From Arenibacter aquaticus (GTDB lineage Bacteria > Bacteroidota > Bacteroidia > Flavobacteriales > Flavobacteriaceae), in the NCBI RefSeq assembly GCF_003957295.1, contig NZ_RQPJ01000002.1:558001-622000 (forward strand): 64,000 nucleotides of DNA. The letters run 5' to 3'. The translations under genes were made by a program, and so were the position numbers. Positions 1 to 64,000 of this stretch are shown here, in pieces. Under the pieces are notes generated by a model. It searched no databases, had not been told where the DNA came from, and saw nothing but the letters and a program-made list of their open reading frames with translations. The number at the start of each line of letters is the position of its first letter. The first letter of the stretch is position 1.

Positions 1-184
1 AAATAGCTGTAACAATCCCCATCAGAAAGGCGGCATAAAGTCCCGTTAAAGGTGACAACCCTGCTAAAATAGCGAATGATAGCGACTCTGGGATCATAGT
101 CATGGCTACCGTGAGCCCAGCCAACACTTCATTCTTGTAGTTTATCTTTTGTTTAAAATCAAACAGATTTAAATACTTCTTCAC
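1..184 (-). CDS. SulP family anion transporter, N-terminal part
   Basis: The reverse strand encodes 61 residues and runs off the left edge. They read as the first part of a SulP permease: a short charged N-terminus (VKKYLNLFDFKQK), then a first transmembrane span with the family signature LAGLTVAMTMIPESLSFA and a second hydrophobic stretch (GLYAAFLMGIVTAI). SulP proteins carry sulfate, bicarbonate or other anions across the inner membrane. No ATG exists before the first membrane span and an in-frame TAA lies four codons upstream, so GTG at 184 is the likely start. Substrate cannot be judged from this fragment. Two further SulP genes occur at 36-41 kb. Confidence 0.85.
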   Translation of the reverse strand, partial: MKKYLNLFDFKQKINYKNEVLAGLTVAMTMIPESLSFAILAGLSPLTGLYAAFLMGIVTAI

Positions 185-1021
185 GTCGTAGATTTAAGGC
201 GGCAAAAGTAGTGGATTTTCTTGTTTTTATGGCTATGATATACGTAAATGTGATATATACAACAAATTACCACCAGAAAATTTCGCTAAATATATTTGAG
301 CGGATCAAAAATGAAGTGGTAATGAGATGCATCCCATCCAATTTCTAGCAGTTACTTCCAACCCTTACATTACGGCCAACATATAAAAAAACCGCCTCGG
401 TCAATTATCCCAAGGCGGCCTTTAACTAATTAACCAACCAAAAACATTTTTTATTGTGTAGTGGGATTGCTCCCGTATAAACATAATTTTTATTTCTCCG
501 CTAAACCCTTTATAGGCCCATATAGCAGCATCTATTGGACTATTCAAAGGATAATCCATTATAAAAAGTCCAAATGGCCTTTTCCTCAAAGGCGTAGGAC
601 TTACCATCACCTGAATGTACCTGCTTCATTGTACTATCATTATTAACGCACAACCTTAGGCATTCATTGTCCTACCAATCACAAGCCAATGTTAAAGTTT
701 TGAGCATTTTATCGTTAATTATAACCTATACCCATTGCCCCCATCCCAATGCCATGTAATTTCCTGTTTTAATTGAATTCCAGGGCACTATAAAAATTAT
801 TTATTGTACATGCTTTAAATAAAAAAGTAACCTGAGTTTTTACTACCTATACCTAACCCTACGCGGCAAGACCTTGTGTTCTAGTTTTGAATCTCCGAAA
901 AACAATCCTACATTGCCAAGGATTTTAAAATCTATGTACATTCCGTAGTACCTAAGCATAATATATAGGATCCCATTGTAAAGGCTATTGTACATAGAGA
1001 GGAAAAACAGAAAGTTTAAAC
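185..1021. other. Long intergenic region without a convincing gene
   Basis: About 840 bases lie between the divergent SulP fragment and gpsA. Short open frames exist on both strands, including a 62-codon minus-strand frame at 422-610 that ends just before the hairpin at 392-418. None shows family motifs, and codon use is not like the neighbours. Apart from that hairpin and its AACCAACC tract I see nothing defined here. Confidence 0.5.
387..444. repeat. Hairpin followed by an AACCAACC tract
   Basis: Arms at 392-400 and 410-418 pair over 9 positions with one mismatch around a 9-base loop. An A-run precedes it (T-run on the minus strand), so it would work as a minus-strand terminator. Immediately downstream on the plus strand is TTTAACTAATTAACCAACC. 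The same pairing of hairpin and tract occurs at 16891-16960 and 16994-17073. Confidence 0.5.
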
Positions 1022-2023
1022 ATGAAAAACAATGTAAAATTTGCCGTGTTGGGTGGAGGCAGTTGGGCAACTGCGATTGTAAAGATGATGACAGAGAATG
1101 CCGACATCGTAAATTGGTATATGCGAAATACCGATGCCATTGACCACATAAAGAAGCAAAGGCACAATCCAAATTACCTTAGTTCTGTTGAGTTTCACAC
1201 AGAACAACTTAACCTAACAAATAATATAAACGAGGCCGTTGCTGCGGCCGATGTACTTATTTTCGCAATACCCTCCGCTTTTTTGGAAGGTGAATTAAAG
1301 CAATTGACCGTTGATATAAAGGATAAAATCATCTTTTCGGCCATAAAGGGAATTGTTCCGGAATCCGGTTTGATAGTAGGCGAACATTTTCATGATAATT
1401 ACAATATACCCTTTAAGAATATTGGTGTTATTACGGGACCTTGTCATGCTGAAGAGGTTGCCTTGGAGCGCCTGTCCTATTTAACCATCGCCTGTGCGGA
1501 TATGGAAAAGGCCGAATTGGTAGCCAAGCACCTTAGTAGCGATTATATAAAAACAAAGATTTCCGATGATATCATTGGTACGGAATATGCCGCCATGCTG
1601 AAGAATATTTATGCAATTGCCGCTGGTATAGCCCATGGTCTTGGGTACGGGGACAACTTTCAATCTGTTCTGATGAGCAATTCCATCAGAGAAATGAAAC
1701 GCTTTATAAAGCATGTACACCGTATGAAACGCAATATAAACGACTCTGCTTATTTGGGGGATTTATTGGTAACCGGATACTCTGTTTTTAGCCGCAACCG
1801 GATGTTTGGTAACATGATAGGTAAAGGATATACCGTAAAAAGCGCCATGATGGAAATGAAAATGGTTGCCGAAGGCTATTACGCCACCAAAAGTGCCCAT
1901 ATTATAATTTCCAAACTCAATAAAAAATCCAAAACACCTATCCTAAAAGCCGTTTATGCCGTATTGTACGAACATAAAAACCCTAAAAAGGTATTTAAGG
2001 CACTGACCGAAAAATTGGATTAG
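1022..2023 (+). CDS. gpsA: Glycerol-3-phosphate dehydrogenase [NAD(P)+]
   Basis: The 333-residue product is the usual length for GpsA, which reduces dihydroxyacetone phosphate to sn-glycerol 3-phosphate for phospholipid synthesis in the cytosol. The N-terminal Rossmann motif is VLGGGSWATA (residues ~9-18). GVITGPCHAEEVA marks the substrate domain, and EYAAMLKNIYAIAAGIAHGLGYGDN carries the conserved Lys and helix of the catalytic C-terminal domain. The ATG at 1022 places the Rossmann strand directly after the start, as in the family. The next gene, convergent, encodes the opposite activity (GlpD). Confidence 0.95.
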   Translation: MKNNVKFAVLGGGSWATAIVKMMTENADIVNWYMRNTDAIDHIKKQRHNPNYLSSVEFHTEQLNLTNNINEAVAAADVLIFAIPSAFLEGELKQLTVDIKDKIIFSAIKGIVPESGLIVGEHFHDNYNIPFKNIGVITGPCHAEEVALERLSYLTIACADMEKAELVAKHLSSDYIKTKISDDIIGTEYAAMLKNIYAIAAGIAHGLGYGDNFQSVLMSNSIREMKRFIKHVHRMKRNINDSAYLGDLLVTGYSVFSRNRMFGNMIGKGYTVKSAMMEMKMVAEGYYATKSAHIIISKLNKKSKTPILKAVYAVLYEHKNPKKVFKALTEKLD

Positions 2024-2080
2024 GGGTAAGCCGCAGTTCTCCTAATAGAAATTCCATTAAATCTCAAGAAATGGGGGGGC

Positions 2081-3748
2081 TTACACTCTATCCATGGAAA
2101 AATTGGAGTGTTCCTCCATTTCGGATTCAAGTATGCCCCTATAAGCGTCTACGGCAGCCTTATCTAATCCATATGTGGTCTGGAACATTTCCAACAGCGG
2201 ATCCATCAATTTACGAATACTGTCGATATCAAAATACAGTCTTCCCGTTCTCCTAATAAAAAAATCCATAGGGCTCTGTACCATTTCATGATCAATACAG
2301 AACTGTAATTCGGCCTTTGCCAAACCTATCTGACGATCTTCATCATTTTGTTTTGCATACAATTCTAAAATGGTCTCGGTCTGTTTTCCATAATTGGTCA
2401 CCAAGTACCAAGCATCGTATTTGGCAAAACCATCTGGGGACAACCTCTCATGCACCTCTGCCATATATTTTTTTACACTCTTGTATTTCTTAAACTCATT
2501 ACCGCAAAGTGGTATTTGGTCTGTAACACATGGTTTTACCTCCATTTCATGATCTTCCTCCATTTTTTTTGCTACCCTATTCACCACCCGCTCTGCCATT
2601 TTACGATAACCCGTCAGTTTTCCTCCGGCAATACTAATAAGTCCGGTATCAGAGGTGAATATCTCATCCTTTCGGGATAATTCGGAGGCAGACTTCCCCT
2701 CCTCATGGATAAGTGGACGCAATCCTGCCCAAGACGAAATAATATCTTCCATTTCCAAATTTATCTTGGGAAACATATTATTAACTGCGGAAATAAGATA
2801 AATGGCATCGGCTACATCAGTTCTTACCTTATCCTTATTTTCATTATAATTGGTATCTGTTGTTCCTACGTAGGTGATCTTGCCCCTTGGAATGGCAAAC
2901 ATCATACGCCCATCGGGTATGTCAAAATATACCGATTGCTTAATGGGCAATTTCTCGTACGGAAAAACCAAATGAACCCCTTTGGTAAGGTGCAAACGCT
3001 TTCCTTTTTTGGAATTATTAATTCCCCTAAGTTCATCTACCCATGGTCCGGCTGCACTTATCACATATTTGGAGTCAACGGTAAACTCCTTGTCCATAAT
3101 AGTATCCTTCACCTTTACTCCTCTTACTGTATTATCCTCATAGACAAAGTCCGTTACCTCAGCATAGTTAACGGCCGTTGCCCCGTAATGCAGACTGGTT
3201 TTAATGGTCTCCATGGTGAGTCTGGCATCATCAGTCCTATATTCGGCATAGTAGCCCGCACCTTTCAAAATCTTTTTAGGCAATAAGGGCTCCAACTTTA
3301 GAGCCTCTTTTTTCTCCAACATTTGGCGTTTATCATCTCCACTAACCTGTGCCAAAATATCATAGACCTTTAGCCCAATGGAAGTGAGCCATTTCCCATA
3401 AGATCCATTTTCTATTAAGGGCAGCAGCATTTTCTCTGGCAACACCAAATGGGGTGCCAGTTTATGAACTATTGCCCGTTCGGACCCCACTTCCTTTACC
3501 AGCCAAAAATCAAATTGTTTTAAGTAGCGCAAGCCCCCATGAATCAATTTGGTAGATTTACTACTGGTTCCTGAAGCAAAATCATTTTTTTCCAATAGTG
3601 CCACTTTCAAGCCTCTGGAAGCTGCGTCTAGAGCTATCCCTCCACCAGTAATACCTCCGCCAATAACCACAAGGTCAAAAGTCTCTTTGGACAGTTGGGC
3701 TATGGTTTTCTTCCTATCTACGTTAGAAAATCGTATGTTTTTTCTCAT
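2081..3748 (-). CDS. glpD: Aerobic glycerol-3-phosphate dehydrogenase (FAD)
   Basis: The 555-residue flavoprotein oxidises glycerol 3-phosphate to dihydroxyacetone phosphate at the inner membrane and passes electrons to quinone. The FAD-binding motif VVIGGGITGGGIALDAASRG is at residues ~28-47, followed by the family stretch GTSSKSTKLIHGGLRYL. The C-terminal helical domain of the GlpD/GlpA family fills the last ~140 residues. Length fits. It is convergent with gpsA, so biosynthetic and catabolic G3P enzymes are adjacent. No glycerol kinase or facilitator is in the window. Upstream, TATACTTTG on the minus strand (3832-3840) resembles a -7 element. Confidence 0.95.
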   Translation of the reverse strand: MRKNIRFSNVDRKKTIAQLSKETFDLVVIGGGITGGGIALDAASRGLKVALLEKNDFASGTSSKSTKLIHGGLRYLKQFDFWLVKEVGSERAIVHKLAPHLVLPEKMLLPLIENGSYGKWLTSIGLKVYDILAQVSGDDKRQMLEKKEALKLEPLLPKKILKGAGYYAEYRTDDARLTMETIKTSLHYGATAVNYAEVTDFVYEDNTVRGVKVKDTIMDKEFTVDSKYVISAAGPWVDELRGINNSKKGKRLHLTKGVHLVFPYEKLPIKQSVYFDIPDGRMMFAIPRGKITYVGTTDTNYNENKDKVRTDVADAIYLISAVNNMFPKINLEMEDIISSWAGLRPLIHEEGKSASELSRKDEIFTSDTGLISIAGGKLTGYRKMAERVVNRVAKKMEEDHEMEVKPCVTDQIPLCGNEFKKYKSVKKYMAEVHERLSPDGFAKYDAWYLVTNYGKQTETILELYAKQNDEDRQIGLAKAELQFCIDHEMVQSPMDFFIRRTGRLYFDIDSIRKLMDPLLEMFQTTYGLDKAAVDAYRGILESEMEEHSNFSMDRV

Positions 3749-3844
3749 CTGTATAAAATATTGGTAAGGAAAGAATTACTCTATTTCACCTCCATTACTG
3801 CAATTAAAGGTAACGGATTAAACGTGGATATCAAAGTATAAATT

Positions 3845-6229
3845 TTAATTGATTCTTAACCTAATAGCAGCTTCCTGCCCTAAGGCATCCACGGCTGTAA
3901 TTCGATGCCAACCGGGCCCTGGAAGTAATCCCAGCTCATGGAAATCCGTGGTTTCCCCTATAAACTCGCCATCCATGTACCAATAAACTGCAGTCTCTGG
4001 TTTTGTATGTGCCAACTTCACTACCAATTGGTTTAACTTTCCCTCAAAATTCTTGGTGAGCGTTATACTACTGCCGTTCCTAGGGTATATAAACTCCATG
4101 CCCGTATTAACATCCTTACTACAGCTAGGCAGAAACGGGGGCAGGGTCTTATAACTGGGGTGAATTCTTTTAAAATAATATTCCATTAATGGTGGCAAAA
4201 CAAACCAAGACTCCCTAAGGGATTGGGAAAGATCTGCACAGGACGAGTTAATCCTAAATTGGCCATTGGTAGTTAAATGTACATATTGATGATAGGAGCA
4301 GGCCCTCACAAAATTCTCTTTATTGGGAACGGCAATCACTTTAGCCGGGCATTTATCTGTGACCAAATAACCACTATCCGAACACACCTTTACCTCTACG
4401 AATTCATCCTCGGGTTTTTGGAACCAAGAAGATTTGGGCAATATATCGTAAATATCGAACAATATTGGGGCCGCAGTTAACAATCCGCTTACATTTGGTC
4501 TACCTTCACCATCGGCATTACCGGCCCAAACCCCAACCACAAAATCTTGAGTAACCCCAATGGCCCAGGCATCCTTATTGCCATAACTAGTACCCGTCTT
4601 CCAGGCTATTTGTTTGGCCGAGTCAAAAAACTCCCAAGATTCACTCCCTTCCGGTCTATTTACCTTTTTCATGGCTTCCAAAGTGAGATAGATACTGGCG
4701 GCATCAAAAACAGTTTTTGAGGTGGACCTCCCCCCAAAATCAACTTTGGTATCAACAGATAAGATGGGTTCTGTAAATTCCTTGGCAAAATATTCACTGG
4801 AAGTTTTGTTGAAATGGTTTACAGTAGATGCCAAAGAAGCGTAGGTCTTACACAGGTCCCAAAGGTTGGTTTCCGCCCCTCCTAAAATTAGGGTCAGCCC
4901 ATAGTGGTCGGCCGGCTTGTCCAGACCTTTTAAATTAAATAGGTCTAGTTGACCACGAAATTTTTCCAAGCCATAAGATTGCAATAATCGCACAGCCGGA
5001 ATATTCAGGGATTTTGCCAAGGCCTTATCGGCCTGCACCGCTCCGCTATACCGTTCATTAAAATTTTCGGGAGTATACCCCGCAATCCGCGTAGGCACAT
5101 CGGGCACCAACATTTGGGGAAGCAGCTCACCGGCATCCATCATGGCAGCATATAAAAGGGGCTTAAGAATACTACCGGTACTACGGTTGGCCCGTACCAT
5201 ATCAACATCCTTTTCATGTTCCTTATCAGTAGGTGCGTTGCCCACATAAGCAAGTACCTTCCTGGTTTTCACCTCCATCACCAATACAGCCGCATTATGC
5301 AGCTGTTGCTGTCTCAATGAGCTGTGATGCCTTTCTACAATGGTATTTATTCTATTCTGAAGTTCTTTGTTTATTGGTGTCACAATTTTCTTCCCCTTAT
5401 CTTTTTTTGCTAAATACTGAACCAAATGTGGCGCCACATTGGGCAATGGGAAAGGCTTTCTGGGTAGTTCCTCCAGTAGGGAAAGTTTATAGACAGTACT
5501 ATCAATATAATTGTTCCTCAACAATTTCTTTAGCAATCTATTTCTTTTATCCAATAGTTTTTGTTGATTTTTTCCTGGGTATATCAAACCGGGAGCATTG
5601 GGCAGTACGGCCAATGTAGCGGCCTCGGCCCATGACAATTGATGGGGTTGCAACCCAAAATAACGCCAGGCCGCAGCCTCCAAACCAACAACATTACCCC
5701 CATAGGGGGCATGACTGGCATAAAGTTTTAGAATATCTTCCTTGGACAAGCGCAGTTCCAACCTTGTTGCCAAGATCAATTCTTTTGCCTTTTCCCAATA
5801 GGAACGTTTTTTATGATTGCGTGACAACCTCACCAATTGCTGGGTTAGGGTACTGCCACCCCTCACGGTTCTTCCTGCAACAATATTGGCCATAAATGCC
5901 TTGGCAATAGAAACCGGGTTAAAACCAGGATGCCAATAAAAATAAGCATCCTCAAAATTCAACGTACAGATTTTAAGCTTTTGGGGCAGGCTGTCCAAAA
6001 CAGGAAATCGCCATTGTCCGTCATCCGCAATTACCGCGCCCAAAAGTTGTCCAGACCTACTTTCTACAACCGTTGCATGGGGAGAGGTAAACAGCTGTTT
6101 TGGCAAACAGCAATAATAAGTCACCGCCAACACCAAAAAAACAAGTATCTTTTTAGGGTGCTCCCTTAGCTTTCTGCCCCAATTTGAAAAAGTCGACTTG
6201 TGTTTTTTTGAGCCCTTATCCATTCTCAA
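3845..6229 (-). CDS. pbpC: Penicillin-binding protein 1C
   Basis: The bifunctional 794-residue protein is anchored by one N-terminal membrane span (about residues 29-45). The glycosyltransferase family 51 domain shows EDAYFYWHPGFNP and RGGSTLTQQLVRLSRN. The transpeptidase domain shows the catalytic STGSILKP motif near residue 350, SLN in SLNIPAVRLL, and KTGTS near residue 545. The last ~90 residues form the BiPBP_C domain typical of PbpC. It polymerises and cross-links peptidoglycan in the periplasm. PbpC is commonly encoded beside an alpha-2-macroglobulin; here that gene lies 1.9 kb upstream on the same strand, with three unrelated genes between. Confidence 0.95.
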   Translation of the reverse strand: MRMDKGSKKHKSTFSNWGRKLREHPKKILVFLVLAVTYYCCLPKQLFTSPHATVVESRSGQLLGAVIADDGQWRFPVLDSLPQKLKICTLNFEDAYFYWHPGFNPVSIAKAFMANIVAGRTVRGGSTLTQQLVRLSRNHKKRSYWEKAKELILATRLELRLSKEDILKLYASHAPYGGNVVGLEAAAWRYFGLQPHQLSWAEAATLAVLPNAPGLIYPGKNQQKLLDKRNRLLKKLLRNNYIDSTVYKLSLLEELPRKPFPLPNVAPHLVQYLAKKDKGKKIVTPINKELQNRINTIVERHHSSLRQQQLHNAAVLVMEVKTRKVLAYVGNAPTDKEHEKDVDMVRANRSTGSILKPLLYAAMMDAGELLPQMLVPDVPTRIAGYTPENFNERYSGAVQADKALAKSLNIPAVRLLQSYGLEKFRGQLDLFNLKGLDKPADHYGLTLILGGAETNLWDLCKTYASLASTVNHFNKTSSEYFAKEFTEPILSVDTKVDFGGRSTSKTVFDAASIYLTLEAMKKVNRPEGSESWEFFDSAKQIAWKTGTSYGNKDAWAIGVTQDFVVGVWAGNADGEGRPNVSGLLTAAPILFDIYDILPKSSWFQKPEDEFVEVKVCSDSGYLVTDKCPAKVIAVPNKENFVRACSYHQYVHLTTNGQFRINSSCADLSQSLRESWFVLPPLMEYYFKRIHPSYKTLPPFLPSCSKDVNTGMEFIYPRNGSSITLTKNFEGKLNQLVVKLAHTKPETAVYWYMDGEFIGETTDFHELGLLPGPGWHRITAVDALGQEAAIRLRIN

Positions 6230-6423
6230 ATTTATAATTTCTGCTGTGGAACATCCAAAAGCCTTTACACCATTATTTTACCAATAGGCTGCAAGAATGG
6301 AAAAGCCCATACCTAATTATTTACAGAACAGCCTTGAATAGCAGCGGACCACCTCGTAAATTCCACACGCCTTTAATAAGCCTCCGAGAACAGGAAGTTA
6401 CCCCAAATGGGATGGTAACACCC

Positions 6424-6780
6424 TTAGCCTATATACTCTTTTTCCAAAAAATAGCTTACTAGGGCCTCTTTCATTAGAACGGATTGCTCTCCTGCCTTCA
6501 GGGGTGGCAATTCTTCTTTAATGGTATAATGTGGCCACCCATCCTCATCAAAAAAATCAAATTCATAATACCCATAGGGTTCCAACAACCTACATATTGC
6601 AATATGCATGAGATTTAATTTCTCATCCTTCTTAAAGGTTCTGTGGAGTTGTCCTAATTCCTGTACGCCCACTAAATAGATTATGGCATCCAGTTCCATG
6701 GGGTCGTTATCCGCAAATTGTGAAGACAGTTTAGCAACCAGTTCTTCCCATCTCTCCTTTAATTGTGTATCTCTCGACAT
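6424..6780 (-). CDS. Conserved hypothetical protein, 118 aa
   Basis: The product is a soluble acidic 118-residue protein that begins MSRDTQLKERWEELVAKLSSQF and has no signal peptide or membrane span. Mid-protein it has helical heptad-like stretches (YLVGVQELGQLHRTFKKDEKLNLMH) and an aromatic, acidic segment (GYYEFDFFDEDGWPHY). I recognise it only as the type of small cytosolic protein conserved in flavobacteria, without a known function. It is divergent from the CvpA gene and sits 194 bases upstream of pbpC. Codon use matches the neighbours, which supports a real gene. Confidence 0.75.
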   Translation of the reverse strand: MSRDTQLKERWEELVAKLSSQFADNDPMELDAIIYLVGVQELGQLHRTFKKDEKLNLMHIAICRLLEPYGYYEFDFFDEDGWPHYTIKEELPPLKAGEQSVLMKEALVSYFLEKEYIG

Positions 6781-6837
6781 AGTAGTTTAAGCTAAATTAG
6801 TTCTGATGCCCCACTCGTTTAATGAAGCTTTCCAGAA

Positions 6838-6871
6838 TTGTTCAAAGGTACAAATCAAAGTTTTATATTTG
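6838..6871 (+). promoter_or_regulatory. Bacteroidetes promoter for the CvpA gene
   Basis: TATATTTG at 6864-6871 matches the -7 consensus TAnnTTTG exactly. TTG at 6838-6840 is a possible -33 element, 23 bases upstream. Transcription would begin near 6878, so the in-frame ATG at 6822 lies upstream of the transcript. This decides for the start at 6888. Confidence 0.65.
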
Positions 6872-6887
6872 TCAAAAGACTTTTGTT

Positions 6888-7427
6888 ATGGGCGTATTGG
6901 ATACTATATTGGGATTAATGTTGATTTACGGTCTGTACAAGGGGATTAGAAATGGTCTTTTTGTAGAATTGGCATCCCTTGTGGCCTTGATTGCCGGACT
7001 CTATGGGGCCATTCATTGTTCGTACATAGTAGGTGAATATCTTTCTGAAAATATGGATTGGAACGAAAGGTATATGAACACTATTTCTTTTATTACCACC
7101 TTTATCCTAATAGTCTTGATTGTTACCATGGCGGGGAAATTATTGACCAAAATAGCTGATTTTGCCATGCTGGGATTGCTAAACAGAATAGCTGGAGGGG
7201 TGTTTGGCGCACTCAAAGTTGCCGTGATCTTCGGTGCCTTTTTGGTGTTCTTTGAAAAGAGCAACAACCAACTGGGTTTTGTAAAACAGGAGTCTATAGA
7301 TGAATCCATATTATACTCCCCGGTCAAGGAAATTGGCGCCTTTATTTTTAATAAGGTACTAAAGGAGAGCAATGGTACGGAAGGTGATTTGCCCCCTAAT
7401 ACGGACATACACCTTCCTGTAATTTAG
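6888..7427 (+). CDS. CvpA family inner-membrane protein
   Basis: From ATG 6888 the product has 179 residues and starts MGVLDTILGLMLIYGLYKGIRNG, the typical CvpA opening. Four hydrophobic spans follow (about residues 5-20, 25-45, 62-82 and 97-117), then a polar tail that ends near VKEIGAFIFNKVLKES. CvpA proteins are linked to colicin V export in E. coli and more generally to envelope and stress tolerance; the mechanism is unknown. An open frame continues upstream to 6822, but the promoter at 6864-6871 and the family alignment argue for the shorter form. Confidence 0.85.
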   Translation: MGVLDTILGLMLIYGLYKGIRNGLFVELASLVALIAGLYGAIHCSYIVGEYLSENMDWNERYMNTISFITTFILIVLIVTMAGKLLTKIADFAMLGLLNRIAGGVFGALKVAVIFGAFLVFFEKSNNQLGFVKQESIDESILYSPVKEIGAFIFNKVLKESNGTEGDLPPNTDIHLPVI

Positions 7428-7515
7428 CTATCCCCACCTTTTCTCCCTAATCTTTAAACTACCCTCTATGGCTTTAAATCCCATAGGAGAACCCATCAAA
7501 TAGGCACAACAGTAA

Positions 7516-8046
7516 TTATGGCGTTGGTTCCAGCTTACTGTAGGTAAAAGTGACATCTGTCTGCACGGACACCCCGTTCACATCTGTAATAGTATAATTA
7601 GAGGTTACCGAAAAGGCCGATTTATCGTCATTAAATACCACGTTCAAATTTTGTACGCTACAATTACCTACCAAGCCCAATGACCCATTGGCAAGTTTCC
7701 AGGTTCCGGTAATGGTTACCATATTACTGCAGTTAGACTCATTAGTTGCCTGTGAGTATACATAGGCACGATCTGACCCAAAGGTATACTCTGTATCTTT
7801 TTCACAGGCCGTATATTGCACATATATATCGGTGTCTGGATTCTCCTCATTATCATCTGTTAGGTCTACTTCCTCCCCCGCTACTATGGCCGATAACTGC
7901 CAAGTACCCAATAAATTATTTTCTTCGTCTACCAACGATCCGGTAAAATCCTCAGGGCATTCAATACTATTATCCGTGCTGCACCCGGTAAGTAAGCTTC
8001 CCAATAGTACTGTTCCAAAAATCATAAATTGAATTCCTTTTTTCAT
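7516..8046 (-). CDS. Lipocalin-like lipoprotein, hypothetical
   Basis: From ATG 8046 the product has 176 residues. A lipoprotein signal (MKKGIQFMIFGTVLLGSLLTGC) has the lipobox LLTGC. The mature part contains LLGTWQLSAI, then TITGTWKLANGSLGLVG and a beta-rich end (AFSVTSNYTITDVNGVSV), the pattern of the small lipocalin-like proteins common in Bacteroidetes. It is likely attached to the outer or inner membrane on its periplasmic or surface side; ligand unknown. A longer frame starts at 8100 but would bury the signal peptide. It lies 83 bases downstream of the macroglobulin gene on the same strand. Confidence 0.75.
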   Translation of the reverse strand: MKKGIQFMIFGTVLLGSLLTGCSTDNSIECPEDFTGSLVDEENNLLGTWQLSAIVAGEEVDLTDDNEENPDTDIYVQYTACEKDTEYTFGSDRAYVYSQATNESNCSNMVTITGTWKLANGSLGLVGNCSVQNLNVVFNDDKSAFSVTSNYTITDVNGVSVQTDVTFTYSKLEPTP

Positions 8047-8129
8047 GTGTTTTCTTATTTTTATATAAGAATGCAAAAAGTATAAAATGGTTGCGCCCAA
8101 TTAATCCATTTTTTTCAAGATTTTTCCTT

Positions 8130-11100
8130 CTATTTTTGTACCACTTCTACCCATTGGCCTTTTGTGCGAACGGCATAGTCATTGTCATACATGGCTTCGG
8201 CCTGTATCCCCGGTAAATAATATTTCCCTAAGTAGGATGCATTTAACAATACCCTAAAGGTCCTAGTTTCGTTCTTTTTTAAATCAAAATAAAAATTGGC
8301 CCTATCATCCCTAAGGTCGGTATAGGTAACATCATTTTCCTCAAAGTCTCCAAAATCCGTAAAACGGGTATTTACTATTTCCCAACCACTGGGAAAAACC
8401 TCGGACAAGGCCACATTTTTTACGCTTTCGGCCTTGGTATTGGTCAGGGATACTTCTGCTACAAAATTAGTGCCCTGTACAATAGAAGCCGGGTCTATTT
8501 TGGATCCGTCCCTACCTTTATATACCACCTTTGCCAGCAAATTGCGCTGCAGTACCCTTTCTTCCCCTACAGCTAGTACTCCGCTGTTCAGCACACTTGC
8601 ATACACCACATTGGCAGTACGGTTGGTAAGACGAATTTTGTTGTCCCCATATTGTATACCTAGGTCCATTGAAGCCAGGGTTTTTTGGGTTGCCATGGAA
8701 TTAATATCCCCGTTTACAGCTACCTCAACCTCAATACCTCTTCCCCCTACCATTTTTGCAAACTTGGCCATCGCCAATAAGCAATAGGAGGTACTTTGGG
8801 TGCTCATCCATTGATTGTTGCTCAGGCGCTCTGCCAATATTTTGGCCATTTCCTGAGCCCTTACCTTATCATTTAACAGTACAAAGGTCTCCAGAGCCAT
8901 AGCCCTGTTACGATCTACAGAGCCATAGGTATGGTACCTGGACGGACTATTGTCTACATCGTAGTTTGAAGCATTCATCAATTGTTGCGCCACGGTCTCC
9001 TGCCCAATAAGGGCGTAAGTGGCTGCCAATCGGAATTTACCCTCATTGGAAAGGCCAGAGGTTTCGCGCAACCTGTTCATGGAAGCTATATCGGCATTCC
9101 CGGACAAGGCCAAGGTATACAGCCTATATGCCTGCAATAGATCGGGGTTTTGGCTTCCGCCCCTCCATTGCTTTGCCATATTACGCTGATAGGCTATCCA
9201 GGAAGATTTGAAACCTATGGGCAATACATAGCCCTTTTTCTCTGCCTCCAACAGGAAATGACCCACATAGGATGAGCTCCAATCATCGGCATAATTTTGC
9301 CCAGGCCAATAAGAGAAACCTCCGCCGGGCAGCTGAAAAGATCCCACTTTTTTTATGGCCCTTTCCAAGTTATCCTGGATCTGGTTCTTCTTATTTACTT
9401 CTATATCAAATATATCAACAAGGTATAGCTGAGGAAAAGCACTGGATGTTGTCTGTTCCAAACAACCATGTGGATACCTAATCAGATATTGCATCCGCCC
9501 GTTAAAATTCATAGGGGGCAGGGTAGAACACTCTATTTGCGAGGTATTGCTCCCCCTTATTCCAAAGGTGGCCAAGTCTATAGTTTTTTCGGTTTGGGGT
9601 TCCAATATTATGTCTTCAACCAAGGTTGTTGGAGGGTTGGGGTTGATCACGTCTATGGGAATCTCAAAAGAAGCCCTTTCCCCGTTTCCTGATGCCTCAA
9701 CCACCACTTTTCCAACACCTTTATAATCTGCCACCTTTAATTTAAAATAGGCCATTTTCTCATCGGGCTCAGAGAAGGATAGGGTTTGGCTAGTATTTCC
9801 CTGGACCGTGAAGGACGGGTCTGGCTTAATTTTTAAGGTCACTTTCCTAACCTTCTGTTCCATAGCAAAAATGGTAACCGGTAAAGTCACTATTTCTCCA
9901 GGGGTAATTTTCCTTGGCAAAGACGCCAAAACCATTAAGGGCTTTCGCACGGGAGTGGTTTTATCGGCCATCCCGTAAGCTGCCTTTTCCGGATTTCCGG
10001 CGACTACCATAGTCCTCACAGACCCGATGTATTTTGGCAGCATTATGTTATGGGATTTTTCCTCCCCCTTTTTCAGGGAAAATGGGCCTAAATACACTAC
10101 CATAGGCTTAAATCGGTTGGCTTTTTTGTTTTTGGCACCCGCCAATTCCGCATCACCACCAATGGCAAAAACCTGATCTATCCTTCCTCCAAAAGCTCCA
10201 ATTACCTCGTCATAGACATCCCAACTTTTAACCCCCAAGGCTTCCCGGGCATAGAATGCAGACCATGGGTCAGGGGTCTTGAAACCTGTTAGATCCAACA
10301 AGCCCTCATCAACAATGGCAATGCTGTAAGTCATATCCCTACCCTGCTTTTCCTTGACTTTAAGGACCATATTCTCTTCCGGTGCAAGAACGCTGGGCAT
10401 GGAAATTTCTGGTTGCAGTTTGGTGGAAGGGTCTTCTACTAAAATGGGAACTACTCCATACATCCTAATAGGGGAATCATTTACCGTATTGGCATGTGGC
10501 TGCAATAAGCTTATATTGATATACACGTTGGGGGCATACAATTTGGTAATGGGGAGTTGAAATTTAGTTTCCCCTTTTTTTGATTCTACCCAAAGGGCAT
10601 GCAACACTTCATTGCCATTTTCCACCGTCACCAAGGCCCTGCCCCCTTCGGATCCGGGAAAGGTTATGGTAGCGGTCTCCCCTACCTTGTACACCTCCTT
10701 ATCTGTAGAAAATACCAGCATGGTGGCAGCTGTAGGGTCGTTTTTCATGGACTTTCCGGCCCACCCAGGCCAATCCAAGTATATAGGCTTGGCGGTGGCA
10801 TGTCCTCCTTTTGTATCCTCGACCCTCACCATGTACCGGCCCCATTCAGGATATTTCAATTCAAAATTAAAGGAGGCCTTCCCCTCAGAATTGGTACTTA
10901 TGATCTTTTCCAATACCTTTTCCTGATACTCACTACTGCTAAAACTGGAAAGGTTATCGGCAGAAGTTTCCCACCACCATCTCCAATTAATTTTATAAAC
11001 ACTAACCTTCAAATCCTTGGTTGGTTTGGCAATGCCATTTTCGTCAACGGTGACTACCTCAAATGTATGGCTTTCATCAGTAAGCAACATGCCCCTTGCC

Positions 11101-13643
11101 GTATCTCCTTTTGGCACATTTAATCCCACATAGGTGTTAAAAGGAGAAAAGCGCTTTGTAAATACATCCGTACTAAAATCACCACCACTTTCATACACCT
11201 TGGTCATAAATGCAGCCGTTAGCATTCCTGGAGCCCTTCCTTTTATCTGCGGGTTCATAGAAAATTCGGCCTTGCCCAAATCATTAACCCTACTATTAAA
11301 AACCAATTGCTCCTCCGTTTCAAAAGCACGGGTAGGATCATCAAATACATAGGCCGGGTACTTTTCAAAAGTGGTTGTTCCGGCATTGAATTTGGCCGTA
11401 ACATCCGCTTTTAAATTCTTTGCTACGGCCCCGTGCAACCAAGCCACTTCCAATGTTCCTTTTATTGGTTCCTTACTGGACAAGACCTCTTTAGAAAAGG
11501 CTGTTTTGATCTTTAACCTATTTGGTTTTATGGTCTCTAATTGGATAGTTTTGGCAAAACTTGCCCCACCAACACTAACCTTTGCCAACCAACGGCCCGT
11601 AGGCGCATTGTCATCGGTCTGTACAACAAAATTATAATGATTGTTTAGAGCGTACGTCTTTATTACACGGTGCACCACTTTATTATAAGGATCTATCAAT
11701 TCCAATTTCACCGGATGCCCTTCAGGTAGGCGATTGCCTCTATCGTTGAGCATAAAATTTAGAAACAACTTATCTCCCGGGCGCCAAACACCTCTTTCCG
11801 CAAAAATAAAACCTTTGATCCCCTTTTGAACAGCTTCCCCATCTACATTGAATTTACTTACAGATAGCGCATTTCCATCACTTAGCTTAACATAGGTTTT
11901 CTGCCCATTGCTCTCCGCCAGGGCAAAATATGCATGTTGATCGGCGTCAAAAATAGAGGTGCCATCAACCTCCGTAAGCACATGGCCAATAGGCTGTTGT
12001 TGGTAATTGTAAAAGGTTACTTTAGCGCCCGCTACGGGCCTAGTACTTATAAGATCATTGACCGCAATAAAATAGCTTTTATTGACCCCCATTTTTACCG
12101 TAATCCCAAGATCTGAAGTCAAGATATTGGCCCCTACCGTTTTGTTGTAATAATAGGAAGTATGACAGGGATTTTCCCTTTCGTTCCAGTTATAATTACT
12201 ATAGTACCCCCCGTAATAGGACTCTGGCCCATCCCACATACTGCTTTCCGATTCTTGGTCAAAATCGGTTTCTTGTTCGTTTTCCGGCTCAAAATTGGTA
12301 GCATCACATTTATAAAGGCTATAGGAGGGATTAAAACTAAATTCTACCCTGTACATTGCTCCGGGTTGCGGACTGATCAAAGACCTTAAGTCCAATGCAT
12401 GTGCGGACCATTTTCCATTATTGGCAGTGAGGTTGGTCACCAAATCCAATTTTTTGGTCGCAATGGGCCGGGCCACTGTTTTTAAGTTATAATTCCCGTT
12501 AAGATTGTTCCCTTGTAAAAATTGTAGAATATTGCTTTCGAACAATCTAAGCACGGTTACCTTGACCGATTTTAAATTTACCGTTTCAAAATTAATTTTA
12601 AGATTATGGGAAGATGGCAAAATGGTACCGTTGGACAAAAGCCGTACTTCAGGTTTTATTTGCTCAAAAGCTATGCGCTCCGTGCGCGTGGTACTTAACC
12701 TTATACCATCAATACTTTGGATGCCTTCAAATATTTCGAGTCGCCTGGTTCCTTCAATTTCTTTGGAAGGGTACACTTTTAGGGTATTGCCCACTATGTC
12801 ATATTTGGGATCGCCATCGCCTTCCAGAACAACCAAACCCTTTACATTTTGTCCTTTCTTTAAGGGATCCGAAAAATTGATGTACACCACCTGACTTTCG
12901 GCAGATTCCACCTCTACACCCAAAATAGTAAAATTGCCCTTACCCGGAATTTTAATGGTATTACTACCAGAATTTGAAATACCTATAGCTGTTCCGTCCC
13001 AGGCAACTTCCAATTCGCTATCTTCCGTAAAACGGGGGATACTGTCTATTTTAAAATGAAATTGAGTGCCTTGGGCAATGGCTGCATTAAACTTTAATGG
13101 AATATCCTTCCCCCTTAGACTTACGCTAACTAAACTACGGGCATCATCTAAGCTTAACTGATCTGCGGTTTTTAATTGGCCTTCAATATATTGAAAGTCC
13201 TTGGAATAGGATTGCAGGGCATTGGTATACACATTGAATTGCTGTTTTAAGGTTTTAATACTGAAACGAAATACGTTCAATTCCTCTGGAACCTCATCTA
13301 CTATTTTATCTAGTTGCAATGCAAAACGATAAGTCTTATCCTGTTCAAAACCATTTTCTGGTATAAAGGCCAGTGTTCTACTGTTCAATACCACCACCTT
13401 GCCTTTGGTCTGGGGAAACACCTCTATTAATCCCCTATCCAATTCCTGGCCAGCCTCCCACGACGGTAGAGGCCGGTTCAAAACTACCCTTACTTCTGAC
13501 TTTGTGGAAATAATTCCATGACTTACCTCGGTTATATACTCCTTGTACAGATTTAGATTATCAACTTCTATTTTTTCTGTTTCTTTTCTTTGGTTACAGG
13601 CAATTACCAAAAGGAATAGTAGGGTACGGGCCAATATCTTCAT
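8130..13643 (-). CDS. Bacterial alpha-2-macroglobulin lipoprotein
   Basis: From ATG 13643 the product has 1837 residues. The start MKILARTLLFLLVIAC carries a lipobox at Cys16, so it is membrane-anchored and periplasmic. The MG-type N-terminal domains and the central bait region are followed by the thioester motif PHGCLEQTTSS near residue 1393, and then an alpha/alpha-toroid complement-like domain with WPGQNYADDWSSSYVGHFL. Such proteins are thought to trap attacking proteases and work with PbpC to guard the cell wall. The Cys-Leu-Glu-Gln thioester is intact. The frame extends 30 codons upstream, but that would displace the signal peptide. Confidence 0.93.
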   Translation of the reverse strand: MKILARTLLFLLVIACNQRKETEKIEVDNLNLYKEYITEVSHGIISTKSEVRVVLNRPLPSWEAGQELDRGLIEVFPQTKGKVVVLNSRTLAFIPENGFEQDKTYRFALQLDKIVDEVPEELNVFRFSIKTLKQQFNVYTNALQSYSKDFQYIEGQLKTADQLSLDDARSLVSVSLRGKDIPLKFNAAIAQGTQFHFKIDSIPRFTEDSELEVAWDGTAIGISNSGSNTIKIPGKGNFTILGVEVESAESQVVYINFSDPLKKGQNVKGLVVLEGDGDPKYDIVGNTLKVYPSKEIEGTRRLEIFEGIQSIDGIRLSTTRTERIAFEQIKPEVRLLSNGTILPSSHNLKINFETVNLKSVKVTVLRLFESNILQFLQGNNLNGNYNLKTVARPIATKKLDLVTNLTANNGKWSAHALDLRSLISPQPGAMYRVEFSFNPSYSLYKCDATNFEPENEQETDFDQESESSMWDGPESYYGGYYSNYNWNERENPCHTSYYYNKTVGANILTSDLGITVKMGVNKSYFIAVNDLISTRPVAGAKVTFYNYQQQPIGHVLTEVDGTSIFDADQHAYFALAESNGQKTYVKLSDGNALSVSKFNVDGEAVQKGIKGFIFAERGVWRPGDKLFLNFMLNDRGNRLPEGHPVKLELIDPYNKVVHRVIKTYALNNHYNFVVQTDDNAPTGRWLAKVSVGGASFAKTIQLETIKPNRLKIKTAFSKEVLSSKEPIKGTLEVAWLHGAVAKNLKADVTAKFNAGTTTFEKYPAYVFDDPTRAFETEEQLVFNSRVNDLGKAEFSMNPQIKGRAPGMLTAAFMTKVYESGGDFSTDVFTKRFSPFNTYVGLNVPKGDTARGMLLTDESHTFEVVTVDENGIAKPTKDLKVSVYKINWRWWWETSADNLSSFSSSEYQEKVLEKIISTNSEGKASFNFELKYPEWGRYMVRVEDTKGGHATAKPIYLDWPGWAGKSMKNDPTAATMLVFSTDKEVYKVGETATITFPGSEGGRALVTVENGNEVLHALWVESKKGETKFQLPITKLYAPNVYINISLLQPHANTVNDSPIRMYGVVPILVEDPSTKLQPEISMPSVLAPEENMVLKVKEKQGRDMTYSIAIVDEGLLDLTGFKTPDPWSAFYAREALGVKSWDVYDEVIGAFGGRIDQVFAIGGDAELAGAKNKKANRFKPMVVYLGPFSLKKGEEKSHNIMLPKYIGSVRTMVVAGNPEKAAYGMADKTTPVRKPLMVLASLPRKITPGEIVTLPVTIFAMEQKVRKVTLKIKPDPSFTVQGNTSQTLSFSEPDEKMAYFKLKVADYKGVGKVVVEASGNGERASFEIPIDVINPNPPTTLVEDIILEPQTEKTIDLATFGIRGSNTSQIECSTLPPMNFNGRMQYLIRYPHGCLEQTTSSAFPQLYLVDIFDIEVNKKNQIQDNLERAIKKVGSFQLPGGGFSYWPGQNYADDWSSSYVGHFLLEAEKKGYVLPIGFKSSWIAYQRNMAKQWRGGSQNPDLLQAYRLYTLALSGNADIASMNRLRETSGLSNEGKFRLAATYALIGQETVAQQLMNASNYDVDNSPSRYHTYGSVDRNRAMALETFVLLNDKVRAQEMAKILAERLSNNQWMSTQSTSYCLLAMAKFAKMVGGRGIEVEVAVNGDINSMATQKTLASMDLGIQYGDNKIRLTNRTANVVYASVLNSGVLAVGEERVLQRNLLAKVVYKGRDGSKIDPASIVQGTNFVAEVSLTNTKAESVKNVALSEVFPSGWEIVNTRFTDFGDFEENDVTYTDLRDDRANFYFDLKKNETRTFRVLLNASYLGKYYLPGIQAEAMYDNDYAVRTKGQWVEVVQK

Positions 13644-13993
13644 AAAACGAACAATTTTATAAAGTAAAGATAAAAGGATTTCCATTGGGGAGATGTTTTT
13701 GAAAGCATAAAAAATTAGACTATCACCATCCAAATTATGCTGCTGTCTTTGTATCCAAAAAGGACTGCCCCCTAGGCAACACAGTATGAAATAGGCGAAC
13801 TATCTTCGCAGTTCGTACTACTTGGATTACAACACAGGATGCCCTTTGTGCATTTCATCGAATATTTTCCCTATCCCAACTTTACCTCCAACATTTTTAT
13901 TTAATATTACGGTGTTGGTCATTGAGAAGCCAACTTTGAGAACACAAGAATTCCCCATTCTTCCTTTTCTCCTACTTACAAATAGAACATTAT
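13644..13993. other. Divergent intergenic region
   Basis: About 350 bases separate the macroglobulin gene from the CAP-domain gene. A minus-strand frame at 13827-14066 overlaps the next gene and has no recognisable features. I see no strong -7 consensus for either gene, only a one-mismatch candidate on the minus strand near 13654-13661. Nothing else is evident. Confidence 0.4.
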
Positions 13994-14470
13994 ATGAAAA
14001 TGAAAATGCATTCTGCAGTAATGCTTTTGTTCGCATTTGTAATACTCTCATGTAGCAAGGAGTCAACTGAACCGGAAAGTTCTGGCGAGGCCGAAAATGC
14101 AGTTGAAATTGAACAGGAATTGCTAACTATTGTTAACTCCCATAGATATACAATGGGCTTCGGCAAACTGGACTATAGTGCCATTGCCTATGAATATGCC
14201 AATAAACATACAGACCATATGATAGCTACGGGGTCTATAAACCACGATAATTTTAGTGACCGTGCATCCAACATCTCTGCCGAGGTAAACGCTTCCTATG
14301 TTTCAGAAAATGTAGCTAAAGATTATGAATCAGCTCTTGAGGCATTTGAAAAGTGGATTGCCAGTGCCAACCATAGAAAAACTATAGAGGGAGAATTTAC
14401 CCATACGGCCGTGAGTGTCAAAAGAAATTCGGAAGGCAAGTTGTATTTCACCCAACTCTTCTATCGCTAG
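13994..14470 (+). CDS. CAP-domain (SCP/PR1-like) lipoprotein
   Basis: The 158-residue product begins with a lipoprotein signal ending LFAFVILSC, then an acidic linker (SKESTEPESSGEAE). The CAP domain follows: LLTIVNSHRYTMG, then YEYANKHTDHMIATGSINHDNF, whose HTDHM and INHDNF match the conserved His/Glu cavity segments, and ENVAKDYES plus WIASANHRKTIEGEFTHTAVSV. The family has varied extracellular roles; no enzymatic role can be assigned. It is a single gene, 128 bases before the dioxygenase gene. Confidence 0.85.
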   Translation: MKMKMHSAVMLLFAFVILSCSKESTEPESSGEAENAVEIEQELLTIVNSHRYTMGFGKLDYSAIAYEYANKHTDHMIATGSINHDNFSDRASNISAEVNASYVSENVAKDYESALEAFEKWIASANHRKTIEGEFTHTAVSVKRNSEGKLYFTQLFYR

Positions 14471-14598
14471 TTCCCCTTTATGAGCATTAGATTTCTTATT
14501 TTTGATATTATACCATATTAAGTTTATAGTCTTGGTCTGGGCCAATTACCTATACTTGTAGAAATATGGTTTATTATTAACTACTATAAGAAACCTAT

Positions 14599-15144
14599 AT
14601 GTCTGTTAAAAAGCCCTTTAACCTAACCAAGTGGATTTCCGAAAATAGGGATTCCCTTAAGCCTCCCGTTGGAAATAAAAATCTATATAAGGAATCGGGG
14701 GATTACATTGTTATGATCGTTGCAGGCCCTAATGCCAGAAAGGATTATCACTATAACGAAACCGAAGAACTTTTTTATCAGCTAGAAGGAAATATCGAGG
14801 TCCATATACAAGAAGATGGCCAAAAAAAAACCATGAATCTAGGCCCTGGCGATATGTACCTTCATCCTGCCAAGATACCTCACTCCCCTGTGCGTCATGC
14901 CGGATCTATAGGATTGGTAATTGAACGGAAGCGGGCAGACCTGGAGGTAAAGGACGGACTACTTTGGTTTTGTGACAACTGCAACCATAAGCTGTACGAA
15001 GCTTATTTTACCCTTAATGACATAGAAAAGGATTTTTTGGCACACTTTAAAACCTTCTATAGCTCCAAAGAACTTCGCAGCTGTGACCAGTGTGGAACCG
15101 TTATGCCGGTAGATGAGCGGTTTTTTGCCAAGGAAGACCAATAA
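14599..15144 (+). CDS. nbaC: 3-hydroxyanthranilate 3,4-dioxygenase
   Basis: The 181-residue cupin enzyme opens the ring of 3-hydroxyanthranilate in the kynurenine branch of tryptophan breakdown, giving the precursor of quinolinate. The iron site is seen in DYHYNETEELFYQLEG (His, Glu) and LHPAKIPHSPVR (His). The second, rubredoxin-like metal site of bacterial enzymes is present as WFCDNCNHK and SCDQCG. Length fits bacterial members. A near-consensus -7 element, TATACTTG, lies at 14551-14558. No other kynurenine gene is in the window, so the rest of the route must lie elsewhere. Confidence 0.93.
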   Translation: MSVKKPFNLTKWISENRDSLKPPVGNKNLYKESGDYIVMIVAGPNARKDYHYNETEELFYQLEGNIEVHIQEDGQKKTMNLGPGDMYLHPAKIPHSPVRHAGSIGLVIERKRADLEVKDGLLWFCDNCNHKLYEAYFTLNDIEKDFLAHFKTFYSSKELRSCDQCGTVMPVDERFFAKEDQ

Positions 15145-15196
15145 GGGGGCACCTGTCTACTTTTAATAAAGTCCATAAGCTACCGGGCAGTTCCCA

Positions 15197-15214
15197 TAGG
15201 TTTCAAAAAACCTA
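15197..15214 (+). terminator. Hairpin after the dioxygenase gene
   Basis: TAGGTTT and AAACCTA form a 7-bp stem around a CAAA loop 53 bases past the stop codon. CATAGGT at 15195 can pair instead with ACCTATG at 15213. No U-run follows, so termination is uncertain. Confidence 0.35.
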
Positions 15215-15251
15215 CCTATGAGCAGTACATATTTATATAAATAAGGTGCTG

Positions 15252-15284
15252 TTGCCAATGACTATATATTAATTTGTAGATTTG
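15252..15284 (+). promoter_or_regulatory. Promoter of the aldehyde dehydrogenase gene
   Basis: TAGATTTG at 15277-15284 matches TAnnTTTG, and TTG at 15252-15254 lies 22 bases upstream as a -33 element. The start codon at 15320 gives a leader of about 30 bases. Confidence 0.65.
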
Positions 15285-15319
15285 AAAAAATATAACAATA
15301 ACAGATTAAAAAGTTACAT

Positions 15320-16873
15320 ATGTCAGACATCGCACAGAAATTTGGCATCCAGGAAGCTTTAGAGCTTCTAGGGATCCACGATATAAATGACGGAACCTCA
15401 ACGGGCTCCAAACACTTTTCATCAGGAGAATTAATAGAGTCCTACTCCCCTGTTGATGGAGCCTTGATAGCCAAGGTAAGAACAACCTCCGCAAAAGATT
15501 ACAGCCAGGTAATGGACACGGCCACCGCTGCCTTTAAGGCCTGGCGAACCAAACCGGCACCACAACGGGGTGAAATTGTTCGGCAATTTGGACAAAAGCT
15601 AAGGGAACTGAAAGAGCCACTGGGAAAATTGGTTTCCTACGAAATGGGAAAATCTTACCAAGAAGGATTGGGAGAGGTTCAGGAGATGATAGATATATGC
15701 GATTTTGCTGTAGGCCTATCCAGACAACTCCATGGTCTTACCATGCATTCCGAAAGGCCCGGACACAGGATGTACGAACAATATCATCCGCTGGGGGTAG
15801 TGGGCATTATTTCTGCCTTTAATTTTCCCGTGGCGGTATGGGCCTGGAATACAGCCTTGGCATGGGTGGCCGGTGATGTTTGCGTGTGGAAACCTAGTGA
15901 AAAAACTCCTCTTTGCGGAATAGCATGCCAGAATATTGCGGCCGAGGTCTTTAAGGCCAATAATCTACCAGAGGGAATCTCCTGTTTAATAAATGGTGAT
16001 TATAAGGTAGGGGTATTTATGACCCACGACAAACGGATACCTTTGGTTTCCGCTACCGGCTCTATACGCATGGGGAAAATTGTTGCCCAGGCGGTAGCAT
16101 CACGATTGGGAAAATCCCTACTGGAACTAGGCGGCAACAACGCCATTATAGTTAGTCCGGACGCCGATATTAAAATGACAGTCATTGGCGCCGTTTTTGG
16201 AGCTGTAGGTACGGCCGGCCAACGCTGCACTTCTACTCGAAGACTAATTATCCACGAATCTATATACGACAGGGTTAAGGAGGCCATTGTAACCGCCTAT
16301 AAACAATTGCGGATTGGCAATCCCTTGGATGAGAAGAACCATGTAGGCCCTTTAATTGACACTGATGCCGTTAAAAATTACCAGAACGCCTTATCAAAAG
16401 TGGTAGAAGAAGGAGGCAAGCTTATTGTGGAAGGCGGCCTTTTGGAAGGCAAAGGATATGAAAGCGGTTGTTACGTTAGGCCAGCTATTGCAGAGGCCAA
16501 AAACAGCTTTGAAATAGTACAACACGAGACGTTTGCCCCAGTTCTATATCTTTTAAAGTACTCAGGAGAGGTTGAAAACGCCATTGAGATCCAAAACGGT
16601 GTGGTCCAAGGGCTATCTTCTGCCATAATGACCAATAACCTCCGGGAGGCAGAACGGTTTTTATCTGCCCAGGGCAGTGATTGCGGTATTGCCAATGTAA
16701 ACATAGGTACCTCAGGAGCCGAAATTGGTGGAGCCTTTGGAGGAGAGAAAGAAACAGGCGGAGGAAGGGAATCTGGTTCTGATGCTTGGAAGGTATATAT
16801 GCGCAGACAAACAAACACCATTAATTACACTACCCAATTACCTTTGGCCCAAGGTATTAAATTTGATATTTAA
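15320..16873 (+). CDS. Aldehyde dehydrogenase, ALDH7 (aminoadipate semialdehyde) type
   Basis: The 517-residue NAD-dependent enzyme shows the ALDH signatures FNFPVAVWAWN, LLELGGNNAIIVSPDAD (catalytic Glu) and GTAGQRCTSTRRL (catalytic Cys). The sequence HPLGVVGIISAFNFPVAVW and the C-terminal IGTSGAEIGGAFGGEKETGGGRESGSD are characteristic of the ALDH7 group (antiquitin), which oxidises L-2-aminoadipate 6-semialdehyde in lysine breakdown. That group assignment comes from sequence resemblance only. It has its own promoter at 15277, so it need not be in one operon with nbaC; a role in the kynurenine route is possible but not supported by motifs. Confidence 0.9.
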   Translation: MSDIAQKFGIQEALELLGIHDINDGTSTGSKHFSSGELIESYSPVDGALIAKVRTTSAKDYSQVMDTATAAFKAWRTKPAPQRGEIVRQFGQKLRELKEPLGKLVSYEMGKSYQEGLGEVQEMIDICDFAVGLSRQLHGLTMHSERPGHRMYEQYHPLGVVGIISAFNFPVAVWAWNTALAWVAGDVCVWKPSEKTPLCGIACQNIAAEVFKANNLPEGISCLINGDYKVGVFMTHDKRIPLVSATGSIRMGKIVAQAVASRLGKSLLELGGNNAIIVSPDADIKMTVIGAVFGAVGTAGQRCTSTRRLIIHESIYDRVKEAIVTAYKQLRIGNPLDEKNHVGPLIDTDAVKNYQNALSKVVEEGGKLIVEGGLLEGKGYESGCYVRPAIAEAKNSFEIVQHETFAPVLYLLKYSGEVENAIEIQNGVVQGLSSAIMTNNLREAERFLSAQGSDCGIANVNIGTSGAEIGGAFGGEKETGGGRESGSDAWKVYMRRQTNTINYTTQLPLAQGIKFDI

Positions 16874-16890
16874 AAATCAACCACAAAAAA

Positions 16891-16960
16891 ATGCCACTAG
16901 GTATAAGGAGCAAAGCCCAAATTCCACCTAGTGGCATTAAATAACCAACCAAACTAATTT
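16891..16960. repeat. 12-bp perfect hairpin plus AACCAACC tract
   Basis: ATGCCACTAGGT at 16891-16902 pairs perfectly with 16926-16937 around a 23-base loop. A seven-base A-run precedes it, so on the minus strand it looks like a terminator. TTAAATAACCAACCAAAC follows on the plus strand. It starts 18 bases after the dehydrogenase stop codon. Confidence 0.55.
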
Positions 16961-16993
16961 AAAATATAATTGTAAAGCTTGAAAGCTATAAAC

Positions 16994-17073
16994 CCGTAGC
17001 CACTTAACAATTTCCCCTCCCCCCGAATAGGTAAATTAGAAATAGCTACGGATTTAACCTAACCAACTCAAAT
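16994..17073. repeat. Second hairpin plus AACCAAC tract
   Basis: CCGTAGC at 16994-17000 pairs with GCTACGG at 17045-17051 around a 44-base loop rich in C-runs. TTTAACCTAACCAACTCAAA follows at 17053. Layout matches the element at 16891 and the one at 387-444. Confidence 0.45.
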
Positions 17074-17086
17074 ATCTATTAAAAAA

Positions 17087-17129
17087 AGCCTTATTCCAAT
17101 GCCGGAACTTTGTCGGGAGAAACAAGGCT
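17087..17129 (-). terminator. Terminator-like hairpin, minus strand
   Basis: AGCCTT at 17087-17092 pairs with AAGGCT at 17124-17129, and on the minus strand seven T follow. No minus-strand gene upstream is evident, so what it would terminate is unknown. Confidence 0.35.
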
Positions 17130-17480
17130 ATATAGTTTTAATATTTGCGCTAAACTCCAAATTAAATACGGAGCATAAAAGCCAAATTATGTAGATGGTA
17201 AGAAAATTTGTATAATTGGTAAATTACTCCCAATTTACATGCAAATGTTTGAAATTAAACCACTTGCATTTCTTTTTACGAAACATAGGTATGCAGGCAA
17301 TCTCAAAATAAAAACCAAGCAAGAAATTATTCTTCACATTTGCTACAAGTAGCACGCTTATCCTATTTCCTCAACACCCCCAAAACATAACACATTGACT
17401 CCTAATATTTAAGAGCGTTTTTCTTTAACATTTAAGCAATTTTTTAATACATTTAGACTAAACTCCTAACAATCGCCAAA

Positions 17481-17678
17481 ATGTCCAAAAAAACCACCAA
17501 TTTGCTGGGTATTATTATCGCCATTATTGCGGGAACCTATTTTTATATTGCACTTTGCAGTGAATGTTCTTCAAAGCAAGCAAACACTTCTACCGCCACC
17601 ATGATCCCCAATACAGGGAAACAGGAGCTTATAAAGAAAGTAAAAGAAAAACCGGAATTAACTTTATCAACTAAATAA
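17481..17678 (+). CDS. Small membrane protein, 65 aa
   Basis: The product has one membrane span close to the N-terminus (TNLLGIIIAIIAGTYFYIALC), then a Cys-rich juncture (CSECSSKQ) and a short lysine-rich tail. This resembles the N-terminal anchor of flavobacterial OmpA-family proteins, but no OmpA domain follows: the frame ends with TAA at 17678. It may be a shortened relative or an independent small protein. The next gene starts 21 bases downstream, so the two are probably cotranscribed. Confidence 0.65.
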   Translation: MSKKTTNLLGIIIAIIAGTYFYIALCSECSSKQANTSTATMIPNTGKQELIKKVKEKPELTLSTK

Positions 17679-17699
17679 CAACCTTTAAACCTTACATTT

Positions 17700-18251
17700 A
17701 TGGAAAACATTAATATCTGGTGTTGGCTAATTCCTGCCTTAGTAGGAATAGTATGCGCCTATTTTGGCTATCTACTGGGAAAAGGAAAAAACTCGGGATC
17801 CGATAATTCACAAGAGTTAAAGTCCTTAAAAGACAAAAATAGCCAATTGGAAGCCGCATTACTGGAATGCAACAAGAGCTTATCCCAAAAGGACAATCCA
17901 ATAGTTGCAAGCCAAGCTATAACCTCAGCACCTAAAACAGAAACCAAACCAAGCTTTGATGCTACCGCCGCAAAAGCAGTATTTGGAAAAGCCATAAAGC
18001 AGGACGACTTAAAATTGGTGGAAGGTATAGGCCCCAAAATACAGGAATTGTTCTATTCCTTTAATATAAAAACCTGGAAAGACCTTTCCGAAACACCTGT
18101 AGACAAATGTCAGGAGGTCCTACTTTCCGGGGGAGCAAGGTACAAAATGCACGATCCAGCCTCTTGGCCCATGCAGGCAAAAATGGCTTATGAAGGCAAA
18201 TGGAAAGAATTAAACAAATGGCAGGAAGAGCATAAAAGAGGCAAGCTATAA
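17700..18251 (+). CDS. Membrane-anchored helix-hairpin-helix protein
   Basis: The 183-residue product starts with one membrane span (ENINIWCWLIPALVGIVCAYFG), then a coiled-coil-like linker (ELKSLKDKNSQLEAALLECNKSL). The C-terminal part, from about residue 95, contains DDLKLVEGIGPKIQELFYSFNIKTWKDLSET, a helix-hairpin-helix fold of the type seen in predicted flap-endonuclease-like and DUF4332 proteins. The GIGPKI loop could bind nucleic acid or mediate protein contacts. Function is unknown. It follows the 65-residue membrane protein by 21 bases and ends at a strong terminator. Confidence 0.75.
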   Translation: MENINIWCWLIPALVGIVCAYFGYLLGKGKNSGSDNSQELKSLKDKNSQLEAALLECNKSLSQKDNPIVASQAITSAPKTETKPSFDATAAKAVFGKAIKQDDLKLVEGIGPKIQELFYSFNIKTWKDLSETPVDKCQEVLLSGGARYKMHDPASWPMQAKMAYEGKWKELNKWQEEHKRGKL

Positions 18252-18295
18252 TAGTCTTTACCGCTTACAAGAAAGACAAAAAGATATAAAATAAA

Positions 18296-18322
18296 AAAGG
18301 GCAGAAATAAATCCTGCCCTTT
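18296..18322. terminator. Terminator, probably bidirectional
   Basis: AAAGGGCAG at 18296-18304 pairs with CTGCCCTTT at 18314-18322 around a 9-base loop. A-rich sequence precedes and T-rich sequence follows. It lies between two convergent genes (ending 18251 and 18393). Confidence 0.8.
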
Positions 18323-18392
18323 CTTATTTACTCTTTGTAGCCATACTTTTAGAGAATTACCCTATCAAATTAGCTATGGCACTGTTTATATA

Positions 18393-19391
18393 TTAAACCA
18401 TTCTTCCATTGGCTTCCACCCACTTAAACCTATATTCCTCTTCGGGGAATTTCATCCTACTGGCAATGCGTTGCAACCTGTCTGGCAATTTCATTAGGTA
18501 GTCCCTAGCTCTTTCCGCATCATCGTTAAGTCCACGAACATTGTCCAACTCCCAATAGGCATTCAATTTCTTTAAAATATCTATATAATCTTGGGCCGTA
18601 TAGACTCCTAATCTTTGGGCGCAATTGGAAAAAGTTTCAAAAGCCGTTCCTATACTACCTCCAGATTCCCTTAGGAAATGGGCCGGCATTACAATTTTCT
18701 TTTTCATCATATCGGCAAAGGCCAACATCATCTGGCTGGGGTCGTTCTCAAATATGACCTTTACAAATTCCCTATATGCCAAATGATGACGCATTTCGTC
18801 ACCGGCAATTATGGTACACATCTTACCTAAAAGGCTATTCCCTCCTTTTTTGCACATTTGCCCAACTCTTTTATGGGAAATATTGGTAGCCAATTCCTGA
18901 AATGTAGTATATACAAAGTTCTTATAGGGATCCCTATCTGTTCCAATATCAAAACCATCGGCAATTAAATGCTGGGTGGTAATTTCCATTTCCCTCATAT
19001 TTACCCTACCGGAAAGATATAAATATTTGTTCAATACATCCCCGTGACGGTTTTCCTCCGCAGTCCAATGACGGACCCATTTAGACCAACCGTTCTTATT
19101 TTCACCATGTTGGTCTATCCCTTCTACATCCATTAACCAAGACTCATAGGTTGGCAATGCTTCCTCGGTTATGGTATCGGCTACCAAGGTAACCCAAAGA
19201 TCATAACCCAATTCTTTTGCTTCTTCCCTAATCTGGTTTACATGATCCATAAACCCCTCACTTTGGGTATCGGGCAAAAAATCTGTGGGCTGCCAAATAT
19301 CCTGGATTGGAATAAGGTACTGGTCTATAAACCCATCCACCTTATCCTCTATGGATTTCATTACTTCTATTCTAACGTTCTTATTAGACAT
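18393..19391 (-). CDS. Acyl-ACP desaturase (di-iron)
   Basis: The 332-residue soluble enzyme belongs to the stearoyl-ACP desaturase family (fatty acid desaturase type 2), which puts a double bond in acyl chains bound to acyl carrier protein. The two di-iron motifs are visible: TAEENRHGDVLNKY and GDEMRHHLAYREF. Length matches bacterial members. It would contribute to membrane fluidity; acpP and fabF lie at 55-57 kb. The gene is single, facing the helix-hairpin-helix gene across a shared terminator. Confidence 0.93.
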   Translation of the reverse strand: MSNKNVRIEVMKSIEDKVDGFIDQYLIPIQDIWQPTDFLPDTQSEGFMDHVNQIREEAKELGYDLWVTLVADTITEEALPTYESWLMDVEGIDQHGENKNGWSKWVRHWTAEENRHGDVLNKYLYLSGRVNMREMEITTQHLIADGFDIGTDRDPYKNFVYTTFQELATNISHKRVGQMCKKGGNSLLGKMCTIIAGDEMRHHLAYREFVKVIFENDPSQMMLAFADMMKKKIVMPAHFLRESGGSIGTAFETFSNCAQRLGVYTAQDYIDILKKLNAYWELDNVRGLNDDAERARDYLMKLPDRLQRIASRMKFPEEEYRFKWVEANGRMV

Positions 19392-19454
19392 GCTTCAAAT
19401 TTTATGTAAATATCTTCATTAATCTTGATAATCTACCTGTGGAGACAGATTAAT

Positions 19455-20180
19455 TTAATTCCTACCACTTTCGGAAGGATAAAACAAATATACCGGATCA
19501 CTTTGCCAATATTGCTTGGTACTTATATCCATTATGGTCAAAGGCCCCCGAAAGGCAGCCCCAGTATCAACATTCCAAATATTGGCCGCATTTTTAGGGG
19601 TAGTCCTACCTATTCTGGTAACAGGGGTATGCCCTATAAATATCTCCTTATAATGGGTTAGTCGCTGTGGGTATATTTCATCCCCTAACGAAAGGTTTGG
19701 ATCTAACGAAAGCGCCATTTCCCACAAGGTCCTGTCCCAATAATAAGTTTTGGTAAAATATTCATGTGACACTCCCCTTAAGTTAGTAAATCCTGCATGG
19801 ATAAACAAGCGATTATCCTCATCTAAGTAATAATTCTCTAAATTATCATAAAAATCTATATGTGCCAATTTTATTTCTTCCCCCGCCTTGGCATACGATT
19901 CCAAGGTTGCCTTGCCCCCATGTTGCAACCAGAGTGGATTGTGCTTCCTTTCTTTTAGCCAATCATTACAGAGTTCATCATGGTTACCCCTAATAAAAGT
20001 ACAGCGATGGGTGGTTTTAAGTTCCATTAAAAAATTCACCGTACCAACAGCTTCGCTCCAACCGTCTACATAGTCCCCTAAAAATATTAGATGGTCACTT
20101 GGAGTGACTTTTGCCTTTTCCAATACCTGCTTAAGAGCTTTTAATCCGGAATGTAAATCTCCAATTACCAATTTTCTCAT
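19455..20180 (-). CDS. Calcineurin-like metallophosphoesterase
   Basis: The 241-residue cytosolic enzyme shows all five PPP-family motifs in order: GDLHSG (residues 7-12), GDYVDGWSE, RGNHDE, IHAGF and GHTPV. These residues bind a di-metal centre that hydrolyses phosphoesters. It is closest in layout to bacterial serine/threonine phosphatases of the PrpA/lambda type; the substrate is not predictable. The stop lies 63 bases upstream of the desaturase start on the same strand, so cotranscription is possible. Confidence 0.9.
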   Translation of the reverse strand: MRKLVIGDLHSGLKALKQVLEKAKVTPSDHLIFLGDYVDGWSEAVGTVNFLMELKTTHRCTFIRGNHDELCNDWLKERKHNPLWLQHGGKATLESYAKAGEEIKLAHIDFYDNLENYYLDEDNRLFIHAGFTNLRGVSHEYFTKTYYWDRTLWEMALSLDPNLSLGDEIYPQRLTHYKEIFIGHTPVTRIGRTTPKNAANIWNVDTGAAFRGPLTIMDISTKQYWQSDPVYLFYPSESGRN

Positions 20181-20520
20181 TCCGCAAAAATCGCAAATAA
20201 CAGGAAAATAACCATGGTAAAAATGGAATTTTATAAAACCATAACACTTCCAACAGCCCTTTTTTTTCCTTCGTTTACATCCTTAAAAAATAGTCAGACC
20301 CTAGCCTCCTTAAAAAGAGATCTTTACAAAACACATTAAAAGAAAAGTAATATTTATTTGTTAACTTTTTTATGTTGATAAATTCTTAGATTACTGACTA
20401 CTAGCTCTTTACATCAATTTACTTGTAAACTTTCATGATATATGTCATATTATATGTACCTCTTTTTTTAATACTTTTGCACCTTATCGCAGAAGCACAT
20501 TAACTTAAAAATACCACTAT
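20181..20520. other. Regulatory region upstream of nrdJ
   Basis: About 340 bases between the divergent phosphatase and nrdJ genes contain no coding frame. I looked for a cobalamin riboswitch because the enzyme needs B12, and found no recognisable B12-box core. The useful signals are a -7 element and a dyad just upstream (listed separately). Confidence 0.5.
20435..20479 (+). promoter_or_regulatory. nrdJ promoter with CRP/FNR-like dyad
   Basis: TACTTTTG at 20472-20479 matches TAnnTTTG. ATGATATATGTCAT at 20435-20448 is a near-palindrome with TGA-N6-TCA half sites, the shape bound by CRP/FNR-family regulators. Its centre lies about 42 bases before the predicted transcription start near 20484, the usual place for activation. 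Which regulator binds, if any, is inference. Confidence 0.5.
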
Positions 20521-23073
20521 ATGTCAACAGAAATTGCCAAGGAACCCAAGAAAACATACACTCAGGATGAAGCTTTCAATGCTTCCCTGGAATATTTTAA
20601 AGGAGATGACCTTGCAGCCAGGGTTTGGGTCAACAAATACGCTCTTAAAGATTCTGAAGGCAACATATATGAGTTGACACCAGATGACATGCATAGGCGC
20701 ATTGCTAGAGAAATTGCACGCGTAGAACAAAAATACCCCAATCCTTTAAGTGAGCAGGAAATTTTTGAGCACATCCAAAACTTTAAATACATAGTACCCC
20801 AAGGCAGCCCAATGGCCGGCATAGGAAATCCATTTCAAATTGCCTCCCTGTCCAACTGCTTTGTTATTGGCAACGAAGGGTTATCGGATTCCTACGGAGG
20901 AATCATGAAAATAGATCAAGAGCAGGTACAGCTTATGAAGCGCCGAGGCGGCGTTGGCCACGACCTATCCCACATTAGACCCAAAGGTTCGTCAGTTAAG
21001 AACTCGGCCCTCACCTCTACCGGGTTGGTACCCTTTATGGAACGCTACTCCAACAGTACCCGTGAAGTGGCCCAAGATGGCCGGAGAGGCGCGCTAATGT
21101 TATCGGTATCCATAAACCATCCGGATGCGGAAGACTTTATTGATGCCAAAATGGAACAAGGAAAAGTAACCGGGGCCAATGTCTCCGTAAGGATAGACGA
21201 TGATTTTATGTCCTCTGTTGAAAGCGGAAAACCATATACCCAAAAATTCCCTACCCATAATTCCAATCCCAAAGTGTCCAAAAATATAGACGCAAAAAAA
21301 GTATGGGATAAAATAGTTCATAATGCATGGCAATCTGCCGAACCCGGTATTCTATTTTGGGATACCATTATTAAGGAATCCGTTCCGGATTGTTATTCAG
21401 ACTTAGGCTACAAGACCGTTTCAACAAACCCCTGTGGCGAAATCCCGCTTTGTCCCTACGATTCCTGTAGATTGTTGGCCATTAACCTATTCTCCTATGT
21501 AGAGCAGCCTTTTACAGACAAGGCCAGCTTTAATTATGACTTGTTCAAGAAACATATTGCCGTGGCCCAACGCATAATGGACGACATTATTGACCTTGAA
21601 TTGGAAAAAATAGATGTCATCTTGGAAAAGATAGAGTCGGATCCAGAATTGGAGGAAACCAAATCCGTGGAATACAACCTATGGAAGAATATAAAAGAAA
21701 AAGCCGCCCAAGGACGCAGAACTGGGATAGGCATCACTGCCGAAGGGGATATGCTGGCTGCTCTGGGCCTACGCTACGGTAGTGACGAGGCCAACAAATT
21801 TGCAATAGAAGTCCATAAGACCATTGCATTGGAAGCTTACCGCGCCTCTGTACATACGGCTAAGGATCGTGGTGCGTTTCAGATTTTTGATGCTGAAAGG
21901 GAAAAAAACAACCCTTTTATATTGCGACTAAAGGATGCTGATGAGAAGTTATATTATGAGATGCTGGAATACGGGCGTAGAAATATAGCCTTGTTAACCA
22001 TTGCCCCTACTGGCACCACAAGCCTTATGACCCAAACTACCTCGGGTATTGAACCAGTATTCCTACCTGTATACAAGCGCCGTAGAAAAGTTAATCCCAA
22101 CGATAAGGATGTCCGGGTAGATTTCGTGGATGAAGTAGGGGACTCTTGGGAAGAATACATTGTTTTTCACCATAAATTTAAACAATGGATGTCTGTAAAC
22201 GGTTTAGACACCACCAAAAATTACAGTCAGGAAGAACTGGAAAAGATAGTACAACAATCCCCGTACTATAAAGCCACCTCCAATGATGTGGACTGGCTGC
22301 AAAAAGTACGTTTACAAGGTGCCGTACAAAAATGGGTAGACCACAGCATAAGTGTTACCATAAACCTCCCCAACGATGTCTCCGAATCCCTTGTTGGGAA
22401 ATTGTATTTGGAGGCTTGGAAAGCAGGTTGCAAAGGTGTTACCGTATACAGGGACGGCTCCAGGTCTGGTGTTTTGATCTCCAACGAAACAACAAACGCC
22501 GAAAAAGAAGAATCCCTAACCCCTTTCCCCACCAAAAGGCCCCAGGTCCTGGATGCAGATGTGGTTCGACTCCAAAATAACAAAGAAAAATGGATTGCCT
22601 TTATAGGTATAATAGACGACCGTCCTTATGAGATTTTTACGGGTATGGCAGACGATGAAGATGGGATCCTTCTTCCACGTTGGGTAAATAACGGACTCAT
22701 CATTAAAAGCAAGAACGATGACGGCACTACCAGATACGACTTTCAGTATAAAAACAAGAGGGGATATAAAACCACCATTGAGGGCCTATCACATAAATTT
22801 AATCCAGAATACTGGAATTACGCCAAATTAATTTCTAGTACACTTAGACATGGAATGGCTATAGAAAAGGTAGTAGACCTAATTAACAGCCTACAATTGG
22901 ACAGCGAGTCTATAAACACTTGGAAGAATGGGGTGGCCAGAGCCCTAAAACGATATGTGGCCGACGGAACGGCTGCAAAGGGTCAAAAATGTGATTCCTG
23001 CAGTTCCAGTAATCTAATCTATCAAGAAGGTTGTCTTACCTGCAAGGATTGCGGATCCTCTAAATGTGGATAA
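20521..23073 (+). CDS. nrdJ: Ribonucleotide reductase, class II (B12-dependent)
   Basis: The 850-residue enzyme makes deoxyribonucleotides with an adenosylcobalamin radical, with or without oxygen. Active-site segments are SLSNCFVIG (redox Cys), NPCGEIPLCPYDSC (radical and redox Cys) and TIAPTGTTSLMTQTTSGIEP. The C-terminus has a Cys-rich tail (CDSCSSSN, CLTCKDCGSSKCG) that resembles a zinc ribbon and would carry the reducing cysteines. No nrdA/B or nrdD/G is nearby. A 17-bp hairpin follows the gene. Upstream dyad suggests oxygen- or nitrosative-stress control. Confidence 0.95.
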   Translation: MSTEIAKEPKKTYTQDEAFNASLEYFKGDDLAARVWVNKYALKDSEGNIYELTPDDMHRRIAREIARVEQKYPNPLSEQEIFEHIQNFKYIVPQGSPMAGIGNPFQIASLSNCFVIGNEGLSDSYGGIMKIDQEQVQLMKRRGGVGHDLSHIRPKGSSVKNSALTSTGLVPFMERYSNSTREVAQDGRRGALMLSVSINHPDAEDFIDAKMEQGKVTGANVSVRIDDDFMSSVESGKPYTQKFPTHNSNPKVSKNIDAKKVWDKIVHNAWQSAEPGILFWDTIIKESVPDCYSDLGYKTVSTNPCGEIPLCPYDSCRLLAINLFSYVEQPFTDKASFNYDLFKKHIAVAQRIMDDIIDLELEKIDVILEKIESDPELEETKSVEYNLWKNIKEKAAQGRRTGIGITAEGDMLAALGLRYGSDEANKFAIEVHKTIALEAYRASVHTAKDRGAFQIFDAEREKNNPFILRLKDADEKLYYEMLEYGRRNIALLTIAPTGTTSLMTQTTSGIEPVFLPVYKRRRKVNPNDKDVRVDFVDEVGDSWEEYIVFHHKFKQWMSVNGLDTTKNYSQEELEKIVQQSPYYKATSNDVDWLQKVRLQGAVQKWVDHSISVTINLPNDVSESLVGKLYLEAWKAGCKGVTVYRDGSRSGVLISNETTNAEKEESLTPFPTKRPQVLDADVVRLQNNKEKWIAFIGIIDDRPYEIFTGMADDEDGILLPRWVNNGLIIKSKNDDGTTRYDFQYKNKRGYKTTIEGLSHKFNPEYWNYAKLISSTLRHGMAIEKVVDLINSLQLDSESINTWKNGVARALKRYVADGTAAKGQKCDSCSSSNLIYQEGCLTCKDCGSSKCG

Positions 23074-23108
23074 ACATCTTATTTGGAACTTTAAAATAGT
23101 TACATTTC

Positions 23109-23148
23109 ACAACTTGCCCCTAATTAAACTAAATTAGGGGCAAGTTGT
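23109..23148 (+). terminator. Long hairpin after nrdJ
   Basis: A perfect 17-bp stem (23109-23125 with 23132-23148) encloses a 6-base loop; the core is TTGCCCCTAATT. The T-run after it is short (TT plus ACAATAAAT), so efficiency is uncertain, but the stem is very stable. Confidence 0.7.
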
Positions 23149-23200
23149 TTACAATAAATCCATATTTCTGCTTAATTTACACTTTAAAACAACATAGGGG

Positions 23201-24148
23201 ATGAAAAATGTTTTCTGCATTGGGGAATTACTAATAGATTTTGTAGCCGAAAAACAGGGCAATGACCTTTCCAAGGCCACCAATTTTAGTAAAAAAGCCG
23301 GTGGTGCCCCGGCCAATGTAGCCTCTGCCATTTCTAAACTGGAAGGCAACAGTTATTTTATAGGCTGCGTAGGCAACGACCCATTTGGCACTTTCCTTAT
23401 GAATACCCTAAAAAATTACCGGGTAGATGTTAGCCTGGCACAGCGCTCCAATACTTTTACCACCTTGGCTTTTGTTTCTTTGGCCGAGGATGGGGAACGC
23501 GATTTTGTCTTTAGCCGCGGAGCGGATAAAGAATTGACCCATGACCCCAATCTAAAAAGTAGGTTCAAGGATCAGATTTTACATTTTGGTGCCGCCACTT
23601 CTTTTCTCGGCGGTCAATTGGAAGAGACCTATTCCCGATATTTCCAGGAAGCCATTTTGAGTGATAGTTTTATTTCCTTCGACCCTAATTTCAGGACCGA
23701 CCTCTGGAAGGGAACAGAGGACGTTTTTGTGCAAAAATGCCTCCCGTTCATTAAAAAATCCCATTTGTGCAAATTTAGCCTTGAGGAAGCCCAGCTCATT
23801 TCAGGCAAAGACAATATTGAAGATGCCTGTACGTATTTACATGGCCTTGGAACAAAGATAATAACGGTAACCCTAGGCGGGGAAGGCACGTATTTGAGCA
23901 GCCCGACCCATAAAAAAATAATCCCCAGCATCAAGGTTAACCCTGTAGATACCACCGGAGCAGGTGATGCCTTTATTGGGTGTCTACTTAAACAAATCTC
24001 CCAAGTCAAGGAGGTGGACACTCTATTTTCCGAGTCTGCCATATTGGAAAAAATGGTAGAACAGGCCAATAAGGCCGGAGCTATCACCACCATGAACTAT
24101 GGAGCCATAGAATCCCTACCAGACCAGACACAACTAGATAAGGCCTAA
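23201..24148 (+). CDS. PfkB family sugar kinase (fructokinase-like)
   Basis: The 315-residue kinase begins CIGELLIDFVAE and has KKAGGAPANVASAISKLEGNS, both PfkB N-terminal signatures of sugar binding. The ATP-site and catalytic signature DTTGAGDAFIGCLL is near residue 250. The pattern is that of bacterial fructokinases, which phosphorylate a free sugar at the expense of ATP. No sugar transporter or hydrolase is adjacent, so the substrate is not supported by context. A second, different PfkB kinase is at 58.4 kb. Confidence 0.88.
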   Translation: MKNVFCIGELLIDFVAEKQGNDLSKATNFSKKAGGAPANVASAISKLEGNSYFIGCVGNDPFGTFLMNTLKNYRVDVSLAQRSNTFTTLAFVSLAEDGERDFVFSRGADKELTHDPNLKSRFKDQILHFGAATSFLGGQLEETYSRYFQEAILSDSFISFDPNFRTDLWKGTEDVFVQKCLPFIKKSHLCKFSLEEAQLISGKDNIEDACTYLHGLGTKIITVTLGGEGTYLSSPTHKKIIPSIKVNPVDTTGAGDAFIGCLLKQISQVKEVDTLFSESAILEKMVEQANKAGAITTMNYGAIESLPDQTQLDKA

Positions 24149-24160
24149 GATAAAGACTAT

Positions 24161-25297
24161 CTAATTGTATTTCATCTTTCTTATTATGCGCAAGGATTCT
24201 TTAAGGGACTGATATACATGATTGTTATACCTTTTCATCATAGGTTTTGCATTTTCCATGATCTCCTTGGAATCTTCAAAACCGTTGACGTAACAAATTA
24301 AAAAAGTATCGGAAATAAGTTGCAGATCCTCCTCTTCATGCGGAACCAAAGGAATGCCTTTTTCTATTTTCTTTAGTAAGGCAATATTGGCATTATATAT
24401 ATGGTGTAGATTCTTTTTATCATATTGGGGCGGCTCAAATATTAAATCACTCTTAATGGTATAAGTACCATTATCCATAAAGGTAATGACTACCTTTTCC
24501 AGAGGAAAGTATTTTTGTCGATTGCTCAAACCCAACTGCACATATTCTATGGTAGTAAAGGAATCTTCGTCATAGGCAATAGTAATCTCGTCAAATTCCG
24601 AATAAAACAGTTTGACCTGTTCATTAATGAGTTCTATGTCCACACGCGAATAATAGGTTTCATCCTTGACCTTCTTTTGAATGCCTGCCCAACATACCAC
24701 AAATTGCTCCTTAAACACCTTATAGTAGCTGTTCAAATCCTTATGACGCTCATTGAGAAAATCTACTACCCCGTCAAGGGTCAGCTCTATATTATTTTTG
24801 GCATGTTGCTCTATCCTTGCAACTGCCCCCGCATTGGTGTCCTTTAATTCGATGCCATAAGCTTTGGGCATACTTATACTCCCATCCCTAAAAAAAACAG
24901 CCCCTCCGTAATACTTCCAAATATTCTTTCGCAAGGAACACACCTTACCACCCGATTTAATGGTGACCAAGCCAACCACCTTGCCTTGGGGCAAATTGGG
25001 AAAGGGTATATTTTCATAGGCAATCAAGGGCGGATTGTCCAAATAGGCATTGACTAGATTTTGAATTTTACTATCATCAAAAAAATCTACCCCCACTATC
25101 TTATTGTCCTCATCCTCTACCCCTACAACAATAAAGGAATTGTTGTAAGGATTACTATTGGCCAAGGCGCAAACATGTTTTAAAAATTTGGCCTTCCCTT
25201 CCTTCTGCCCAATATTGATAAAGCGCTTTTTGTCATAAAAACTATTTTCATCATTATGGGCCAGCAGGTTTTTTACAAGAAGGCGCTTATTGATCAT
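24161..25297 (-). CDS. AlbA_2 (Schlafen-like) domain protein
   Basis: The 378-residue product has an N-terminal AlbA_2-type putative DNA-binding domain: FLKHVCALANSNPYNNSFIVVGVEDEDNKIVGVDFFDD, followed by the PFPNLPQGKVVGLVTI strand typical of that fold. The rest is mixed alpha/beta with no motif I can name. The family includes ATP-binding or nucleic-acid-acting proteins of unclear role, sometimes linked to stress or defence. Its ATG overlaps the stop of the upstream SDR gene by 4 bases (ATGA), so translation is coupled. Confidence 0.8.
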   Translation of the reverse strand: MINKRLLVKNLLAHNDENSFYDKKRFINIGQKEGKAKFLKHVCALANSNPYNNSFIVVGVEDEDNKIVGVDFFDDSKIQNLVNAYLDNPPLIAYENIPFPNLPQGKVVGLVTIKSGGKVCSLRKNIWKYYGGAVFFRDGSISMPKAYGIELKDTNAGAVARIEQHAKNNIELTLDGVVDFLNERHKDLNSYYKVFKEQFVVCWAGIQKKVKDETYYSRVDIELINEQVKLFYSEFDEITIAYDEDSFTTIEYVQLGLSNRQKYFPLEKVVITFMDNGTYTIKSDLIFEPPQYDKKNLHHIYNANIALLKKIEKGIPLVPHEEEDLQLISDTFLICYVNGFEDSKEIMENAKPMMKRYNNHVYQSLKESLRIIRKMKYN

Positions 25298-26055
25298 TTT
25301 TGCTTATTCACTATAGTAGCACTGGCCTGTGCCGTTGGCAACACCAGCAAGTCGGCTATGTTTACATGGTATGGCCTCGTGACCACAAAATGGATTATAT
25401 CCGCAATATCCTCGGGACGCAAGGGCTGGTAGCCCTCATAGGTATCGGAAGCTTTCTCCTTATCGCCTTTAAATCGGACCTCACTAAATTCTGTTTCCAC
25501 CAATCCCGGATTTATGGCACCTACACGAATGCCGTATTTGTTCAAATCTATACGCATCCCCTGATTTATTGCATCTACCGCATACTTACTTGCACAGTAC
25601 ACATTACCTTTTGGATATACTTCCTTGCCCGCTATAGAGCCTATGTTTATAATATGTCCAAACTTATTCTCTATCATTTTAGGCATAATGGCCTTGGAAA
25701 CGTACAACAGCCCCTTCACGTTTATATCCATCATAGCTTCCCAATCATCCAAATCCCCATCCTCTATAGAATGTAGTCCGTGGGCATTGCCCGCGTTATT
25801 GATTAAAATACTGATGTTGGAAAATTCTTCCGGAAGAGAATCAACAGCCTCAAATACGGCATTTTTGTCCTGTACATCAAACTCCAGAAAAAAAACCTTG
25901 GTATACCTGGAAAGCTCTTTTTTCAATGCCTCCAAACGCTGCCTGCGCCTTCCGCAAATAACCAAATTTATTTTATGTGTTGCAAAAAGTTTGGCCGTCT
26001 CCAAACCTATCCCACTGGTGGCCCCTGTTATAAATGCTATTGGTTTCTCATTCAT
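25294..26055 (-). CDS. Short-chain dehydrogenase/reductase (SDR)
   Basis: The 253-residue NAD(P)-dependent oxidoreductase shows the SDR cofactor motif ITGATSGIGLETAK at the N-terminus, NNAGNAHG, and the catalytic Ser-Tyr-Lys in GSIAGKEVYPKGNVYCASKYAV. It resembles YdfG-type enzymes that reduce 3-hydroxy acids such as L-allo-threonine; the substrate remains unproven. The frame extends to 26118, but ATG 26055 (MNEKPIAFITG) places the Rossmann strand directly at the start; ATG 26067 is an alternative. It is translationally coupled to the AlbA_2 gene downstream. Confidence 0.9.
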   Translation of the reverse strand: MNEKPIAFITGATSGIGLETAKLFATHKINLVICGRRRQRLEALKKELSRYTKVFFLEFDVQDKNAVFEAVDSLPEEFSNISILINNAGNAHGLHSIEDGDLDDWEAMMDINVKGLLYVSKAIMPKMIENKFGHIINIGSIAGKEVYPKGNVYCASKYAVDAINQGMRIDLNKYGIRVGAINPGLVETEFSEVRFKGDKEKASDTYEGYQPLRPEDIADIIHFVVTRPYHVNIADLLVLPTAQASATIVNKQK

Positions 26056-26678
26056 GGAAATACTCATAAAGCTAAATTCTATATTAATTAATTCTTTTAC
26101 TGGTCTGCCCATTCTCAAGCATCACCCACCAATCCGTCCTATACAACAAAAAATAAATCTTCAAAATAAACGATGATCTTGACAAAAACGGCAATAGCCT
26201 AAGAGCCTCTGGGCACAAAACTTGCTGTAAGATATTAAGAAATACAAAAAAATCCCTACATCTCCCTCATATTTCCATCAAGTCCACCAAGCTCTATTCT
26301 TAAAATAAAAAGGCCCCCTTAGACCCAAGCAGGTCTAATAAATAAAAGCAACCACAATTAAGTCAGGACATAAATTATCTGGAAACGGCCTAAAGGCAAA
26401 TAGGGGACCTTTAATTCCTCCTCAAGCCAAGGCCACTATAAAACTTGCGAAACAACTACTTTCTTATGCCCAGTACTGCTCCCCAAAATAATTCTGGAAT
26501 AAGATGTTTTATTTTTCATATGTTTGTGAAATTATGAATAATTCCCTTAAATAGTTCATAAAACTAGGGGCATTGCATAACTTTTAACCATACATTAACA
26601 GCCATTAACTAAATAAATTTTCAATTTGCATCCACTTTTTGGAGCAAACCACTTTAACAAAACAAAACAAAGGATTAT
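26056..26678. other. Divergent intergenic region before the bat operon
   Basis: About 620 bases hold no coding frame of note. A small dyad (TTAGACC at 26319-26325 with GGTCTAA at 26332-26338) could be a weak terminator. No exact TAnnTTTG is found close before moxR. The region must contain the promoters of both the SDR gene and the bat operon, but I cannot place them. Confidence 0.4.
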
Positions 26679-27680
26679 ATGGAAGAAAATACTTCGGTTG
26701 ATATTAGCGCCGTGAATGAGAAGATTGCCAAGGAGAGTGCTTTTATAGACCTACTTATTTTGGAAATGAACAAAGTAATCGTTGGTCAAAAACATATGGT
26801 TGAACGATTGCTTATTGGTCTTTTGGGAAAAGGGCACATTCTTTTGGAAGGTGTTCCCGGATTGGCAAAAACATTGGCCATAAACACTTTGGCAAAAGCT
26901 GTCCAGGGAAGTTTTAGCCGAATACAATTTACCCCGGATCTTTTACCTGCCGATGTGGTAGGAACCATGATCTATAATATGAAGGTAAACGACTTTTCTA
27001 TCAAGAAAGGCCCCATATTCGCCAATTTTGTTTTAGCGGATGAGATAAACCGTGCTCCTGCCAAGGTACAATCTGCCTTACTGGAAGCCATGCAGGAAAA
27101 ACAGGTGACCATTGGAGATGAAACTTTTACTTTGGACAAGCCATTTTTGGTTATGGCAACCCAGAATCCCGTGGAACAGGAAGGTACTTACCCTCTACCA
27201 GAAGCCCAGGTAGACCGTTTTATGTTAAAAACCGTTATAGACTACCCTAAGCTCAGCGAAGAACAATTAATTATTCGCCAAAATCTCAACGGCGCCTATG
27301 AGAAGGTAAATCCAGTGGTGAGCATTGAACAGATTTTAAGTGCCCAAAACGCGGTCAAGGATGTTTATATGGACGAGAAAATTGAAAAATATATTCTGGA
27401 CATTATTTTTGCGACCCGTTATCCCGAAAAATACAATCTGGAAAGCCTAAAACCTCTAATTAGCTTTGGTGCCTCCCCTAGGGGTAGTATCAACTTGGCG
27501 GTTGCTGCCAAATGCTATGCCTTTATCAAGAGGCGGGGCTACGTTGTACCGGAAGATGTAAGGGCGGTTATCCATGACGTGCTTAGGCATAGAATAGGGA
27601 TCACCTATGAGGCTGAAGCCGAAAACATTACTTCTGAGGAGATCATAAATAAGATCGTAAACGAGATAGAAGTACCTTAA
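26679..27680 (+). CDS. MoxR family AAA+ ATPase of the Bat operon
   Basis: The 333-residue cytosolic ATPase shows Walker A LEGVPGLAKT near residue 58 and Walker B ANFVLADEINRAPAKVQSALLEAMQEKQ, the MoxR signature. MoxR proteins act as chaperone-like partners of von Willebrand A proteins. It is the first gene of a run of eight on this strand (26.7-35.8 kb) and sits 92 bases before the DUF58 gene. Length is normal. Confidence 0.93.
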   Translation: MEENTSVDISAVNEKIAKESAFIDLLILEMNKVIVGQKHMVERLLIGLLGKGHILLEGVPGLAKTLAINTLAKAVQGSFSRIQFTPDLLPADVVGTMIYNMKVNDFSIKKGPIFANFVLADEINRAPAKVQSALLEAMQEKQVTIGDETFTLDKPFLVMATQNPVEQEGTYPLPEAQVDRFMLKTVIDYPKLSEEQLIIRQNLNGAYEKVNPVVSIEQILSAQNAVKDVYMDEKIEKYILDIIFATRYPEKYNLESLKPLISFGASPRGSINLAVAAKCYAFIKRRGYVVPEDVRAVIHDVLRHRIGITYEAEAENITSEEIINKIVNEIEVP

Positions 27681-27772
27681 TCAGTCTACAGTTATCCGCC
27701 CACAGTAAGCCAAGGTCTTTTTACCCCTAAAAACTGTGCCTGAATACTTTTACTGCAAACTGAAAACTGAAA

Positions 27773-28639
27773 ATGGACACCAAGGAATTATTAAAAAAAG
27801 TTCGAAAAATTGAGATAAAGACAAGACGTCTTTCCGACCATATCTTTGGTGGGGAGTACCACTCTACCTTTAAGGGAAGGGGTATGACTTTCAGCGAGGT
27901 GCGTCAATATCAATTTGGTGATGACGTACGCTCCATAGATTGGAATGTTACTGCCCGCTACAATGAACCATACGTAAAGGTCTTTGAAGAGGAAAGGGAA
28001 CTTACCATGATGTTGATGGTAGACGTTAGTGGATCGGAGCTCTTTGGAACCAGCAATCAGTTTAAGAAAGAAGTAATCACAGAGATATCGGCCACATTGG
28101 CTTTTTCTGCACTCCAGAACAATGACAAGGTTGGACTCTTATTATTTACCAATGAGGTTGAGCTCTACATACCTCCAAAAAAGGGAAAAAGTCATGCCCT
28201 GAGAATTATAAGGGAATTATTGGAATTCTCCCCAAAAAGCACGGAAACAAATCTAGGGGCCGCGCTTAAATTCCTTACGAACGTAATGAAGAAAAAGGCT
28301 ATTGTATTTGTTCTCTCGGATTTTATCGCCGACGATTATTTACAAACCCTACGCATTACGGGCAAGAAACACGATCTCACCGGAATTAGGGTTTTTGATG
28401 AAAGGGAAGAGACCATTCCCAATTTAGGAATGGTTCAAATGCAGGATGCGGAAACAGGAGCCATTCAACTGGTAAACACCCAGTCCAAAAAAGTAAGAAT
28501 GGCCTATGGCAAGCATTACAATGAACGTGTTGCCTATTTCCAGGATACCTTCACCAAATCTGGTTGCGGGGTACTGAACTGTAGGGTGGATGAAAGTTAT
28601 GTGAAAAAATTATTGGGCTATTTTAAGCGAAGAGGTTGA
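27773..28639 (+). CDS. DUF58 protein with VWA-like fold
   Basis: The 288-residue product contains the DUF58 core: GRGMTFSEVRQYQFGDDVRSIDWNVTARYNEPYVK, followed by a metal-site-like LMVDVSGSELFG. No signal peptide or membrane span is seen, so it is a cytosolic or peripheral partner of the MoxR ATPase, as in other moxR operons. Its exact biochemical role is unknown. It sits between moxR and the 551-residue membrane protein, 5 bases before the latter. Confidence 0.9.
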   Translation: MDTKELLKKVRKIEIKTRRLSDHIFGGEYHSTFKGRGMTFSEVRQYQFGDDVRSIDWNVTARYNEPYVKVFEEERELTMMLMVDVSGSELFGTSNQFKKEVITEISATLAFSALQNNDKVGLLLFTNEVELYIPPKKGKSHALRIIRELLEFSPKSTETNLGAALKFLTNVMKKKAIVFVLSDFIADDYLQTLRITGKKHDLTGIRVFDEREETIPNLGMVQMQDAETGAIQLVNTQSKKVRMAYGKHYNERVAYFQDTFTKSGCGVLNCRVDESYVKKLLGYFKRRG

Positions 28640-28644
28640 TATAA

Positions 28645-30300
28645 ATGATGAACTTGAAATTGAGATTAAATACCGGTTGCCTGCAGTTTCTGCACTGTAT
28701 TACCTTGTGCCTTTTATTTGCTACAACACAGGGTTTTTCCCAAGAAGACCCTATCATTAGATCTGGGGTAGATACCACCTCTATAAGGATAGGTGAACAA
28801 ATCCAATTTAAGGTAAGCGTAGAAACCGATACCCTGGCACAGGTAATATTTCCAGAGGGGCAAACCTTTTCCCCGTTAGAAACCATAGAGGCCCTAAAGA
28901 CCGACACCATAAAGGAACAGGATAGGATGACCCTACAAAGAATATACGCCCTGACCCAATTTGATTCGGGCTCCTACACCCTTCCCCAACAACAGGTGAT
29001 GATTAATGGGAAGCCTTATTTCACTGATTCCCTAAACATTGACGTAGCAACGGTACCCGTAGATACCCTGAAACAGAAGATGTACGATATAAAACCCATT
29101 ATCAATGTTGAAAAGGCCCATACGGACCTTTGGAAAATTCTTCTTTGGATATTGGGCATAGCCATTATTGCCGCAGCCTTATTATATTGGTTTGTTTTCA
29201 GAAAAAAACCATTGAGCGAAGAAGAAAAGGCAGCCTTATTACCTCCTTTTGACCGTGCTATTCTAGGGCTAAAACAATTGGAAAAATCCAAATACCTGAT
29301 CCAAGACGACTACAAGACCTACTATTCTGAACTTACGGACATAGTACGCTCTTATTTGGAAGAAGATGTACACGTTACCGCTCTTGAAAGCACCACGGAA
29401 CAGCTGATAGACAAATTGGAAATGATGAAGGATGCGGGACAGTTGAAATTGGATACGGAAACCATACAACAGTTTAAAAAGGTATTGCAGACCTCAGATT
29501 TGGTGAAATTTGCCAAATCCAAGCCAGAAACCTCTGTTGCGGAACAGGATAGGAAGTCCGTGGAACAAATTGTAATTAAAACAAAGGAGGCCATTCCAGA
29601 GCCCACTGAAGAAGAACTGCTGCAAAAGGCAGAATATCTGGAGGAACTTGAAAGAAAGAAACAAAAGAAAAAAGTTGTTCTAACTGCAGTAGCGGCTGTA
29701 GCCCTACTGTTATTGTCCACTGCGGCCGCAATTGGGTATTACGGTTTTGGTTACGTTAAGGATACCGTGTTGGGCCATCCCACAAAAGAACTATTGGAAG
29801 GGGATTGGGTACAAAGTGATTATGGATACCCCCCTGTTAGCATACAAACACCAAGGGTACTGCTTCGCCAGCCCGTAAAGTTACCGGCAGAGGCCAAGGC
29901 CTCCATAAAGGAAATGCAGGCTTTTGCATACAGGAGCTCTATAGGTCTTTTCAGCATAGGCACCACCTCCATCACCCTGGCACAACCAGAAGAGCCGGAT
30001 TTTGAAAAGGCTTCGGAACAAATTCTGAAAAATTTTGAGGCACAAGGCGCCAAAAATATTATCACTAAACAAGAAGAATTTACCACTTTAACCGGGGTCA
30101 AAGGCGTAAAGTTATACGGGAGTGGCAAATTTAGCATCCCGGGATCGGACGAATTGGTATCAGGAAATTACGCGGTTCTCTTTTTTGGAGGCAAAGGCTT
30201 TCAACAAAATGTGATCTTGACCTGGCTAGAGGACGATTCCTATGCCGACCAGATCGTGGAGCGAATATTAAATTCTGTAGAAGTAAAAACGAGCTTATAA
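28645..30300 (+). CDS. Bat-operon membrane protein, 551 aa
   Basis: A signal peptide (CLLFATTQGFSQ) is followed by a beta-rich BatD-like domain (IRSGVDTTSIRIGEQIQFKVSV). A membrane span (LLWILGIAIIAAALLYWFVF) lies at about residues 170-190, then a cytosolic helical domain, a Lys/Glu-rich coil, a second span (VALLLLSTAAAIGYYGFGYV) near residue 365, and a final globular domain. It lacks a recognised enzymatic motif. The position between DUF58 and batA is usual for an uncharacterised Bat-operon protein. Its stop is adjacent to the batA start with no gap. Confidence 0.8.
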   Translation: MMNLKLRLNTGCLQFLHCITLCLLFATTQGFSQEDPIIRSGVDTTSIRIGEQIQFKVSVETDTLAQVIFPEGQTFSPLETIEALKTDTIKEQDRMTLQRIYALTQFDSGSYTLPQQQVMINGKPYFTDSLNIDVATVPVDTLKQKMYDIKPIINVEKAHTDLWKILLWILGIAIIAAALLYWFVFRKKPLSEEEKAALLPPFDRAILGLKQLEKSKYLIQDDYKTYYSELTDIVRSYLEEDVHVTALESTTEQLIDKLEMMKDAGQLKLDTETIQQFKKVLQTSDLVKFAKSKPETSVAEQDRKSVEQIVIKTKEAIPEPTEEELLQKAEYLEELERKKQKKKVVLTAVAAVALLLLSTAAAIGYYGFGYVKDTVLGHPTKELLEGDWVQSDYGYPPVSIQTPRVLLRQPVKLPAEAKASIKEMQAFAYRSSIGLFSIGTTSITLAQPEEPDFEKASEQILKNFEAQGAKNIITKQEEFTTLTGVKGVKLYGSGKFSIPGSDELVSGNYAVLFFGGKGFQQNVILTWLEDDSYADQIVERILNSVEVKTSL

Positions 30301-31299
30301 ATGTTTGAGAATATCTCCTTTGCGAATCCACAGTTTTTCTGGCTGTTATTACTACTGCCAGTGGCCATGCTTTGGTATATCTTTAAAAGAAGGGAACAGT
30401 CGGCTTCTTTAAAAATATCCAGTATCAAAGGGTTTTCCAAAGGCGGGATTTTACCCAAGTTAAGACCTGCCCTTTTTGTGATGCGCCTTTTGGCCCTGTC
30501 GGCAATTATTGTCGCCATGGCCAGACCACAGACCGAAGACATTTCTACAAGGACCAAAACCACAAAGGGCATTGATATTGTTATGGCCATAGACGTTTCG
30601 TCCAGTATGCTTGCCAAAGATTTAAAGCCCTACCGTTTGGCAGCCCTAAAAAAAGTAGCGGCCGATTTTATAAACGAACGCCCCAACGACCGTATAGGAT
30701 TAGTGGCCTATGCAGGGGAGAGTTATACCAAAACACCCATTACCAGCGATAAGTCTATTGTACTAAGGGCACTTGACGAGATTACCTATGGGCAATTAAA
30801 TGATGGAACGGCCATAGGAATGGGACTCGCTACTTCAGTAAATAGACTGAAGGAAAGCAAAGCGCTAAGTAAAGTCATTATTCTCCTTACTGATGGTGTA
30901 AATAATCAAGGTTTTATAGAGCCTCAGACCGCCGCAGAACTCGCCGTAGAATTTGGGATCAAAACCTACACCATAGGCCTTGGCACCAACGGAAATGCCA
31001 TGACGCCCATTGCCTATAACGCAGACGGTTCCTTTAGGTATGGTATGCGCGAGGTGGAAATAGAGGAAGACCTTTTAAAATCTATTGCAGCAACTACGGG
31101 AGGACAGTATTTTAGGGCCACCAACAACAAAAAACTGGAGGCTATTTATGAAGAAATAAACAAGTTGGAAAAGACGGAAGTAGAGGAATTTAAATATTAC
31201 AAATACGAGGAAAAATTTAGGCCCTGGGTTTATTTGGCAGGGATCTTACTCCTATTGGAATGGTTACTTAGGAATACCTTATTCAGAAGTTTCATTTAA
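30301..31299 (+). CDS. batA: BatA, VWA-domain aerotolerance protein
   Basis: The 332-residue protein has membrane spans near both ends (FFWLLLLLPVAMLWYIF; VYLAGILLLLEWLL) and a central von Willebrand A domain. The metal-ion-dependent adhesion site is DIVMAIDVSSSMLAKDL near residue 95, with a conserved LLTDGVNNQG later. Bat genes are tied to oxygen and stress tolerance in Bacteroides and to cell-envelope integrity in other bacteria. The ATG follows the previous stop directly. Confidence 0.93.
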   Translation: MFENISFANPQFFWLLLLLPVAMLWYIFKRREQSASLKISSIKGFSKGGILPKLRPALFVMRLLALSAIIVAMARPQTEDISTRTKTTKGIDIVMAIDVSSSMLAKDLKPYRLAALKKVAADFINERPNDRIGLVAYAGESYTKTPITSDKSIVLRALDEITYGQLNDGTAIGMGLATSVNRLKESKALSKVIILLTDGVNNQGFIEPQTAAELAVEFGIKTYTIGLGTNGNAMTPIAYNADGSFRYGMREVEIEEDLLKSIAATTGGQYFRATNNKKLEAIYEEINKLEKTEVEEFKYYKYEEKFRPWVYLAGILLLLEWLLRNTLFRSFI

Positions 31300-31338
31300 A
31301 GAAGGCTTTCCAATGGATGTACAAATGAAGAAAACAAA

Positions 31339-32376
31339 ATGATTCAATTAGACGAGAAAACATATCTATACCTGTTGTTCATCATTCCTATGATGATAGT
31401 CCTTTTTGTACTTCTTCAAATATGGAAAAAAAGAACACAGAAAAAATTTGCAGACCTGAGTCTTTTAAAGCGATTAACCCCGGAGCGATCCAAATTTAAG
31501 GCAACCGTTAAACTAATTTTAATACTATTGGGAATAGCCTCGCTTACCTTGGCATTGGCTAATCCGAAAATTGGCACTAAACTGGAAACCGTAAAAAGGG
31601 AAGGGGTAGATATTGTCTTTGCCGTTGACGTTTCCAAAAGTATGTTGGCAGAGGATATAGCCCCAAACAGGTTGGAAAAAGCAAAAAGATTGGTATCAGA
31701 AATAATAAACCAACTGGCCAGTGATAGGATTGGAATCATAGCCTATGCCGGCCAAGCATTTCCTCAATTGCCCATTACAACCGATTATGGTGCCGCTAAG
31801 ATGTTCCTGCAAAACATGAACACCGATATGCTTTCTTCCCAAGGAACGGCAATAGACCAGGCCATAGAATTGGCTTCTACCTATTACGATGATGAAGAAC
31901 AGACCAACCGCGTTCTCTTTATTATTTCTGATGGGGAAGACCATTCTGAGGGGAATACCGCCAATGCCGTAGAGGAAGCTACCAATGAAGGCATAAGAGT
32001 TTTCACCATAGGGGTAGGAAAAGCAAAGGGAGCACCCATTCCCCTTAAAAGAAACGGTATAGTTGAAAGCTTAAAGAAGGATAGTAAGGGAGAAGTGGTA
32101 ATTACCAAACTAAACGAAACAGTACTCCAAGAAATAGCCAACGAAGGCAATGGGGAATATATAAATGGGGAAAATACCGAAGAGGCCGTAGCGATTATTA
32201 AGGAGCAACTAAACCAAATGGACAAAAAGGAGTTTGAGGCCAAGCAATTTGCCGAATACAAGGATCAGTTCCAATGGTTTTTGGCCGCAGGGCTTTTATT
32301 CTTATTTTTAGACATTTTTGTCCTAGATAGAAAAACAAAATGGCTTAAAAAATTGAATCTATTTAACGAGCAATAA
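31339..32376 (+). CDS. batB: BatB, VWA-domain aerotolerance protein
   Basis: The 345-residue paralogue of BatA has two N-terminal spans (YLLFIIPMMIVLFVLLQIW; AKVKLILILLGIASLTLALA-like region), a VWA domain with DIVFAVDVSKSMLAEDI and IISDGEDHSEG, and a C-terminal span (FLAAGLLFLFLDIFVL). It faces the periplasm and likely pairs with BatA through the VWA domains. It lies 39 bases after batA. Confidence 0.93.
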   Translation: MIQLDEKTYLYLLFIIPMMIVLFVLLQIWKKRTQKKFADLSLLKRLTPERSKFKATVKLILILLGIASLTLALANPKIGTKLETVKREGVDIVFAVDVSKSMLAEDIAPNRLEKAKRLVSEIINQLASDRIGIIAYAGQAFPQLPITTDYGAAKMFLQNMNTDMLSSQGTAIDQAIELASTYYDDEEQTNRVLFIISDGEDHSEGNTANAVEEATNEGIRVFTIGVGKAKGAPIPLKRNGIVESLKKDSKGEVVITKLNETVLQEIANEGNGEYINGENTEEAVAIIKEQLNQMDKKEFEAKQFAEYKDQFQWFLAAGLLFLFLDIFVLDRKTKWLKKLNLFNEQ

Positions 32377-32386
32377 GGGAGCGGAC

Positions 32387-33256
32387 ATGAAAAAGATATT
32401 ATTGATCATTGGTTTATTAGGTTCTGTTGCACAGGCACAGGAGTTGGATAAGGAAAAAGAAAAAGCGGCAAAAATTGCCACCAATTTCACTTGGGAAGGC
32501 AACAAAGAGCTTTCCGAAAGCAACTTTGTAAATGCAGAAGCCAATTACCGCAAGGCCATATCCCAGAATGCAGCGAATAGTATTGCCCCCTACAATCTGG
32601 GGAATGCGTATTACCAAAATGAAACCTATAGTGAGGCCTTTGGACGTTTTAAACAGGCCGGAGAAAATGCCACTAACAAGGCAGACAAACACAGGGCATA
32701 CCACAATATGGGCAATGTCTTTATGAAAAACAAAGAGTACCAAAAAGCGGTGGATGCCTATAAGGAAGCCCTGAGAAATGATCCTACGGACGAAGAAACC
32801 CGTTATAATCTTGCCCTTGCCAAGGAAATGCTGAAAAAAGAACAGGAACAACAGCAAAACGATCAGAACCAGGACGACAATAAGGATCAAGACGATCAAA
32901 AAGATCAAGATCAGAATCAGGATCAGGATCAGGATAAAAAAGACGGGGACAATAAAGAAGATAATAAAGGTGGCGAGGACGAGCAGGATCAAAACAAGGA
33001 TGAGGGCGACCAAGAAGATAAAGGAGACGAAAAGCAAGAAGAGAATAAAGAGGGTGAAGGAGACAATGAAAATGAACAAGATGACATACCCAACACTGAT
33101 GATCAACCACAGCAACAACCCCGACCTAATCAACTATCTCCACAGCAGATAAAAAATCTGCTTGAGGCCATGCAGAACGAGGAGAAAAAAGTGCAGGAAA
33201 AAATTGACGCCCAAAAAGTTAAAGGCGCCAAAATTAAAAATGAAAAAGATTGGTAA
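32387..33256 (+). CDS. batC: BatC, TPR protein with acidic tail
   Basis: The 289-residue secreted protein starts with a signal peptide (MKKILLIIGLLGSVAQAQ). Two to three tetratricopeptide repeats follow (ANSIAPYNLGNAYYQNETYSEAFGRF; HRAYHNMGNVFMKNKEYQKAVDAY). Residues ~155-240 are almost purely Asp, Gln, Asn, Lys and Glu, an intrinsically disordered acidic stretch. TPRs would bind other Bat proteins in the periplasm. The C-terminus overlaps the region of the batD start. Confidence 0.9.
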   Translation: MKKILLIIGLLGSVAQAQELDKEKEKAAKIATNFTWEGNKELSESNFVNAEANYRKAISQNAANSIAPYNLGNAYYQNETYSEAFGRFKQAGENATNKADKHRAYHNMGNVFMKNKEYQKAVDAYKEALRNDPTDEETRYNLALAKEMLKKEQEQQQNDQNQDDNKDQDDQKDQDQNQDQDQDKKDGDNKEDNKGGEDEQDQNKDEGDQEDKGDEKQEENKEGEGDNENEQDDIPNTDDQPQQQPRPNQLSPQQIKNLLEAMQNEEKKVQEKIDAQKVKGAKIKNEKDW

Positions 33257-33261
33257 GAAAA

Positions 33262-35040
33262 GTGAAATATAAAAGATACATATCAATATTTTCGCTATTG
33301 TTCTTGGGAATACTATTGCACGCCCAAAACGATGAGACCGTAACCTTTCAAATGAAACTAAGCAAAGAGGTGCTAGGAATCAATGAAAGGCTAAGGGTAG
33401 ACTTCACCATGAACAGGGATGGCGATAATTTTGTACCTCCAAATTTTGAGGGCTTTAGAGTAGTTATGGGGCCTTCCCAGTCCATTAGTTCATCTTGGGT
33501 GAACGGGGTTCGTAGTTTTTCCAAAACCTACAGTTACACCTTGGCACCAACGGCCAGGGGGAAATTCACCATAAATCAAGCAACCATAGTGATCAAAGGG
33601 GAAACCTATAAATCACTTCCAAAGGAGGTAGAGGTCACGGCTGCTGTAGACCGGCCCGATGGTGAAAAAACTGCTGATGATGTTGCCGATGAAAGTCTGC
33701 ACCTAGTTGCCGAAATATCCAAAACCAGTCCCTATCTCAATGAGGCTGTTACAGTGGTTTACAAACTCTACGCCAGTACCTCAATAGATGTCACCAATTT
33801 TAGGGCCTTGGACAACCCCAAGTACAACAATTTCTGGAGCCAGGACATCCCGGTAACCAAATATGACGTTCAAAATACCACCTATGATGGAAAGCCCTAT
33901 AATTCGGTAATTTTAAAAAGAGTGGTCCTCTACCCCCAGAAAACCGGCAAATTGGCAATAGAACCGCTTTCGTTGGACGTCAGCGTACAGGTTCCCACCA
34001 ATAAACGCGATTTTTTTGGAGGACGAATATTTGCACAAACCAGCAAAACCGTATCGGCCGGTAACAGGACCATTAACGTGAAAGCCTTGCCAACCCAAGG
34101 AAAACCCACGGACTTTAGCGGAGCAGTAGGTGATTTTAAATTTTCTGTCACTAGCAGCAAAACCCATTTAAACGCTTCCGAATCCCTACAGGCCAAGGTA
34201 TCTATTAGCGGAAAGGGGAATTTAAAATTATTTGAAATCCCTAGTTTAAACCTCCCCAGTTCCTTGGAAGTATACGAACCGGAATTCAATGAGAGCGTTA
34301 GAACTACCCTCTCCGGTATGGAAGGCAGTGTAAGCGATAGCTATACGGTGGTTCCCACATATAGGGGAAAATACCCCATACCAAGCATAAGTTTTAGCTA
34401 TTTTAACCCCAAGACCGAGACCTATCAGACCCTAAACTCTGAAGAAATCCTCATCAACGTTTTGGAAGGTCCTACAAGCGGACCATCCAATACTGCCAAT
34501 TCCAATTCCAGCAACAAACAGATGGTTGTGGCCACAGGAAATCAATTTGTGTTCAACAAGTTAAAGCCCAACCTCACTGCCATTGGACGCCAACATTTTT
34601 TTGGAAGCCGCAGTTTTTATCTTTGGTGGCTGCTTCCCCTAATCCTTATACCATTGGCCATTCTTTTTGGAAAGAAAAGGGAAGCCATTGCCAGTGATGT
34701 TGAAGGAAATAAAATTAAAAGGGCCAATAGGCTGGCAAGGAAATACCTTTCGGCAGCTAAAAAAGCCCTGGGTTCCAAGGACTCCTTTTATGTGGCACTG
34801 GAAAAGGCCTTACACAACTATTTAAAGGCCAAACTAAAAATTGAGACCTCGGAATTCAGCAAGGACAAAATAACGACTTTATTGGCCGAAAAAAATGTAG
34901 ACCCAACTACCCAGGAAGGTTTTGTTGGATTACTGAAAAATTGTGAAATGGCCAGGTACAGTCCGTTCTCGGATGTACAAATGCAGCAAGATTACAAGAA
35001 AGCCAGTGAAGTAATTTCGCAATTGGATAAACAAATTTAA
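33262..35040 (+). CDS. batD: BatD, oxygen tolerance protein
   Basis: The ~592-residue product begins with a signal peptide (SIFSLLFLGILLHAQ) and several beta-sandwich domains of the BatD family (KEVLGINERLRVDFTMNRDGDNF at the start, then repeats of the same type). One membrane span is near residue 450 (FYLWWLLPLILIPLAILFG) and a cytosolic helical tail follows. No ATG is available at the 5' end: the choice is GTG 33262 or TTG 33250, the latter overlapping the batC stop. GTG puts a basic KYKR directly before the signal core, so I prefer it. Confidence 0.9.
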   Translation: MKYKRYISIFSLLFLGILLHAQNDETVTFQMKLSKEVLGINERLRVDFTMNRDGDNFVPPNFEGFRVVMGPSQSISSSWVNGVRSFSKTYSYTLAPTARGKFTINQATIVIKGETYKSLPKEVEVTAAVDRPDGEKTADDVADESLHLVAEISKTSPYLNEAVTVVYKLYASTSIDVTNFRALDNPKYNNFWSQDIPVTKYDVQNTTYDGKPYNSVILKRVVLYPQKTGKLAIEPLSLDVSVQVPTNKRDFFGGRIFAQTSKTVSAGNRTINVKALPTQGKPTDFSGAVGDFKFSVTSSKTHLNASESLQAKVSISGKGNLKLFEIPSLNLPSSLEVYEPEFNESVRTTLSGMEGSVSDSYTVVPTYRGKYPIPSISFSYFNPKTETYQTLNSEEILINVLEGPTSGPSNTANSNSSNKQMVVATGNQFVFNKLKPNLTAIGRQHFFGSRSFYLWWLLPLILIPLAILFGKKREAIASDVEGNKIKRANRLARKYLSAAKKALGSKDSFYVALEKALHNYLKAKLKIETSEFSKDKITTLLAEKNVDPTTQEGFVGLLKNCEMARYSPFSDVQMQQDYKKASEVISQLDKQI

Positions 35041-35043
35041 GCC

Positions 35044-35802
35044 ATGCTACGTGTAATAAACATTTTCGTCTATTTGTTCTGTATTTTGGGATTTTCCCAA
35101 AACCAAGAACTATTCAACAAGGCCACCACTTATTACAATGAGGGGGAGTACACCAAGGCAGCGGACAACTATTTACAAATATTGGAGAATGGCGAGCATT
35201 CGGCCGCACTTTATTTTAATTTGGGCAACACCTATTACAAGCTCAATGATATAGCACCCAGTATATATTATTATGAAAAGGCCCTATTGCTAAAACCCAA
35301 TGATAAGGACATAAAAAATAATTTGGCCTATGCCCAAAATATGACCTTGGATGCTATTGAGCCTCTTCCCCAAACCAGTTTGGCCAAATTTTACAACAAG
35401 CTTACACACTATCTTACTTTTGACCAATTGGCCTATGTAGGCATCGTCTTAATGATGCTATTTGTTGGCTGTTATATAGCCTTTTATTATTTTAAGTTTG
35501 CCACCCAAAAACGAATAGCCTTTATTAGCAGCATTATTTTCCTATTGGGCAGTCTTATGGCCGTTTTTTTAGCCTACTTTCAATTTCAAAAGTTTAATTC
35601 TGACCAACCAGCCATAGTTTTTGCCGAAGAGGTGAGTATAAAATCGGAACCCAACAACAGGGGTCAGACTGTTTTTAGCTTGCACGCCGGCACTAAAGTC
35701 AACATCCTTGAACACTTAAACGACTGGACAAGGATAGGTATTTCGGACGGATCCACGGGTTGGATACCATCTGAGGAAATAAAAAATCTCAAAGATTTTT
35801 AA
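35044..35802 (+). CDS. batE: BatE, TPR and SH3-like protein
   Basis: The 252-residue protein has an N-terminal signal (INIFVYLFCILGFSQ), TPR repeats (NKATTYYNEGEYTKAADNYLQI; AALYFNLGNTYYKLNDIAPSIYYYEKAL), two membrane spans (LAYVGIVLMMLFVGCYIAFYYF; IAFISSIIFLLGSLMAVFLAY) and a C-terminal bacterial SH3-like domain (VSIKSEPNNRGQTVFSLHAGTKVNIL). That order is diagnostic of BatE. It is the last gene of the operon, 3 bases after batD. Confidence 0.92.
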   Translation: MLRVINIFVYLFCILGFSQNQELFNKATTYYNEGEYTKAADNYLQILENGEHSAALYFNLGNTYYKLNDIAPSIYYYEKALLLKPNDKDIKNNLAYAQNMTLDAIEPLPQTSLAKFYNKLTHYLTFDQLAYVGIVLMMLFVGCYIAFYYFKFATQKRIAFISSIIFLLGSLMAVFLAYFQFQKFNSDQPAIVFAEEVSIKSEPNNRGQTVFSLHAGTKVNILEHLNDWTRIGISDGSTGWIPSEEIKNLKDF

Positions 35803-35835
35803 TATTTCCTTAACGACTATTAAAACAGTTGGTGT

Positions 35836-35843
35836 TATATTTG
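35836..35843 (+). promoter_or_regulatory. -7 element before the 98-aa membrane protein gene
   Basis: TATATTTG matches TAnnTTTG exactly and lies 17 bases before the ATG at 35861. No clear TTG is seen at -33. It separates the following genes from the bat operon. Confidence 0.5.
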
Positions 35844-35860
35844 CTGCAATCTTCATTTTT

Positions 35861-36157
35861 ATGAAAGTATTTGCTCGTTTTGTTTTACTTGGTTTTTGGC
35901 TATTTGCCATAGTGGCTCCGAGCGCCATAACATTACTGGATAAAGACAATCCGGTTATTGTAACCAACCTTAACGAAGAAGAACAACAAGAAATCCTTAA
36001 GAAATCTCCGGTTGAGGAGAAGTTCGTAAATAATGGATATCTTGATTTTTTGTTGATAGCCCTCTCCCAAAAATCTTTGAAGGGACTATACCATCCTATG
36101 GGCATCAAAGACTTTTCACTAGAAATTCTCCTACCTCCACCTGAACATATAGGTTAA
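35861..36157 (+). CDS. Small membrane or secreted protein, 98 aa
   Basis: One hydrophobic N-terminal segment (FVLLGFWLFAIVAPSAITLL) serves as signal anchor. The rest is polar, with an acidic helix (NLNEEEQQEILKKSPVEEKF) and a hydrophobic stretch near the end (GYLDFLLIALSQKSL). I do not recognise a family. It has its own promoter element and precedes the SulP/carbonic anhydrase group by 78 bases, so a link to that module is possible but unproven. Codon use matches its neighbours. Confidence 0.7.
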   Translation: MKVFARFVLLGFWLFAIVAPSAITLLDKDNPVIVTNLNEEEQQEILKKSPVEEKFVNNGYLDFLLIALSQKSLKGLYHPMGIKDFSLEILLPPPEHIG

Positions 36158-36195
36158 TCTTATCAGTCACATTTTTATTTGATTAACTAATAACC

Positions 36196-36219
36196 TGTCC
36201 TTTCTTATCATTAAGGACA
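36196..36219 (+). terminator. Hairpin in the leader of the first SulP gene
   Basis: TGTCCTT at 36196-36202 pairs with AAGGACA at 36213-36219 around 10 bases, and the SulP start codon is 16 bases further. It may end the upstream small gene or affect SulP translation; no direct U-run follows the stem. Confidence 0.35.
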
Positions 36220-36235
36220 AAACTATTATTTTTAT

Positions 36236-37828
36236 ATGTTTAAAACTTTAAAAAGCGACCTTCCTGCAAGTGTCGTAGTATTTTTTGTTGCTTTACCCCT
36301 TTGTTTGGGAATTGCATTAGCCAGTGGAGCACCTTTATTTTCCGGTTTAATTGCCGGTATTGTTGGCGGTATCGTTGTTGGAGCACTTAGCGGTTCCAAA
36401 ATTGGAGTTAGTGGACCTGCAGCCGGATTGGCCGCGATTGTATTAACGGCTATAGGCGCCTTGGGAGGCTATGAAAACTTCCTGGTTGCAGTTGTACTTG
36501 GAGGAATCATTCAATTAATATTTGGTATACTCAAGGCTGGAATTATTGGGTATTATTTTCCCTCATCGGTCATAAAAGGTATGCTTACCGGTATTGGAAT
36601 TATTATCATTTTAAAACAAATCCCTCATTTCTTTGGTTACGACCCAGATCCTGAAGGCGATCTCGCATTTTTTCAGGTAGATGGGGAAAATACCTTTTCA
36701 GAAATTTTTAATACCGTAAACAATATCAGCCCTGGGGCAACACTAGTGGCCATCATAGGTTTGTCCATATTATTGTTGTGGGATAAAGTACTTTCCAAAA
36801 AAGGTAAGATCTTTCAACTAATCCAAGGACCTTTGGTTGCTGTGGCAATAGGTATCATCTTCTTTGTTCTTACCCAGAACAATACATTTTTGTCCATTTC
36901 TTCCGATCACTTGGTAAGTGTGCCGATCCCAGAGGATGCCGCATCATTTTTAGCACAATTCAGCTTCCCCAATTTTTCTGCCATCACCAACCCGGATGTA
37001 TGGGTCACGGCTTTTACCATAGCATTGGTTGCCAGTCTTGAAACCCTTTTATGTGTAGAGGCTACCGATAAATTGGACCCAGAAAAAAACGTAACGCCTA
37101 CCAACCGCGAGCTACTTGCCCAAGGGACTGGAAATATAATTTCCGGATTAATTGGAGGGCTTCCAATTACCCAAGTTATTGTAAGAAGTTCTGCCAATAT
37201 TCAATCTGGCGGAAAATCAAAACTATCGGCTATTATTCATGGTTTTCTACTACTTATATCCGTTATACTAATCCCAACATTGTTGAATAAAATTCCTTTG
37301 TCGGTATTAGCCGCTATATTGTTTATAGTTGGTTTTAAATTGGCAAAACCAGCTCTATTCGTTCAAATGTATAAATTGGGATGGAAGCAATTTGTGCCCT
37401 TTACGGTAACCGTTGTGGGTATCATATTTACTGATCTACTGGTTGGTATAAGCCTTGGTCTTCTCGTTGGAATAGTAGTAATTCTATTGAAGAACTACCA
37501 AAATTCCCATTTTCTGCATATTGAAGATGTAAGCAATGGCAAGCACAAGATAAAAATGACCCTTGCAGAAGAAGTTACCTTCTTTAACAAAGGAGCCATC
37601 CTAAAGGAATTGGATAGCCTTCCTCGCGACACTTATTTAGAAATAGATTTGCTCAAGACCAGATATCTTGATATTGATATTATTGAAATTCTGGACGATT
37701 TCTCGGTAAAAGCCAAAGAACGCAATATAGATATACAATTGGTCTCAAAACGCGGGGTAGTGGAAAACCCCAATAGTTTTTCCGAATTCTTTAGAACAAG
37801 GCCAAAATCAAAACTAAGTCTAAGTTAA
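36236..37828 (+). CDS. SulP family anion transporter (likely bicarbonate)
   Basis: The 530-residue inner-membrane permease opens with SDLPASVVVFFVALPLCLGIALASGAP, the SulP first span, and has the conserved NRELLAQGTGNIISGLIGGLPIT region. About a dozen spans are present. The C-terminal STAS-like domain (MTLAEEVTFFNKGAILKEL) is short and lacks the usual Asp-x-Ser-Gly phosphosite. The next genes are a stress protein and a beta-carbonic anhydrase, which favours bicarbonate over sulfate as substrate, as in cyanobacterial BicA. The stop overlaps the next start by one base (TAATG). Confidence 0.9.
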   Translation: MFKTLKSDLPASVVVFFVALPLCLGIALASGAPLFSGLIAGIVGGIVVGALSGSKIGVSGPAAGLAAIVLTAIGALGGYENFLVAVVLGGIIQLIFGILKAGIIGYYFPSSVIKGMLTGIGIIIILKQIPHFFGYDPDPEGDLAFFQVDGENTFSEIFNTVNNISPGATLVAIIGLSILLLWDKVLSKKGKIFQLIQGPLVAVAIGIIFFVLTQNNTFLSISSDHLVSVPIPEDAASFLAQFSFPNFSAITNPDVWVTAFTIALVASLETLLCVEATDKLDPEKNVTPTNRELLAQGTGNIISGLIGGLPITQVIVRSSANIQSGGKSKLSAIIHGFLLLISVILIPTLLNKIPLSVLAAILFIVGFKLAKPALFVQMYKLGWKQFVPFTVTVVGIIFTDLLVGISLGLLVGIVVILLKNYQNSHFLHIEDVSNGKHKIKMTLAEEVTFFNKGAILKELDSLPRDTYLEIDLLKTRYLDIDIIEILDDFSVKAKERNIDIQLVSKRGVVENPNSFSEFFRTRPKSKLSLS

Positions 37829-38673
37829 TGGAACCAGCAAGAAACAAACAGCATATAGCTGTAATCACAGATACGGAGGATGACATGTCATACCTTCTAA
37901 AAAGCGCTGTTAGTTTGGCTAAAATGATTAGTGGTGAAATTCAGGTTTTAAGCGTAAAAAAACCCACCCAAGTTATTGGGAAAGGCAATCAATTGTCTGC
38001 CATGCGCTCTATAAACCAAAACTATATTCTCACGGACAAACGAATAAAGAACCTTGTCCTTCCCATAATGGAAAAATATGATGTTTCCATCAATTATACC
38101 AGTACTTTTGGAAATATAAAAAGTGAAATTGAAAGATACTTGAATGTAAATAAACCTGACATTTTGGTATTGGGAAGACGTAAGAGCAAAGCTTTTAATA
38201 CGGCTGACGACAGGATTATCAACTTTGTCTTAGGTATATTTGAAGGTACGGTACTAATTGTTTCGCCCAACAAAGGTCTTGAACCTGGCAAAAAGATAGG
38301 TATAGGCTCCCTCAACTGTTCCAAGGCGGCCTTTGCCACCTCTTTTACCGAAGACCTCTTTTTTAATGCGAACAGCAGCTTGAAGTCGTTCAATTTATTG
38401 GAGAATTCAGATTTGGAACAAGGAATTGGTAATGTTTTAGGACGAAAGACCATCAATTATGTTTTTGATCGCAGTGAGAATACCGTGAAAAAACTTCCCG
38501 ACTATCTGACAAAAAGCAAAATTGATCTTTTGTTTATGGAAAGAAGAAAAAGGGAAAAAATAAGTCTGTCCAAACCATTAAACACCTATGATATAGTTAG
38601 GAATTCTGATATAAATCTTTTAATAATAGGAAAATCACAGACCTATTACAACAACAATTTAAAAATAGCTTAA
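37828..38673 (+). CDS. Universal stress protein family protein
   Basis: The 281-residue product has two Usp-like halves. The first begins HIAVITDTEDDMSYLLKSAVSLAKMISGEIQVLSV and ends with PDILVLGRRKSK and GTVLIVSP; the second ends NSDINLLIIGKSQ. The classic ATP-binding Gly pattern is not clear, so it may not bind ATP. It is translationally coupled to the SulP gene (TAATG) and lies 15 bases before the carbonic anhydrase gene. A regulatory role on the transporter is a plausible guess only. Confidence 0.8.
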   Translation: MEPARNKQHIAVITDTEDDMSYLLKSAVSLAKMISGEIQVLSVKKPTQVIGKGNQLSAMRSINQNYILTDKRIKNLVLPIMEKYDVSINYTSTFGNIKSEIERYLNVNKPDILVLGRRKSKAFNTADDRIINFVLGIFEGTVLIVSPNKGLEPGKKIGIGSLNCSKAAFATSFTEDLFFNANSSLKSFNLLENSDLEQGIGNVLGRKTINYVFDRSENTVKKLPDYLTKSKIDLLFMERRKREKISLSKPLNTYDIVRNSDINLLIIGKSQTYYNNNLKIA

Positions 38674-38688
38674 TTTAAATAAATAGAT

Positions 38689-39318
38689 ATGAAAGCACAT
38701 ACTAAAGAAACCCAAGCCACAATGACTCCTGAAAAAGCGATGCAGTTTTTAAAGGAGGGCAACCAGCGGTTTCAAGACAACCTGAAGGCCAACAGAAACC
38801 TTCTTGAACAAGTAAATGATACTAGTGAGGGACAATTTCCATTCGCTACCATTTTAAGCTGTATAGACTCCAGGGTTTCTGCCGAATTGGTCTTTGACCA
38901 AGGTTTGGGTGATATTTTTAGCATTAGAATAGCGGGTAACTTTGTAAACGAGGATATTTTAGGAAGTATGGAGTTTGCTTGCAAACTTGCCGGAACCAAA
39001 CTAATAGTTGTTCTGGGCCATACAAGCTGTGGTGCCGTTAAAGGGGCATGTGACCACGCAAGATTGGGCAACCTTACCGCCCTTATCAACAAGATTGAGC
39101 CAGCAGTGGAAGCAGTTACGGAACCTGCCGATGAGAGTCTGAGAAATTCCAAAAATCTGGAGTTTGTAGATAAAGTTGCCGAGAAGAACGTACATTTAAC
39201 CATTGAGAATTTACGTAAGCAAAGTCCTGTTTTGGCCGAAATGGAAGAAAATGCAGAAATTAAAGTAGTTGGTGCCATGTACGATGTTTCTAATGGCAAG
39301 GTTGTTTTTTACGACTAA
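38689..39318 (+). CDS. Beta-class carbonic anhydrase
   Basis: The 209-residue zinc enzyme interconverts CO2 and bicarbonate. Zinc ligands are visible: SCIDSRV (Cys, with the catalytic Asp-Arg pair) and GHTSCGAVKGAC (His and Cys). FSIRIAGNFVNEDILGSMEF is the family core. No signal peptide, so it is cytosolic. Located between two SulP genes, it would convert imported bicarbonate to CO2 or trap it for carboxylases. A hairpin follows at 39332-39363. Confidence 0.95.
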   Translation: MKAHTKETQATMTPEKAMQFLKEGNQRFQDNLKANRNLLEQVNDTSEGQFPFATILSCIDSRVSAELVFDQGLGDIFSIRIAGNFVNEDILGSMEFACKLAGTKLIVVLGHTSCGAVKGACDHARLGNLTALINKIEPAVEAVTEPADESLRNSKNLEFVDKVAEKNVHLTIENLRKQSPVLAEMEENAEIKVVGAMYDVSNGKVVFYD

Positions 39319-39331
39319 ACACCTCATATTA

Positions 39332-39363
39332 TAGAAGGTCAATGTAGCAACATTGGCCTTCTA
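39332..39363 (+). terminator. Hairpin after the carbonic anhydrase gene
   Basis: A 14-bp stem with one G-T pair (39332-39345 with 39350-39363) encloses AGCA. A second small hairpin (GAAACCA with TGGTTTC, 39370-39388) follows. No strong U-run. It likely separates the carbonic anhydrase transcript from the second SulP gene. Confidence 0.6.
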
Positions 39364-39423
39364 ATTACTGAAACCAAGGATTGGTTTCTAGCTTAAACTA
39401 AAACGAGTACTAAATTCAATATT

Positions 39424-41304
39424 ATGAAAAATCTATTTTCACATTTTAGAGGAGACCTTTTTGGAGGAATTACCGCTGGTATTGTTGCCCTTCCATTAGC
39501 CTTAGCTTTTGGTGTAAGTTCTGGTCTGGGCCCAAGTGCCGGACTTTACGGAGCCATATTCATCAGTTTCTTTGCTGCCCTTTTTGGCGGTACCAATACT
39601 CAAATTTCTGGCCCCACGGCTCCAATGACTGCCGTTAGTATGGTAGTCATTGCCGGGATCGTAGCCCTAAATGATGGAAGTATAGAGAAAGCACTTCCCG
39701 CCATTCTTCTTGTTTTCTTATTGGCCGGCCTGATGCAAATTGGACTTGGTCTTTTAGGAATTGGCAAGTACATCCGCTATATCCCCTACCCGGTGGTTTC
39801 CGGTTTTATGACAGCAATAGGGGTAATTATATTGGTTACTCAAATTCTTCCCGCTGTTGGATATTACCCAAAAGAAGACGTGGATTTTGTATCGCAATAC
39901 AAACCAATGGCCGAAGAAATCATATTGGAAAATATTTTAAAAGAAGAGGCCGGCGAAGGTATTTTGGTTTTGGAAGATTTTGAAGAAACTATAAAACGTT
40001 CCTCAAGCATTACCCAGGACGACGTACTAAAAGAAGCTGCCACCTTGGCTAAAAGTGAGGCTTCAGGGGTTTTTGGGACTATAAAAGTACTTCCCAGGGC
40101 CATGCAAAACATTAATTGGCTAGAGCTTATCCTAGCCCTAGCAACAATAGCCATAATTTACGGCTTTAAAAAAATTACAACGGCCATTCCAAGTGCCTTG
40201 GTAGCCCTAATTGTTGTCTCTGGTGTGGCATACGGATTTGGACTCAATTACCGCCCTATAGAGGAAATCCCCAGTGGCTTTCCTGTCCCTAACTTGGACA
40301 TATTCACCGGTTTTCAACTTAATTCGATAACCCCTTATATTTTCACTGCTTTGACCTTGGCCCTTTTAGGAGCTATAGACTCCCTTTTAACCTCCGTTGT
40401 AGCGGACAACATGACCAAAACTAAGCATAAGCCCAACAAAGAGCTTGTAGGCCAGGGTATAGGTAACAGTATAGCTGCTATTTTTGGAGGAATTCCCGGA
40501 GCCGGTGCCACCATTCGTACCGTAGTAAACATAAATGCAGGGGGCAAGACACGGTTATCAGGGATGATCGCAGGTGTTCTGCTATTGGTAATTCTTCTGG
40601 CCTTGGGCCCAATTGCATCGCAAATACCTGCAGCTGTACTAGCCGGTATTTTGGTTACCGTAGGTATAGGTGTAATGGACTACAAAGGCTTAAAAGCCAT
40701 ACCAAGTTTACCTAAAGATGTAAGCCTAGGGCCTATAAAATTGAGTTCTGAAGTAATGATAATGCTTGTGGTACTTGTACTTTCTTCTGTATGGAATTTG
40801 GTTTATGCAGTGGGTGTTGGCCTGGTTATAGCCTCCCTAATGTTTATGAAAAAAATGGGCGACCTAACAGCCGAAAGATCGGATGTGAAAACCTTGGTGC
40901 ATGAAAAGGGATGGGCAGATGAAGCCAATTTTCCACAACATTTAAAGGAAAAAGTATTTATAAAACACATTAAAGGACCTCTTTTCTTTGGTTCTACCAG
41001 TGACTTTCAAGTTCTGGCAGACCAGATTCCAAGAACGGCCTCTACGGTTATTATCCGTATGGACCGTATGCAGTACATGGACCAATCCGGTCTCTACACC
41101 CTGGAAGATGTTCTTATAGATTTATACAATTCCAATATAGAGGTATTATTGGTAGATGTACTGAATCAGCCACGCTATATGATGGAACGTGTAGATATAA
41201 TACCCGATCTGATACCAAAAGAACACATTTTTGACACCTTTGATGAGTGTATAAAATACTTGGACCAAAAGAATAATAACCAGAGGGTTGAAGCTTCGGC
41301 TTAG
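39424..41304 (+). CDS. SulP family anion transporter with STAS domain
   Basis: The 626-residue permease starts HFRGDLFGGITAGIVALPLALAFGVSSG and has TQISGPTAPMTAVSMVV, both SulP signatures. The C-terminal STAS domain is complete, including MQYMDQSGLYTLEDVL, whose DQSG carries the conserved Ser. Residues ~148-228, between two groups of spans, form an acidic, helical soluble insert (PKEDVDFVSQYKPMAEEI...) about twice as long as in the first SulP protein. It is the fourth gene of the group and may carry bicarbonate or another anion. Confidence 0.9.
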   Translation: MKNLFSHFRGDLFGGITAGIVALPLALAFGVSSGLGPSAGLYGAIFISFFAALFGGTNTQISGPTAPMTAVSMVVIAGIVALNDGSIEKALPAILLVFLLAGLMQIGLGLLGIGKYIRYIPYPVVSGFMTAIGVIILVTQILPAVGYYPKEDVDFVSQYKPMAEEIILENILKEEAGEGILVLEDFEETIKRSSSITQDDVLKEAATLAKSEASGVFGTIKVLPRAMQNINWLELILALATIAIIYGFKKITTAIPSALVALIVVSGVAYGFGLNYRPIEEIPSGFPVPNLDIFTGFQLNSITPYIFTALTLALLGAIDSLLTSVVADNMTKTKHKPNKELVGQGIGNSIAAIFGGIPGAGATIRTVVNINAGGKTRLSGMIAGVLLLVILLALGPIASQIPAAVLAGILVTVGIGVMDYKGLKAIPSLPKDVSLGPIKLSSEVMIMLVVLVLSSVWNLVYAVGVGLVIASLMFMKKMGDLTAERSDVKTLVHEKGWADEANFPQHLKEKVFIKHIKGPLFFGSTSDFQVLADQIPRTASTVIIRMDRMQYMDQSGLYTLEDVLIDLYNSNIEVLLVDVLNQPRYMMERVDIIPDLIPKEHIFDTFDECIKYLDQKNNNQRVEASA

Positions 41305-41340
41305 GCAGTAAACCAATTTATGATGAAATATGTATTCGGT

Positions 41341-41371
41341 AATGCCGTAAATATCTTAAATTTGCGGCATT
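41341..41371 (+). promoter_or_regulatory. pheS promoter inside a 12-bp dyad
   Basis: TAAATTTG at 41357-41364 matches the -7 consensus. It lies within an inverted repeat: 41341-41352 (AATGCCGTAAAT) pairs with 41360-41371 except for one position. The ATG is only 12 bases beyond. The dyad could be an operator or an RNA hairpin of the upstream transcript. Confidence 0.6.
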
Positions 41372-41382
41372 AGCCGAACAAC

Positions 41383-42402
41383 ATGATCGATACTATAAAA
41401 AATCACATTAGAGAGGTAGAACATTTTACTGCCACCACTAAGGAAGAACTAGAAAGTTTCCGTATAAAATACTTAGGTAAAAAGGGACTTTTAAACGATT
41501 TTTTCTCCGAGTTCAAGAATGTACCCAATGAACAAAAAAAGGAATTTGGGCAGATCATAAACCAACTAAAGACCCTTGCCTCCGACAAGGTTACTACCCT
41601 AAGGCAGTCACTTGAAAACAACAAGGAAGAAAAGGGCATATACGGGGATTTAACCAGGCCAGGGGAACCCTTACAGCTAGGTACACGACACCCCATTTCC
41701 ATAGTCAAAAATCAGATAATCGAAATTTTTTCGAGAATAGGCTTCAATGTCTCCGAAGGTCCTGAAATAGAGGATGATTGGCATAATTTTACGGCCTTGA
41801 ACCTCCCAGAATATCACCCGGCCAGGGACATGCAGGATACTTTTTTTATACAGACGGACCCTGATATTCTACTTCGTACCCACACCTCATCGGTACAGGT
41901 ACGCTATATGGAAAACAACAAGCCGCCTATACGGACCATTTCTCCGGGCAGGGTGTATAGAAACGAGGCCATATCGGCAAGATCACATTGCTTTTTCCAT
42001 CAGGTTGAAGGCCTGTACATAGACAAGGATGTATCATTTGCCGATCTTAAACAAACCTTACAATTTTTTACCACCGAGCTTTTTGGTAAATCCAAGATAA
42101 GACTTAGACCATCTTACTTCCCCTTTACGGAACCTAGTGCCGAGGTAGACGTATATTGGGGGCTGGAAACCGAAACAGATTACAAGATGACCAAAGGAAC
42201 CGGTTGGCTTGAAATCATGGGCTGTGGTATGGTAGACCCCAACGTTCTCACCAATTGCGGTATAGATGCCAATGAGTACTCTGGATTTGCCTTTGGAATG
42301 GGTATAGACCGAATTGCCCTGTTACTCCATCAAATTTCCGATATTCGCCTTTTAAGTGAAAATGACCTGCGTTTCTTAAATCAGTTCAAGAGTACTTTTT
42401 AG
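41383..42402 (+). CDS. pheS: Phenylalanine-tRNA ligase, alpha subunit
   Basis: The 339-residue class II synthetase subunit attaches phenylalanine to tRNA-Phe, together with PheT. An N-terminal coiled-coil (about 90 residues) binds tRNA. Class II motifs are seen: motif 2 [24 protein letters not shown] and motif 3 [27 protein letters not shown] is also family-specific. pheT is not adjacent, as usual in this phylum. The start at 41383 is favoured by the promoter just before it. Confidence 0.96.
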
Positions 42403-42499
42403 GTAACCATCCCTTGCTTCTATGTATTATGGACAAACCGAAATATAAATAATTCAAAGGGTAGGGATATACAACTACTATTGGTACATATTAAATAAC

Positions 42500-42518
42500 C
42501 CCCTTAGCTCCTAAGGGG
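42500..42518 (+). terminator. Hairpin after pheS
   Basis: CCCCTTAG and CTAAGGGG form an 8-bp perfect stem around CTC, 98 bases after the pheS stop. The following sequence (ATTCTTAAAAAT) is a poor U-run. Confidence 0.55.
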
Positions 42519-42539
42519 ATTCTTAAAAATTGGGTTAAA

Positions 42540-42935
42540 GTGAAAAAAGATATAGAAATTCCAATCGCAAAAGATGTTCATGTGGCCATTGTACATGAGT
42601 GGAATTCAGAATTTTTGGAAAAAAATTGGAACGCCTATATAATCAATGATAGGGACACCATCATTGAGGCTGTGATTGTAGTGTCCAACGGTTATGAAGG
42701 CGACAGAAAAACCTCTACTATGCGCCACGGTTTGGGCGACATTCGCGCTAAGGACTTCAAAAAAATAGAAGTATTACAAGAAGATGTTCTGGCCTTTAAC
42801 AACGAGTTCTTTGTAACTTATTTTGCCGATGACAAGTTATATGAAAAACGATTCTTGTTTAAAAAACATTCCATTAAGGAATCTAATGCCCAATCTCTGC
42901 CAGTAATGGACCTTGAAGGCGTTATGACAAAATAG
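42540..42935 (+). CDS. Conserved hypothetical protein, 131 aa
   Basis: This soluble product begins at a GTG (42540), with the sequence MKKDIEIPIAKDVHVAIVHEWNSEF. It has alternating beta-strand-like stretches (WNAYIINDRDTIIEAVIVVSNG) and the conserved-looking GDRKTSTMRHGLGDIRAKDFKKIE. There is no signal peptide, membrane span or known catalytic motif. It is a small uncharacterised protein of the type found next to pheS in flavobacteria. Function unknown. No ATG alternative is available near the 5' end. Confidence 0.75.
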   Translation: MKKDIEIPIAKDVHVAIVHEWNSEFLEKNWNAYIINDRDTIIEAVIVVSNGYEGDRKTSTMRHGLGDIRAKDFKKIEVLQEDVLAFNNEFFVTYFADDKLYEKRFLFKKHSIKESNAQSLPVMDLEGVMTK

Positions 42936-43058
42936 TAAACCCCTCCATATCACATAGATAACACAGCTATTCCCCAGCCCATTACTTCATTGGGCCGAGC
43001 GGGATAAAAAAGATAATGCCCTACGCTTTATCTTATTTAACAAAACTTTAATTTCGTT

Positions 43059-43093
43059 TAGTTCGGATTGTTCAGAACTAACAGGTAAATTTG
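43059..43093 (+). promoter_or_regulatory. Operator and promoter of the RND efflux operon
   Basis: TAAATTTG at 43086-43093 is an exact -7 element. The 22-base dyad at 43059-43080 (arms TAGTTC and GAACTA, with inner GA/TC pairs) straddles the -33 region, including TTG at 43068-43070. This placement fits repression by a dimeric winged-helix regulator, most simply the one encoded next. Confidence 0.65.
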
Positions 43094-43154
43094 CATCTTA
43101 TATTATTGCAAATGGATAAATTATAATTGAAAAACCGCAATAAAATACTTAAAA

Positions 43155-43658
43155 ATGAAACAGAACATCTGCAAGAAAAAAATGGCACTAGTTGAAAAAC
43201 TGGGCGTTCATTTAGAAGATAGAGAGCAATTGGCCCCTGTTGCAGCACGTATTTTAGCCTATATAATCCTTACGGGGAAAAAAGGATCCACCTTTGAAGA
43301 CATGGTTACTATACTATGCGCAAGCAAAAGCACTATTTCCACACACCTTAACCATTTACAGGACTTAAACAAAATTCAGTATTTCACCAAGACAGGAGAC
43401 CGCAAAAAATATTTTATCATCAACAAAGGAATGGTGGTACACCATATAGATAGCATGGTAAATAAATGGAAGGAAGAGCGTGAAATACACTTGGAATTAA
43501 AAAATTACAAAGAGACCATAAACAACAATAAAATTGAAAATGAAGATGAAAAATTCGATTTAAGTTTTCACGATGACTACATCAAATTCATAAATGGAGC
43601 AATAGCTTCGGTACAGGAATTAAGGACAAAATTAGCCGACAATAAATTCAACATCTAA
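43155..43658 (+). CDS. GbsR/MarR-type transcriptional regulator
   Basis: The 167-residue protein has a winged helix-turn-helix domain: LAPVAARILAYIILTGKKGSTFEDMVTILCASKSTISTHLNHLQDLNKIQYF, with SKSTISTHLNHL as recognition helix, then a helical dimerisation tail. The pattern is that of GbsR-like MarR relatives. It starts the RND efflux operon (13 bases before the adaptor gene) and probably represses it through the dyad at 43059-43080. The signal it senses is unknown. Confidence 0.87.
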   Translation: MKQNICKKKMALVEKLGVHLEDREQLAPVAARILAYIILTGKKGSTFEDMVTILCASKSTISTHLNHLQDLNKIQYFTKTGDRKKYFIINKGMVVHHIDSMVNKWKEEREIHLELKNYKETINNNKIENEDEKFDLSFHDDYIKFINGAIASVQELRTKLADNKFNI

Positions 43659-43670
43659 TCTCAAGCAAAA

Positions 43671-44804
43671 ATGAAAAATAATAAATTATATAGCATTCTA
43701 GGACTAAGTTTATTCTTGGTAATAGTGAGTTGTGGCAACAAAGAAAAAAACACTGCTGCAGCACAACAAGCAGCCCCTCCTCCTTTTCCCGTGGCTCAAG
43801 TGCAACCTAAAACCGTAACGGGATATACAGATTATCCTGCTACTATAGAAGGAGTGGTAAACAGTGATGTAAGAGCAAAAACAACGGGATATATTGAAAA
43901 GGTATATGTGGATGAAGGACAAAAAGTAGAAAAGGGACAACTGTTGTTTAGATTAGAAACCCAATCCTTGAGCCAAGATGCAGGAGCGGCAAAGGCACGT
44001 GTTAATCTGGCGCAAGTAGAAGTAGATAAATTAATTCCACTTGTAGAAAAAAACATAATCAGTCCTGTACAATTGGAAACAGCCAAAGCAAATTTGGCCC
44101 AAGCAAAAGCCAGCTATAGCAGTATAGTGGCAAACATTGGTTACGCAACAATTAAAAGTCCTATAGATGGCTATGTTGGTTCCATAAATTTTAGGGAAGG
44201 TACCTTAGTTGGCCCAAGTGACGCAACACCGCTAACTACGGTAAGTGAAATTGACCAGGTATATGCATTTTTTAGTTTTAACGAAGCACAGTACATAGAC
44301 CATTTACAGCGATCCAAAGGGAAAAGCAAAGCAGAACGCATTAAAAATTCGCCCGATTTAAGCCTGGTATTGGCCAACGGTAAAATTTATTCCGAAAAAG
44401 GCCGTATACAAACCAGTACCGGTCAAATAAATCAGAACACCGGTACTATCAAGATTAGGGCTGCCTTTGATAATCCGAACGAAATCTTGACCAATGGAAA
44501 CAGTGGTAAAATAAGGTTTCCCATAGAATATAAAAACGCAATAGTAGTACCACAATCCGCCACTTATGAGCAACAGGGAAACATTATGATCTTTAAACTT
44601 GGCGCAGACAACACAGCGGAAACTACCATTCTAAAAATTAAAGGTACTGTAGATAATTTATATGTGGTAGAATCCGGAGTGGAGGAAACCGATAAAATTA
44701 TAGTTTCAGGTGTTGGTAAATTAAGAAACGGAATGGCCATTACTCCACAGGAAACTTCTTTTGAAGAAGCCATTGCCCCAGTCGCAACTTTATTCAGAAA
44801 TTAG
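43671..44804 (+). CDS. RND efflux periplasmic adaptor (AcrA-like)
   Basis: The 377-residue lipoprotein (signal ending FLVIVSC) is a membrane fusion protein of the HlyD/AcrA family. Lipoyl-like halves appear as TTGYIEKVYVDEGQKVEKGQLLF and IKSPIDGYVGSINFREGTLVG, flanking a helical hairpin. The beta-barrel and membrane-proximal domains follow. It bridges the inner-membrane pump and the outer-membrane channel encoded by the next two genes. Second gene of the operon. Confidence 0.95.
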   Translation: MKNNKLYSILGLSLFLVIVSCGNKEKNTAAAQQAAPPPFPVAQVQPKTVTGYTDYPATIEGVVNSDVRAKTTGYIEKVYVDEGQKVEKGQLLFRLETQSLSQDAGAAKARVNLAQVEVDKLIPLVEKNIISPVQLETAKANLAQAKASYSSIVANIGYATIKSPIDGYVGSINFREGTLVGPSDATPLTTVSEIDQVYAFFSFNEAQYIDHLQRSKGKSKAERIKNSPDLSLVLANGKIYSEKGRIQTSTGQINQNTGTIKIRAAFDNPNEILTNGNSGKIRFPIEYKNAIVVPQSATYEQQGNIMIFKLGADNTAETTILKIKGTVDNLYVVESGVEETDKIIVSGVGKLRNGMAITPQETSFEEAIAPVATLFRN

Positions 44805-44826
44805 GTAAACAAAAAACATATTAGGC

Positions 44827-47800
44827 ATGTTAAAAACATTTATTGAAAGACCTGTTCTTTCAACGGTAATCTCTATTATCATAGTACTGTTGGGAATTAT
44901 CAGTATTACTAGCTTACCTATAGAGGAATATCCAGATATTGCACCACCAACAATTAAGGTTACAGCCAATTATACTGGAGCGAACGCAGAAACAGTTTTG
45001 GAGAGTGTCATAGTTCCAATTGAAGAACAAATTAACGGTGTAGAAGGTATGACCTACATTACCTCTACCGCATCCAATACAGGATCTGCAGAAATTACCG
45101 TTTATTTTGACCAGGCCATTGATGCAGATATTGCTGCGGTAAACGTACAAAATAGGGTTGCCAGGGCAACCCCTTTACTGCCCCAGGAGGTAACCCAGAC
45201 TGGTGTAACTACCCAAAAGCAAGAAACCAGTGCGTTAATGTTTATCTCCATGTATTCTGAAAGCGAGGATTACGATGCTACCTTTATTCAGAATTATTTA
45301 AAAATAAACGTTATTCCGGCCATGCAGCGTATTAACGGTGTTGGGGATGTTAGTGTCTTTTCACAACAGGACTATGCGATGCGAATCTGGCTAAACCCTG
45401 AAAAATTAGCTTCCTATGGTTTAATCCCTTCTGATATCTCTGCGGCATTGGCAGAACAAAATTTGGAAGCAGCGGCAGGTTCCCTAGGTCAAAACAGTGG
45501 AGAATCGTTTTCATATACTTTAACCTATAGCGGTAGATTTAAAGATGAAAGTCAGTATAGTGATATCGTAATTAAGGCCTTGGGGAATGGTGAGTTTTTA
45601 CGTTTAAAAGATATTGCCACCATTGAATTGGACGCTCAATCCTACGCGGCCAATGCCATGAGTAAAGGTCATCCAGCAGTGTTTATGGGTATCTTTCAAA
45701 CAAAAGGTTCTAACGCCCAGGAAATTATTGAAGATATTAAAGTTACCTTGGAGTCGGTCAAAGCTGATCTTCCAGAAGGTCTGGACATTTTTGTACCCTA
45801 CGACACAAGTTTGTTCCTAAATGCATCTATTGACAAGGTAATAACCACTTTGCTAGAAGCATTTTTATTGGTATTCCTAGTGGTATTTATCTTCTTACAG
45901 GATTTTCGTTCTACGCTTATACCCGCCATTGCTGTACCAGTTTCCATTATAGGTACATTCTTTTTCTTGAACGTTTTTGGCTATTCCATCAATTTATTAA
46001 CACTATTTGCCTTAGTACTAGCCATTGGTATTGTGGTAGATGATGCCATTGTTGTTGTAGAGGCCGTTCATGCCAAACTGGACCAGGGTGAACGCAATCC
46101 TAAAAAAGCCACCTTAACAGCGATGAACGAAATTTCTGGCGCTATTGTATCCATTACATTGGTAATGGCGGCAGTTTTTATTCCAGTAACTTTTGTCACG
46201 GGCCCAACCGGAGTCTTTTATGAACAATTTGGGGTTACTTTAATTATTGCCATCCTTATTTCGGCTGTAAACGCATTAACCTTAAGTCCGGCCTTATGTG
46301 CACTATTATTAAAAGGACACAAAGAAGACGAAGAGCTAAAGGGAAAAAGCCCCTTACAACGTTTTTACACATTGTTTAATCGTGGCTTCAATGCAACCGT
46401 TGACAAATATGGCAAATCACTTCAGTTTTTATACAAAAGAAAATATGTTTCCGCTGTATTATTGATCATTGCTGCAATTGGGATCTTTTGGGCATCCACT
46501 ACCACTCCAACAGGTTTTGTGCCCAATGAAGACAGGGGGATTATTTTTGCAAATATCGAATTGCCTCCAGGAGCCTCCTTGGATAGGACCGATGCTGTGG
46601 CCAGAAAATTATACGACAAAATTGATGGTATGGATGGCATCGTAGCCGTTAACTTCATTAAAGGTAGAAGTATCATTAGCGGAACGGGCAGCAACTTTGG
46701 TTTTGGTATTATTAAACTTAAAGATTGGAGCGAACGTAAAGATGACGCACTATCCGCACAGGCCATTACAGGAAAATTGTTTGGTATAGCTGCCACCATT
46801 CCAGATGCCAATATTATTTTCTTTTCACCACCAAGTATTCGTGGTTTTGGTAATTCTGCTGGATTTGAGATTAATTTACTGGATAAATTTGGGGGGGAAT
46901 TCTCGGATTTGGACCAAGCCAAGAACGACTTTACAATGGCTTTAATGAAGCATCCTGAAATTAAATACGCCACCTCTGCTTTCAACACCAATTACCCACA
47001 ATATGAAATGGAGGTAAATGTACCATTGGCAAAGGAAAAAGGAGTTTCCATAACCAGTATCTTTTCTACCTTACAAGGTTATATAGGTGGTATTTATGCA
47101 TCCGATTTCTCTAGATTTGGAAAGCAATTTAGGGTATATATACAGGCATTACCGGAAGATAGGGCGGATGAAAGTGCCTTAAACAGTATGTACGTGAGAA
47201 CAGATACCGGAGAAATGACACCCATTACGCAGTTTGTAAAATTAAAACGTGTTTACGGTCCTCAATCGGTTACCCGTTTTAACTTATTTAATTCTACCAC
47301 CATAACAGGAGCAACCAACGACGGTTATAGTACGGGTGATGCCATAAGGGTTATTGAGGAAGAAGTAGCAAAACTGCCCACTAATTATACCGTTGCCTAT
47401 TCTGGCCTAACACGGGAAGAGGTGAATGCAGGAAACCAAACTACCTTTATTTTTATATTGAGCATTTTGTTCGTGTATTTCTTATTGAGTGCCCAGTACG
47501 AAAGCTATCTATTGCCTTTTGCTGTAGTTTTATCGCTTCCATTTGGTGTATTTGGGGCCTACATTAGTACAAAGTTTCTAGGACTTGAAAATAATATATA
47601 TTTCCAAATAGCCCTGATCATGCTTATTGGTCTGCTCGCTAAAAATGCGATTCTTATTGTGGAATTTGCCCTACAAAGAAGAAAGAATGGTGAAAGTATT
47701 GTTGATGCGGCCATCCATGGTGCAAAAGCACGTCTACGTCCAATTTTAATGACCTCATTTGCCTTTATTTTAGGACTAATGCCATTGGTGTTGGCAAATG

Positions 47801-47964
47801 GTGTAGGAGCAGAAGGAAATAATTCCATTGGTACTGGAGCTGCGGGAGGAATGCTTATTGGTACCGTTTTAGGGGTCTTTGTAATACCCATCCTATTTAT
47901 TTTATTCCAATGGTTACAAGAAAAAGTCTCCAGTAAACCAGCAGTACAAACTATTGAAGAATAA
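44827..47964 (+). CDS. RND efflux pump, inner-membrane subunit (AcrB-like)
   Basis: The 1045-residue proton-driven exporter of the HAE1 family opens with FIERPVLSTVISIIIVLLGIISI. The proton-relay Asp pair is in LAIGIVVDDAIVVVEAVHAKL, and the partner Lys in GLLAKNAILIVEFALQRRKNG. Two large periplasmic loops lie between spans 1-2 and 7-8. It probably exports drugs, bile-like or other toxic compounds through the TolC-like partner. Length and motifs are complete. Confidence 0.96.
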   Translation: MLKTFIERPVLSTVISIIIVLLGIISITSLPIEEYPDIAPPTIKVTANYTGANAETVLESVIVPIEEQINGVEGMTYITSTASNTGSAEITVYFDQAIDADIAAVNVQNRVARATPLLPQEVTQTGVTTQKQETSALMFISMYSESEDYDATFIQNYLKINVIPAMQRINGVGDVSVFSQQDYAMRIWLNPEKLASYGLIPSDISAALAEQNLEAAAGSLGQNSGESFSYTLTYSGRFKDESQYSDIVIKALGNGEFLRLKDIATIELDAQSYAANAMSKGHPAVFMGIFQTKGSNAQEIIEDIKVTLESVKADLPEGLDIFVPYDTSLFLNASIDKVITTLLEAFLLVFLVVFIFLQDFRSTLIPAIAVPVSIIGTFFFLNVFGYSINLLTLFALVLAIGIVVDDAIVVVEAVHAKLDQGERNPKKATLTAMNEISGAIVSITLVMAAVFIPVTFVTGPTGVFYEQFGVTLIIAILISAVNALTLSPALCALLLKGHKEDEELKGKSPLQRFYTLFNRGFNATVDKYGKSLQFLYKRKYVSAVLLIIAAIGIFWASTTTPTGFVPNEDRGIIFANIELPPGASLDRTDAVARKLYDKIDGMDGIVAVNFIKGRSIISGTGSNFGFGIIKLKDWSERKDDALSAQAITGKLFGIAATIPDANIIFFSPPSIRGFGNSAGFEINLLDKFGGEFSDLDQAKNDFTMALMKHPEIKYATSAFNTNYPQYEMEVNVPLAKEKGVSITSIFSTLQGYIGGIYASDFSRFGKQFRVYIQALPEDRADESALNSMYVRTDTGEMTPITQFVKLKRVYGPQSVTRFNLFNSTTITGATNDGYSTGDAIRVIEEEVAKLPTNYTVAYSGLTREEVNAGNQTTFIFILSILFVYFLLSAQYESYLLPFAVVLSLPFGVFGAYISTKFLGLENNIYFQIALIMLIGLLAKNAILIVEFALQRRKNGESIVDAAIHGAKARLRPILMTSFAFILGLMPLVLANGVGAEGNNSIGTGAAGGMLIGTVLGVFVIPILFILFQWLQEKVSSKPAVQTIEE

Positions 47965-47969
47965 GAATT

Positions 47970-49388
47970 ATGAAATTAACAATAACACATAGAAATTTTA
48001 GTAAAGGTGCGCTTTTACTAGTCGTAACCCTCACATTACAAAGTTGTTTTGTGGCCCGGGAGTATGTAAGGCCAGATTTAGAGATAGAAACCGAAGCCCT
48101 TTATAGGACCGAAAACCTGCCTACAGATAGTGTATCCATAGCAGACATTTCCTGGAGAGATTTATTTACAGATCAATATCTTAAAAATTATATAGAAGAG
48201 GGTCTGCAGAATAATATGGACATCAGAATAGCTCTTCAGCAAATGACAGCTGCCGAAGCCTATGCCAAACAAGGGAAGGCAGGTTATTTGCCAACATTAA
48301 GCCTAGGCCCAAACTACACCCATCAAGAATATTCAGAGAACAGTCAGTTTGGATCTATTTTTAGTGGAGGATTGGATACTTATGATGTTACGGCCAACCT
48401 GTCTTGGGAAGCTGATATTTGGGGAAAGATCCGCAGCAACAAAAGAGCTACGCAGGCAGCCTATTTACAAAGTGTTGCCGGACATCAAGCTGTAAAAACA
48501 CAATTGATTTCCAGTATTGCGAATGCCTATTACAACCTGTTGGCCCTGGATGCACAGTTAGAAGTAACCAAGCAGACCATAGCAACAAGGGAGAGTAGTG
48601 TAGAAACTATAAAAGCCTTAAAGGATGCGGGGCAGGTAACCCAGGTTGCAGTGGACCAAAACATAGCCCAATACAACAGCGCTAGAGCACTACAAGTAGA
48701 TATTGAAACCGCTATTTTTAAGACCGAAAACACCCTTAGTATTTTATTGGGCAAATCTCCCCAACACTTTGAAAGAAGCAGTTTGGATAACCAAATAATT
48801 AAAAGGGATATACAACTTGGGGTACCGGCCAGTTTACTTAGCAACAGGCCAGATGTTATGGCTGCCGAGTATGGCTTAATACAATCTTTTGAACTTACCA
48901 ATGTGGCCAGAAGTAATTTATATCCGTCCCTAACCTTAACAGCTTCGGGAGGCTTACAGAGTTTGGAGCTGGACAATTTATTTAATGCAAATTCCTTATT
49001 TGCAACTGTGGTAGGCGGATTAACACAGCCACTTTTAAACCAACGTAAGCTAAGGACCCAAAAAGAAGTAGCTATGGCACAACAGCAACAATCCCTACTT
49101 CAGTTTAAAAAGGCACTGCTGGTGGCAGGAAGTGAAGTTTCCAATGCTTTGTTTACTTATGAATCCGAAACCAAAAAATTCGTATTCAAAAAAAACGAGG
49201 TAGAAGCCCTACGAACCGCCGAAGCCAACTCAGAGGAGTTACTTAAAAATGGTTACGCCAACTATTTGGATCTATTAACTGCAAGACAAAGTGCACTGAG
49301 TGCAGAATTAAATCTTATAACCAATAAGCTATCCCAATTATCCGCAACCGTAGAATTGTATAGGGCACTTGGTGGTGGTTGGAAATAG
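47970..49388 (+). CDS. RND efflux outer-membrane lipoprotein (TolC/NodT type)
   Basis: The 472-residue protein has a lipoprotein signal ending LTLQSC, and the two outer-membrane efflux repeats. SWRDLFTDQYLKNYIEEGLQNNMDIRIALQQM and the later LLSNRPDVMAAEYGLIQSFELTNVARSNLYPSLTL are typical of the NodT group. It forms the channel through which the pump expels its substrates. It lies 5 bases after the pump gene and ends the operon before a strong terminator. Confidence 0.94.
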   Translation: MKLTITHRNFSKGALLLVVTLTLQSCFVAREYVRPDLEIETEALYRTENLPTDSVSIADISWRDLFTDQYLKNYIEEGLQNNMDIRIALQQMTAAEAYAKQGKAGYLPTLSLGPNYTHQEYSENSQFGSIFSGGLDTYDVTANLSWEADIWGKIRSNKRATQAAYLQSVAGHQAVKTQLISSIANAYYNLLALDAQLEVTKQTIATRESSVETIKALKDAGQVTQVAVDQNIAQYNSARALQVDIETAIFKTENTLSILLGKSPQHFERSSLDNQIIKRDIQLGVPASLLSNRPDVMAAEYGLIQSFELTNVARSNLYPSLTLTASGGLQSLELDNLFNANSLFATVVGGLTQPLLNQRKLRTQKEVAMAQQQQSLLQFKKALLVAGSEVSNALFTYESETKKFVFKKNEVEALRTAEANSEELLKNGYANYLDLLTARQSALSAELNLITNKLSQLSATVELYRALGGGWK

Positions 49389-49408
49389 ATCAACATCTTA
49401 AAAACATG

Positions 49409-49459
49409 GAATCAGCCCTATTTTATTAATCTAAAGGATTAGCAAAATAGGGCTGATTC
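49409..49459 (+). terminator. Terminator of the RND operon
   Basis: A perfect 16-bp stem (49409-49424 with 49444-49459) includes CAGCCCTATTTT, with a further 5-bp stem in the loop (TAATC/GATTA). TTTT follows after one base. It lies 20 bases after the last stop codon. Confidence 0.85.
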
Positions 49460-49587
49460 TTTTATGGACTTTGTTTCCAGCTGTTTATTTATCTGGAACA
49501 ATACTAGCTCAGAAATAACGATATGGTTCGGAAATCTTGCAAATTTCCTCAGCTGGGTACTAGAAAGAAAATAATATTGTGATTGGA

Positions 49588-50082
49588 CTACCTCAACTTA
49601 AATCCCTTTGCTGCCCACCAAGGATGTATCTCAATCGTTAACCTTCCCGATTTCACCATGGGATCCATCTTGGCCAAACTATCTGCCATTTGTAGATTGG
49701 GTACATTGTAGATTGTAATGCCACGTATCTCCCCGTCATCACCAAAAGGTCCTGAAATATCGGCAAAACCCTCTTCGTACATCCGACCCAAATGCGCAAG
49801 GTGTAGCCTCTGAAGACTATCAACTTCCTCCTTGGAGCTGGATCTATTGGGACCCTTTTTTAAAAAGGCAATAAAATATTGCTGCATCAATAATGTATCC
49901 TTGGTCTTTTCATCCACATAGTCGAAAGTTTGAAACCCTCTTTCATCCAATTCCTTTTTTAATTGGGATACAGGAATCTCCTGAACAGAAGTTGTTTTCT
50001 CCACCACATTTACTTTTGTCTTTGTTGCTTCCATACAGGACAGAAACAGTGCACAAACCAAAACAGTATATAATTTTTCCAT
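49588..50082 (-). CDS. YciI-like lipoprotein
   Basis: The 164-residue product starts MEKLYTVLVCALFLSC, a lipoprotein signal. The mature part contains LMQQYFIAFLKKGPNR, then LHLAHLGRMYEEGFADISGPFGDDGEIRGITIYNVPN and ADSLAKMDPMVKSGRLTIEIHPW, the order of the YCII-related (ferredoxin-like) domain with its conserved His and Asp. Most YciI proteins are cytosolic, so the lipoprotein anchor is notable. Enzymatic role unknown. It is 2 bases after the CYTH gene. Confidence 0.8.
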   Translation of the reverse strand: MEKLYTVLVCALFLSCMEATKTKVNVVEKTTSVQEIPVSQLKKELDERGFQTFDYVDEKTKDTLLMQQYFIAFLKKGPNRSSSKEEVDSLQRLHLAHLGRMYEEGFADISGPFGDDGEIRGITIYNVPNLQMADSLAKMDPMVKSGRLTIEIHPWWAAKGFKLR

Positions 50083-50084
50083 TT

Positions 50085-50552
50085 TTACCAGGCTTTAAAG
50101 GGTATTTTACTTAGTTGTGAGTTGTAATATTTAACTTCATTTGTAACCTCCTCCCCTAGCCAATCCGGTCTTGTGTACGCTTCCTCCTCATGGTTCAACT
50201 CAATTTCCGCTATAATCAGTCCGGCATTATCCCCAAAAAATTCATCCACTTCAAAAACATGCTTCCCCACCTCCACAAAGTACCTTTTCTTATCTATTAC
50301 CCCAGGCTCACACAAAGGAATTAAGGCCTCTGCCTCATGTATTGGTATTTCCTTTTCCCATTCAAAGCGGGTGGTGCCACTTTGGTTTCCCTTCCCCTTA
50401 ACGGTTATGAACCCTTTATCCCCACTTACACGCACCCTAACCGTCCTTAAGGGGTCGGTATTTAGAAATCCCTGTACAATTCTATTGCTTGACTTGGCCT
50501 CCTTTTTAAAAGCCTGTGACTTCACCAAAAACTTCCGCTCTATTTCTACCAT
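50085..50552 (-). CDS. CYTH-domain triphosphate tunnel enzyme
   Basis: The 155-residue protein starts with EIERKFLV, the hallmark of the CYTH superfamily. Basic and acidic residues that line the tunnel follow (RTVRVRVSGDKGFITVKGKG; TRFEWEKEIP; EVDEFFGDNAGLIIAEIEL). Bacterial members hydrolyse inorganic tripolyphosphate or similar triphosphates; adenylate cyclase activity is rarer. Metal-dependent and cytosolic. The following gene starts 2 bases after it. Confidence 0.9.
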   Translation of the reverse strand: MVEIERKFLVKSQAFKKEAKSSNRIVQGFLNTDPLRTVRVRVSGDKGFITVKGKGNQSGTTRFEWEKEIPIHEAEALIPLCEPGVIDKKRYFVEVGKHVFEVDEFFGDNAGLIIAEIELNHEEEAYTRPDWLGEEVTNEVKYYNSQLSKIPFKAW

Positions 50553-50584
50553 TTTACCTATGCAATCTTTATATTTTTAACGGG

Positions 50585-51265
50585 CTAACTTCCCATTTTT
50601 TTTATTTCATCGGAAGCTATACGTAGCCTATCATCACTGTTATTGGCCAACCAGACCATGGCCTTGGCTATAGATTCCGGATGTATGGACCTATACTTTC
50701 CCAATGGCCCTACCATAACCAAATTTAGCACCTTCATAAGCTGTTTGGCCACCCATTCTCCCCATCTTTTCTCTTTCCTTTTTCCAGCTATCAATGATGG
50801 CTGTAAAATATGGGTTTTGGGCAATCCAAGGTCTATAACGGCCTCTTCCATTTCTCCCTTTAGGCTATTATAGGTTATGTTGCTATTGGCATTGGCCCCA
50901 AGGGCAGAAATCACCAAGAATGTCCCTATATTGTTTGCCCTGCACAAAGTTGCAGCGGAAACCGGTATCCCATAGTCAATGCTCCTATAAACTTTGGGGT
51001 CTGGGGTTTTTGCCTTGGTAGTACCCACACAACAAAACACTTCGTCTGCCGTGAACTGGGCTTTAAATTCATACAGCTTTAATAGATCCCCAATATGTTC
51101 TTCCACTTTGGGATGTTGTAGTCCGAGTCTAGTCCTGGAAAAAATCTTTATCTTGCTATAGCGCGTATCCTTTAGTAGCAGTTGCAGCACATTTCCGCCG
51201 CTTAGCCCTGAAGCCCCCAATATAATGGCCGTTTTATCCTGTGTTTTTAATTGTTCCTGTTCCAT
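50585..51265 (-). CDS. NAD(P)-binding Rossmann protein
   Basis: The 226-residue protein begins with KTAIILGASGLSGGNVLQLLL, an atypical SDR-type cofactor loop, and has VFCCVGTTKAKTPDPKVYRSIDYG and LVISALGANANSNITYNSLKGEMEEAV (possible Ser-Tyr-Lys triad) followed by ILQPSLIAGKR. This resembles the HTATIP2/YwnB group of NAD(P)-binding proteins. Substrate unknown. It is divergent from dinB and heads a minus-strand trio with the CYTH and YciI-like genes. Confidence 0.85.
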   Translation of the reverse strand: MEQEQLKTQDKTAIILGASGLSGGNVLQLLLKDTRYSKIKIFSRTRLGLQHPKVEEHIGDLLKLYEFKAQFTADEVFCCVGTTKAKTPDPKVYRSIDYGIPVSAATLCRANNIGTFLVISALGANANSNITYNSLKGEMEEAVIDLGLPKTHILQPSLIAGKRKEKRWGEWVAKQLMKVLNLVMVGPLGKYRSIHPESIAKAMVWLANNSDDRLRIASDEIKKMGS

Positions 51266-51325
51266 TGTTGCGCTTTAACAATACTGGGGAATCCCTTTAC
51301 CGTAAACTTGTTATAAATTTACGGT

Positions 51326-52423
51326 ATGAAAATGGATTTCCCACAACGAAAGATCATCCATGTGGACATGGATGCATTCTACGCCTCTGTAGAGCAAATG
51401 GATGACCCCAATCTAAAGGGCAAGCCCATTGCCGTTGGAGGGGCAGAAAAGCGTGGTGTGGTTGCCGCAGCCAGTTACGAAGCCCGGAAATTTGGCGTAC
51501 GTAGCGCCATGAGCGGCTTTATGGCGAAAAGAAATTGCCCAGAGTTAATATTTGTACCCCCTCGATTTCCCCGCTATAAAGAGATTTCCCTGAAAATCAG
51601 AAATATATTCTTTGATTATACCGATTTGGTAGAACCGCTTTCATTGGATGAGGCCTATCTGGATGTTACCCTAAACAAGAAGGGAAATCCCTCTGCCTCC
51701 CTAATTGCCGCAGAAATAAGGCAGCGAATATTAGAAGAAGTAGGACTAACCGCCTCGGCAGGTATATCTATCAATAAGTTTATTGCCAAAGTGGCAAGTG
51801 ACTACAATAAACCCAATGGGCAAAAGACCGTTAACCCAGAAGAGGTTCTTGCCTTCCTAGAGCAACTGGAAATACGTAAGTTCTATGGAGTAGGAAAGGT
51901 TACGGCCGATAAAATGTACCACCTTGGCATTTTCACCGGTAACGACCTAAAGAGCAAAAGCCTTGAGTTTTTACAAATGCATTTTGGAAAAAGTGGCAGT
52001 TATTACTATCAGGTGGTAAGGGGAATACACAACAGCCCGGTAAAGCCCAACAGAATTCCCAAATCGGTTGGTGCAGAACGCACATTTAACGAAAACCTCA
52101 GTAGCGAAATCTTTATGCTAGAACGCTTGGAGCATATCGCCATAGAACTGGAAAAGCGACTAAAAAAGTCCAAAATCTCCGGAAAAACCATCACCCTTAA
52201 AATAAAGTACAGTGACTTTACCCTTCAGACACGCAGTAAGACCCTCCCATATTATATAGCGGAAAAATCCTTGATCTTGGAAACCACCAAGGAGCTTTTA
52301 TACCAAGACCGACTAAATAACTCGGTTCGACTTTTGGGCATCTCCATATCCAACCTAAATACCGATAGGAACAAGCCCTTGGAAGAAAAGTCGTTATCGG
52401 TACAATTAAAGTTTGATTTATAA
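51326..52423 (+). CDS. dinB: DNA polymerase IV
   Basis: The 365-residue Y-family polymerase copies damaged DNA. IIHVDMDAFYASVEQ carries the first catalytic Asp, and PLSLDEAYLDVT the second Asp-Glu pair; TASAGISINKFIAKVASDYNKPNGQ is the fingers/palm segment. The little-finger domain is the last ~120 residues. A C-terminal clamp-binding motif could be SVQLKFDL. An AT-rich TAAATTTA at 51314-51321 resembles a -7 element so close to ATG 51326 that the mRNA could be almost leaderless; ATG 51332 is an alternative start. Confidence 0.95.
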   Translation: MKMDFPQRKIIHVDMDAFYASVEQMDDPNLKGKPIAVGGAEKRGVVAAASYEARKFGVRSAMSGFMAKRNCPELIFVPPRFPRYKEISLKIRNIFFDYTDLVEPLSLDEAYLDVTLNKKGNPSASLIAAEIRQRILEEVGLTASAGISINKFIAKVASDYNKPNGQKTVNPEEVLAFLEQLEIRKFYGVGKVTADKMYHLGIFTGNDLKSKSLEFLQMHFGKSGSYYYQVVRGIHNSPVKPNRIPKSVGAERTFNENLSSEIFMLERLEHIAIELEKRLKKSKISGKTITLKIKYSDFTLQTRSKTLPYYIAEKSLILETTKELLYQDRLNNSVRLLGISISNLNTDRNKPLEEKSLSVQLKFDL

Positions 52424-52431
52424 AAGCAAAA

Positions 52432-52463
52432 AAGCCTGACCGATATACGTACCGACCAGGCTT
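52432..52463. terminator. Terminator between dinB and pyk
   Basis: AAGCCTG at 52432-52438 pairs with CAGGCTT at 52457-52463. On the minus strand a T-run follows, so it suits pyk; it also lies directly behind dinB. Convergent genes share it. Confidence 0.7.
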
Positions 52464-52484
52464 ATAAAATACTTAACCTCTATT

Positions 52485-53927
52485 CTAGAAGTTACAACTT
52501 TCAATTTCAGAAACCCTAAGGGTATTTACCATCCCCTTATCTTTGATAGGCATGGCTGCCAAACTTACCAGCATGTCCCCAACATCCAAATATCCTTTCT
52601 CACAGGCTATTTTGTTAACGTCCTCAATAGTTTCATCCGTAGAGACAAACTTATCGTAGTAAAAAGCCTTTACCCCCCATAAAAGGTTAAGCTGGGTCAA
52701 GATTCTTTTATTGGAAGTAAACACTAAAATATGTGCTTTTGGTCTCCATGCAGATATTTGAAAAGCAGTATATCCACTATTGGTCAATGTAGAAATGGCA
52801 CTTGCCTCAATCTCATTGGCCATAAGTGCTGCATGATAACAAATAGACTTGGTAATATATCTATTGGTCCTAACATGTGGTGGCTGATGTGGTACTTTTA
52901 TCAATTCCGAATTTTCCACACTTTCCAAAATACTGGACATTTTCTCTATCACTTGTACGGGATAGTTACCAACAGAAGTTTCACCAGAAAGCATAACGGC
53001 ATCTGCACCGTCCATAACAGAATTAGCTACATCGTTTACCTCTGCACGGGTAGGGGTAAGACTGGTAATCATGGTCTCCATCATTTGGGTTGCAATAATC
53101 ACCGGTATACGCGCCTTTTTTGCCCGTAGCACCAATTGTTTTTGTATTAAAGGCACTTCTTGGGCAGGAACCTCAACACCTAAGTCGCCCCGTGCCACCA
53201 TTAATCCATCACAATAGGCAACAATCTTATCTATGTTCTCTACTGCTTCCGGTTTTTCTATTTTGGCAATGATCGGAATTTTATGTTCTGAATGCTCTTT
53301 TATAATATTTTGTAGATCTATAAGATCCTGACTAAACCTCACAAAAGATAAGGCAATCCAATCAACATTTAGGGAAATGGCAAAAATAGCATCTTTAACA
53401 TCCTTTTCTGTAAGGGCAGGTAAGGAAATATTGGTATTGGGCAGGTTAACCCCTTTTTTGGACTTCAATGGTCCTCCTTGTATAACCTTGGCCTTTACCT
53501 CGTCCTTTCTATTGGTAGTCACCACTTCAAACATCAACTTCCCGTCGTCCAAAAGGATGCGCTCTCCAGCCTTTACATCTTGAGGGAAATTGGTATAGTT
53601 CATATATACTTTCTCGGCATTTCCTTCAAAAGGCTCGCCCGTAACAAAAGTAATCTCATCATCTGGTGCTACCACCACTTCTCCTGCCATTACCCCAACC
53701 CTTAATTTAGGGCCTTGTAAATCTGCAAGGATAGAGGTATAGGTACCCATTTCCTCACTTAACTCACGAATCATCTTTACACGTTCGGAAACGTCGTTAT
53801 AATCTGCATGGGAAAAATTGATTCTAAAGACATTCACTCCAGCCTCAATCATGTCCTTAAGAACACTCTTCTTACTAGTAGCTGGTCCTAAGGTAGCCAC
53901 TATTTTTGTCTTCTTTTTTGTCGGCAT
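52485..53927 (-). CDS. pyk: Pyruvate kinase
   Basis: The 480-residue enzyme converts phosphoenolpyruvate and ADP to pyruvate and ATP. The N-terminus has TKIVATLGPAT and VFRINFSHA, the active-site signature is IIAKIEKPEAVENIDKIV, and GLMVARGDLGVEVP carries the metal ligands; MLSGETSVGNYP follows. All key residues are present. It is the last gene of the acpP-fabF-rnc-IPExxxVDY-pyk run and starts 4 bases after the preceding stop. Confidence 0.97.
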   Translation of the reverse strand: MPTKKKTKIVATLGPATSKKSVLKDMIEAGVNVFRINFSHADYNDVSERVKMIRELSEEMGTYTSILADLQGPKLRVGVMAGEVVVAPDDEITFVTGEPFEGNAEKVYMNYTNFPQDVKAGERILLDDGKLMFEVVTTNRKDEVKAKVIQGGPLKSKKGVNLPNTNISLPALTEKDVKDAIFAISLNVDWIALSFVRFSQDLIDLQNIIKEHSEHKIPIIAKIEKPEAVENIDKIVAYCDGLMVARGDLGVEVPAQEVPLIQKQLVLRAKKARIPVIIATQMMETMITSLTPTRAEVNDVANSVMDGADAVMLSGETSVGNYPVQVIEKMSSILESVENSELIKVPHQPPHVRTNRYITKSICYHAALMANEIEASAISTLTNSGYTAFQISAWRPKAHILVFTSNKRILTQLNLLWGVKAFYYDKFVSTDETIEDVNKIACEKGYLDVGDMLVSLAAMPIKDKGMVNTLRVSEIESCNF

Positions 53928-53931
53928 TATG

Positions 53932-54396
53932 TTAAAATATTAAATTATTTTTAGATTTTAGTTTAGTTGCATCCACCAGATAGGCCGTAATGACCTTTGG
54001 TATTGATAGGACGGATTTTAAAATATTTCCTTCAACGTCCAGCTCATCGTGTTCTATTTTTAAAAAGTAGTCTACATCCCTATATTCCGGAACCAAGTGA
54101 TAGGAGGTAAACGAGGGCTGGTCTTGGAAAAGGGTCCCTAATCCCGGTTCTTCCTCCTTTCTATCCTTATTCGCAACGAGGGCATAATAGCGATCATTTA
54201 TTTCATCTGTCCACGAAAAAATTGGAAAAGACCCATTTTGCGAAACCTCTATGTCCTTCACCGCCCTCTTTAATTTTGTTTTTAGACAGGAATTAAGCGC
54301 GTAGACCAGCATATGATCTTCAATACTGCTGTGCAAAGCGATTAAGGTAAAAGTTTCTTCATAAAAGTCTTCCGAAATTTTGTGTATCGCTGCCAT
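53932..54396 (-). CDS. IPExxxVDY family protein
   Basis: The 154-residue protein carries the signature LVPEYRDVDYFLKI near residue 105, a variant of the IPExxxVDY motif that names the family. It is otherwise a mixed alpha/beta cytosolic protein. The family is largely confined to Bacteroidetes and its function is unknown. It lies between rnc and pyk, the conserved place for this gene in flavobacteria, 4 bases before pyk. Confidence 0.92.
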   Translation of the reverse strand: MAAIHKISEDFYEETFTLIALHSSIEDHMLVYALNSCLKTKLKRAVKDIEVSQNGSFPIFSWTDEINDRYYALVANKDRKEEEPGLGTLFQDQPSFTSYHLVPEYRDVDYFLKIEHDELDVEGNILKSVLSIPKVITAYLVDATKLKSKNNLIF

Positions 54397-54567
54397 ACTT
54401 TCCGTGAAAGGCGTAAATATAGGATTAATAACGAAACCAGCCTAGTCCATTTTGGTATATCAGCTATGTGAACCCCACGAAAACGTTGGAGTTTTTGGTT
54501 TTTTTAATGCAGTTGCAAAATTGTGGAAGGGGATTTGCAAACATAAGCCACAATCACCATCATACCC

Positions 54568-55314
54568 TCACTCTCCCTTAGATTTTTCTATCCTGTCCTG
54601 CATGGCAAAATAAGCCCTTTTGGAAGCTCTTTCTTCTGCCTTTTTTTTGGATGTTGCCCTAGCTTTTGCCACAACCTTCCCATTAATGGACAATTTTACG
54701 GCAAAATGCTTTATTACATCCTTTCCCGTATCCTCGTAAATATCATAATTAAAAGACTTCTTTTGCTTTTGGCACCATTCTATGACCAAACTCTTATAGC
54801 TTATAACCTTCCCCTCCAATTGCTCTATATCCACATAGGGCTTTATAATCCTTTTATTGATGAACTTCTCACAATATTTATAGCCCCTATCCAAGTAAAT
54901 GGCGCCAACCAGAGCTTCAAAAACATTTCCATGGATATTGTCCCCGAAACGCGATTTGGGTATCCTGCTTTCCACAAAATCGATTAGCTTTAGATCCTTG
55001 CCCAGTTCATTAAGGTGTTCCCTACTTACAATCTTGGACCTCATCTTGGTGAGATAGCCTTCATCGCCATCAGGCACCATGCTGTATAAATGCATGGAAA
55101 TTATGGTGCCCAACATGGCATCTCCCAAAAATTCCAAACGCTCATAATTCATAGGATGACCGTTTTTATCCTTTCTATTGGCAGAGCGGTGCACAAACGC
55201 TTTTTGGTAAAATTCCAGGTTTTTAGGCTTGAATCCCAAAATTTTTTTCATTCCCAAAAAAAAATCCCCATCCTTTTTTGAATGGGAATTAAATAAATTG
55301 GAAAAAGCGTTCAT
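54568..55314 (-). CDS. rnc: Ribonuclease III
   Basis: The 248-residue double-strand-specific endonuclease processes rRNA and other structured RNAs. The signature NYERLEFLGDAMLGTIIS holds the catalytic Glu/Asp, and HGNVFEALVGAIYLDRGY the second metal-binding set. The C-terminal dsRNA-binding domain is seen in KDVIKHFAVKLSINGKVVAKARATSKKKAEERASKRA. It starts 8 bases after fabF, suggesting one operon. Confidence 0.96.
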   Translation of the reverse strand: MNAFSNLFNSHSKKDGDFFLGMKKILGFKPKNLEFYQKAFVHRSANRKDKNGHPMNYERLEFLGDAMLGTIISMHLYSMVPDGDEGYLTKMRSKIVSREHLNELGKDLKLIDFVESRIPKSRFGDNIHGNVFEALVGAIYLDRGYKYCEKFINKRIIKPYVDIEQLEGKVISYKSLVIEWCQKQKKSFNYDIYEDTGKDVIKHFAVKLSINGKVVAKARATSKKKAEERASKRAYFAMQDRIEKSKGE

Positions 55315-55322
55315 AATATGAA

Positions 55323-56573
55323 TTAGCTAATTTTTTTAAATATCACACATGCATTATGCCCTCCAAATCCAAAAGTATTGCTCAAGGCAACGTTCACTTC
55401 CCGTTTCTGAGCCTTGTTAAGGGTTAGGTTTAATTTAGGGTCTATATTCTCATCTACCGTACTATGGTTTATAGTAGGTGGCACCAAACTGTGTTCCATT
55501 GCCAAGATGGAGGCTATGGCCTCAATGGCCCCGGCCGCACCCAATAGGTGTCCTGTCATGGATTTGGTAGAGTTAATGTTCATTTTTGGTGCGTGGTCAC
55601 CAAACACTTGGGTTATCGCCTTTAATTCGGCTACGTCTCCCAATGGTGTGGAAGTCCCGTGGGTGTTTATGGCATCTACGTCCTCAGGCTTCAATCCTGC
55701 GTCCTTTAAACAATTCTCCATAACGCGTACAACCCCCACTCCATCTGGATGTGGTGCTGTCATATGATAGGCGTCACTGGACAATCCCCCTCCGGCCACT
55801 TCGGCATAAATTTTTGCGCCCCTAGCTTTTGCGTGCTCGTATTCCTCAAGAATAAGAGCTCCCGCTCCTTCCCCTAGGACAAAACCATCCCTGGTTGCAT
55901 CAAATGGCCTAGAAGCTGTTTCAGGGCTGTCATTTCGAGTAGAAAGAGCATGCATGGCTCCAAAGCCACCCATACCTGCTATGGTTACCGCCGCCTCACT
56001 ACCTCCTGTTACGATTACATCGCAATATCCCAAACGAATATTGTTCAACGCGTCTATAATAGCGTTGGCAGATGATGCACAAGCCGAAACAGTAGTGTAA
56101 TTAGGCCCCATAAAGCCATGCTTAATGGAAATGTTTCCAGGAGCAATATCGGCAATCATTTTTGGTATAAAGAAGGGATTAAACCTAGGTGTTCCGTCCC
56201 CTTCGGCAAAATTCAATACCTCGTTCTGAAAAGTTTCCAATCCACCTATACCTGCTCCCCAGATTACGCCGGTGCGGAATTTATCTATTTTATCAAGGTC
56301 TAACCCAGAATCCTTTATGGCCTCATCCGAAGAAATTAGGGCATATTGCGCAAACCTATCCAGTTTACGGCCTTCTTTTCTATCAAAATAATCCCCTGAA
56401 TTGTAATCCTTAAGTTCGCAGGCAAATTTTACTTTAAACTTCTCCGTATCATAATAGGTAACGGGCGCAGAACCACTTTTGCCGTTCTTTAGGCCCTCCC
56501 AGTACTCTTCTATATTCTTGCCAATAGGTGTTAAAGCACCTAGACCGGTAACTACAACTCGCTTTAATTGCAT
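55323..56573 (-). CDS. fabF: Beta-ketoacyl-ACP synthase II
   Basis: The 416-residue condensing enzyme extends acyl chains in fatty acid synthesis. The catalytic Cys is in TTVSACASSANAIIDAL, with His in NTHGTSTPLGDVAE and NSTKSMTGHLLGAAGA. Its partner acpP is immediately upstream, and an intrinsic terminator between the two probably lets acpP be made in excess. Confidence 0.97.
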   Translation of the reverse strand: MQLKRVVVTGLGALTPIGKNIEEYWEGLKNGKSGSAPVTYYDTEKFKVKFACELKDYNSGDYFDRKEGRKLDRFAQYALISSDEAIKDSGLDLDKIDKFRTGVIWGAGIGGLETFQNEVLNFAEGDGTPRFNPFFIPKMIADIAPGNISIKHGFMGPNYTTVSACASSANAIIDALNNIRLGYCDVIVTGGSEAAVTIAGMGGFGAMHALSTRNDSPETASRPFDATRDGFVLGEGAGALILEEYEHAKARGAKIYAEVAGGGLSSDAYHMTAPHPDGVGVVRVMENCLKDAGLKPEDVDAINTHGTSTPLGDVAELKAITQVFGDHAPKMNINSTKSMTGHLLGAAGAIEAIASILAMEHSLVPPTINHSTVDENIDPKLNLTLNKAQKREVNVALSNTFGFGGHNACVIFKKIS

Positions 56574-56618
56574 TGAACTAAATTTTTGTTTAACGTATAA
56601 GTTAGGTGTAAATTAAAA

Positions 56619-56658
56619 AAAATTATCCATGCAGCGTCTTTACCACATGGATAATTTT
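56619..56658 (-). terminator. Terminator or attenuator between acpP and fabF
   Basis: A 13-bp perfect stem (56619-56631 with 56646-56658, core TTATCCATG) encloses 14 bases and is followed on the minus strand by a T-run. It lies between the acpP stop and the fabF start, so some transcripts end after acpP. Confidence 0.8.
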
Positions 56659-56683
56659 GAAACTTGTTCAAGAAATCATAAAA

Positions 56684-56917
56684 TTACTTGGCTTCTTCTA
56701 TATAACTTATAGCTTGACCAACTGTAGCAATGTTCTCGGCTTGATCATCTGGAATCTGAATATCGAATTCTTTTTCGAACTCCATGATCAACTCAACAGT
56801 ATCCAATGAATCTGCCCCTAGGTCGTTAGTAAAGCTAGCTTCCGTTACAACTTCGTTCTCATCAACACCTAATTTATCTACGATGATAGCTTTTACTCTT
56901 GATGCAATGTCTGACAT
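56684..56917 (-). CDS. acpP: Acyl carrier protein
   Basis: The 77-residue acidic protein carries the acyl chain on phosphopantetheine attached to Ser in [18 protein letters not shown]. It opens with the usual helix ([19 protein letters not shown]). It feeds FabF and the acyl-ACP desaturase at 18.4 kb. A minus-strand -7 candidate (TATTTTTG, plus-strand 56951-56958) lies 34 bases before the start. Confidence 0.97.
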
Positions 56918-56950
56918 AATAATATCGATTTTAAAAATTTAAATTGATGG

Positions 56951-56958
56951 CAAAAATA
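56951..56958 (-). promoter_or_regulatory. Probable acpP promoter
   Basis: TATTTTTG on the minus strand matches TAnnTTTG at a sensible distance from the acpP start. No good TTG is seen at -33. Confidence 0.45.
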
Positions 56959-57077
56959 AAAAACTTTGGTTTAATAACACTATTTGTCGTTAAAATGTGT
57001 CCTAATTTAATAAAATTAAATACAAGTGTACTATTTTAGCCCTAAATTATTTTGATCCACAACCCCAAAATCAAAAC

Positions 57078-57647
57078 ATGAAAAGTATCGTCCTGTTCGC
57101 CTCCGGCTCTGGCTCCAATGTTGAGAACATAGTAAAATATTTTCAAAATAATTCTGATGTAAGCATAGATTGCGTACTTACCAATAAAAAGGAGGCCAAG
57201 GTTTTGGAGAGATGCGATAGGCTTAACATAAATGCCCTGTACTTTAACAAGCATTCATTTTACCAATCGGATTGCGTCTTAAATGTTTTGGAATCCCTAA
57301 ATCCTGATTTAATTGTTTTGGCGGGATTTCTTTGGAAAATACCCCAGACCCTAATTCACAACTTCCCTAATAAGATTATAAATATACACCCTGCCCTACT
57401 GCCAAAATACGGAGGCAAGGGAATGTACGGCATGCATGTACACGAGGCAGTAAAGCTTAATAATGAAGGGGAGACCGGAATTACCATTCATTATGTAAAT
57501 GAAAACTATGATGAAGGGGCCATAATTAAACAGGCAAAGGTTGCCCTAGCTCCCAGTGACAGTCCTTCTGAGATAGCCAATAAGGTTCACCAGTTGGAAT
57601 ACGAATACTTCCCCAAAGTGATAGAACAGGTATTAATGGGGGAATAA
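57078..57647 (+). CDS. purN: Phosphoribosylglycinamide formyltransferase
   Basis: The 189-residue enzyme transfers a formyl group from 10-formyl-THF to GAR in purine synthesis. SIVLFASGSGSN binds the phosphate, and the catalytic Asn-His-Asp set is visible in KIINIHPALLPKYGG and ENYDEGAIIKQAKV. It is divergent from acpP. Its stop overlaps the RNase H start by one base (TAATG), so the pair is translationally coupled. Confidence 0.95.
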   Translation: MKSIVLFASGSGSNVENIVKYFQNNSDVSIDCVLTNKKEAKVLERCDRLNINALYFNKHSFYQSDCVLNVLESLNPDLIVLAGFLWKIPQTLIHNFPNKIINIHPALLPKYGGKGMYGMHVHEAVKLNNEGETGITIHYVNENYDEGAIIKQAKVALAPSDSPSEIANKVHQLEYEYFPKVIEQVLMGE

Positions 57648-58282
57648 TGGCCAAAAAAGAAAAATTTTACACCGTATGGAAGGGGCATAACCCCGGGATA
57701 TATACCAGTTGGAAGGACTGCAAGGCCGCCATTAGCAATTACAAAGGCGCCCAATACAAATCCTTTACCACTTTTGAAGCGGCAAAAAAGGCCTTCAACG
57801 GTAATTATGACGACTATAAGGGCAAAAAAACCAATAAGCCCATGCCCAGCAAAGCACTACTGCAGAAAATTGGACAGCCCAATTACCATTCCATATCCGT
57901 AGATGCCGCATCTAGTGGCAACCCAGGGATAATGGAATATAGAGGTGTGGATACCAAGACCAAAAAAGAGCTATTTAAACAAGGGCCATTTAAACAGGGG
58001 ACCAACAATATTGGGGAGTTTTTGGCCCTAGTTCACGGCCTGGCATTTTTAAAACAACAAAATAGCGACAGAATTATCTATACCGATTCCAAAACTGCCA
58101 TGAGCTGGGTGCGAAAAAAGAACTGCAACTCCAAACTCACTGAAACCCCAGAAAACAAAGAAGTATTTGATTTGGTCAGACGAGCCATTTCCTGGCTTCA
58201 AAAAAACACCTATCAGACCACTATTGTAAAATGGGAAACCAAAGCCTGGGGTGAGATCCCTGCAGATTTTGGCCGTAAATAG
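57647..58282 (+). CDS. rnhA: Ribonuclease HI with viroplasmin-like N-terminus
   Basis: The 211-residue protein degrades RNA in RNA-DNA hybrids. An N-terminal viroplasmin domain (FYTVWKGHNPGIYTSWKDCKAAISNYKGAQYKSFTTFEAAKKAF) binds the hybrid. The catalytic domain has acidic residues in SVDAASSGNPG, NNIGEFLALVHGL and IIYTDSKTAMSWV, plus the final Asp in GEIPADFGRK. This domain pairing is common in Bacteroidetes. It is coupled to purN. Confidence 0.93.
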   Translation: MAKKEKFYTVWKGHNPGIYTSWKDCKAAISNYKGAQYKSFTTFEAAKKAFNGNYDDYKGKKTNKPMPSKALLQKIGQPNYHSISVDAASSGNPGIMEYRGVDTKTKKELFKQGPFKQGTNNIGEFLALVHGLAFLKQQNSDRIIYTDSKTAMSWVRKKNCNSKLTETPENKEVFDLVRRAISWLQKNTYQTTIVKWETKAWGEIPADFGRK

Positions 58283-58342
58283 CCATTGCATCATTTTTTA
58301 AAATTTGATTTCCCATGCCATGGAATTGGCGATTCAAAAACC

Positions 58343-58350
58343 TATCTTTG
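58343..58350 (+). promoter_or_regulatory. -7 element before the PfkB kinase gene
   Basis: TATCTTTG matches TAnnTTTG and sits 19 bases before ATG 58370. It lies inside the longer open frame from 58286, which supports the shorter start. Confidence 0.55.
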
Positions 58351-58369
58351 CAGCAAATTTTTAAATTTA

Positions 58370-59296
58370 ATGGGCAAACTTTTAATTGTAGGCACCGTTG
58401 CCTTTGATGCTATTGAAACACCTTTTGGAAAAACCGATAAAATATTGGGAGGTGCAGCCACGTTTATTGGCCTGGCGGCATCCCAGTTTGGAGCAAAATC
58501 CGCGATTGTTTCGGTGGTTGGTGAAGATTTTCCAAAAGAATACCTAGATCTCCTGAGTGATAGAAACATAGATATCTCTGCCCTGCAGGTGGTAAAGGGC
58601 GGCAAAACCTTCTTTTGGAGCGGCAAGTACCATAACGATCTAAATTCTAGGGACACCTTGGCAACAGAACTTAATGTCCTTGCCGATTTCGATCCCGTTG
58701 TACCCGGCAATTTTAAAGACGCCGATGTCCTTATGCTAGGCAACTTGCACCCTAGTACCCAGTTAAGTGTAATTAAACAGATGGAAGAACGACCAAAACT
58801 TATAGTATTGGATACTATGAACTTTTGGATGGACAATGCCCTGGAGGAATTGAAAGAAGTAATTGCACATATAGACGTTATTACCATAAATGATGAGGAG
58901 GCCAGACAGCTTACAAATGAGTATTCTTTGGTTAAAGCTGCAGAGAAAATACAACAAATGGGGCCAAGATTTGTGGTCATTAAAAAAGGGGAGCACGGCG
59001 CCCTACTTTTCCATAATGCAGAAGTATTTTTTGCGCCGGCATTGCCCCTAGAGGATGTTTTTGACCCTACAGGAGCCGGAGACACTTTTGCTGGTGGCTT
59101 TGCAGGCTATTTAACGGAGACCAAAAACATTAGTTTCAACAACTTAAAAAGTGCGGTCATCCACGGTTCCAATCTAGCATCTTTTTGTGTAGAACGTTTT
59201 GGCACAGAAAGAATGGTGAATTTGAACAAGAAAGAAGTTAACCAGAGGTTGCTCCAATTTAAGGAGCTTACCCAGTTTGATATTGAATTACAATAA
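58370..59296 (+). CDS. PfkB family kinase
   Basis: From ATG 58370 the product has 308 residues: MGKLLIVGTVAFDAIETPFGKTDKILGGAATFIGLAASQFG at the start, and FDPTGAGDTFAGGFAGYL as the C-terminal ATP-site signature. The sequence is of the adenosine/ribokinase-like part of the PfkB family. Its place between rnhA and the purF-like gene hints at a purine nucleoside or ribose substrate, but this is inference. An upstream frame to 58286 is excluded by the promoter at 58343. Confidence 0.88.
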   Translation: MGKLLIVGTVAFDAIETPFGKTDKILGGAATFIGLAASQFGAKSAIVSVVGEDFPKEYLDLLSDRNIDISALQVVKGGKTFFWSGKYHNDLNSRDTLATELNVLADFDPVVPGNFKDADVLMLGNLHPSTQLSVIKQMEERPKLIVLDTMNFWMDNALEELKEVIAHIDVITINDEEARQLTNEYSLVKAAEKIQQMGPRFVVIKKGEHGALLFHNAEVFFAPALPLEDVFDPTGAGDTFAGGFAGYLTETKNISFNNLKSAVIHGSNLASFCVERFGTERMVNLNKKEVNQRLLQFKELTQFDIELQ

Positions 59297-59338
59297 ATAC
59301 GTGCCCTATTTTCAGGGCATTTTTAATTTTATGTTACC

Positions 59339-61237
59339 ATGAGCGACGCTATAAAGCATGAGTGTGGAATTTCCTTAATTCGGTTATTAAAACCATTGGA
59401 GTACTATCAAAAAAAGTACGGTACCGCCTTTTACGGGGTGAACAAGATGTACTTAATGATGGAAAAACAACATAACCGAGGCCAGGATGGTGCCGGTTTT
59501 GCCAGTATTAAATTAGATATGGATCCTGGGGAGAGGTATATGAGCAGGGTGCGCTCTATAGACCAACAGCCCATACAGGATATTTTTGCCCAGATAAATG
59601 AAAGAATCAATAATTCGTTCAAGGAACATCCAGAGTATATCAACGACGTAACAAAACAAAAAAAGCACATACCTTATATTGGGGAGTTACTATTGGGTCA
59701 TGTACGCTACGGAACTTTTGGAAAAAACAGTATTGAGAGTGTGCACCCCTTTTTAAGACAAAACAATTGGATGCACCGAAGCCTGATAGTTGCGGGCAAC
59801 TTTAACATGACCAATGTTAATGAGCTGTTCGATAATTTGGTCCAAATAGGACAACACCCCAAAGAAAAGGCCGATACCGTTACGGTCATGGAAAAGATAG
59901 GCCATTTCTTGGACGATGCAGTAGCCAAACTGTACAAGGAAATAAAAAAGGAAGGCTTTAACAAAAGGGAAGCATCCCCTATAATAGCGGAAAGACTTAA
60001 TGTTGCCAAGATCCTAAGACGGGCCGCAAAAAACTTCGATGGCGGTTACGCCATGGCCGGTTTACTTGGGCACGGCGACTCCTTTGTACTAAGGGACCCG
60101 GGAGGAATAAGACCTACCTATTACTATCAGGATGATGAAATAGCCGTGGTAGCCTCTGAACGGCCTGCCATACAAACCGTTTTTAACGTAAGGTTTGAGG
60201 ATGTAAAAGAACTTGATCCGGGCCATGCCATTATCATCAAGAAAAATGGTCAGGTAAAAATCAAAAAAATTCTGGAGCCTACAGAAAGAAAGGCATGCTC
60301 GTTTGAACGAATATATTTTTCCAGGGGAAGTGACAAGGAAATATACCAGGAAAGAAAGATGCTGGGGAAACTGTTGTTCCCCTTGATCCTGAAATCGATC
60401 AATGAGGACATTAAGAATACCGTCTTCTCCTATATCCCCAATACGGCAGAAACCTCCTTTTTTGGGATGGTCATAGCTGCACAGGACTATATGAACAAAA
60501 AGAAGGAAGAGCAAATTCTTTCTATAGGCAGAAAAATAACCCGCGAAGAACTGCACGACATCCTTGAGGTACGCCCCAGAATTGAAAAAGTAGCTATAAA
60601 GGATGCAAAGTTAAGAACCTTTATTACGCAAGACAGTAGCAGGGACGATCTTGTGGCCCATGTATACGACATCTCTTATGGCTCTGTTAAAGAAAACGAC
60701 AATCTGGTAATCATAGATGACAGTATAGTCCGTGGCACTACCCTACAGAAAAGTATACTTAGGATTCTAGACCGACTCTTACCCAAGAAAATAATTGTAG
60801 TTTCCTCTGCTCCACAGATCCGTTATCCCGATTGTTACGGTATAGACATGGCCAAATTAGAGGATTTTATAGCCTTTAAAGCGGCTTTAGCTCTTCACGA
60901 AGAGCGAAACACTATGCACCTAGTGGAAGAAATATACAAGAAATGCCTAACCCAGGTAAACACGCACGACTCAGAAGTAGTGAACTACGTTAAGGAATTC
61001 TATTCCCCTTTCACAGCCGATGAAATTTCTGATAAGATTGGACAATTGTTAAGTCCGCCAGATATTAAAGCAGAGGTACAGGTCATTTATCAAAACATAG
61101 AAAACCTACATGTGGCCTGTCCAAAGAACTTAGGGGATTGGTATTTTACCGGTAATTACCCCACTCCCGGTGGAAACAGAGTAGTAAACAAGGCATTTAT
61201 CAATTTCTTTGAAGGAAAGAACGAACGAGCTTATTAA
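59339..61237 (+). CDS. purF: Amidophosphoribosyltransferase, long form
   Basis: The 632-residue protein starts MSDAIKHECGISLIRLLK; the Cys in HECGI is the glutaminase nucleophile, exposed after removal of a short propeptide as in PurF. GHVRYGTFGKN and RDPGGIRPTYYYQDDE are glutamine-domain signatures, and LVIIDDSIVRGTTLQKSILRIL is the PRPP-binding loop. It would make phosphoribosylamine, the first step of purine synthesis. It is about 130 residues longer than standard PurF (near 500) and may be the second paralogue found in flavobacteria. Confidence 0.88.
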   Translation: MSDAIKHECGISLIRLLKPLEYYQKKYGTAFYGVNKMYLMMEKQHNRGQDGAGFASIKLDMDPGERYMSRVRSIDQQPIQDIFAQINERINNSFKEHPEYINDVTKQKKHIPYIGELLLGHVRYGTFGKNSIESVHPFLRQNNWMHRSLIVAGNFNMTNVNELFDNLVQIGQHPKEKADTVTVMEKIGHFLDDAVAKLYKEIKKEGFNKREASPIIAERLNVAKILRRAAKNFDGGYAMAGLLGHGDSFVLRDPGGIRPTYYYQDDEIAVVASERPAIQTVFNVRFEDVKELDPGHAIIIKKNGQVKIKKILEPTERKACSFERIYFSRGSDKEIYQERKMLGKLLFPLILKSINEDIKNTVFSYIPNTAETSFFGMVIAAQDYMNKKKEEQILSIGRKITREELHDILEVRPRIEKVAIKDAKLRTFITQDSSRDDLVAHVYDISYGSVKENDNLVIIDDSIVRGTTLQKSILRILDRLLPKKIIVVSSAPQIRYPDCYGIDMAKLEDFIAFKAALALHEERNTMHLVEEIYKKCLTQVNTHDSEVVNYVKEFYSPFTADEISDKIGQLLSPPDIKAEVQVIYQNIENLHVACPKNLGDWYFTGNYPTPGGNRVVNKAFINFFEGKNERAY

Positions 61238-61240
61238 CAT

Positions 61241-61289
61241 TTTCATCGATGAAATACACATTTATATGTATTTCATCGATGAAATACAC
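61241..61289. repeat. Nested palindromes and 30-bp direct repeat after purF
   Basis: TTTCATCGATGAAATACAC occurs at 61241-61259 and again at 61271-61289, exactly 30 bases apart. The first half-site is a 14-bp palindrome; the second is part of a perfect 22-bp palindrome (61267-61288). The two copies also pair with each other: 61241-61258 and 61267-61284 form an 18-bp stem with an 8-base loop. It starts 4 bases after the purF stop, so it may act as its 3' hairpin and as a protein-binding site. Confidence 0.75.
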
Positions 61290-61303
61290 CCTTTAACGTC
61301 TTT

Positions 61304-61337
61304 TTGACCATTTAGCTTTTTGGCGCTTGTATTTTAG
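61304..61337 (+). promoter_or_regulatory. Promoter of small RNA copy 1
   Basis: TATTTTAG at 61330-61337 differs from TAnnTTTG at one position. TTG at 61304-61306 lies 23 bases upstream. Five bases separate it from the first conserved base of the unit, the same as in copy 2. Confidence 0.5.
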
Positions 61338-61342
61338 TACTG

Positions 61343-61413
61343 CCATAGCATAAGTAGGTTAAGTATATGGTAAGATTTGGGGCAAAAAAGGTGGAGACTT
61401 CTCCACCTTTTTT
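61343..61413 (+). ncRNA. Putative small RNA, tandem copy 1
   Basis: A 40-base body (61343-61382) is followed by a near-perfect terminator: AAAAAAGGTGGAG at 61384-61396 pairs with 61401-61413 around ACTT. CCATA (61343-61347) pairs with TATGG (61366-61370), giving a 5' stem-loop. The body is 38/40 identical to copy 2 and the promoter has the same spacing. No long conserved reading frame exists: only MVRFG is shared, then the frames diverge. I read it as a ~70-nt RNA with two hairpins. I do not recognise its family; comparison with the Rfam Flavo-1 model is a sensible first test. Confidence 0.6.
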
Positions 61414-61545
61414 ATTGATCAATTTTAAGCCCGGCAGGGATAATGCAGTACAGCGCCAATATTGCACATTTAATCGAACAAGCTGTATTTCAACCTATTA
61501 AAAAGACATTCATCTAAAACCTTTTTCGCACAAGCCTAAACACTT

Positions 61546-61553
61546 TACTTTTG
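61546..61553 (+). promoter_or_regulatory. Promoter of small RNA copy 2
   Basis: TACTTTTG matches TAnnTTTG exactly, with 5 bases to the conserved body, as in copy 1. The -33 region (TTTTTC at 61522) is off consensus. Confidence 0.55.
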
Positions 61554-61558
61554 GAGGA

Positions 61559-61627
61559 CCATAGCATAAGTAGGTTAAGTTCATGGTAAGATTTGGGGAA
61601 AAAGGTGGAGCCATGCTCTGCCTTTTT
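61559..61627 (+). ncRNA. Putative small RNA, tandem copy 2
   Basis: The body at 61559-61598 differs from copy 1 at only two positions. The terminator stem is 61599-61610 with 61616-61627 around a changed loop (CCATG); two pairs have become G-U wobbles, so pairing is kept although the sequence changed. A T-run follows. The 5' stem keeps four of five pairs (CCAT with ATGG). Selection on structure is the simplest explanation. The copy lies 216 bases downstream of copy 1 on the same strand. Confidence 0.6.
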
Positions 61628-61905
61628 ATTTTTTACAAAGTGGCCTAAAAACATACACCAGGGATTAAGCAAGAGTTCATGAAACAATTATTGCCTCTTG
61701 ACCAACCATCATCTACATTAAACGGGTATTATTTTGATCGAACTCCTTTATCCAATTAAGGCCAACCACCTTGCAGATGTCATTATTTCGTGATATAATG
61801 TCGTGCGTACAAGTGAAGCTTCAAAGGGATATATAATTATTCAAAGTTGGGTGTGTGGATTAGAAAAAGCGAAAAAACAATCGCAAACCGCCTACAAACC
61901 AAAAA
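61628..61905. other. Gene-free stretch between the small RNA and tRNA
   Basis: I see no gene here. A 66-codon plus-strand frame (61803-62003) runs antisense through the tRNA and is spurious. The rest shows no repeat or consensus promoter that I can support. Confidence 0.5.
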
Positions 61906-61935
61906 GGGTTTCAAAAGAAAAATCTCTTGAAACCC
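61906..61935 (-). terminator. Terminator of tRNA-Ala
   Basis: A 13-bp stem with one mismatch (61906-61918 with 61923-61935, core GGGTTTCAA) encloses a 4-base loop. On the minus strand it is followed by TTTTT. It lies 11 bases past the 3' end of the tRNA. Confidence 0.8.
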
Positions 61936-61945
61936 TTGTATTTAT

Positions 61946-62023
<78 letters not shown>

Positions 62024-62036
62024 TATTTGGCTGCCG

Positions 62037-62066
62037 CAAAGAAAATACTTTTTCTAACATTATCAA
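62037..62066 (-). promoter_or_regulatory. Probable tRNA-Ala promoter
   Basis: On the minus strand, TTTCTTTG (62037-62044) differs from TAnnTTTG by one base, with TTG (62064-62066) 19 bases upstream. The start of transcription would fall close to the mature 5' end at 62022. Confidence 0.5.
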
Positions 62067-62094
62067 AGTACTATTTGCGCTTATTGCAATATTA

Positions 62095-62892
62095 TTAGTC
62101 TTTTTTCACACTTAGCACCAAAACTGGCACCGCGGCGTAAAATTCCGACTTTGGGATAGTGTTTTTTTCCCATAATTTTTTAAAAAAGCCTCGTTTTCTC
62201 CTAAATACACAAAGTAGATCTGGATGTTTTGCCTCAAAATGTTGCAATACCCCTAAATAGGTAGACGGGTTTTCGGACTGGGTGAGCTCAGAACTTAAAC
62301 CCATTAAGGACATATTTATTTTTAGATCGTCTTTGGTATATCCAGGGGTTTTTACAAAAAGCAAACTTATTTTTGAATCAAATTTCTTTTTGATCTCTTT
62401 TAACGGATTTAGAATGCTCTTATCCTTTAAAACTCCCGATTTAAAAGCTGTCAATATAGTTTTGAAGGGTTTGTAAACAGTTCCTTTGGGTACTATTAAA
62501 GTGGGGATATCGGTCTGCTTTACAATTTTACCGGAGGTGTTGCCCAAATACAATTCTTCCTGTATGTCATTGCTTCTAGGGGCCATAATAATCAAATCTA
62601 TCCCTAGGTCTTTATCTATATCTTTTAGTCCGTTTACAATATCGCCCTTATAGGTGGCTATCTTGATTATCACATTTTTTGCATCAACCTGATCTAGAAC
62701 TCCTTTTATATGTTCTTTACTTTTTTCGGAAAGTTTTTCGCTAATGTTTGCCAAAGAGCTTGCGCTAGGACTAACACTAAACACTTCCATTATATAAATA
62801 TTGGAACCAAATTCGGTCGCAAAGTCTACAGCATATTGTAAGGTTTTGTGTGCTCTTTCAGAGGCTCCAATTGGAACAAGGATATTTTTCAT
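62095..62892 (-). CDS. Universal stress protein, tandem Usp domains
   Basis: The 265-residue protein starts MKNILVPIGASERAHKTLQYAVDFATEFG, a Usp signature. The first half ends DLIIMAPRSNDIQEELYLGNTSGKIVKQTDIPTLIVPKG, whose Gly-rich segment resembles the nucleotide-binding loop. The second half repeats the fold with weaker motifs (ISLLFVKTPG...PVLVLSV). Such proteins help survival under stress or starvation; the target is unknown. Its leader carries CTAACCAAC on the minus strand (62911-62923). Confidence 0.88.
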   Translation of the reverse strand: MKNILVPIGASERAHKTLQYAVDFATEFGSNIYIMEVFSVSPSASSLANISEKLSEKSKEHIKGVLDQVDAKNVIIKIATYKGDIVNGLKDIDKDLGIDLIIMAPRSNDIQEELYLGNTSGKIVKQTDIPTLIVPKGTVYKPFKTILTAFKSGVLKDKSILNPLKEIKKKFDSKISLLFVKTPGYTKDDLKINMSLMGLSSELTQSENPSTYLGVLQHFEAKHPDLLCVFRRKRGFFKKLWEKNTIPKSEFYAAVPVLVLSVKKD

Positions 62893-63135
62893 TGGTTTCT
62901 ATTTAATTTATTGTTGGTTAGATGTATTGCTCCATAACCATCATTTTGGTCGGTCTCCAAAATTCATAAGGCCCAATACATGTGTTTGGTTTTAATTGCT
63001 TTTTTGCGCCTTTATAGGTGTGTTATACTGAAAGGCAAAATAGAAGATTTTGGTTATACTTGCTTAAAGGCTTCTATTTTTCATGATATTATTCCTCACG
63101 AATAGCATAAATTTACAAATTAAATTTAACCGTAC

Positions 63136-63636
63136 ATGATTAGACTGGCAAAGAATTTGGAAATCCCCCATATTCTTAATATTACCAAGGCTTGTGCCAA
63201 AAGCATGATAGATCAGGGTATTTATCAATGGAACGAACATTATCCTTCCCATGAAGCATTTGAAAGAGATATTGCCCGAAAGGAACTTTATGTGTTGGAG
63301 GTCAACAACAAAATACTAGGTACAATAGTAATTTCTACCTATATGGATGAGGAATATTTACCTGTTAAATGGTTAACAGCTAACCAACGCAACATTTATA
63401 TTCACCGTTTGGCAGTGCACCCGGAAGAGCAAAAAAAGGGTTATGCACAGAAACTCATGGATTTTGCGGAGGCTTACGCCAGAAAAGCGGATTTTGTTTC
63501 GGTAAGATTGGACACCTTTAGCCAAAATAGCCGTAACAATTCCTTTTATCAAGCTAGGGGTTACCAAAAGCTAGGGGATATTTTTTTTCCAAAGCAAAGT
63601 GAATTTCCTTTTCATTGTTATGAACTAATTTTATAA
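63136..63636 (+). CDS. GNAT family N-acetyltransferase
   Basis: The 166-residue cytosolic enzyme starts MIRLAKNLEIPHILNITKACAKSM. The acetyl-CoA site is seen in IYIHRLAVHPEEQKKGYAQKLMDFAEAYA (the R/Q-x-x-G-x-A pattern), and the C-terminal FYQARGYQKLGDIFFPKQSEFPFHCYEL is typical. The acceptor substrate is unknown. A near-consensus -7 element (TATACTTG, 63055-63062) lies 74 bases before the start. The next gene starts 17 bases downstream. Confidence 0.9.
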   Translation: MIRLAKNLEIPHILNITKACAKSMIDQGIYQWNEHYPSHEAFERDIARKELYVLEVNNKILGTIVISTYMDEEYLPVKWLTANQRNIYIHRLAVHPEEQKKGYAQKLMDFAEAYARKADFVSVRLDTFSQNSRNNSFYQARGYQKLGDIFFPKQSEFPFHCYELIL

Positions 63637-63653
63637 AACAGCCTTTCTTTTAT

Positions 63654-64000
63654 TTGAATACAGCAATTAACTTTAGGACTATTAACAAACTTGCCATTCC
63701 TGCCACTGTAGCGGGAATAGCCGAGCCAATTTTATCCATAACCGATACGGCTATTGTTGGTAATATACCCCAGGACGGAATGGAATCTTTGGCGGCAGCG
63801 GGAATAGTGGGTTCCTTTTTATCCATGTTGATATGGATATTGGGGCAGACCCGAAGTGCTATTTCGGCAATTATTTCGCAATATCTGGGCGCCGGAAAGT
63901 TGAACAGGGTAAGTACATTACCCGCGCAAGCCATATATTTAAACATTTTACTGAGTATTATAATACTGCTTTCCACCATTTTTGTAGTAGAGGAGATATT
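63654..64000 (+). CDS. MATE family efflux transporter, N-terminal part
   Basis: A frame from TTG 63654 runs off the right edge with 115 codons. It encodes INFRTINKLAIPATVAGIAEPILSITDTAIVGNI and GQTRSAISAIISQYLGAGKLNRV, the first spans and signatures of MATE (NorM/DinF-like) exporters, which expel cationic compounds with a Na+ or H+ gradient. No ATG precedes the first span, so TTG is the likely start. It follows the acetyltransferase by 17 bases, so they may be cotranscribed. Confidence 0.85.
   Translation, partial: MNTAINFRTINKLAIPATVAGIAEPILSITDTAIVGNIPQDGMESLAAAGIVGSFLSMLIWILGQTRSAISAIISQYLGAGKLNRVSTLPAQAIYLNILLSIIILLSTIFVVEEI

Follow-up and report, generated by a model that had tools for sequence, protein, structure and literature searches.

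Two short, closely similar units lie in tandem on the forward strand of the window, that is, the whole stretch of 64,000 nt from Arenibacter aquaticus that was analysed (Table 1). Alignment of their bodies (61343-61382 and 61559-61598) gives 38 identical positions out of 40, with AT in copy 1 and TC in copy 2 at body positions 23-24, and the distance from start to start is 216 bp, both as the initial annotation had claimed. The -7-type box ends exactly 5 nt 5′ of CCATAG in each unit, a spacing that had been pointed out and can be read directly in the sequence, and transcription of copy 1 probably starts at 61342, one base 5′ of the body. Minimum free energy folding returned both the 5′ stem-loop and the Rho-independent terminator that had been ascribed to each unit, with energies of -22.3 and -20.5 kcal/mol, z-scores of -3.3 and -2.3, and equally good folds in 1 and 5 of 200 shuffles for copies 1 and 2, respectively. 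In the predicted fold, neither the linker nor the apical loop is paired, and the terminator of copy 2, described as altered yet still paired through two G-U pairs, does keep its stem in this way. The pair had been placed between purF and a tRNA-Ala gene. The tRNA stands, on the minus strand, whereas the 632-aa ORF on the 5′ side, which ends at 61237, is recognized in Pfam only as a glutamine amidotransferase (GATase_7, 1.5e-7; GATase_6, 4.4e-6); it is here called PurF-like. Directly 3′ of its stop codon, a palindromic direct repeat, TTTCATCGATGAAATACAC, occupies positions 61241-61300 of the window.

Table 1. Features of the tandem units and their 3′ neighbour (window coordinates)
Feature	Position	Strand	Basis or remark
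Copy 1 promoter box, -7-type, TATTTTAG	61330..61337	+	sequence; 5 of 6 letters of TAnnTTTG
sRNA copy 1	61343..61416	+	40-nt conserved 5′ domain and terminator; model R1, 93.8 bits; fold
Copy 1 5′ stem-loop (CCAUA...UAUGG), apical loop of AGUAGG type	61343..61370	+	fold, comparison
Copy 1 linker TAAGATTTGGGG	61371..61382	+	unpaired probability 0.9-1.0; complement present in partner RNAs
Copy 1 intrinsic terminator	61384..61413	+	14-bp arms 61384-61397 and 61400-61413; fold
Copy 2 upstream element TCATCTAAAACCTTTTT	61510..61526	+	~33-50 nt 5′ of body; recurs in relatives
Copy 2 promoter box, -7-type, TACTTTTG	61546..61553	+	sequence; 6 of 6 letters of TAnnTTTG
sRNA copy 2	61559..61631	+	model R1, 93.4 bits; fold
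Copy 2 intrinsic terminator	61599..61627	+	stem paired with one U-G and one G-U
tRNA-Ala (ggc)	61946-62022	-	3′ of the sRNA pair

This genome contains four exact copies of the 21-mer core CATAGCATAAGTAGGTTAAGT and none of its reversed control, even with up to three mismatches, which indicates that the units are not there by chance. Two of the four copies are those of the window; the other two form a second pair at a distance of 108 kb, on the opposite strand and beside sodA (identified by Pfam Sod_Fe_N and Sod_Fe_C). That is, the array is split into two pairs of opposite orientation ~108 kb apart (G000:C5:619343-727779). Several genomes of the same genus show the same split and others hold three copies together, as in G004 and G008, where the three lie between the PurF-like gene and sodA; such a split would be expected from an inversion that had one of its ends within the array. 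Zobellia uliginosa carries six copies in a row. In one relative (G215, L057:816-1174), the array includes three additional units of ~150 bp in which the terminator is retained and the 5′ part differs (TCAGCTCCATGATACC...). Elsewhere in the A. aquaticus genome, seven copies of CCCTAAATCCTACC within ~1 kb (G000:C19:25516-26527) form what looks like an unrelated local repeat.

A pattern search recovered the sRNA in its own genome, in 17 of 17 genomes of the same genus and in 4 of 7 of the same family, and in none of 15 genomes from other families of the order. A covariance model built from 33 copies (R1) and run over flavobacterial genomes, a check of the kind that the initial annotation had suggested, revealed a family reaching far beyond the window pair: 170 of 199 Flavobacteriaceae genomes have matches at E<1e-8 and 175 at E<=0.01, with one to eight matches per positive genome, often in tandem. 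In samples of the order (118 genomes) and the class (197 genomes), which overlap and contain some Flavobacteriaceae, all matches of at least 60 bits were in Flavobacteriaceae and the best match outside scored 43 bits. Spread beyond the family was considered on the basis of matches of 30-43 bits and rejected, the two best matches from the class sample being devoid of the 40-nt domain. A scan with named genomes gave at least 118 stretches, including ones from Zobellia, Maribacter, Flavobacterium, Winogradskyella, Aquimarina and Salegentibacter. Among the 118 matches listed, both the PurF-like gene and sodA flank the sRNA in 85, only the PurF-like gene in 19, only sodA in 8 and neither in 6, some tiles ending before the neighbouring gene; in the same matches, the PurF-like gene shares the strand of the sRNA wherever it is present (104 of 104) and sodA always lies on the other one (93 of 93). 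The usual place of the sRNA is thus between these two genes. Judged by sequence comparison, the window units are members of an unnamed family of ~72-nt RNA genes present in most of the sampled Flavobacteriaceae genomes.

No Rfam family reaches its gathering score over the units, and in the window only the tRNA does so. Flavo-1, a flavobacterial RNA motif that had been named as one to search for, has no match in the window at gathering score and, at E up to 10, none in the vicinity of the units. Thirty sub-threshold Rfam matches near the units were judged to be driven by the terminators or due to chance. They include STnc40, which scores 37.0 and 35.7 bits (gathering score 45) on opposite strands of the copy 1 terminator palindrome and has no match on copy 2; this match is taken as one to the hairpin, since it falls on both strands of a palindrome and copy 2 is without it. 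No description of this RNA was found in the open-access papers searched, and none of a small RNA from Arenibacter. An Rfp RNA of Flavobacterium psychrophilum other than Rfp18 may already belong to this family (PMC9723704).

Of 388 distinct copies in relatives, 343 have at least five of the six letters of TAnnTTTG exactly 5 nt 5′ of the body; in the same upstream stretches, the background is 292 of 17848 positions (1.6%). Within the ~72 nt of the sRNA, the 5′ domain of 40 nt is nearly invariant and the terminator covaries: among 33 copies, six pairs of the terminator stem have changed on both sides with pairing kept, and no pair of the 5′ hairpin has done so. The linker reads GGTAAGATTTGGG in 310 and the one-base-shorter GGTAGATTTGGG in 132 of 445 copies with at most three mismatches to the template, a tally in which overlapping loci are counted repeatedly and many copies were picked by core matches. 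A coding role was also considered and rejected: ORFs over the units run into the terminators, and the length of the linker varies, one base being lost in many genera, which would break any reading frame. Two features of a trans-encoded sRNA with its own promoter and intrinsic terminator are present, namely a -7 box at fixed distance and a terminator hairpin conserved as structure. The joint conservation of body, box spacing and terminator across genera favours the earlier proposal of separately transcribed RNAs of about 70 nt, and the contrary pattern, a conserved body with promoters and terminators that are not, is not what the relatives display. Upstream sequence varies with position in the array: the copy nearest to sodA has a conserved stretch from -35 to -14 that is absent from first and middle copies. 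Because the upstream sequences differ in this way, copies encoding the same RNA would seem to answer to different signals, as the comparison suggests.

Pairing partners were sought through the unpaired segments. In 19 genomes with the sRNA, the linker complement CCCCAAATCTTACC occurs with at most two mismatches at 1183 places, a count to which the sRNA genes and a repeat family contribute, and its reversed control at 806 (~1.5-fold); in 12 genomes of other families lacking the sRNA there was no excess (149 versus 148). The complement of the apical loop, ACTTAACCTACT, is not overrepresented relative to its reversed control, and its exact matches in this genome are the sRNA genes alone. Of 65 places in this genome within two mismatches of the linker complement, 30 made loci and 26 were read in context, most of them lying inside or antisense to ORFs. 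One site, CCCCAAATATTACC, is situated 90 nt 5′ of a 422-aa ORF (MEKKSTSRRDFV...) both here (L235) and in G016 (L279). It is the only repeated 5′-UTR candidate among the 26 contexts, and the transcript of the ORF is a possible mRNA target.

A stricter partner pattern matched 34 places in 29 of the 199 genomes (control, 10 places), 11 of which were not counted among the partners because they were repeat elements, lay within ORFs or were unclear. An unrelated intergenic repeat has 14 nt in common with the linker complement. A palindromic intergenic repeat of ~105 bp starts with (C/T)CCCAAATCTTACC, an exact or near-exact linker complement, followed by aacttTGCGCnTGGATCCTG (L260-L263, L265, L267-L270, L272, L273 and L251; also L283, L293 and L309). 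Another RNA-like class, the third, is ~150 nt long and has several sites of the CCCAAATC type, one of them in a hairpin loop, and then a terminator (L379 and L380 in G137, L381 in G230, L392 in G056, L388 in G049); these RNAs are possible further decoys. None of seven sources of partner loci gave an Rfam match at gathering score.

The first partner was seen as ACCCAAATCTTACC, with a -7-like box and a terminator. In this genome it (C16:233843) is a separate small gene of ~65 nt between yidC and an mnmA-like gene, unlinked to the sRNA array, with a -7-like box, the sequence ACCCAAATCTTACCAAACC... and a strong terminator, and its relatives have in common a promoter region, TTAGCATACAAA...CTTGACAACT. 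This yidC-side RNA accounts for 18 of the 34 strict-pattern places, in 15 genomes, one of which has four in tandem. With a covariance model of it (R2) and a threshold of 45 bits, 38 of 199 genomes are positive, among them A. aquaticus, and all 38 also have the sRNA; at E<=0.01 the count is 105 of 199, a tally to which weak matches contribute, many of which are sRNA genes read on the antisense strand. The 5′ arm of the yidC-side RNA is antisense to most of the 40-nt domain of the sRNA, the linker of copy 1 together with the preceding GG being the segment complementary to it in the window. Over 39 partner loci, duplex energies, scored with the sRNA copy giving the best energy, range from -27.7 to -47.6 kcal/mol, and none of 200 shuffles for each was equally good. 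Outside the stretch used in the search, all 15 genomes compared have a pairing energy below that of the average shuffle, and in 14 the energy ranks within the top 10% of 500 shuffles; pairing there is strong in some genomes, such as G221 and G213. The partner in this genome pairs well at the linker and weakly elsewhere (49 of 500 shuffles equally good); the linker is unpaired, the partner arm unstructured, and the predicted gain on dimer formation is about -28 kcal/mol. Several partner loci have a mismatch within the linker site (CTTTCC).

Linker and partner agree in type in 21 of the 21 genomes compared, the longer linker going with CTTACC in the partner in 16 genomes and the shorter linker with CTACC in 5. 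The comparison began with 24 genomes, from which G123, G078 and G152 were left out, their pattern matches not being judged partner RNAs; G123 has both linker types. Inheritance of a single pair is not the explanation, as the two partner types are homologous neither in position nor in promoter. Since the 21 genomes are related, the agreement may nevertheless reflect few independent changes of linker and partner, at least one. The gene family, its promoter and terminator, the complementarity over most of the domain and the agreement of linker with partner are results of computation.

In five genomes whose linker is of the shorter type (G147, G054, G155, G115 and G058), the pattern match adjoins a gene for an oligopeptide-type ABC ATPase and forms part of a transcript-like stretch with three to five complementary sites and then, at its end, an ORF of 41-42 aa. 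The sites at these five loci have energies of -18.9 to -43.4 kcal/mol (153 control windows: mean -18.5, minimum -26.7). Twenty sites in multi-site partners were listed and 18 scored; two of those listed, at -18.9 and -20.4 kcal/mol, are no better than control windows, and the rest are at -25 kcal/mol or lower. Four weak R2 matches (L378, L393, L394 and L396) have the same ABC ATPase neighbour and ORFs of 26-36 aa, with peptides of similar C-terminus ending in a KKVF motif. All nine of the ABC ATPase-side loci inspected have an ORF in the range of 26-42 aa whose product resembles the others in its basic, hydrophobic C-terminus. Eight peptides tested have a net charge of +4 to +6 and a high helical moment (1 to 22 of 500 shuffles as high), and the pN/pS ratio of the ORF is 0.51 and 0.47 in frame and higher in the other two frames. 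The pairing sites overlap the start region of the ORF in most of these loci; in L394 the ORF begins 75 nt after the start of the site, away from it. Three peptides compared with Pfam and NCBIfam had no match, and a peptide mRNA of this kind was not found in A. aquaticus.

A conserved sRNA with complementary small transcripts points to a widespread RNA control circuit, in which the sRNA likely acts by base pairing. Our preferred reading, which we consider reasonably probable, is that the two units belong to a Flavobacteriaceae-wide family of ~72-nt antisense sRNAs that would silence mRNAs, with the yidC-side RNA as their decoy. Each copy of the array would be fired from its own housekeeping-type promoter and stopped at its own terminator, and the 40-nt 5′ domain would offer two single-stranded footholds, the apical loop and the linker, for pairing with trans-encoded transcripts. 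The sRNA would silence translation of mRNAs carrying the complement at their start, such as the ABC ATPase-side peptide mRNA in some genera, and the non-coding yidC-side RNA would be a dedicated decoy that ties up the sRNA when the decoy's own promoter fires. Transcription, duplex formation in cells, the direction of control, silencing of the peptide mRNA, the decoy role and the physiological purpose are what we infer from these computations. A clear yidC-side RNA is present in only 38 of 199 genomes and the peptide mRNA is missing from the matches in this one, so no single common target is established. Tentatively, the circuit could be family-wide and independent of protein, the array silencing cationic membrane-active peptides and other translation starts, and at least two, perhaps three, unrelated transcripts evolved as dedicated counter-RNAs (the yidC-side RNA, the multi-site peptide mRNA and perhaps the ~150-nt multi-site RNAs of L379, L381 and L392) tracking the linker; this extension seems to us possible rather than probable.

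The same peptide ORFs could be given a greater part. In a system resembling type I toxin-antitoxin, the array would be a trans-acting antitoxin against a small cationic amphipathic peptide, and the yidC-side RNA a by-product or an anti-antitoxin. The basic C-termini, positive charge and helical moment of the peptides, the in-frame pN/pS ratios and the overlap of sites with the start region in most loci are consistent with this. We nonetheless think it somewhat doubtful: the putative toxin had no Pfam or NCBIfam match in the three cases tried and was not found in this genome, the ORF of L394 starts well past its site, and the pN/pS ratios are just moderately low. The invariance of the 40 nt might, in turn, mark a protein-binding site, the RNA being a sponge or 6S-like. 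Pairing between RNAs alone need not require that the 5′ stem pairs hardly vary, as they do; yet those same 40 nt are mirrored in the partner RNAs, a search of this genome for RRM_1 proteins was negative and Rfam gave no 6S match, and we regard this explanation as rather unlikely. Roles could also be reversed, with the purF-sodA RNAs as decoys and the yidC-side RNA as effector, as its own conserved promoter region and fully unstructured 5′ arm would allow. However, it is the purF-sodA RNA that is broadly conserved, multicopy and nearly invariant and that has at least two unrelated partner types, which makes the reversal improbable. That the units are a decayed mobile element or a repeat without function, as the tandem and split copies and the intergenic repeat resembling the linker complement might hint, is barely credible, since throughout the family the genomic place is fixed, the promoter spacing kept and the terminator covarying.

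Among known systems, the closest likeness to the antisense sRNA family proposed here is with the FopS sRNAs of Bacteroides thetaiotaomicron, for which base pairing with translation starts, action together with the RRM protein RbpB, and deposition in Rfam are reported (PMC11697453). Both families consist of paralogous Bacteroidota sRNAs of ~65-70 nt present in several copies, with housekeeping-type promoters and, ahead of the terminator, a conserved 5′ part for pairing. They are set apart in that FopS is described with a single-stranded 5′ stretch and dispersed copies, whereas the Arenibacter sRNA has a 5′ stem-loop and linker and copies in tandem at one locus (PMC11697453). FopS was absent among Rfam matches at gathering score or at E up to 10, in an Rfam copy that may be without it, and a search for RRM_1 gave no match in this genome and was positive in 2 of 14 control genomes, Bacteroides ihuae included. 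Rfp18 of F. psychrophilum is likewise an sRNA conserved in Flavobacterium with predicted mRNA pairing; it is described as having three stem-loops or more and as targeting proteases, whereas here there is one stem-loop and a terminator (PMC9723704).

RNA regulation in Bacteroidota outside Bacteroides is thinly mapped, and the genome studied here gave no FopS-type RRM_1 protein. A conserved sRNA with near-antisense partners that track its sequence would exemplify an sRNA-decoy pair in long-term co-evolution, possibly with control of a peptide as well, in abundant marine and soil bacteria, and the sequences provide concrete probes for existing RNA-seq data. These bacteria are not known to encode Hfq. 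In type I toxin-antitoxin systems, an mRNA paired by RNA encodes a small, usually hydrophobic peptide, and here too the mRNA of a small cationic peptide may be under antisense control; the sRNA of this family, in contrast, is far from the peptide gene, multicopy and provided with a second, non-coding partner, and the peptide is a putative toxin. Enterobacterial RNA sponges, or anti-sRNAs, are RNAs that pair with an sRNA, a part that the yidC-side RNA would also play; it differs from them as a separate conserved gene whose product is complementary to most of the 5′ domain of the sRNA.
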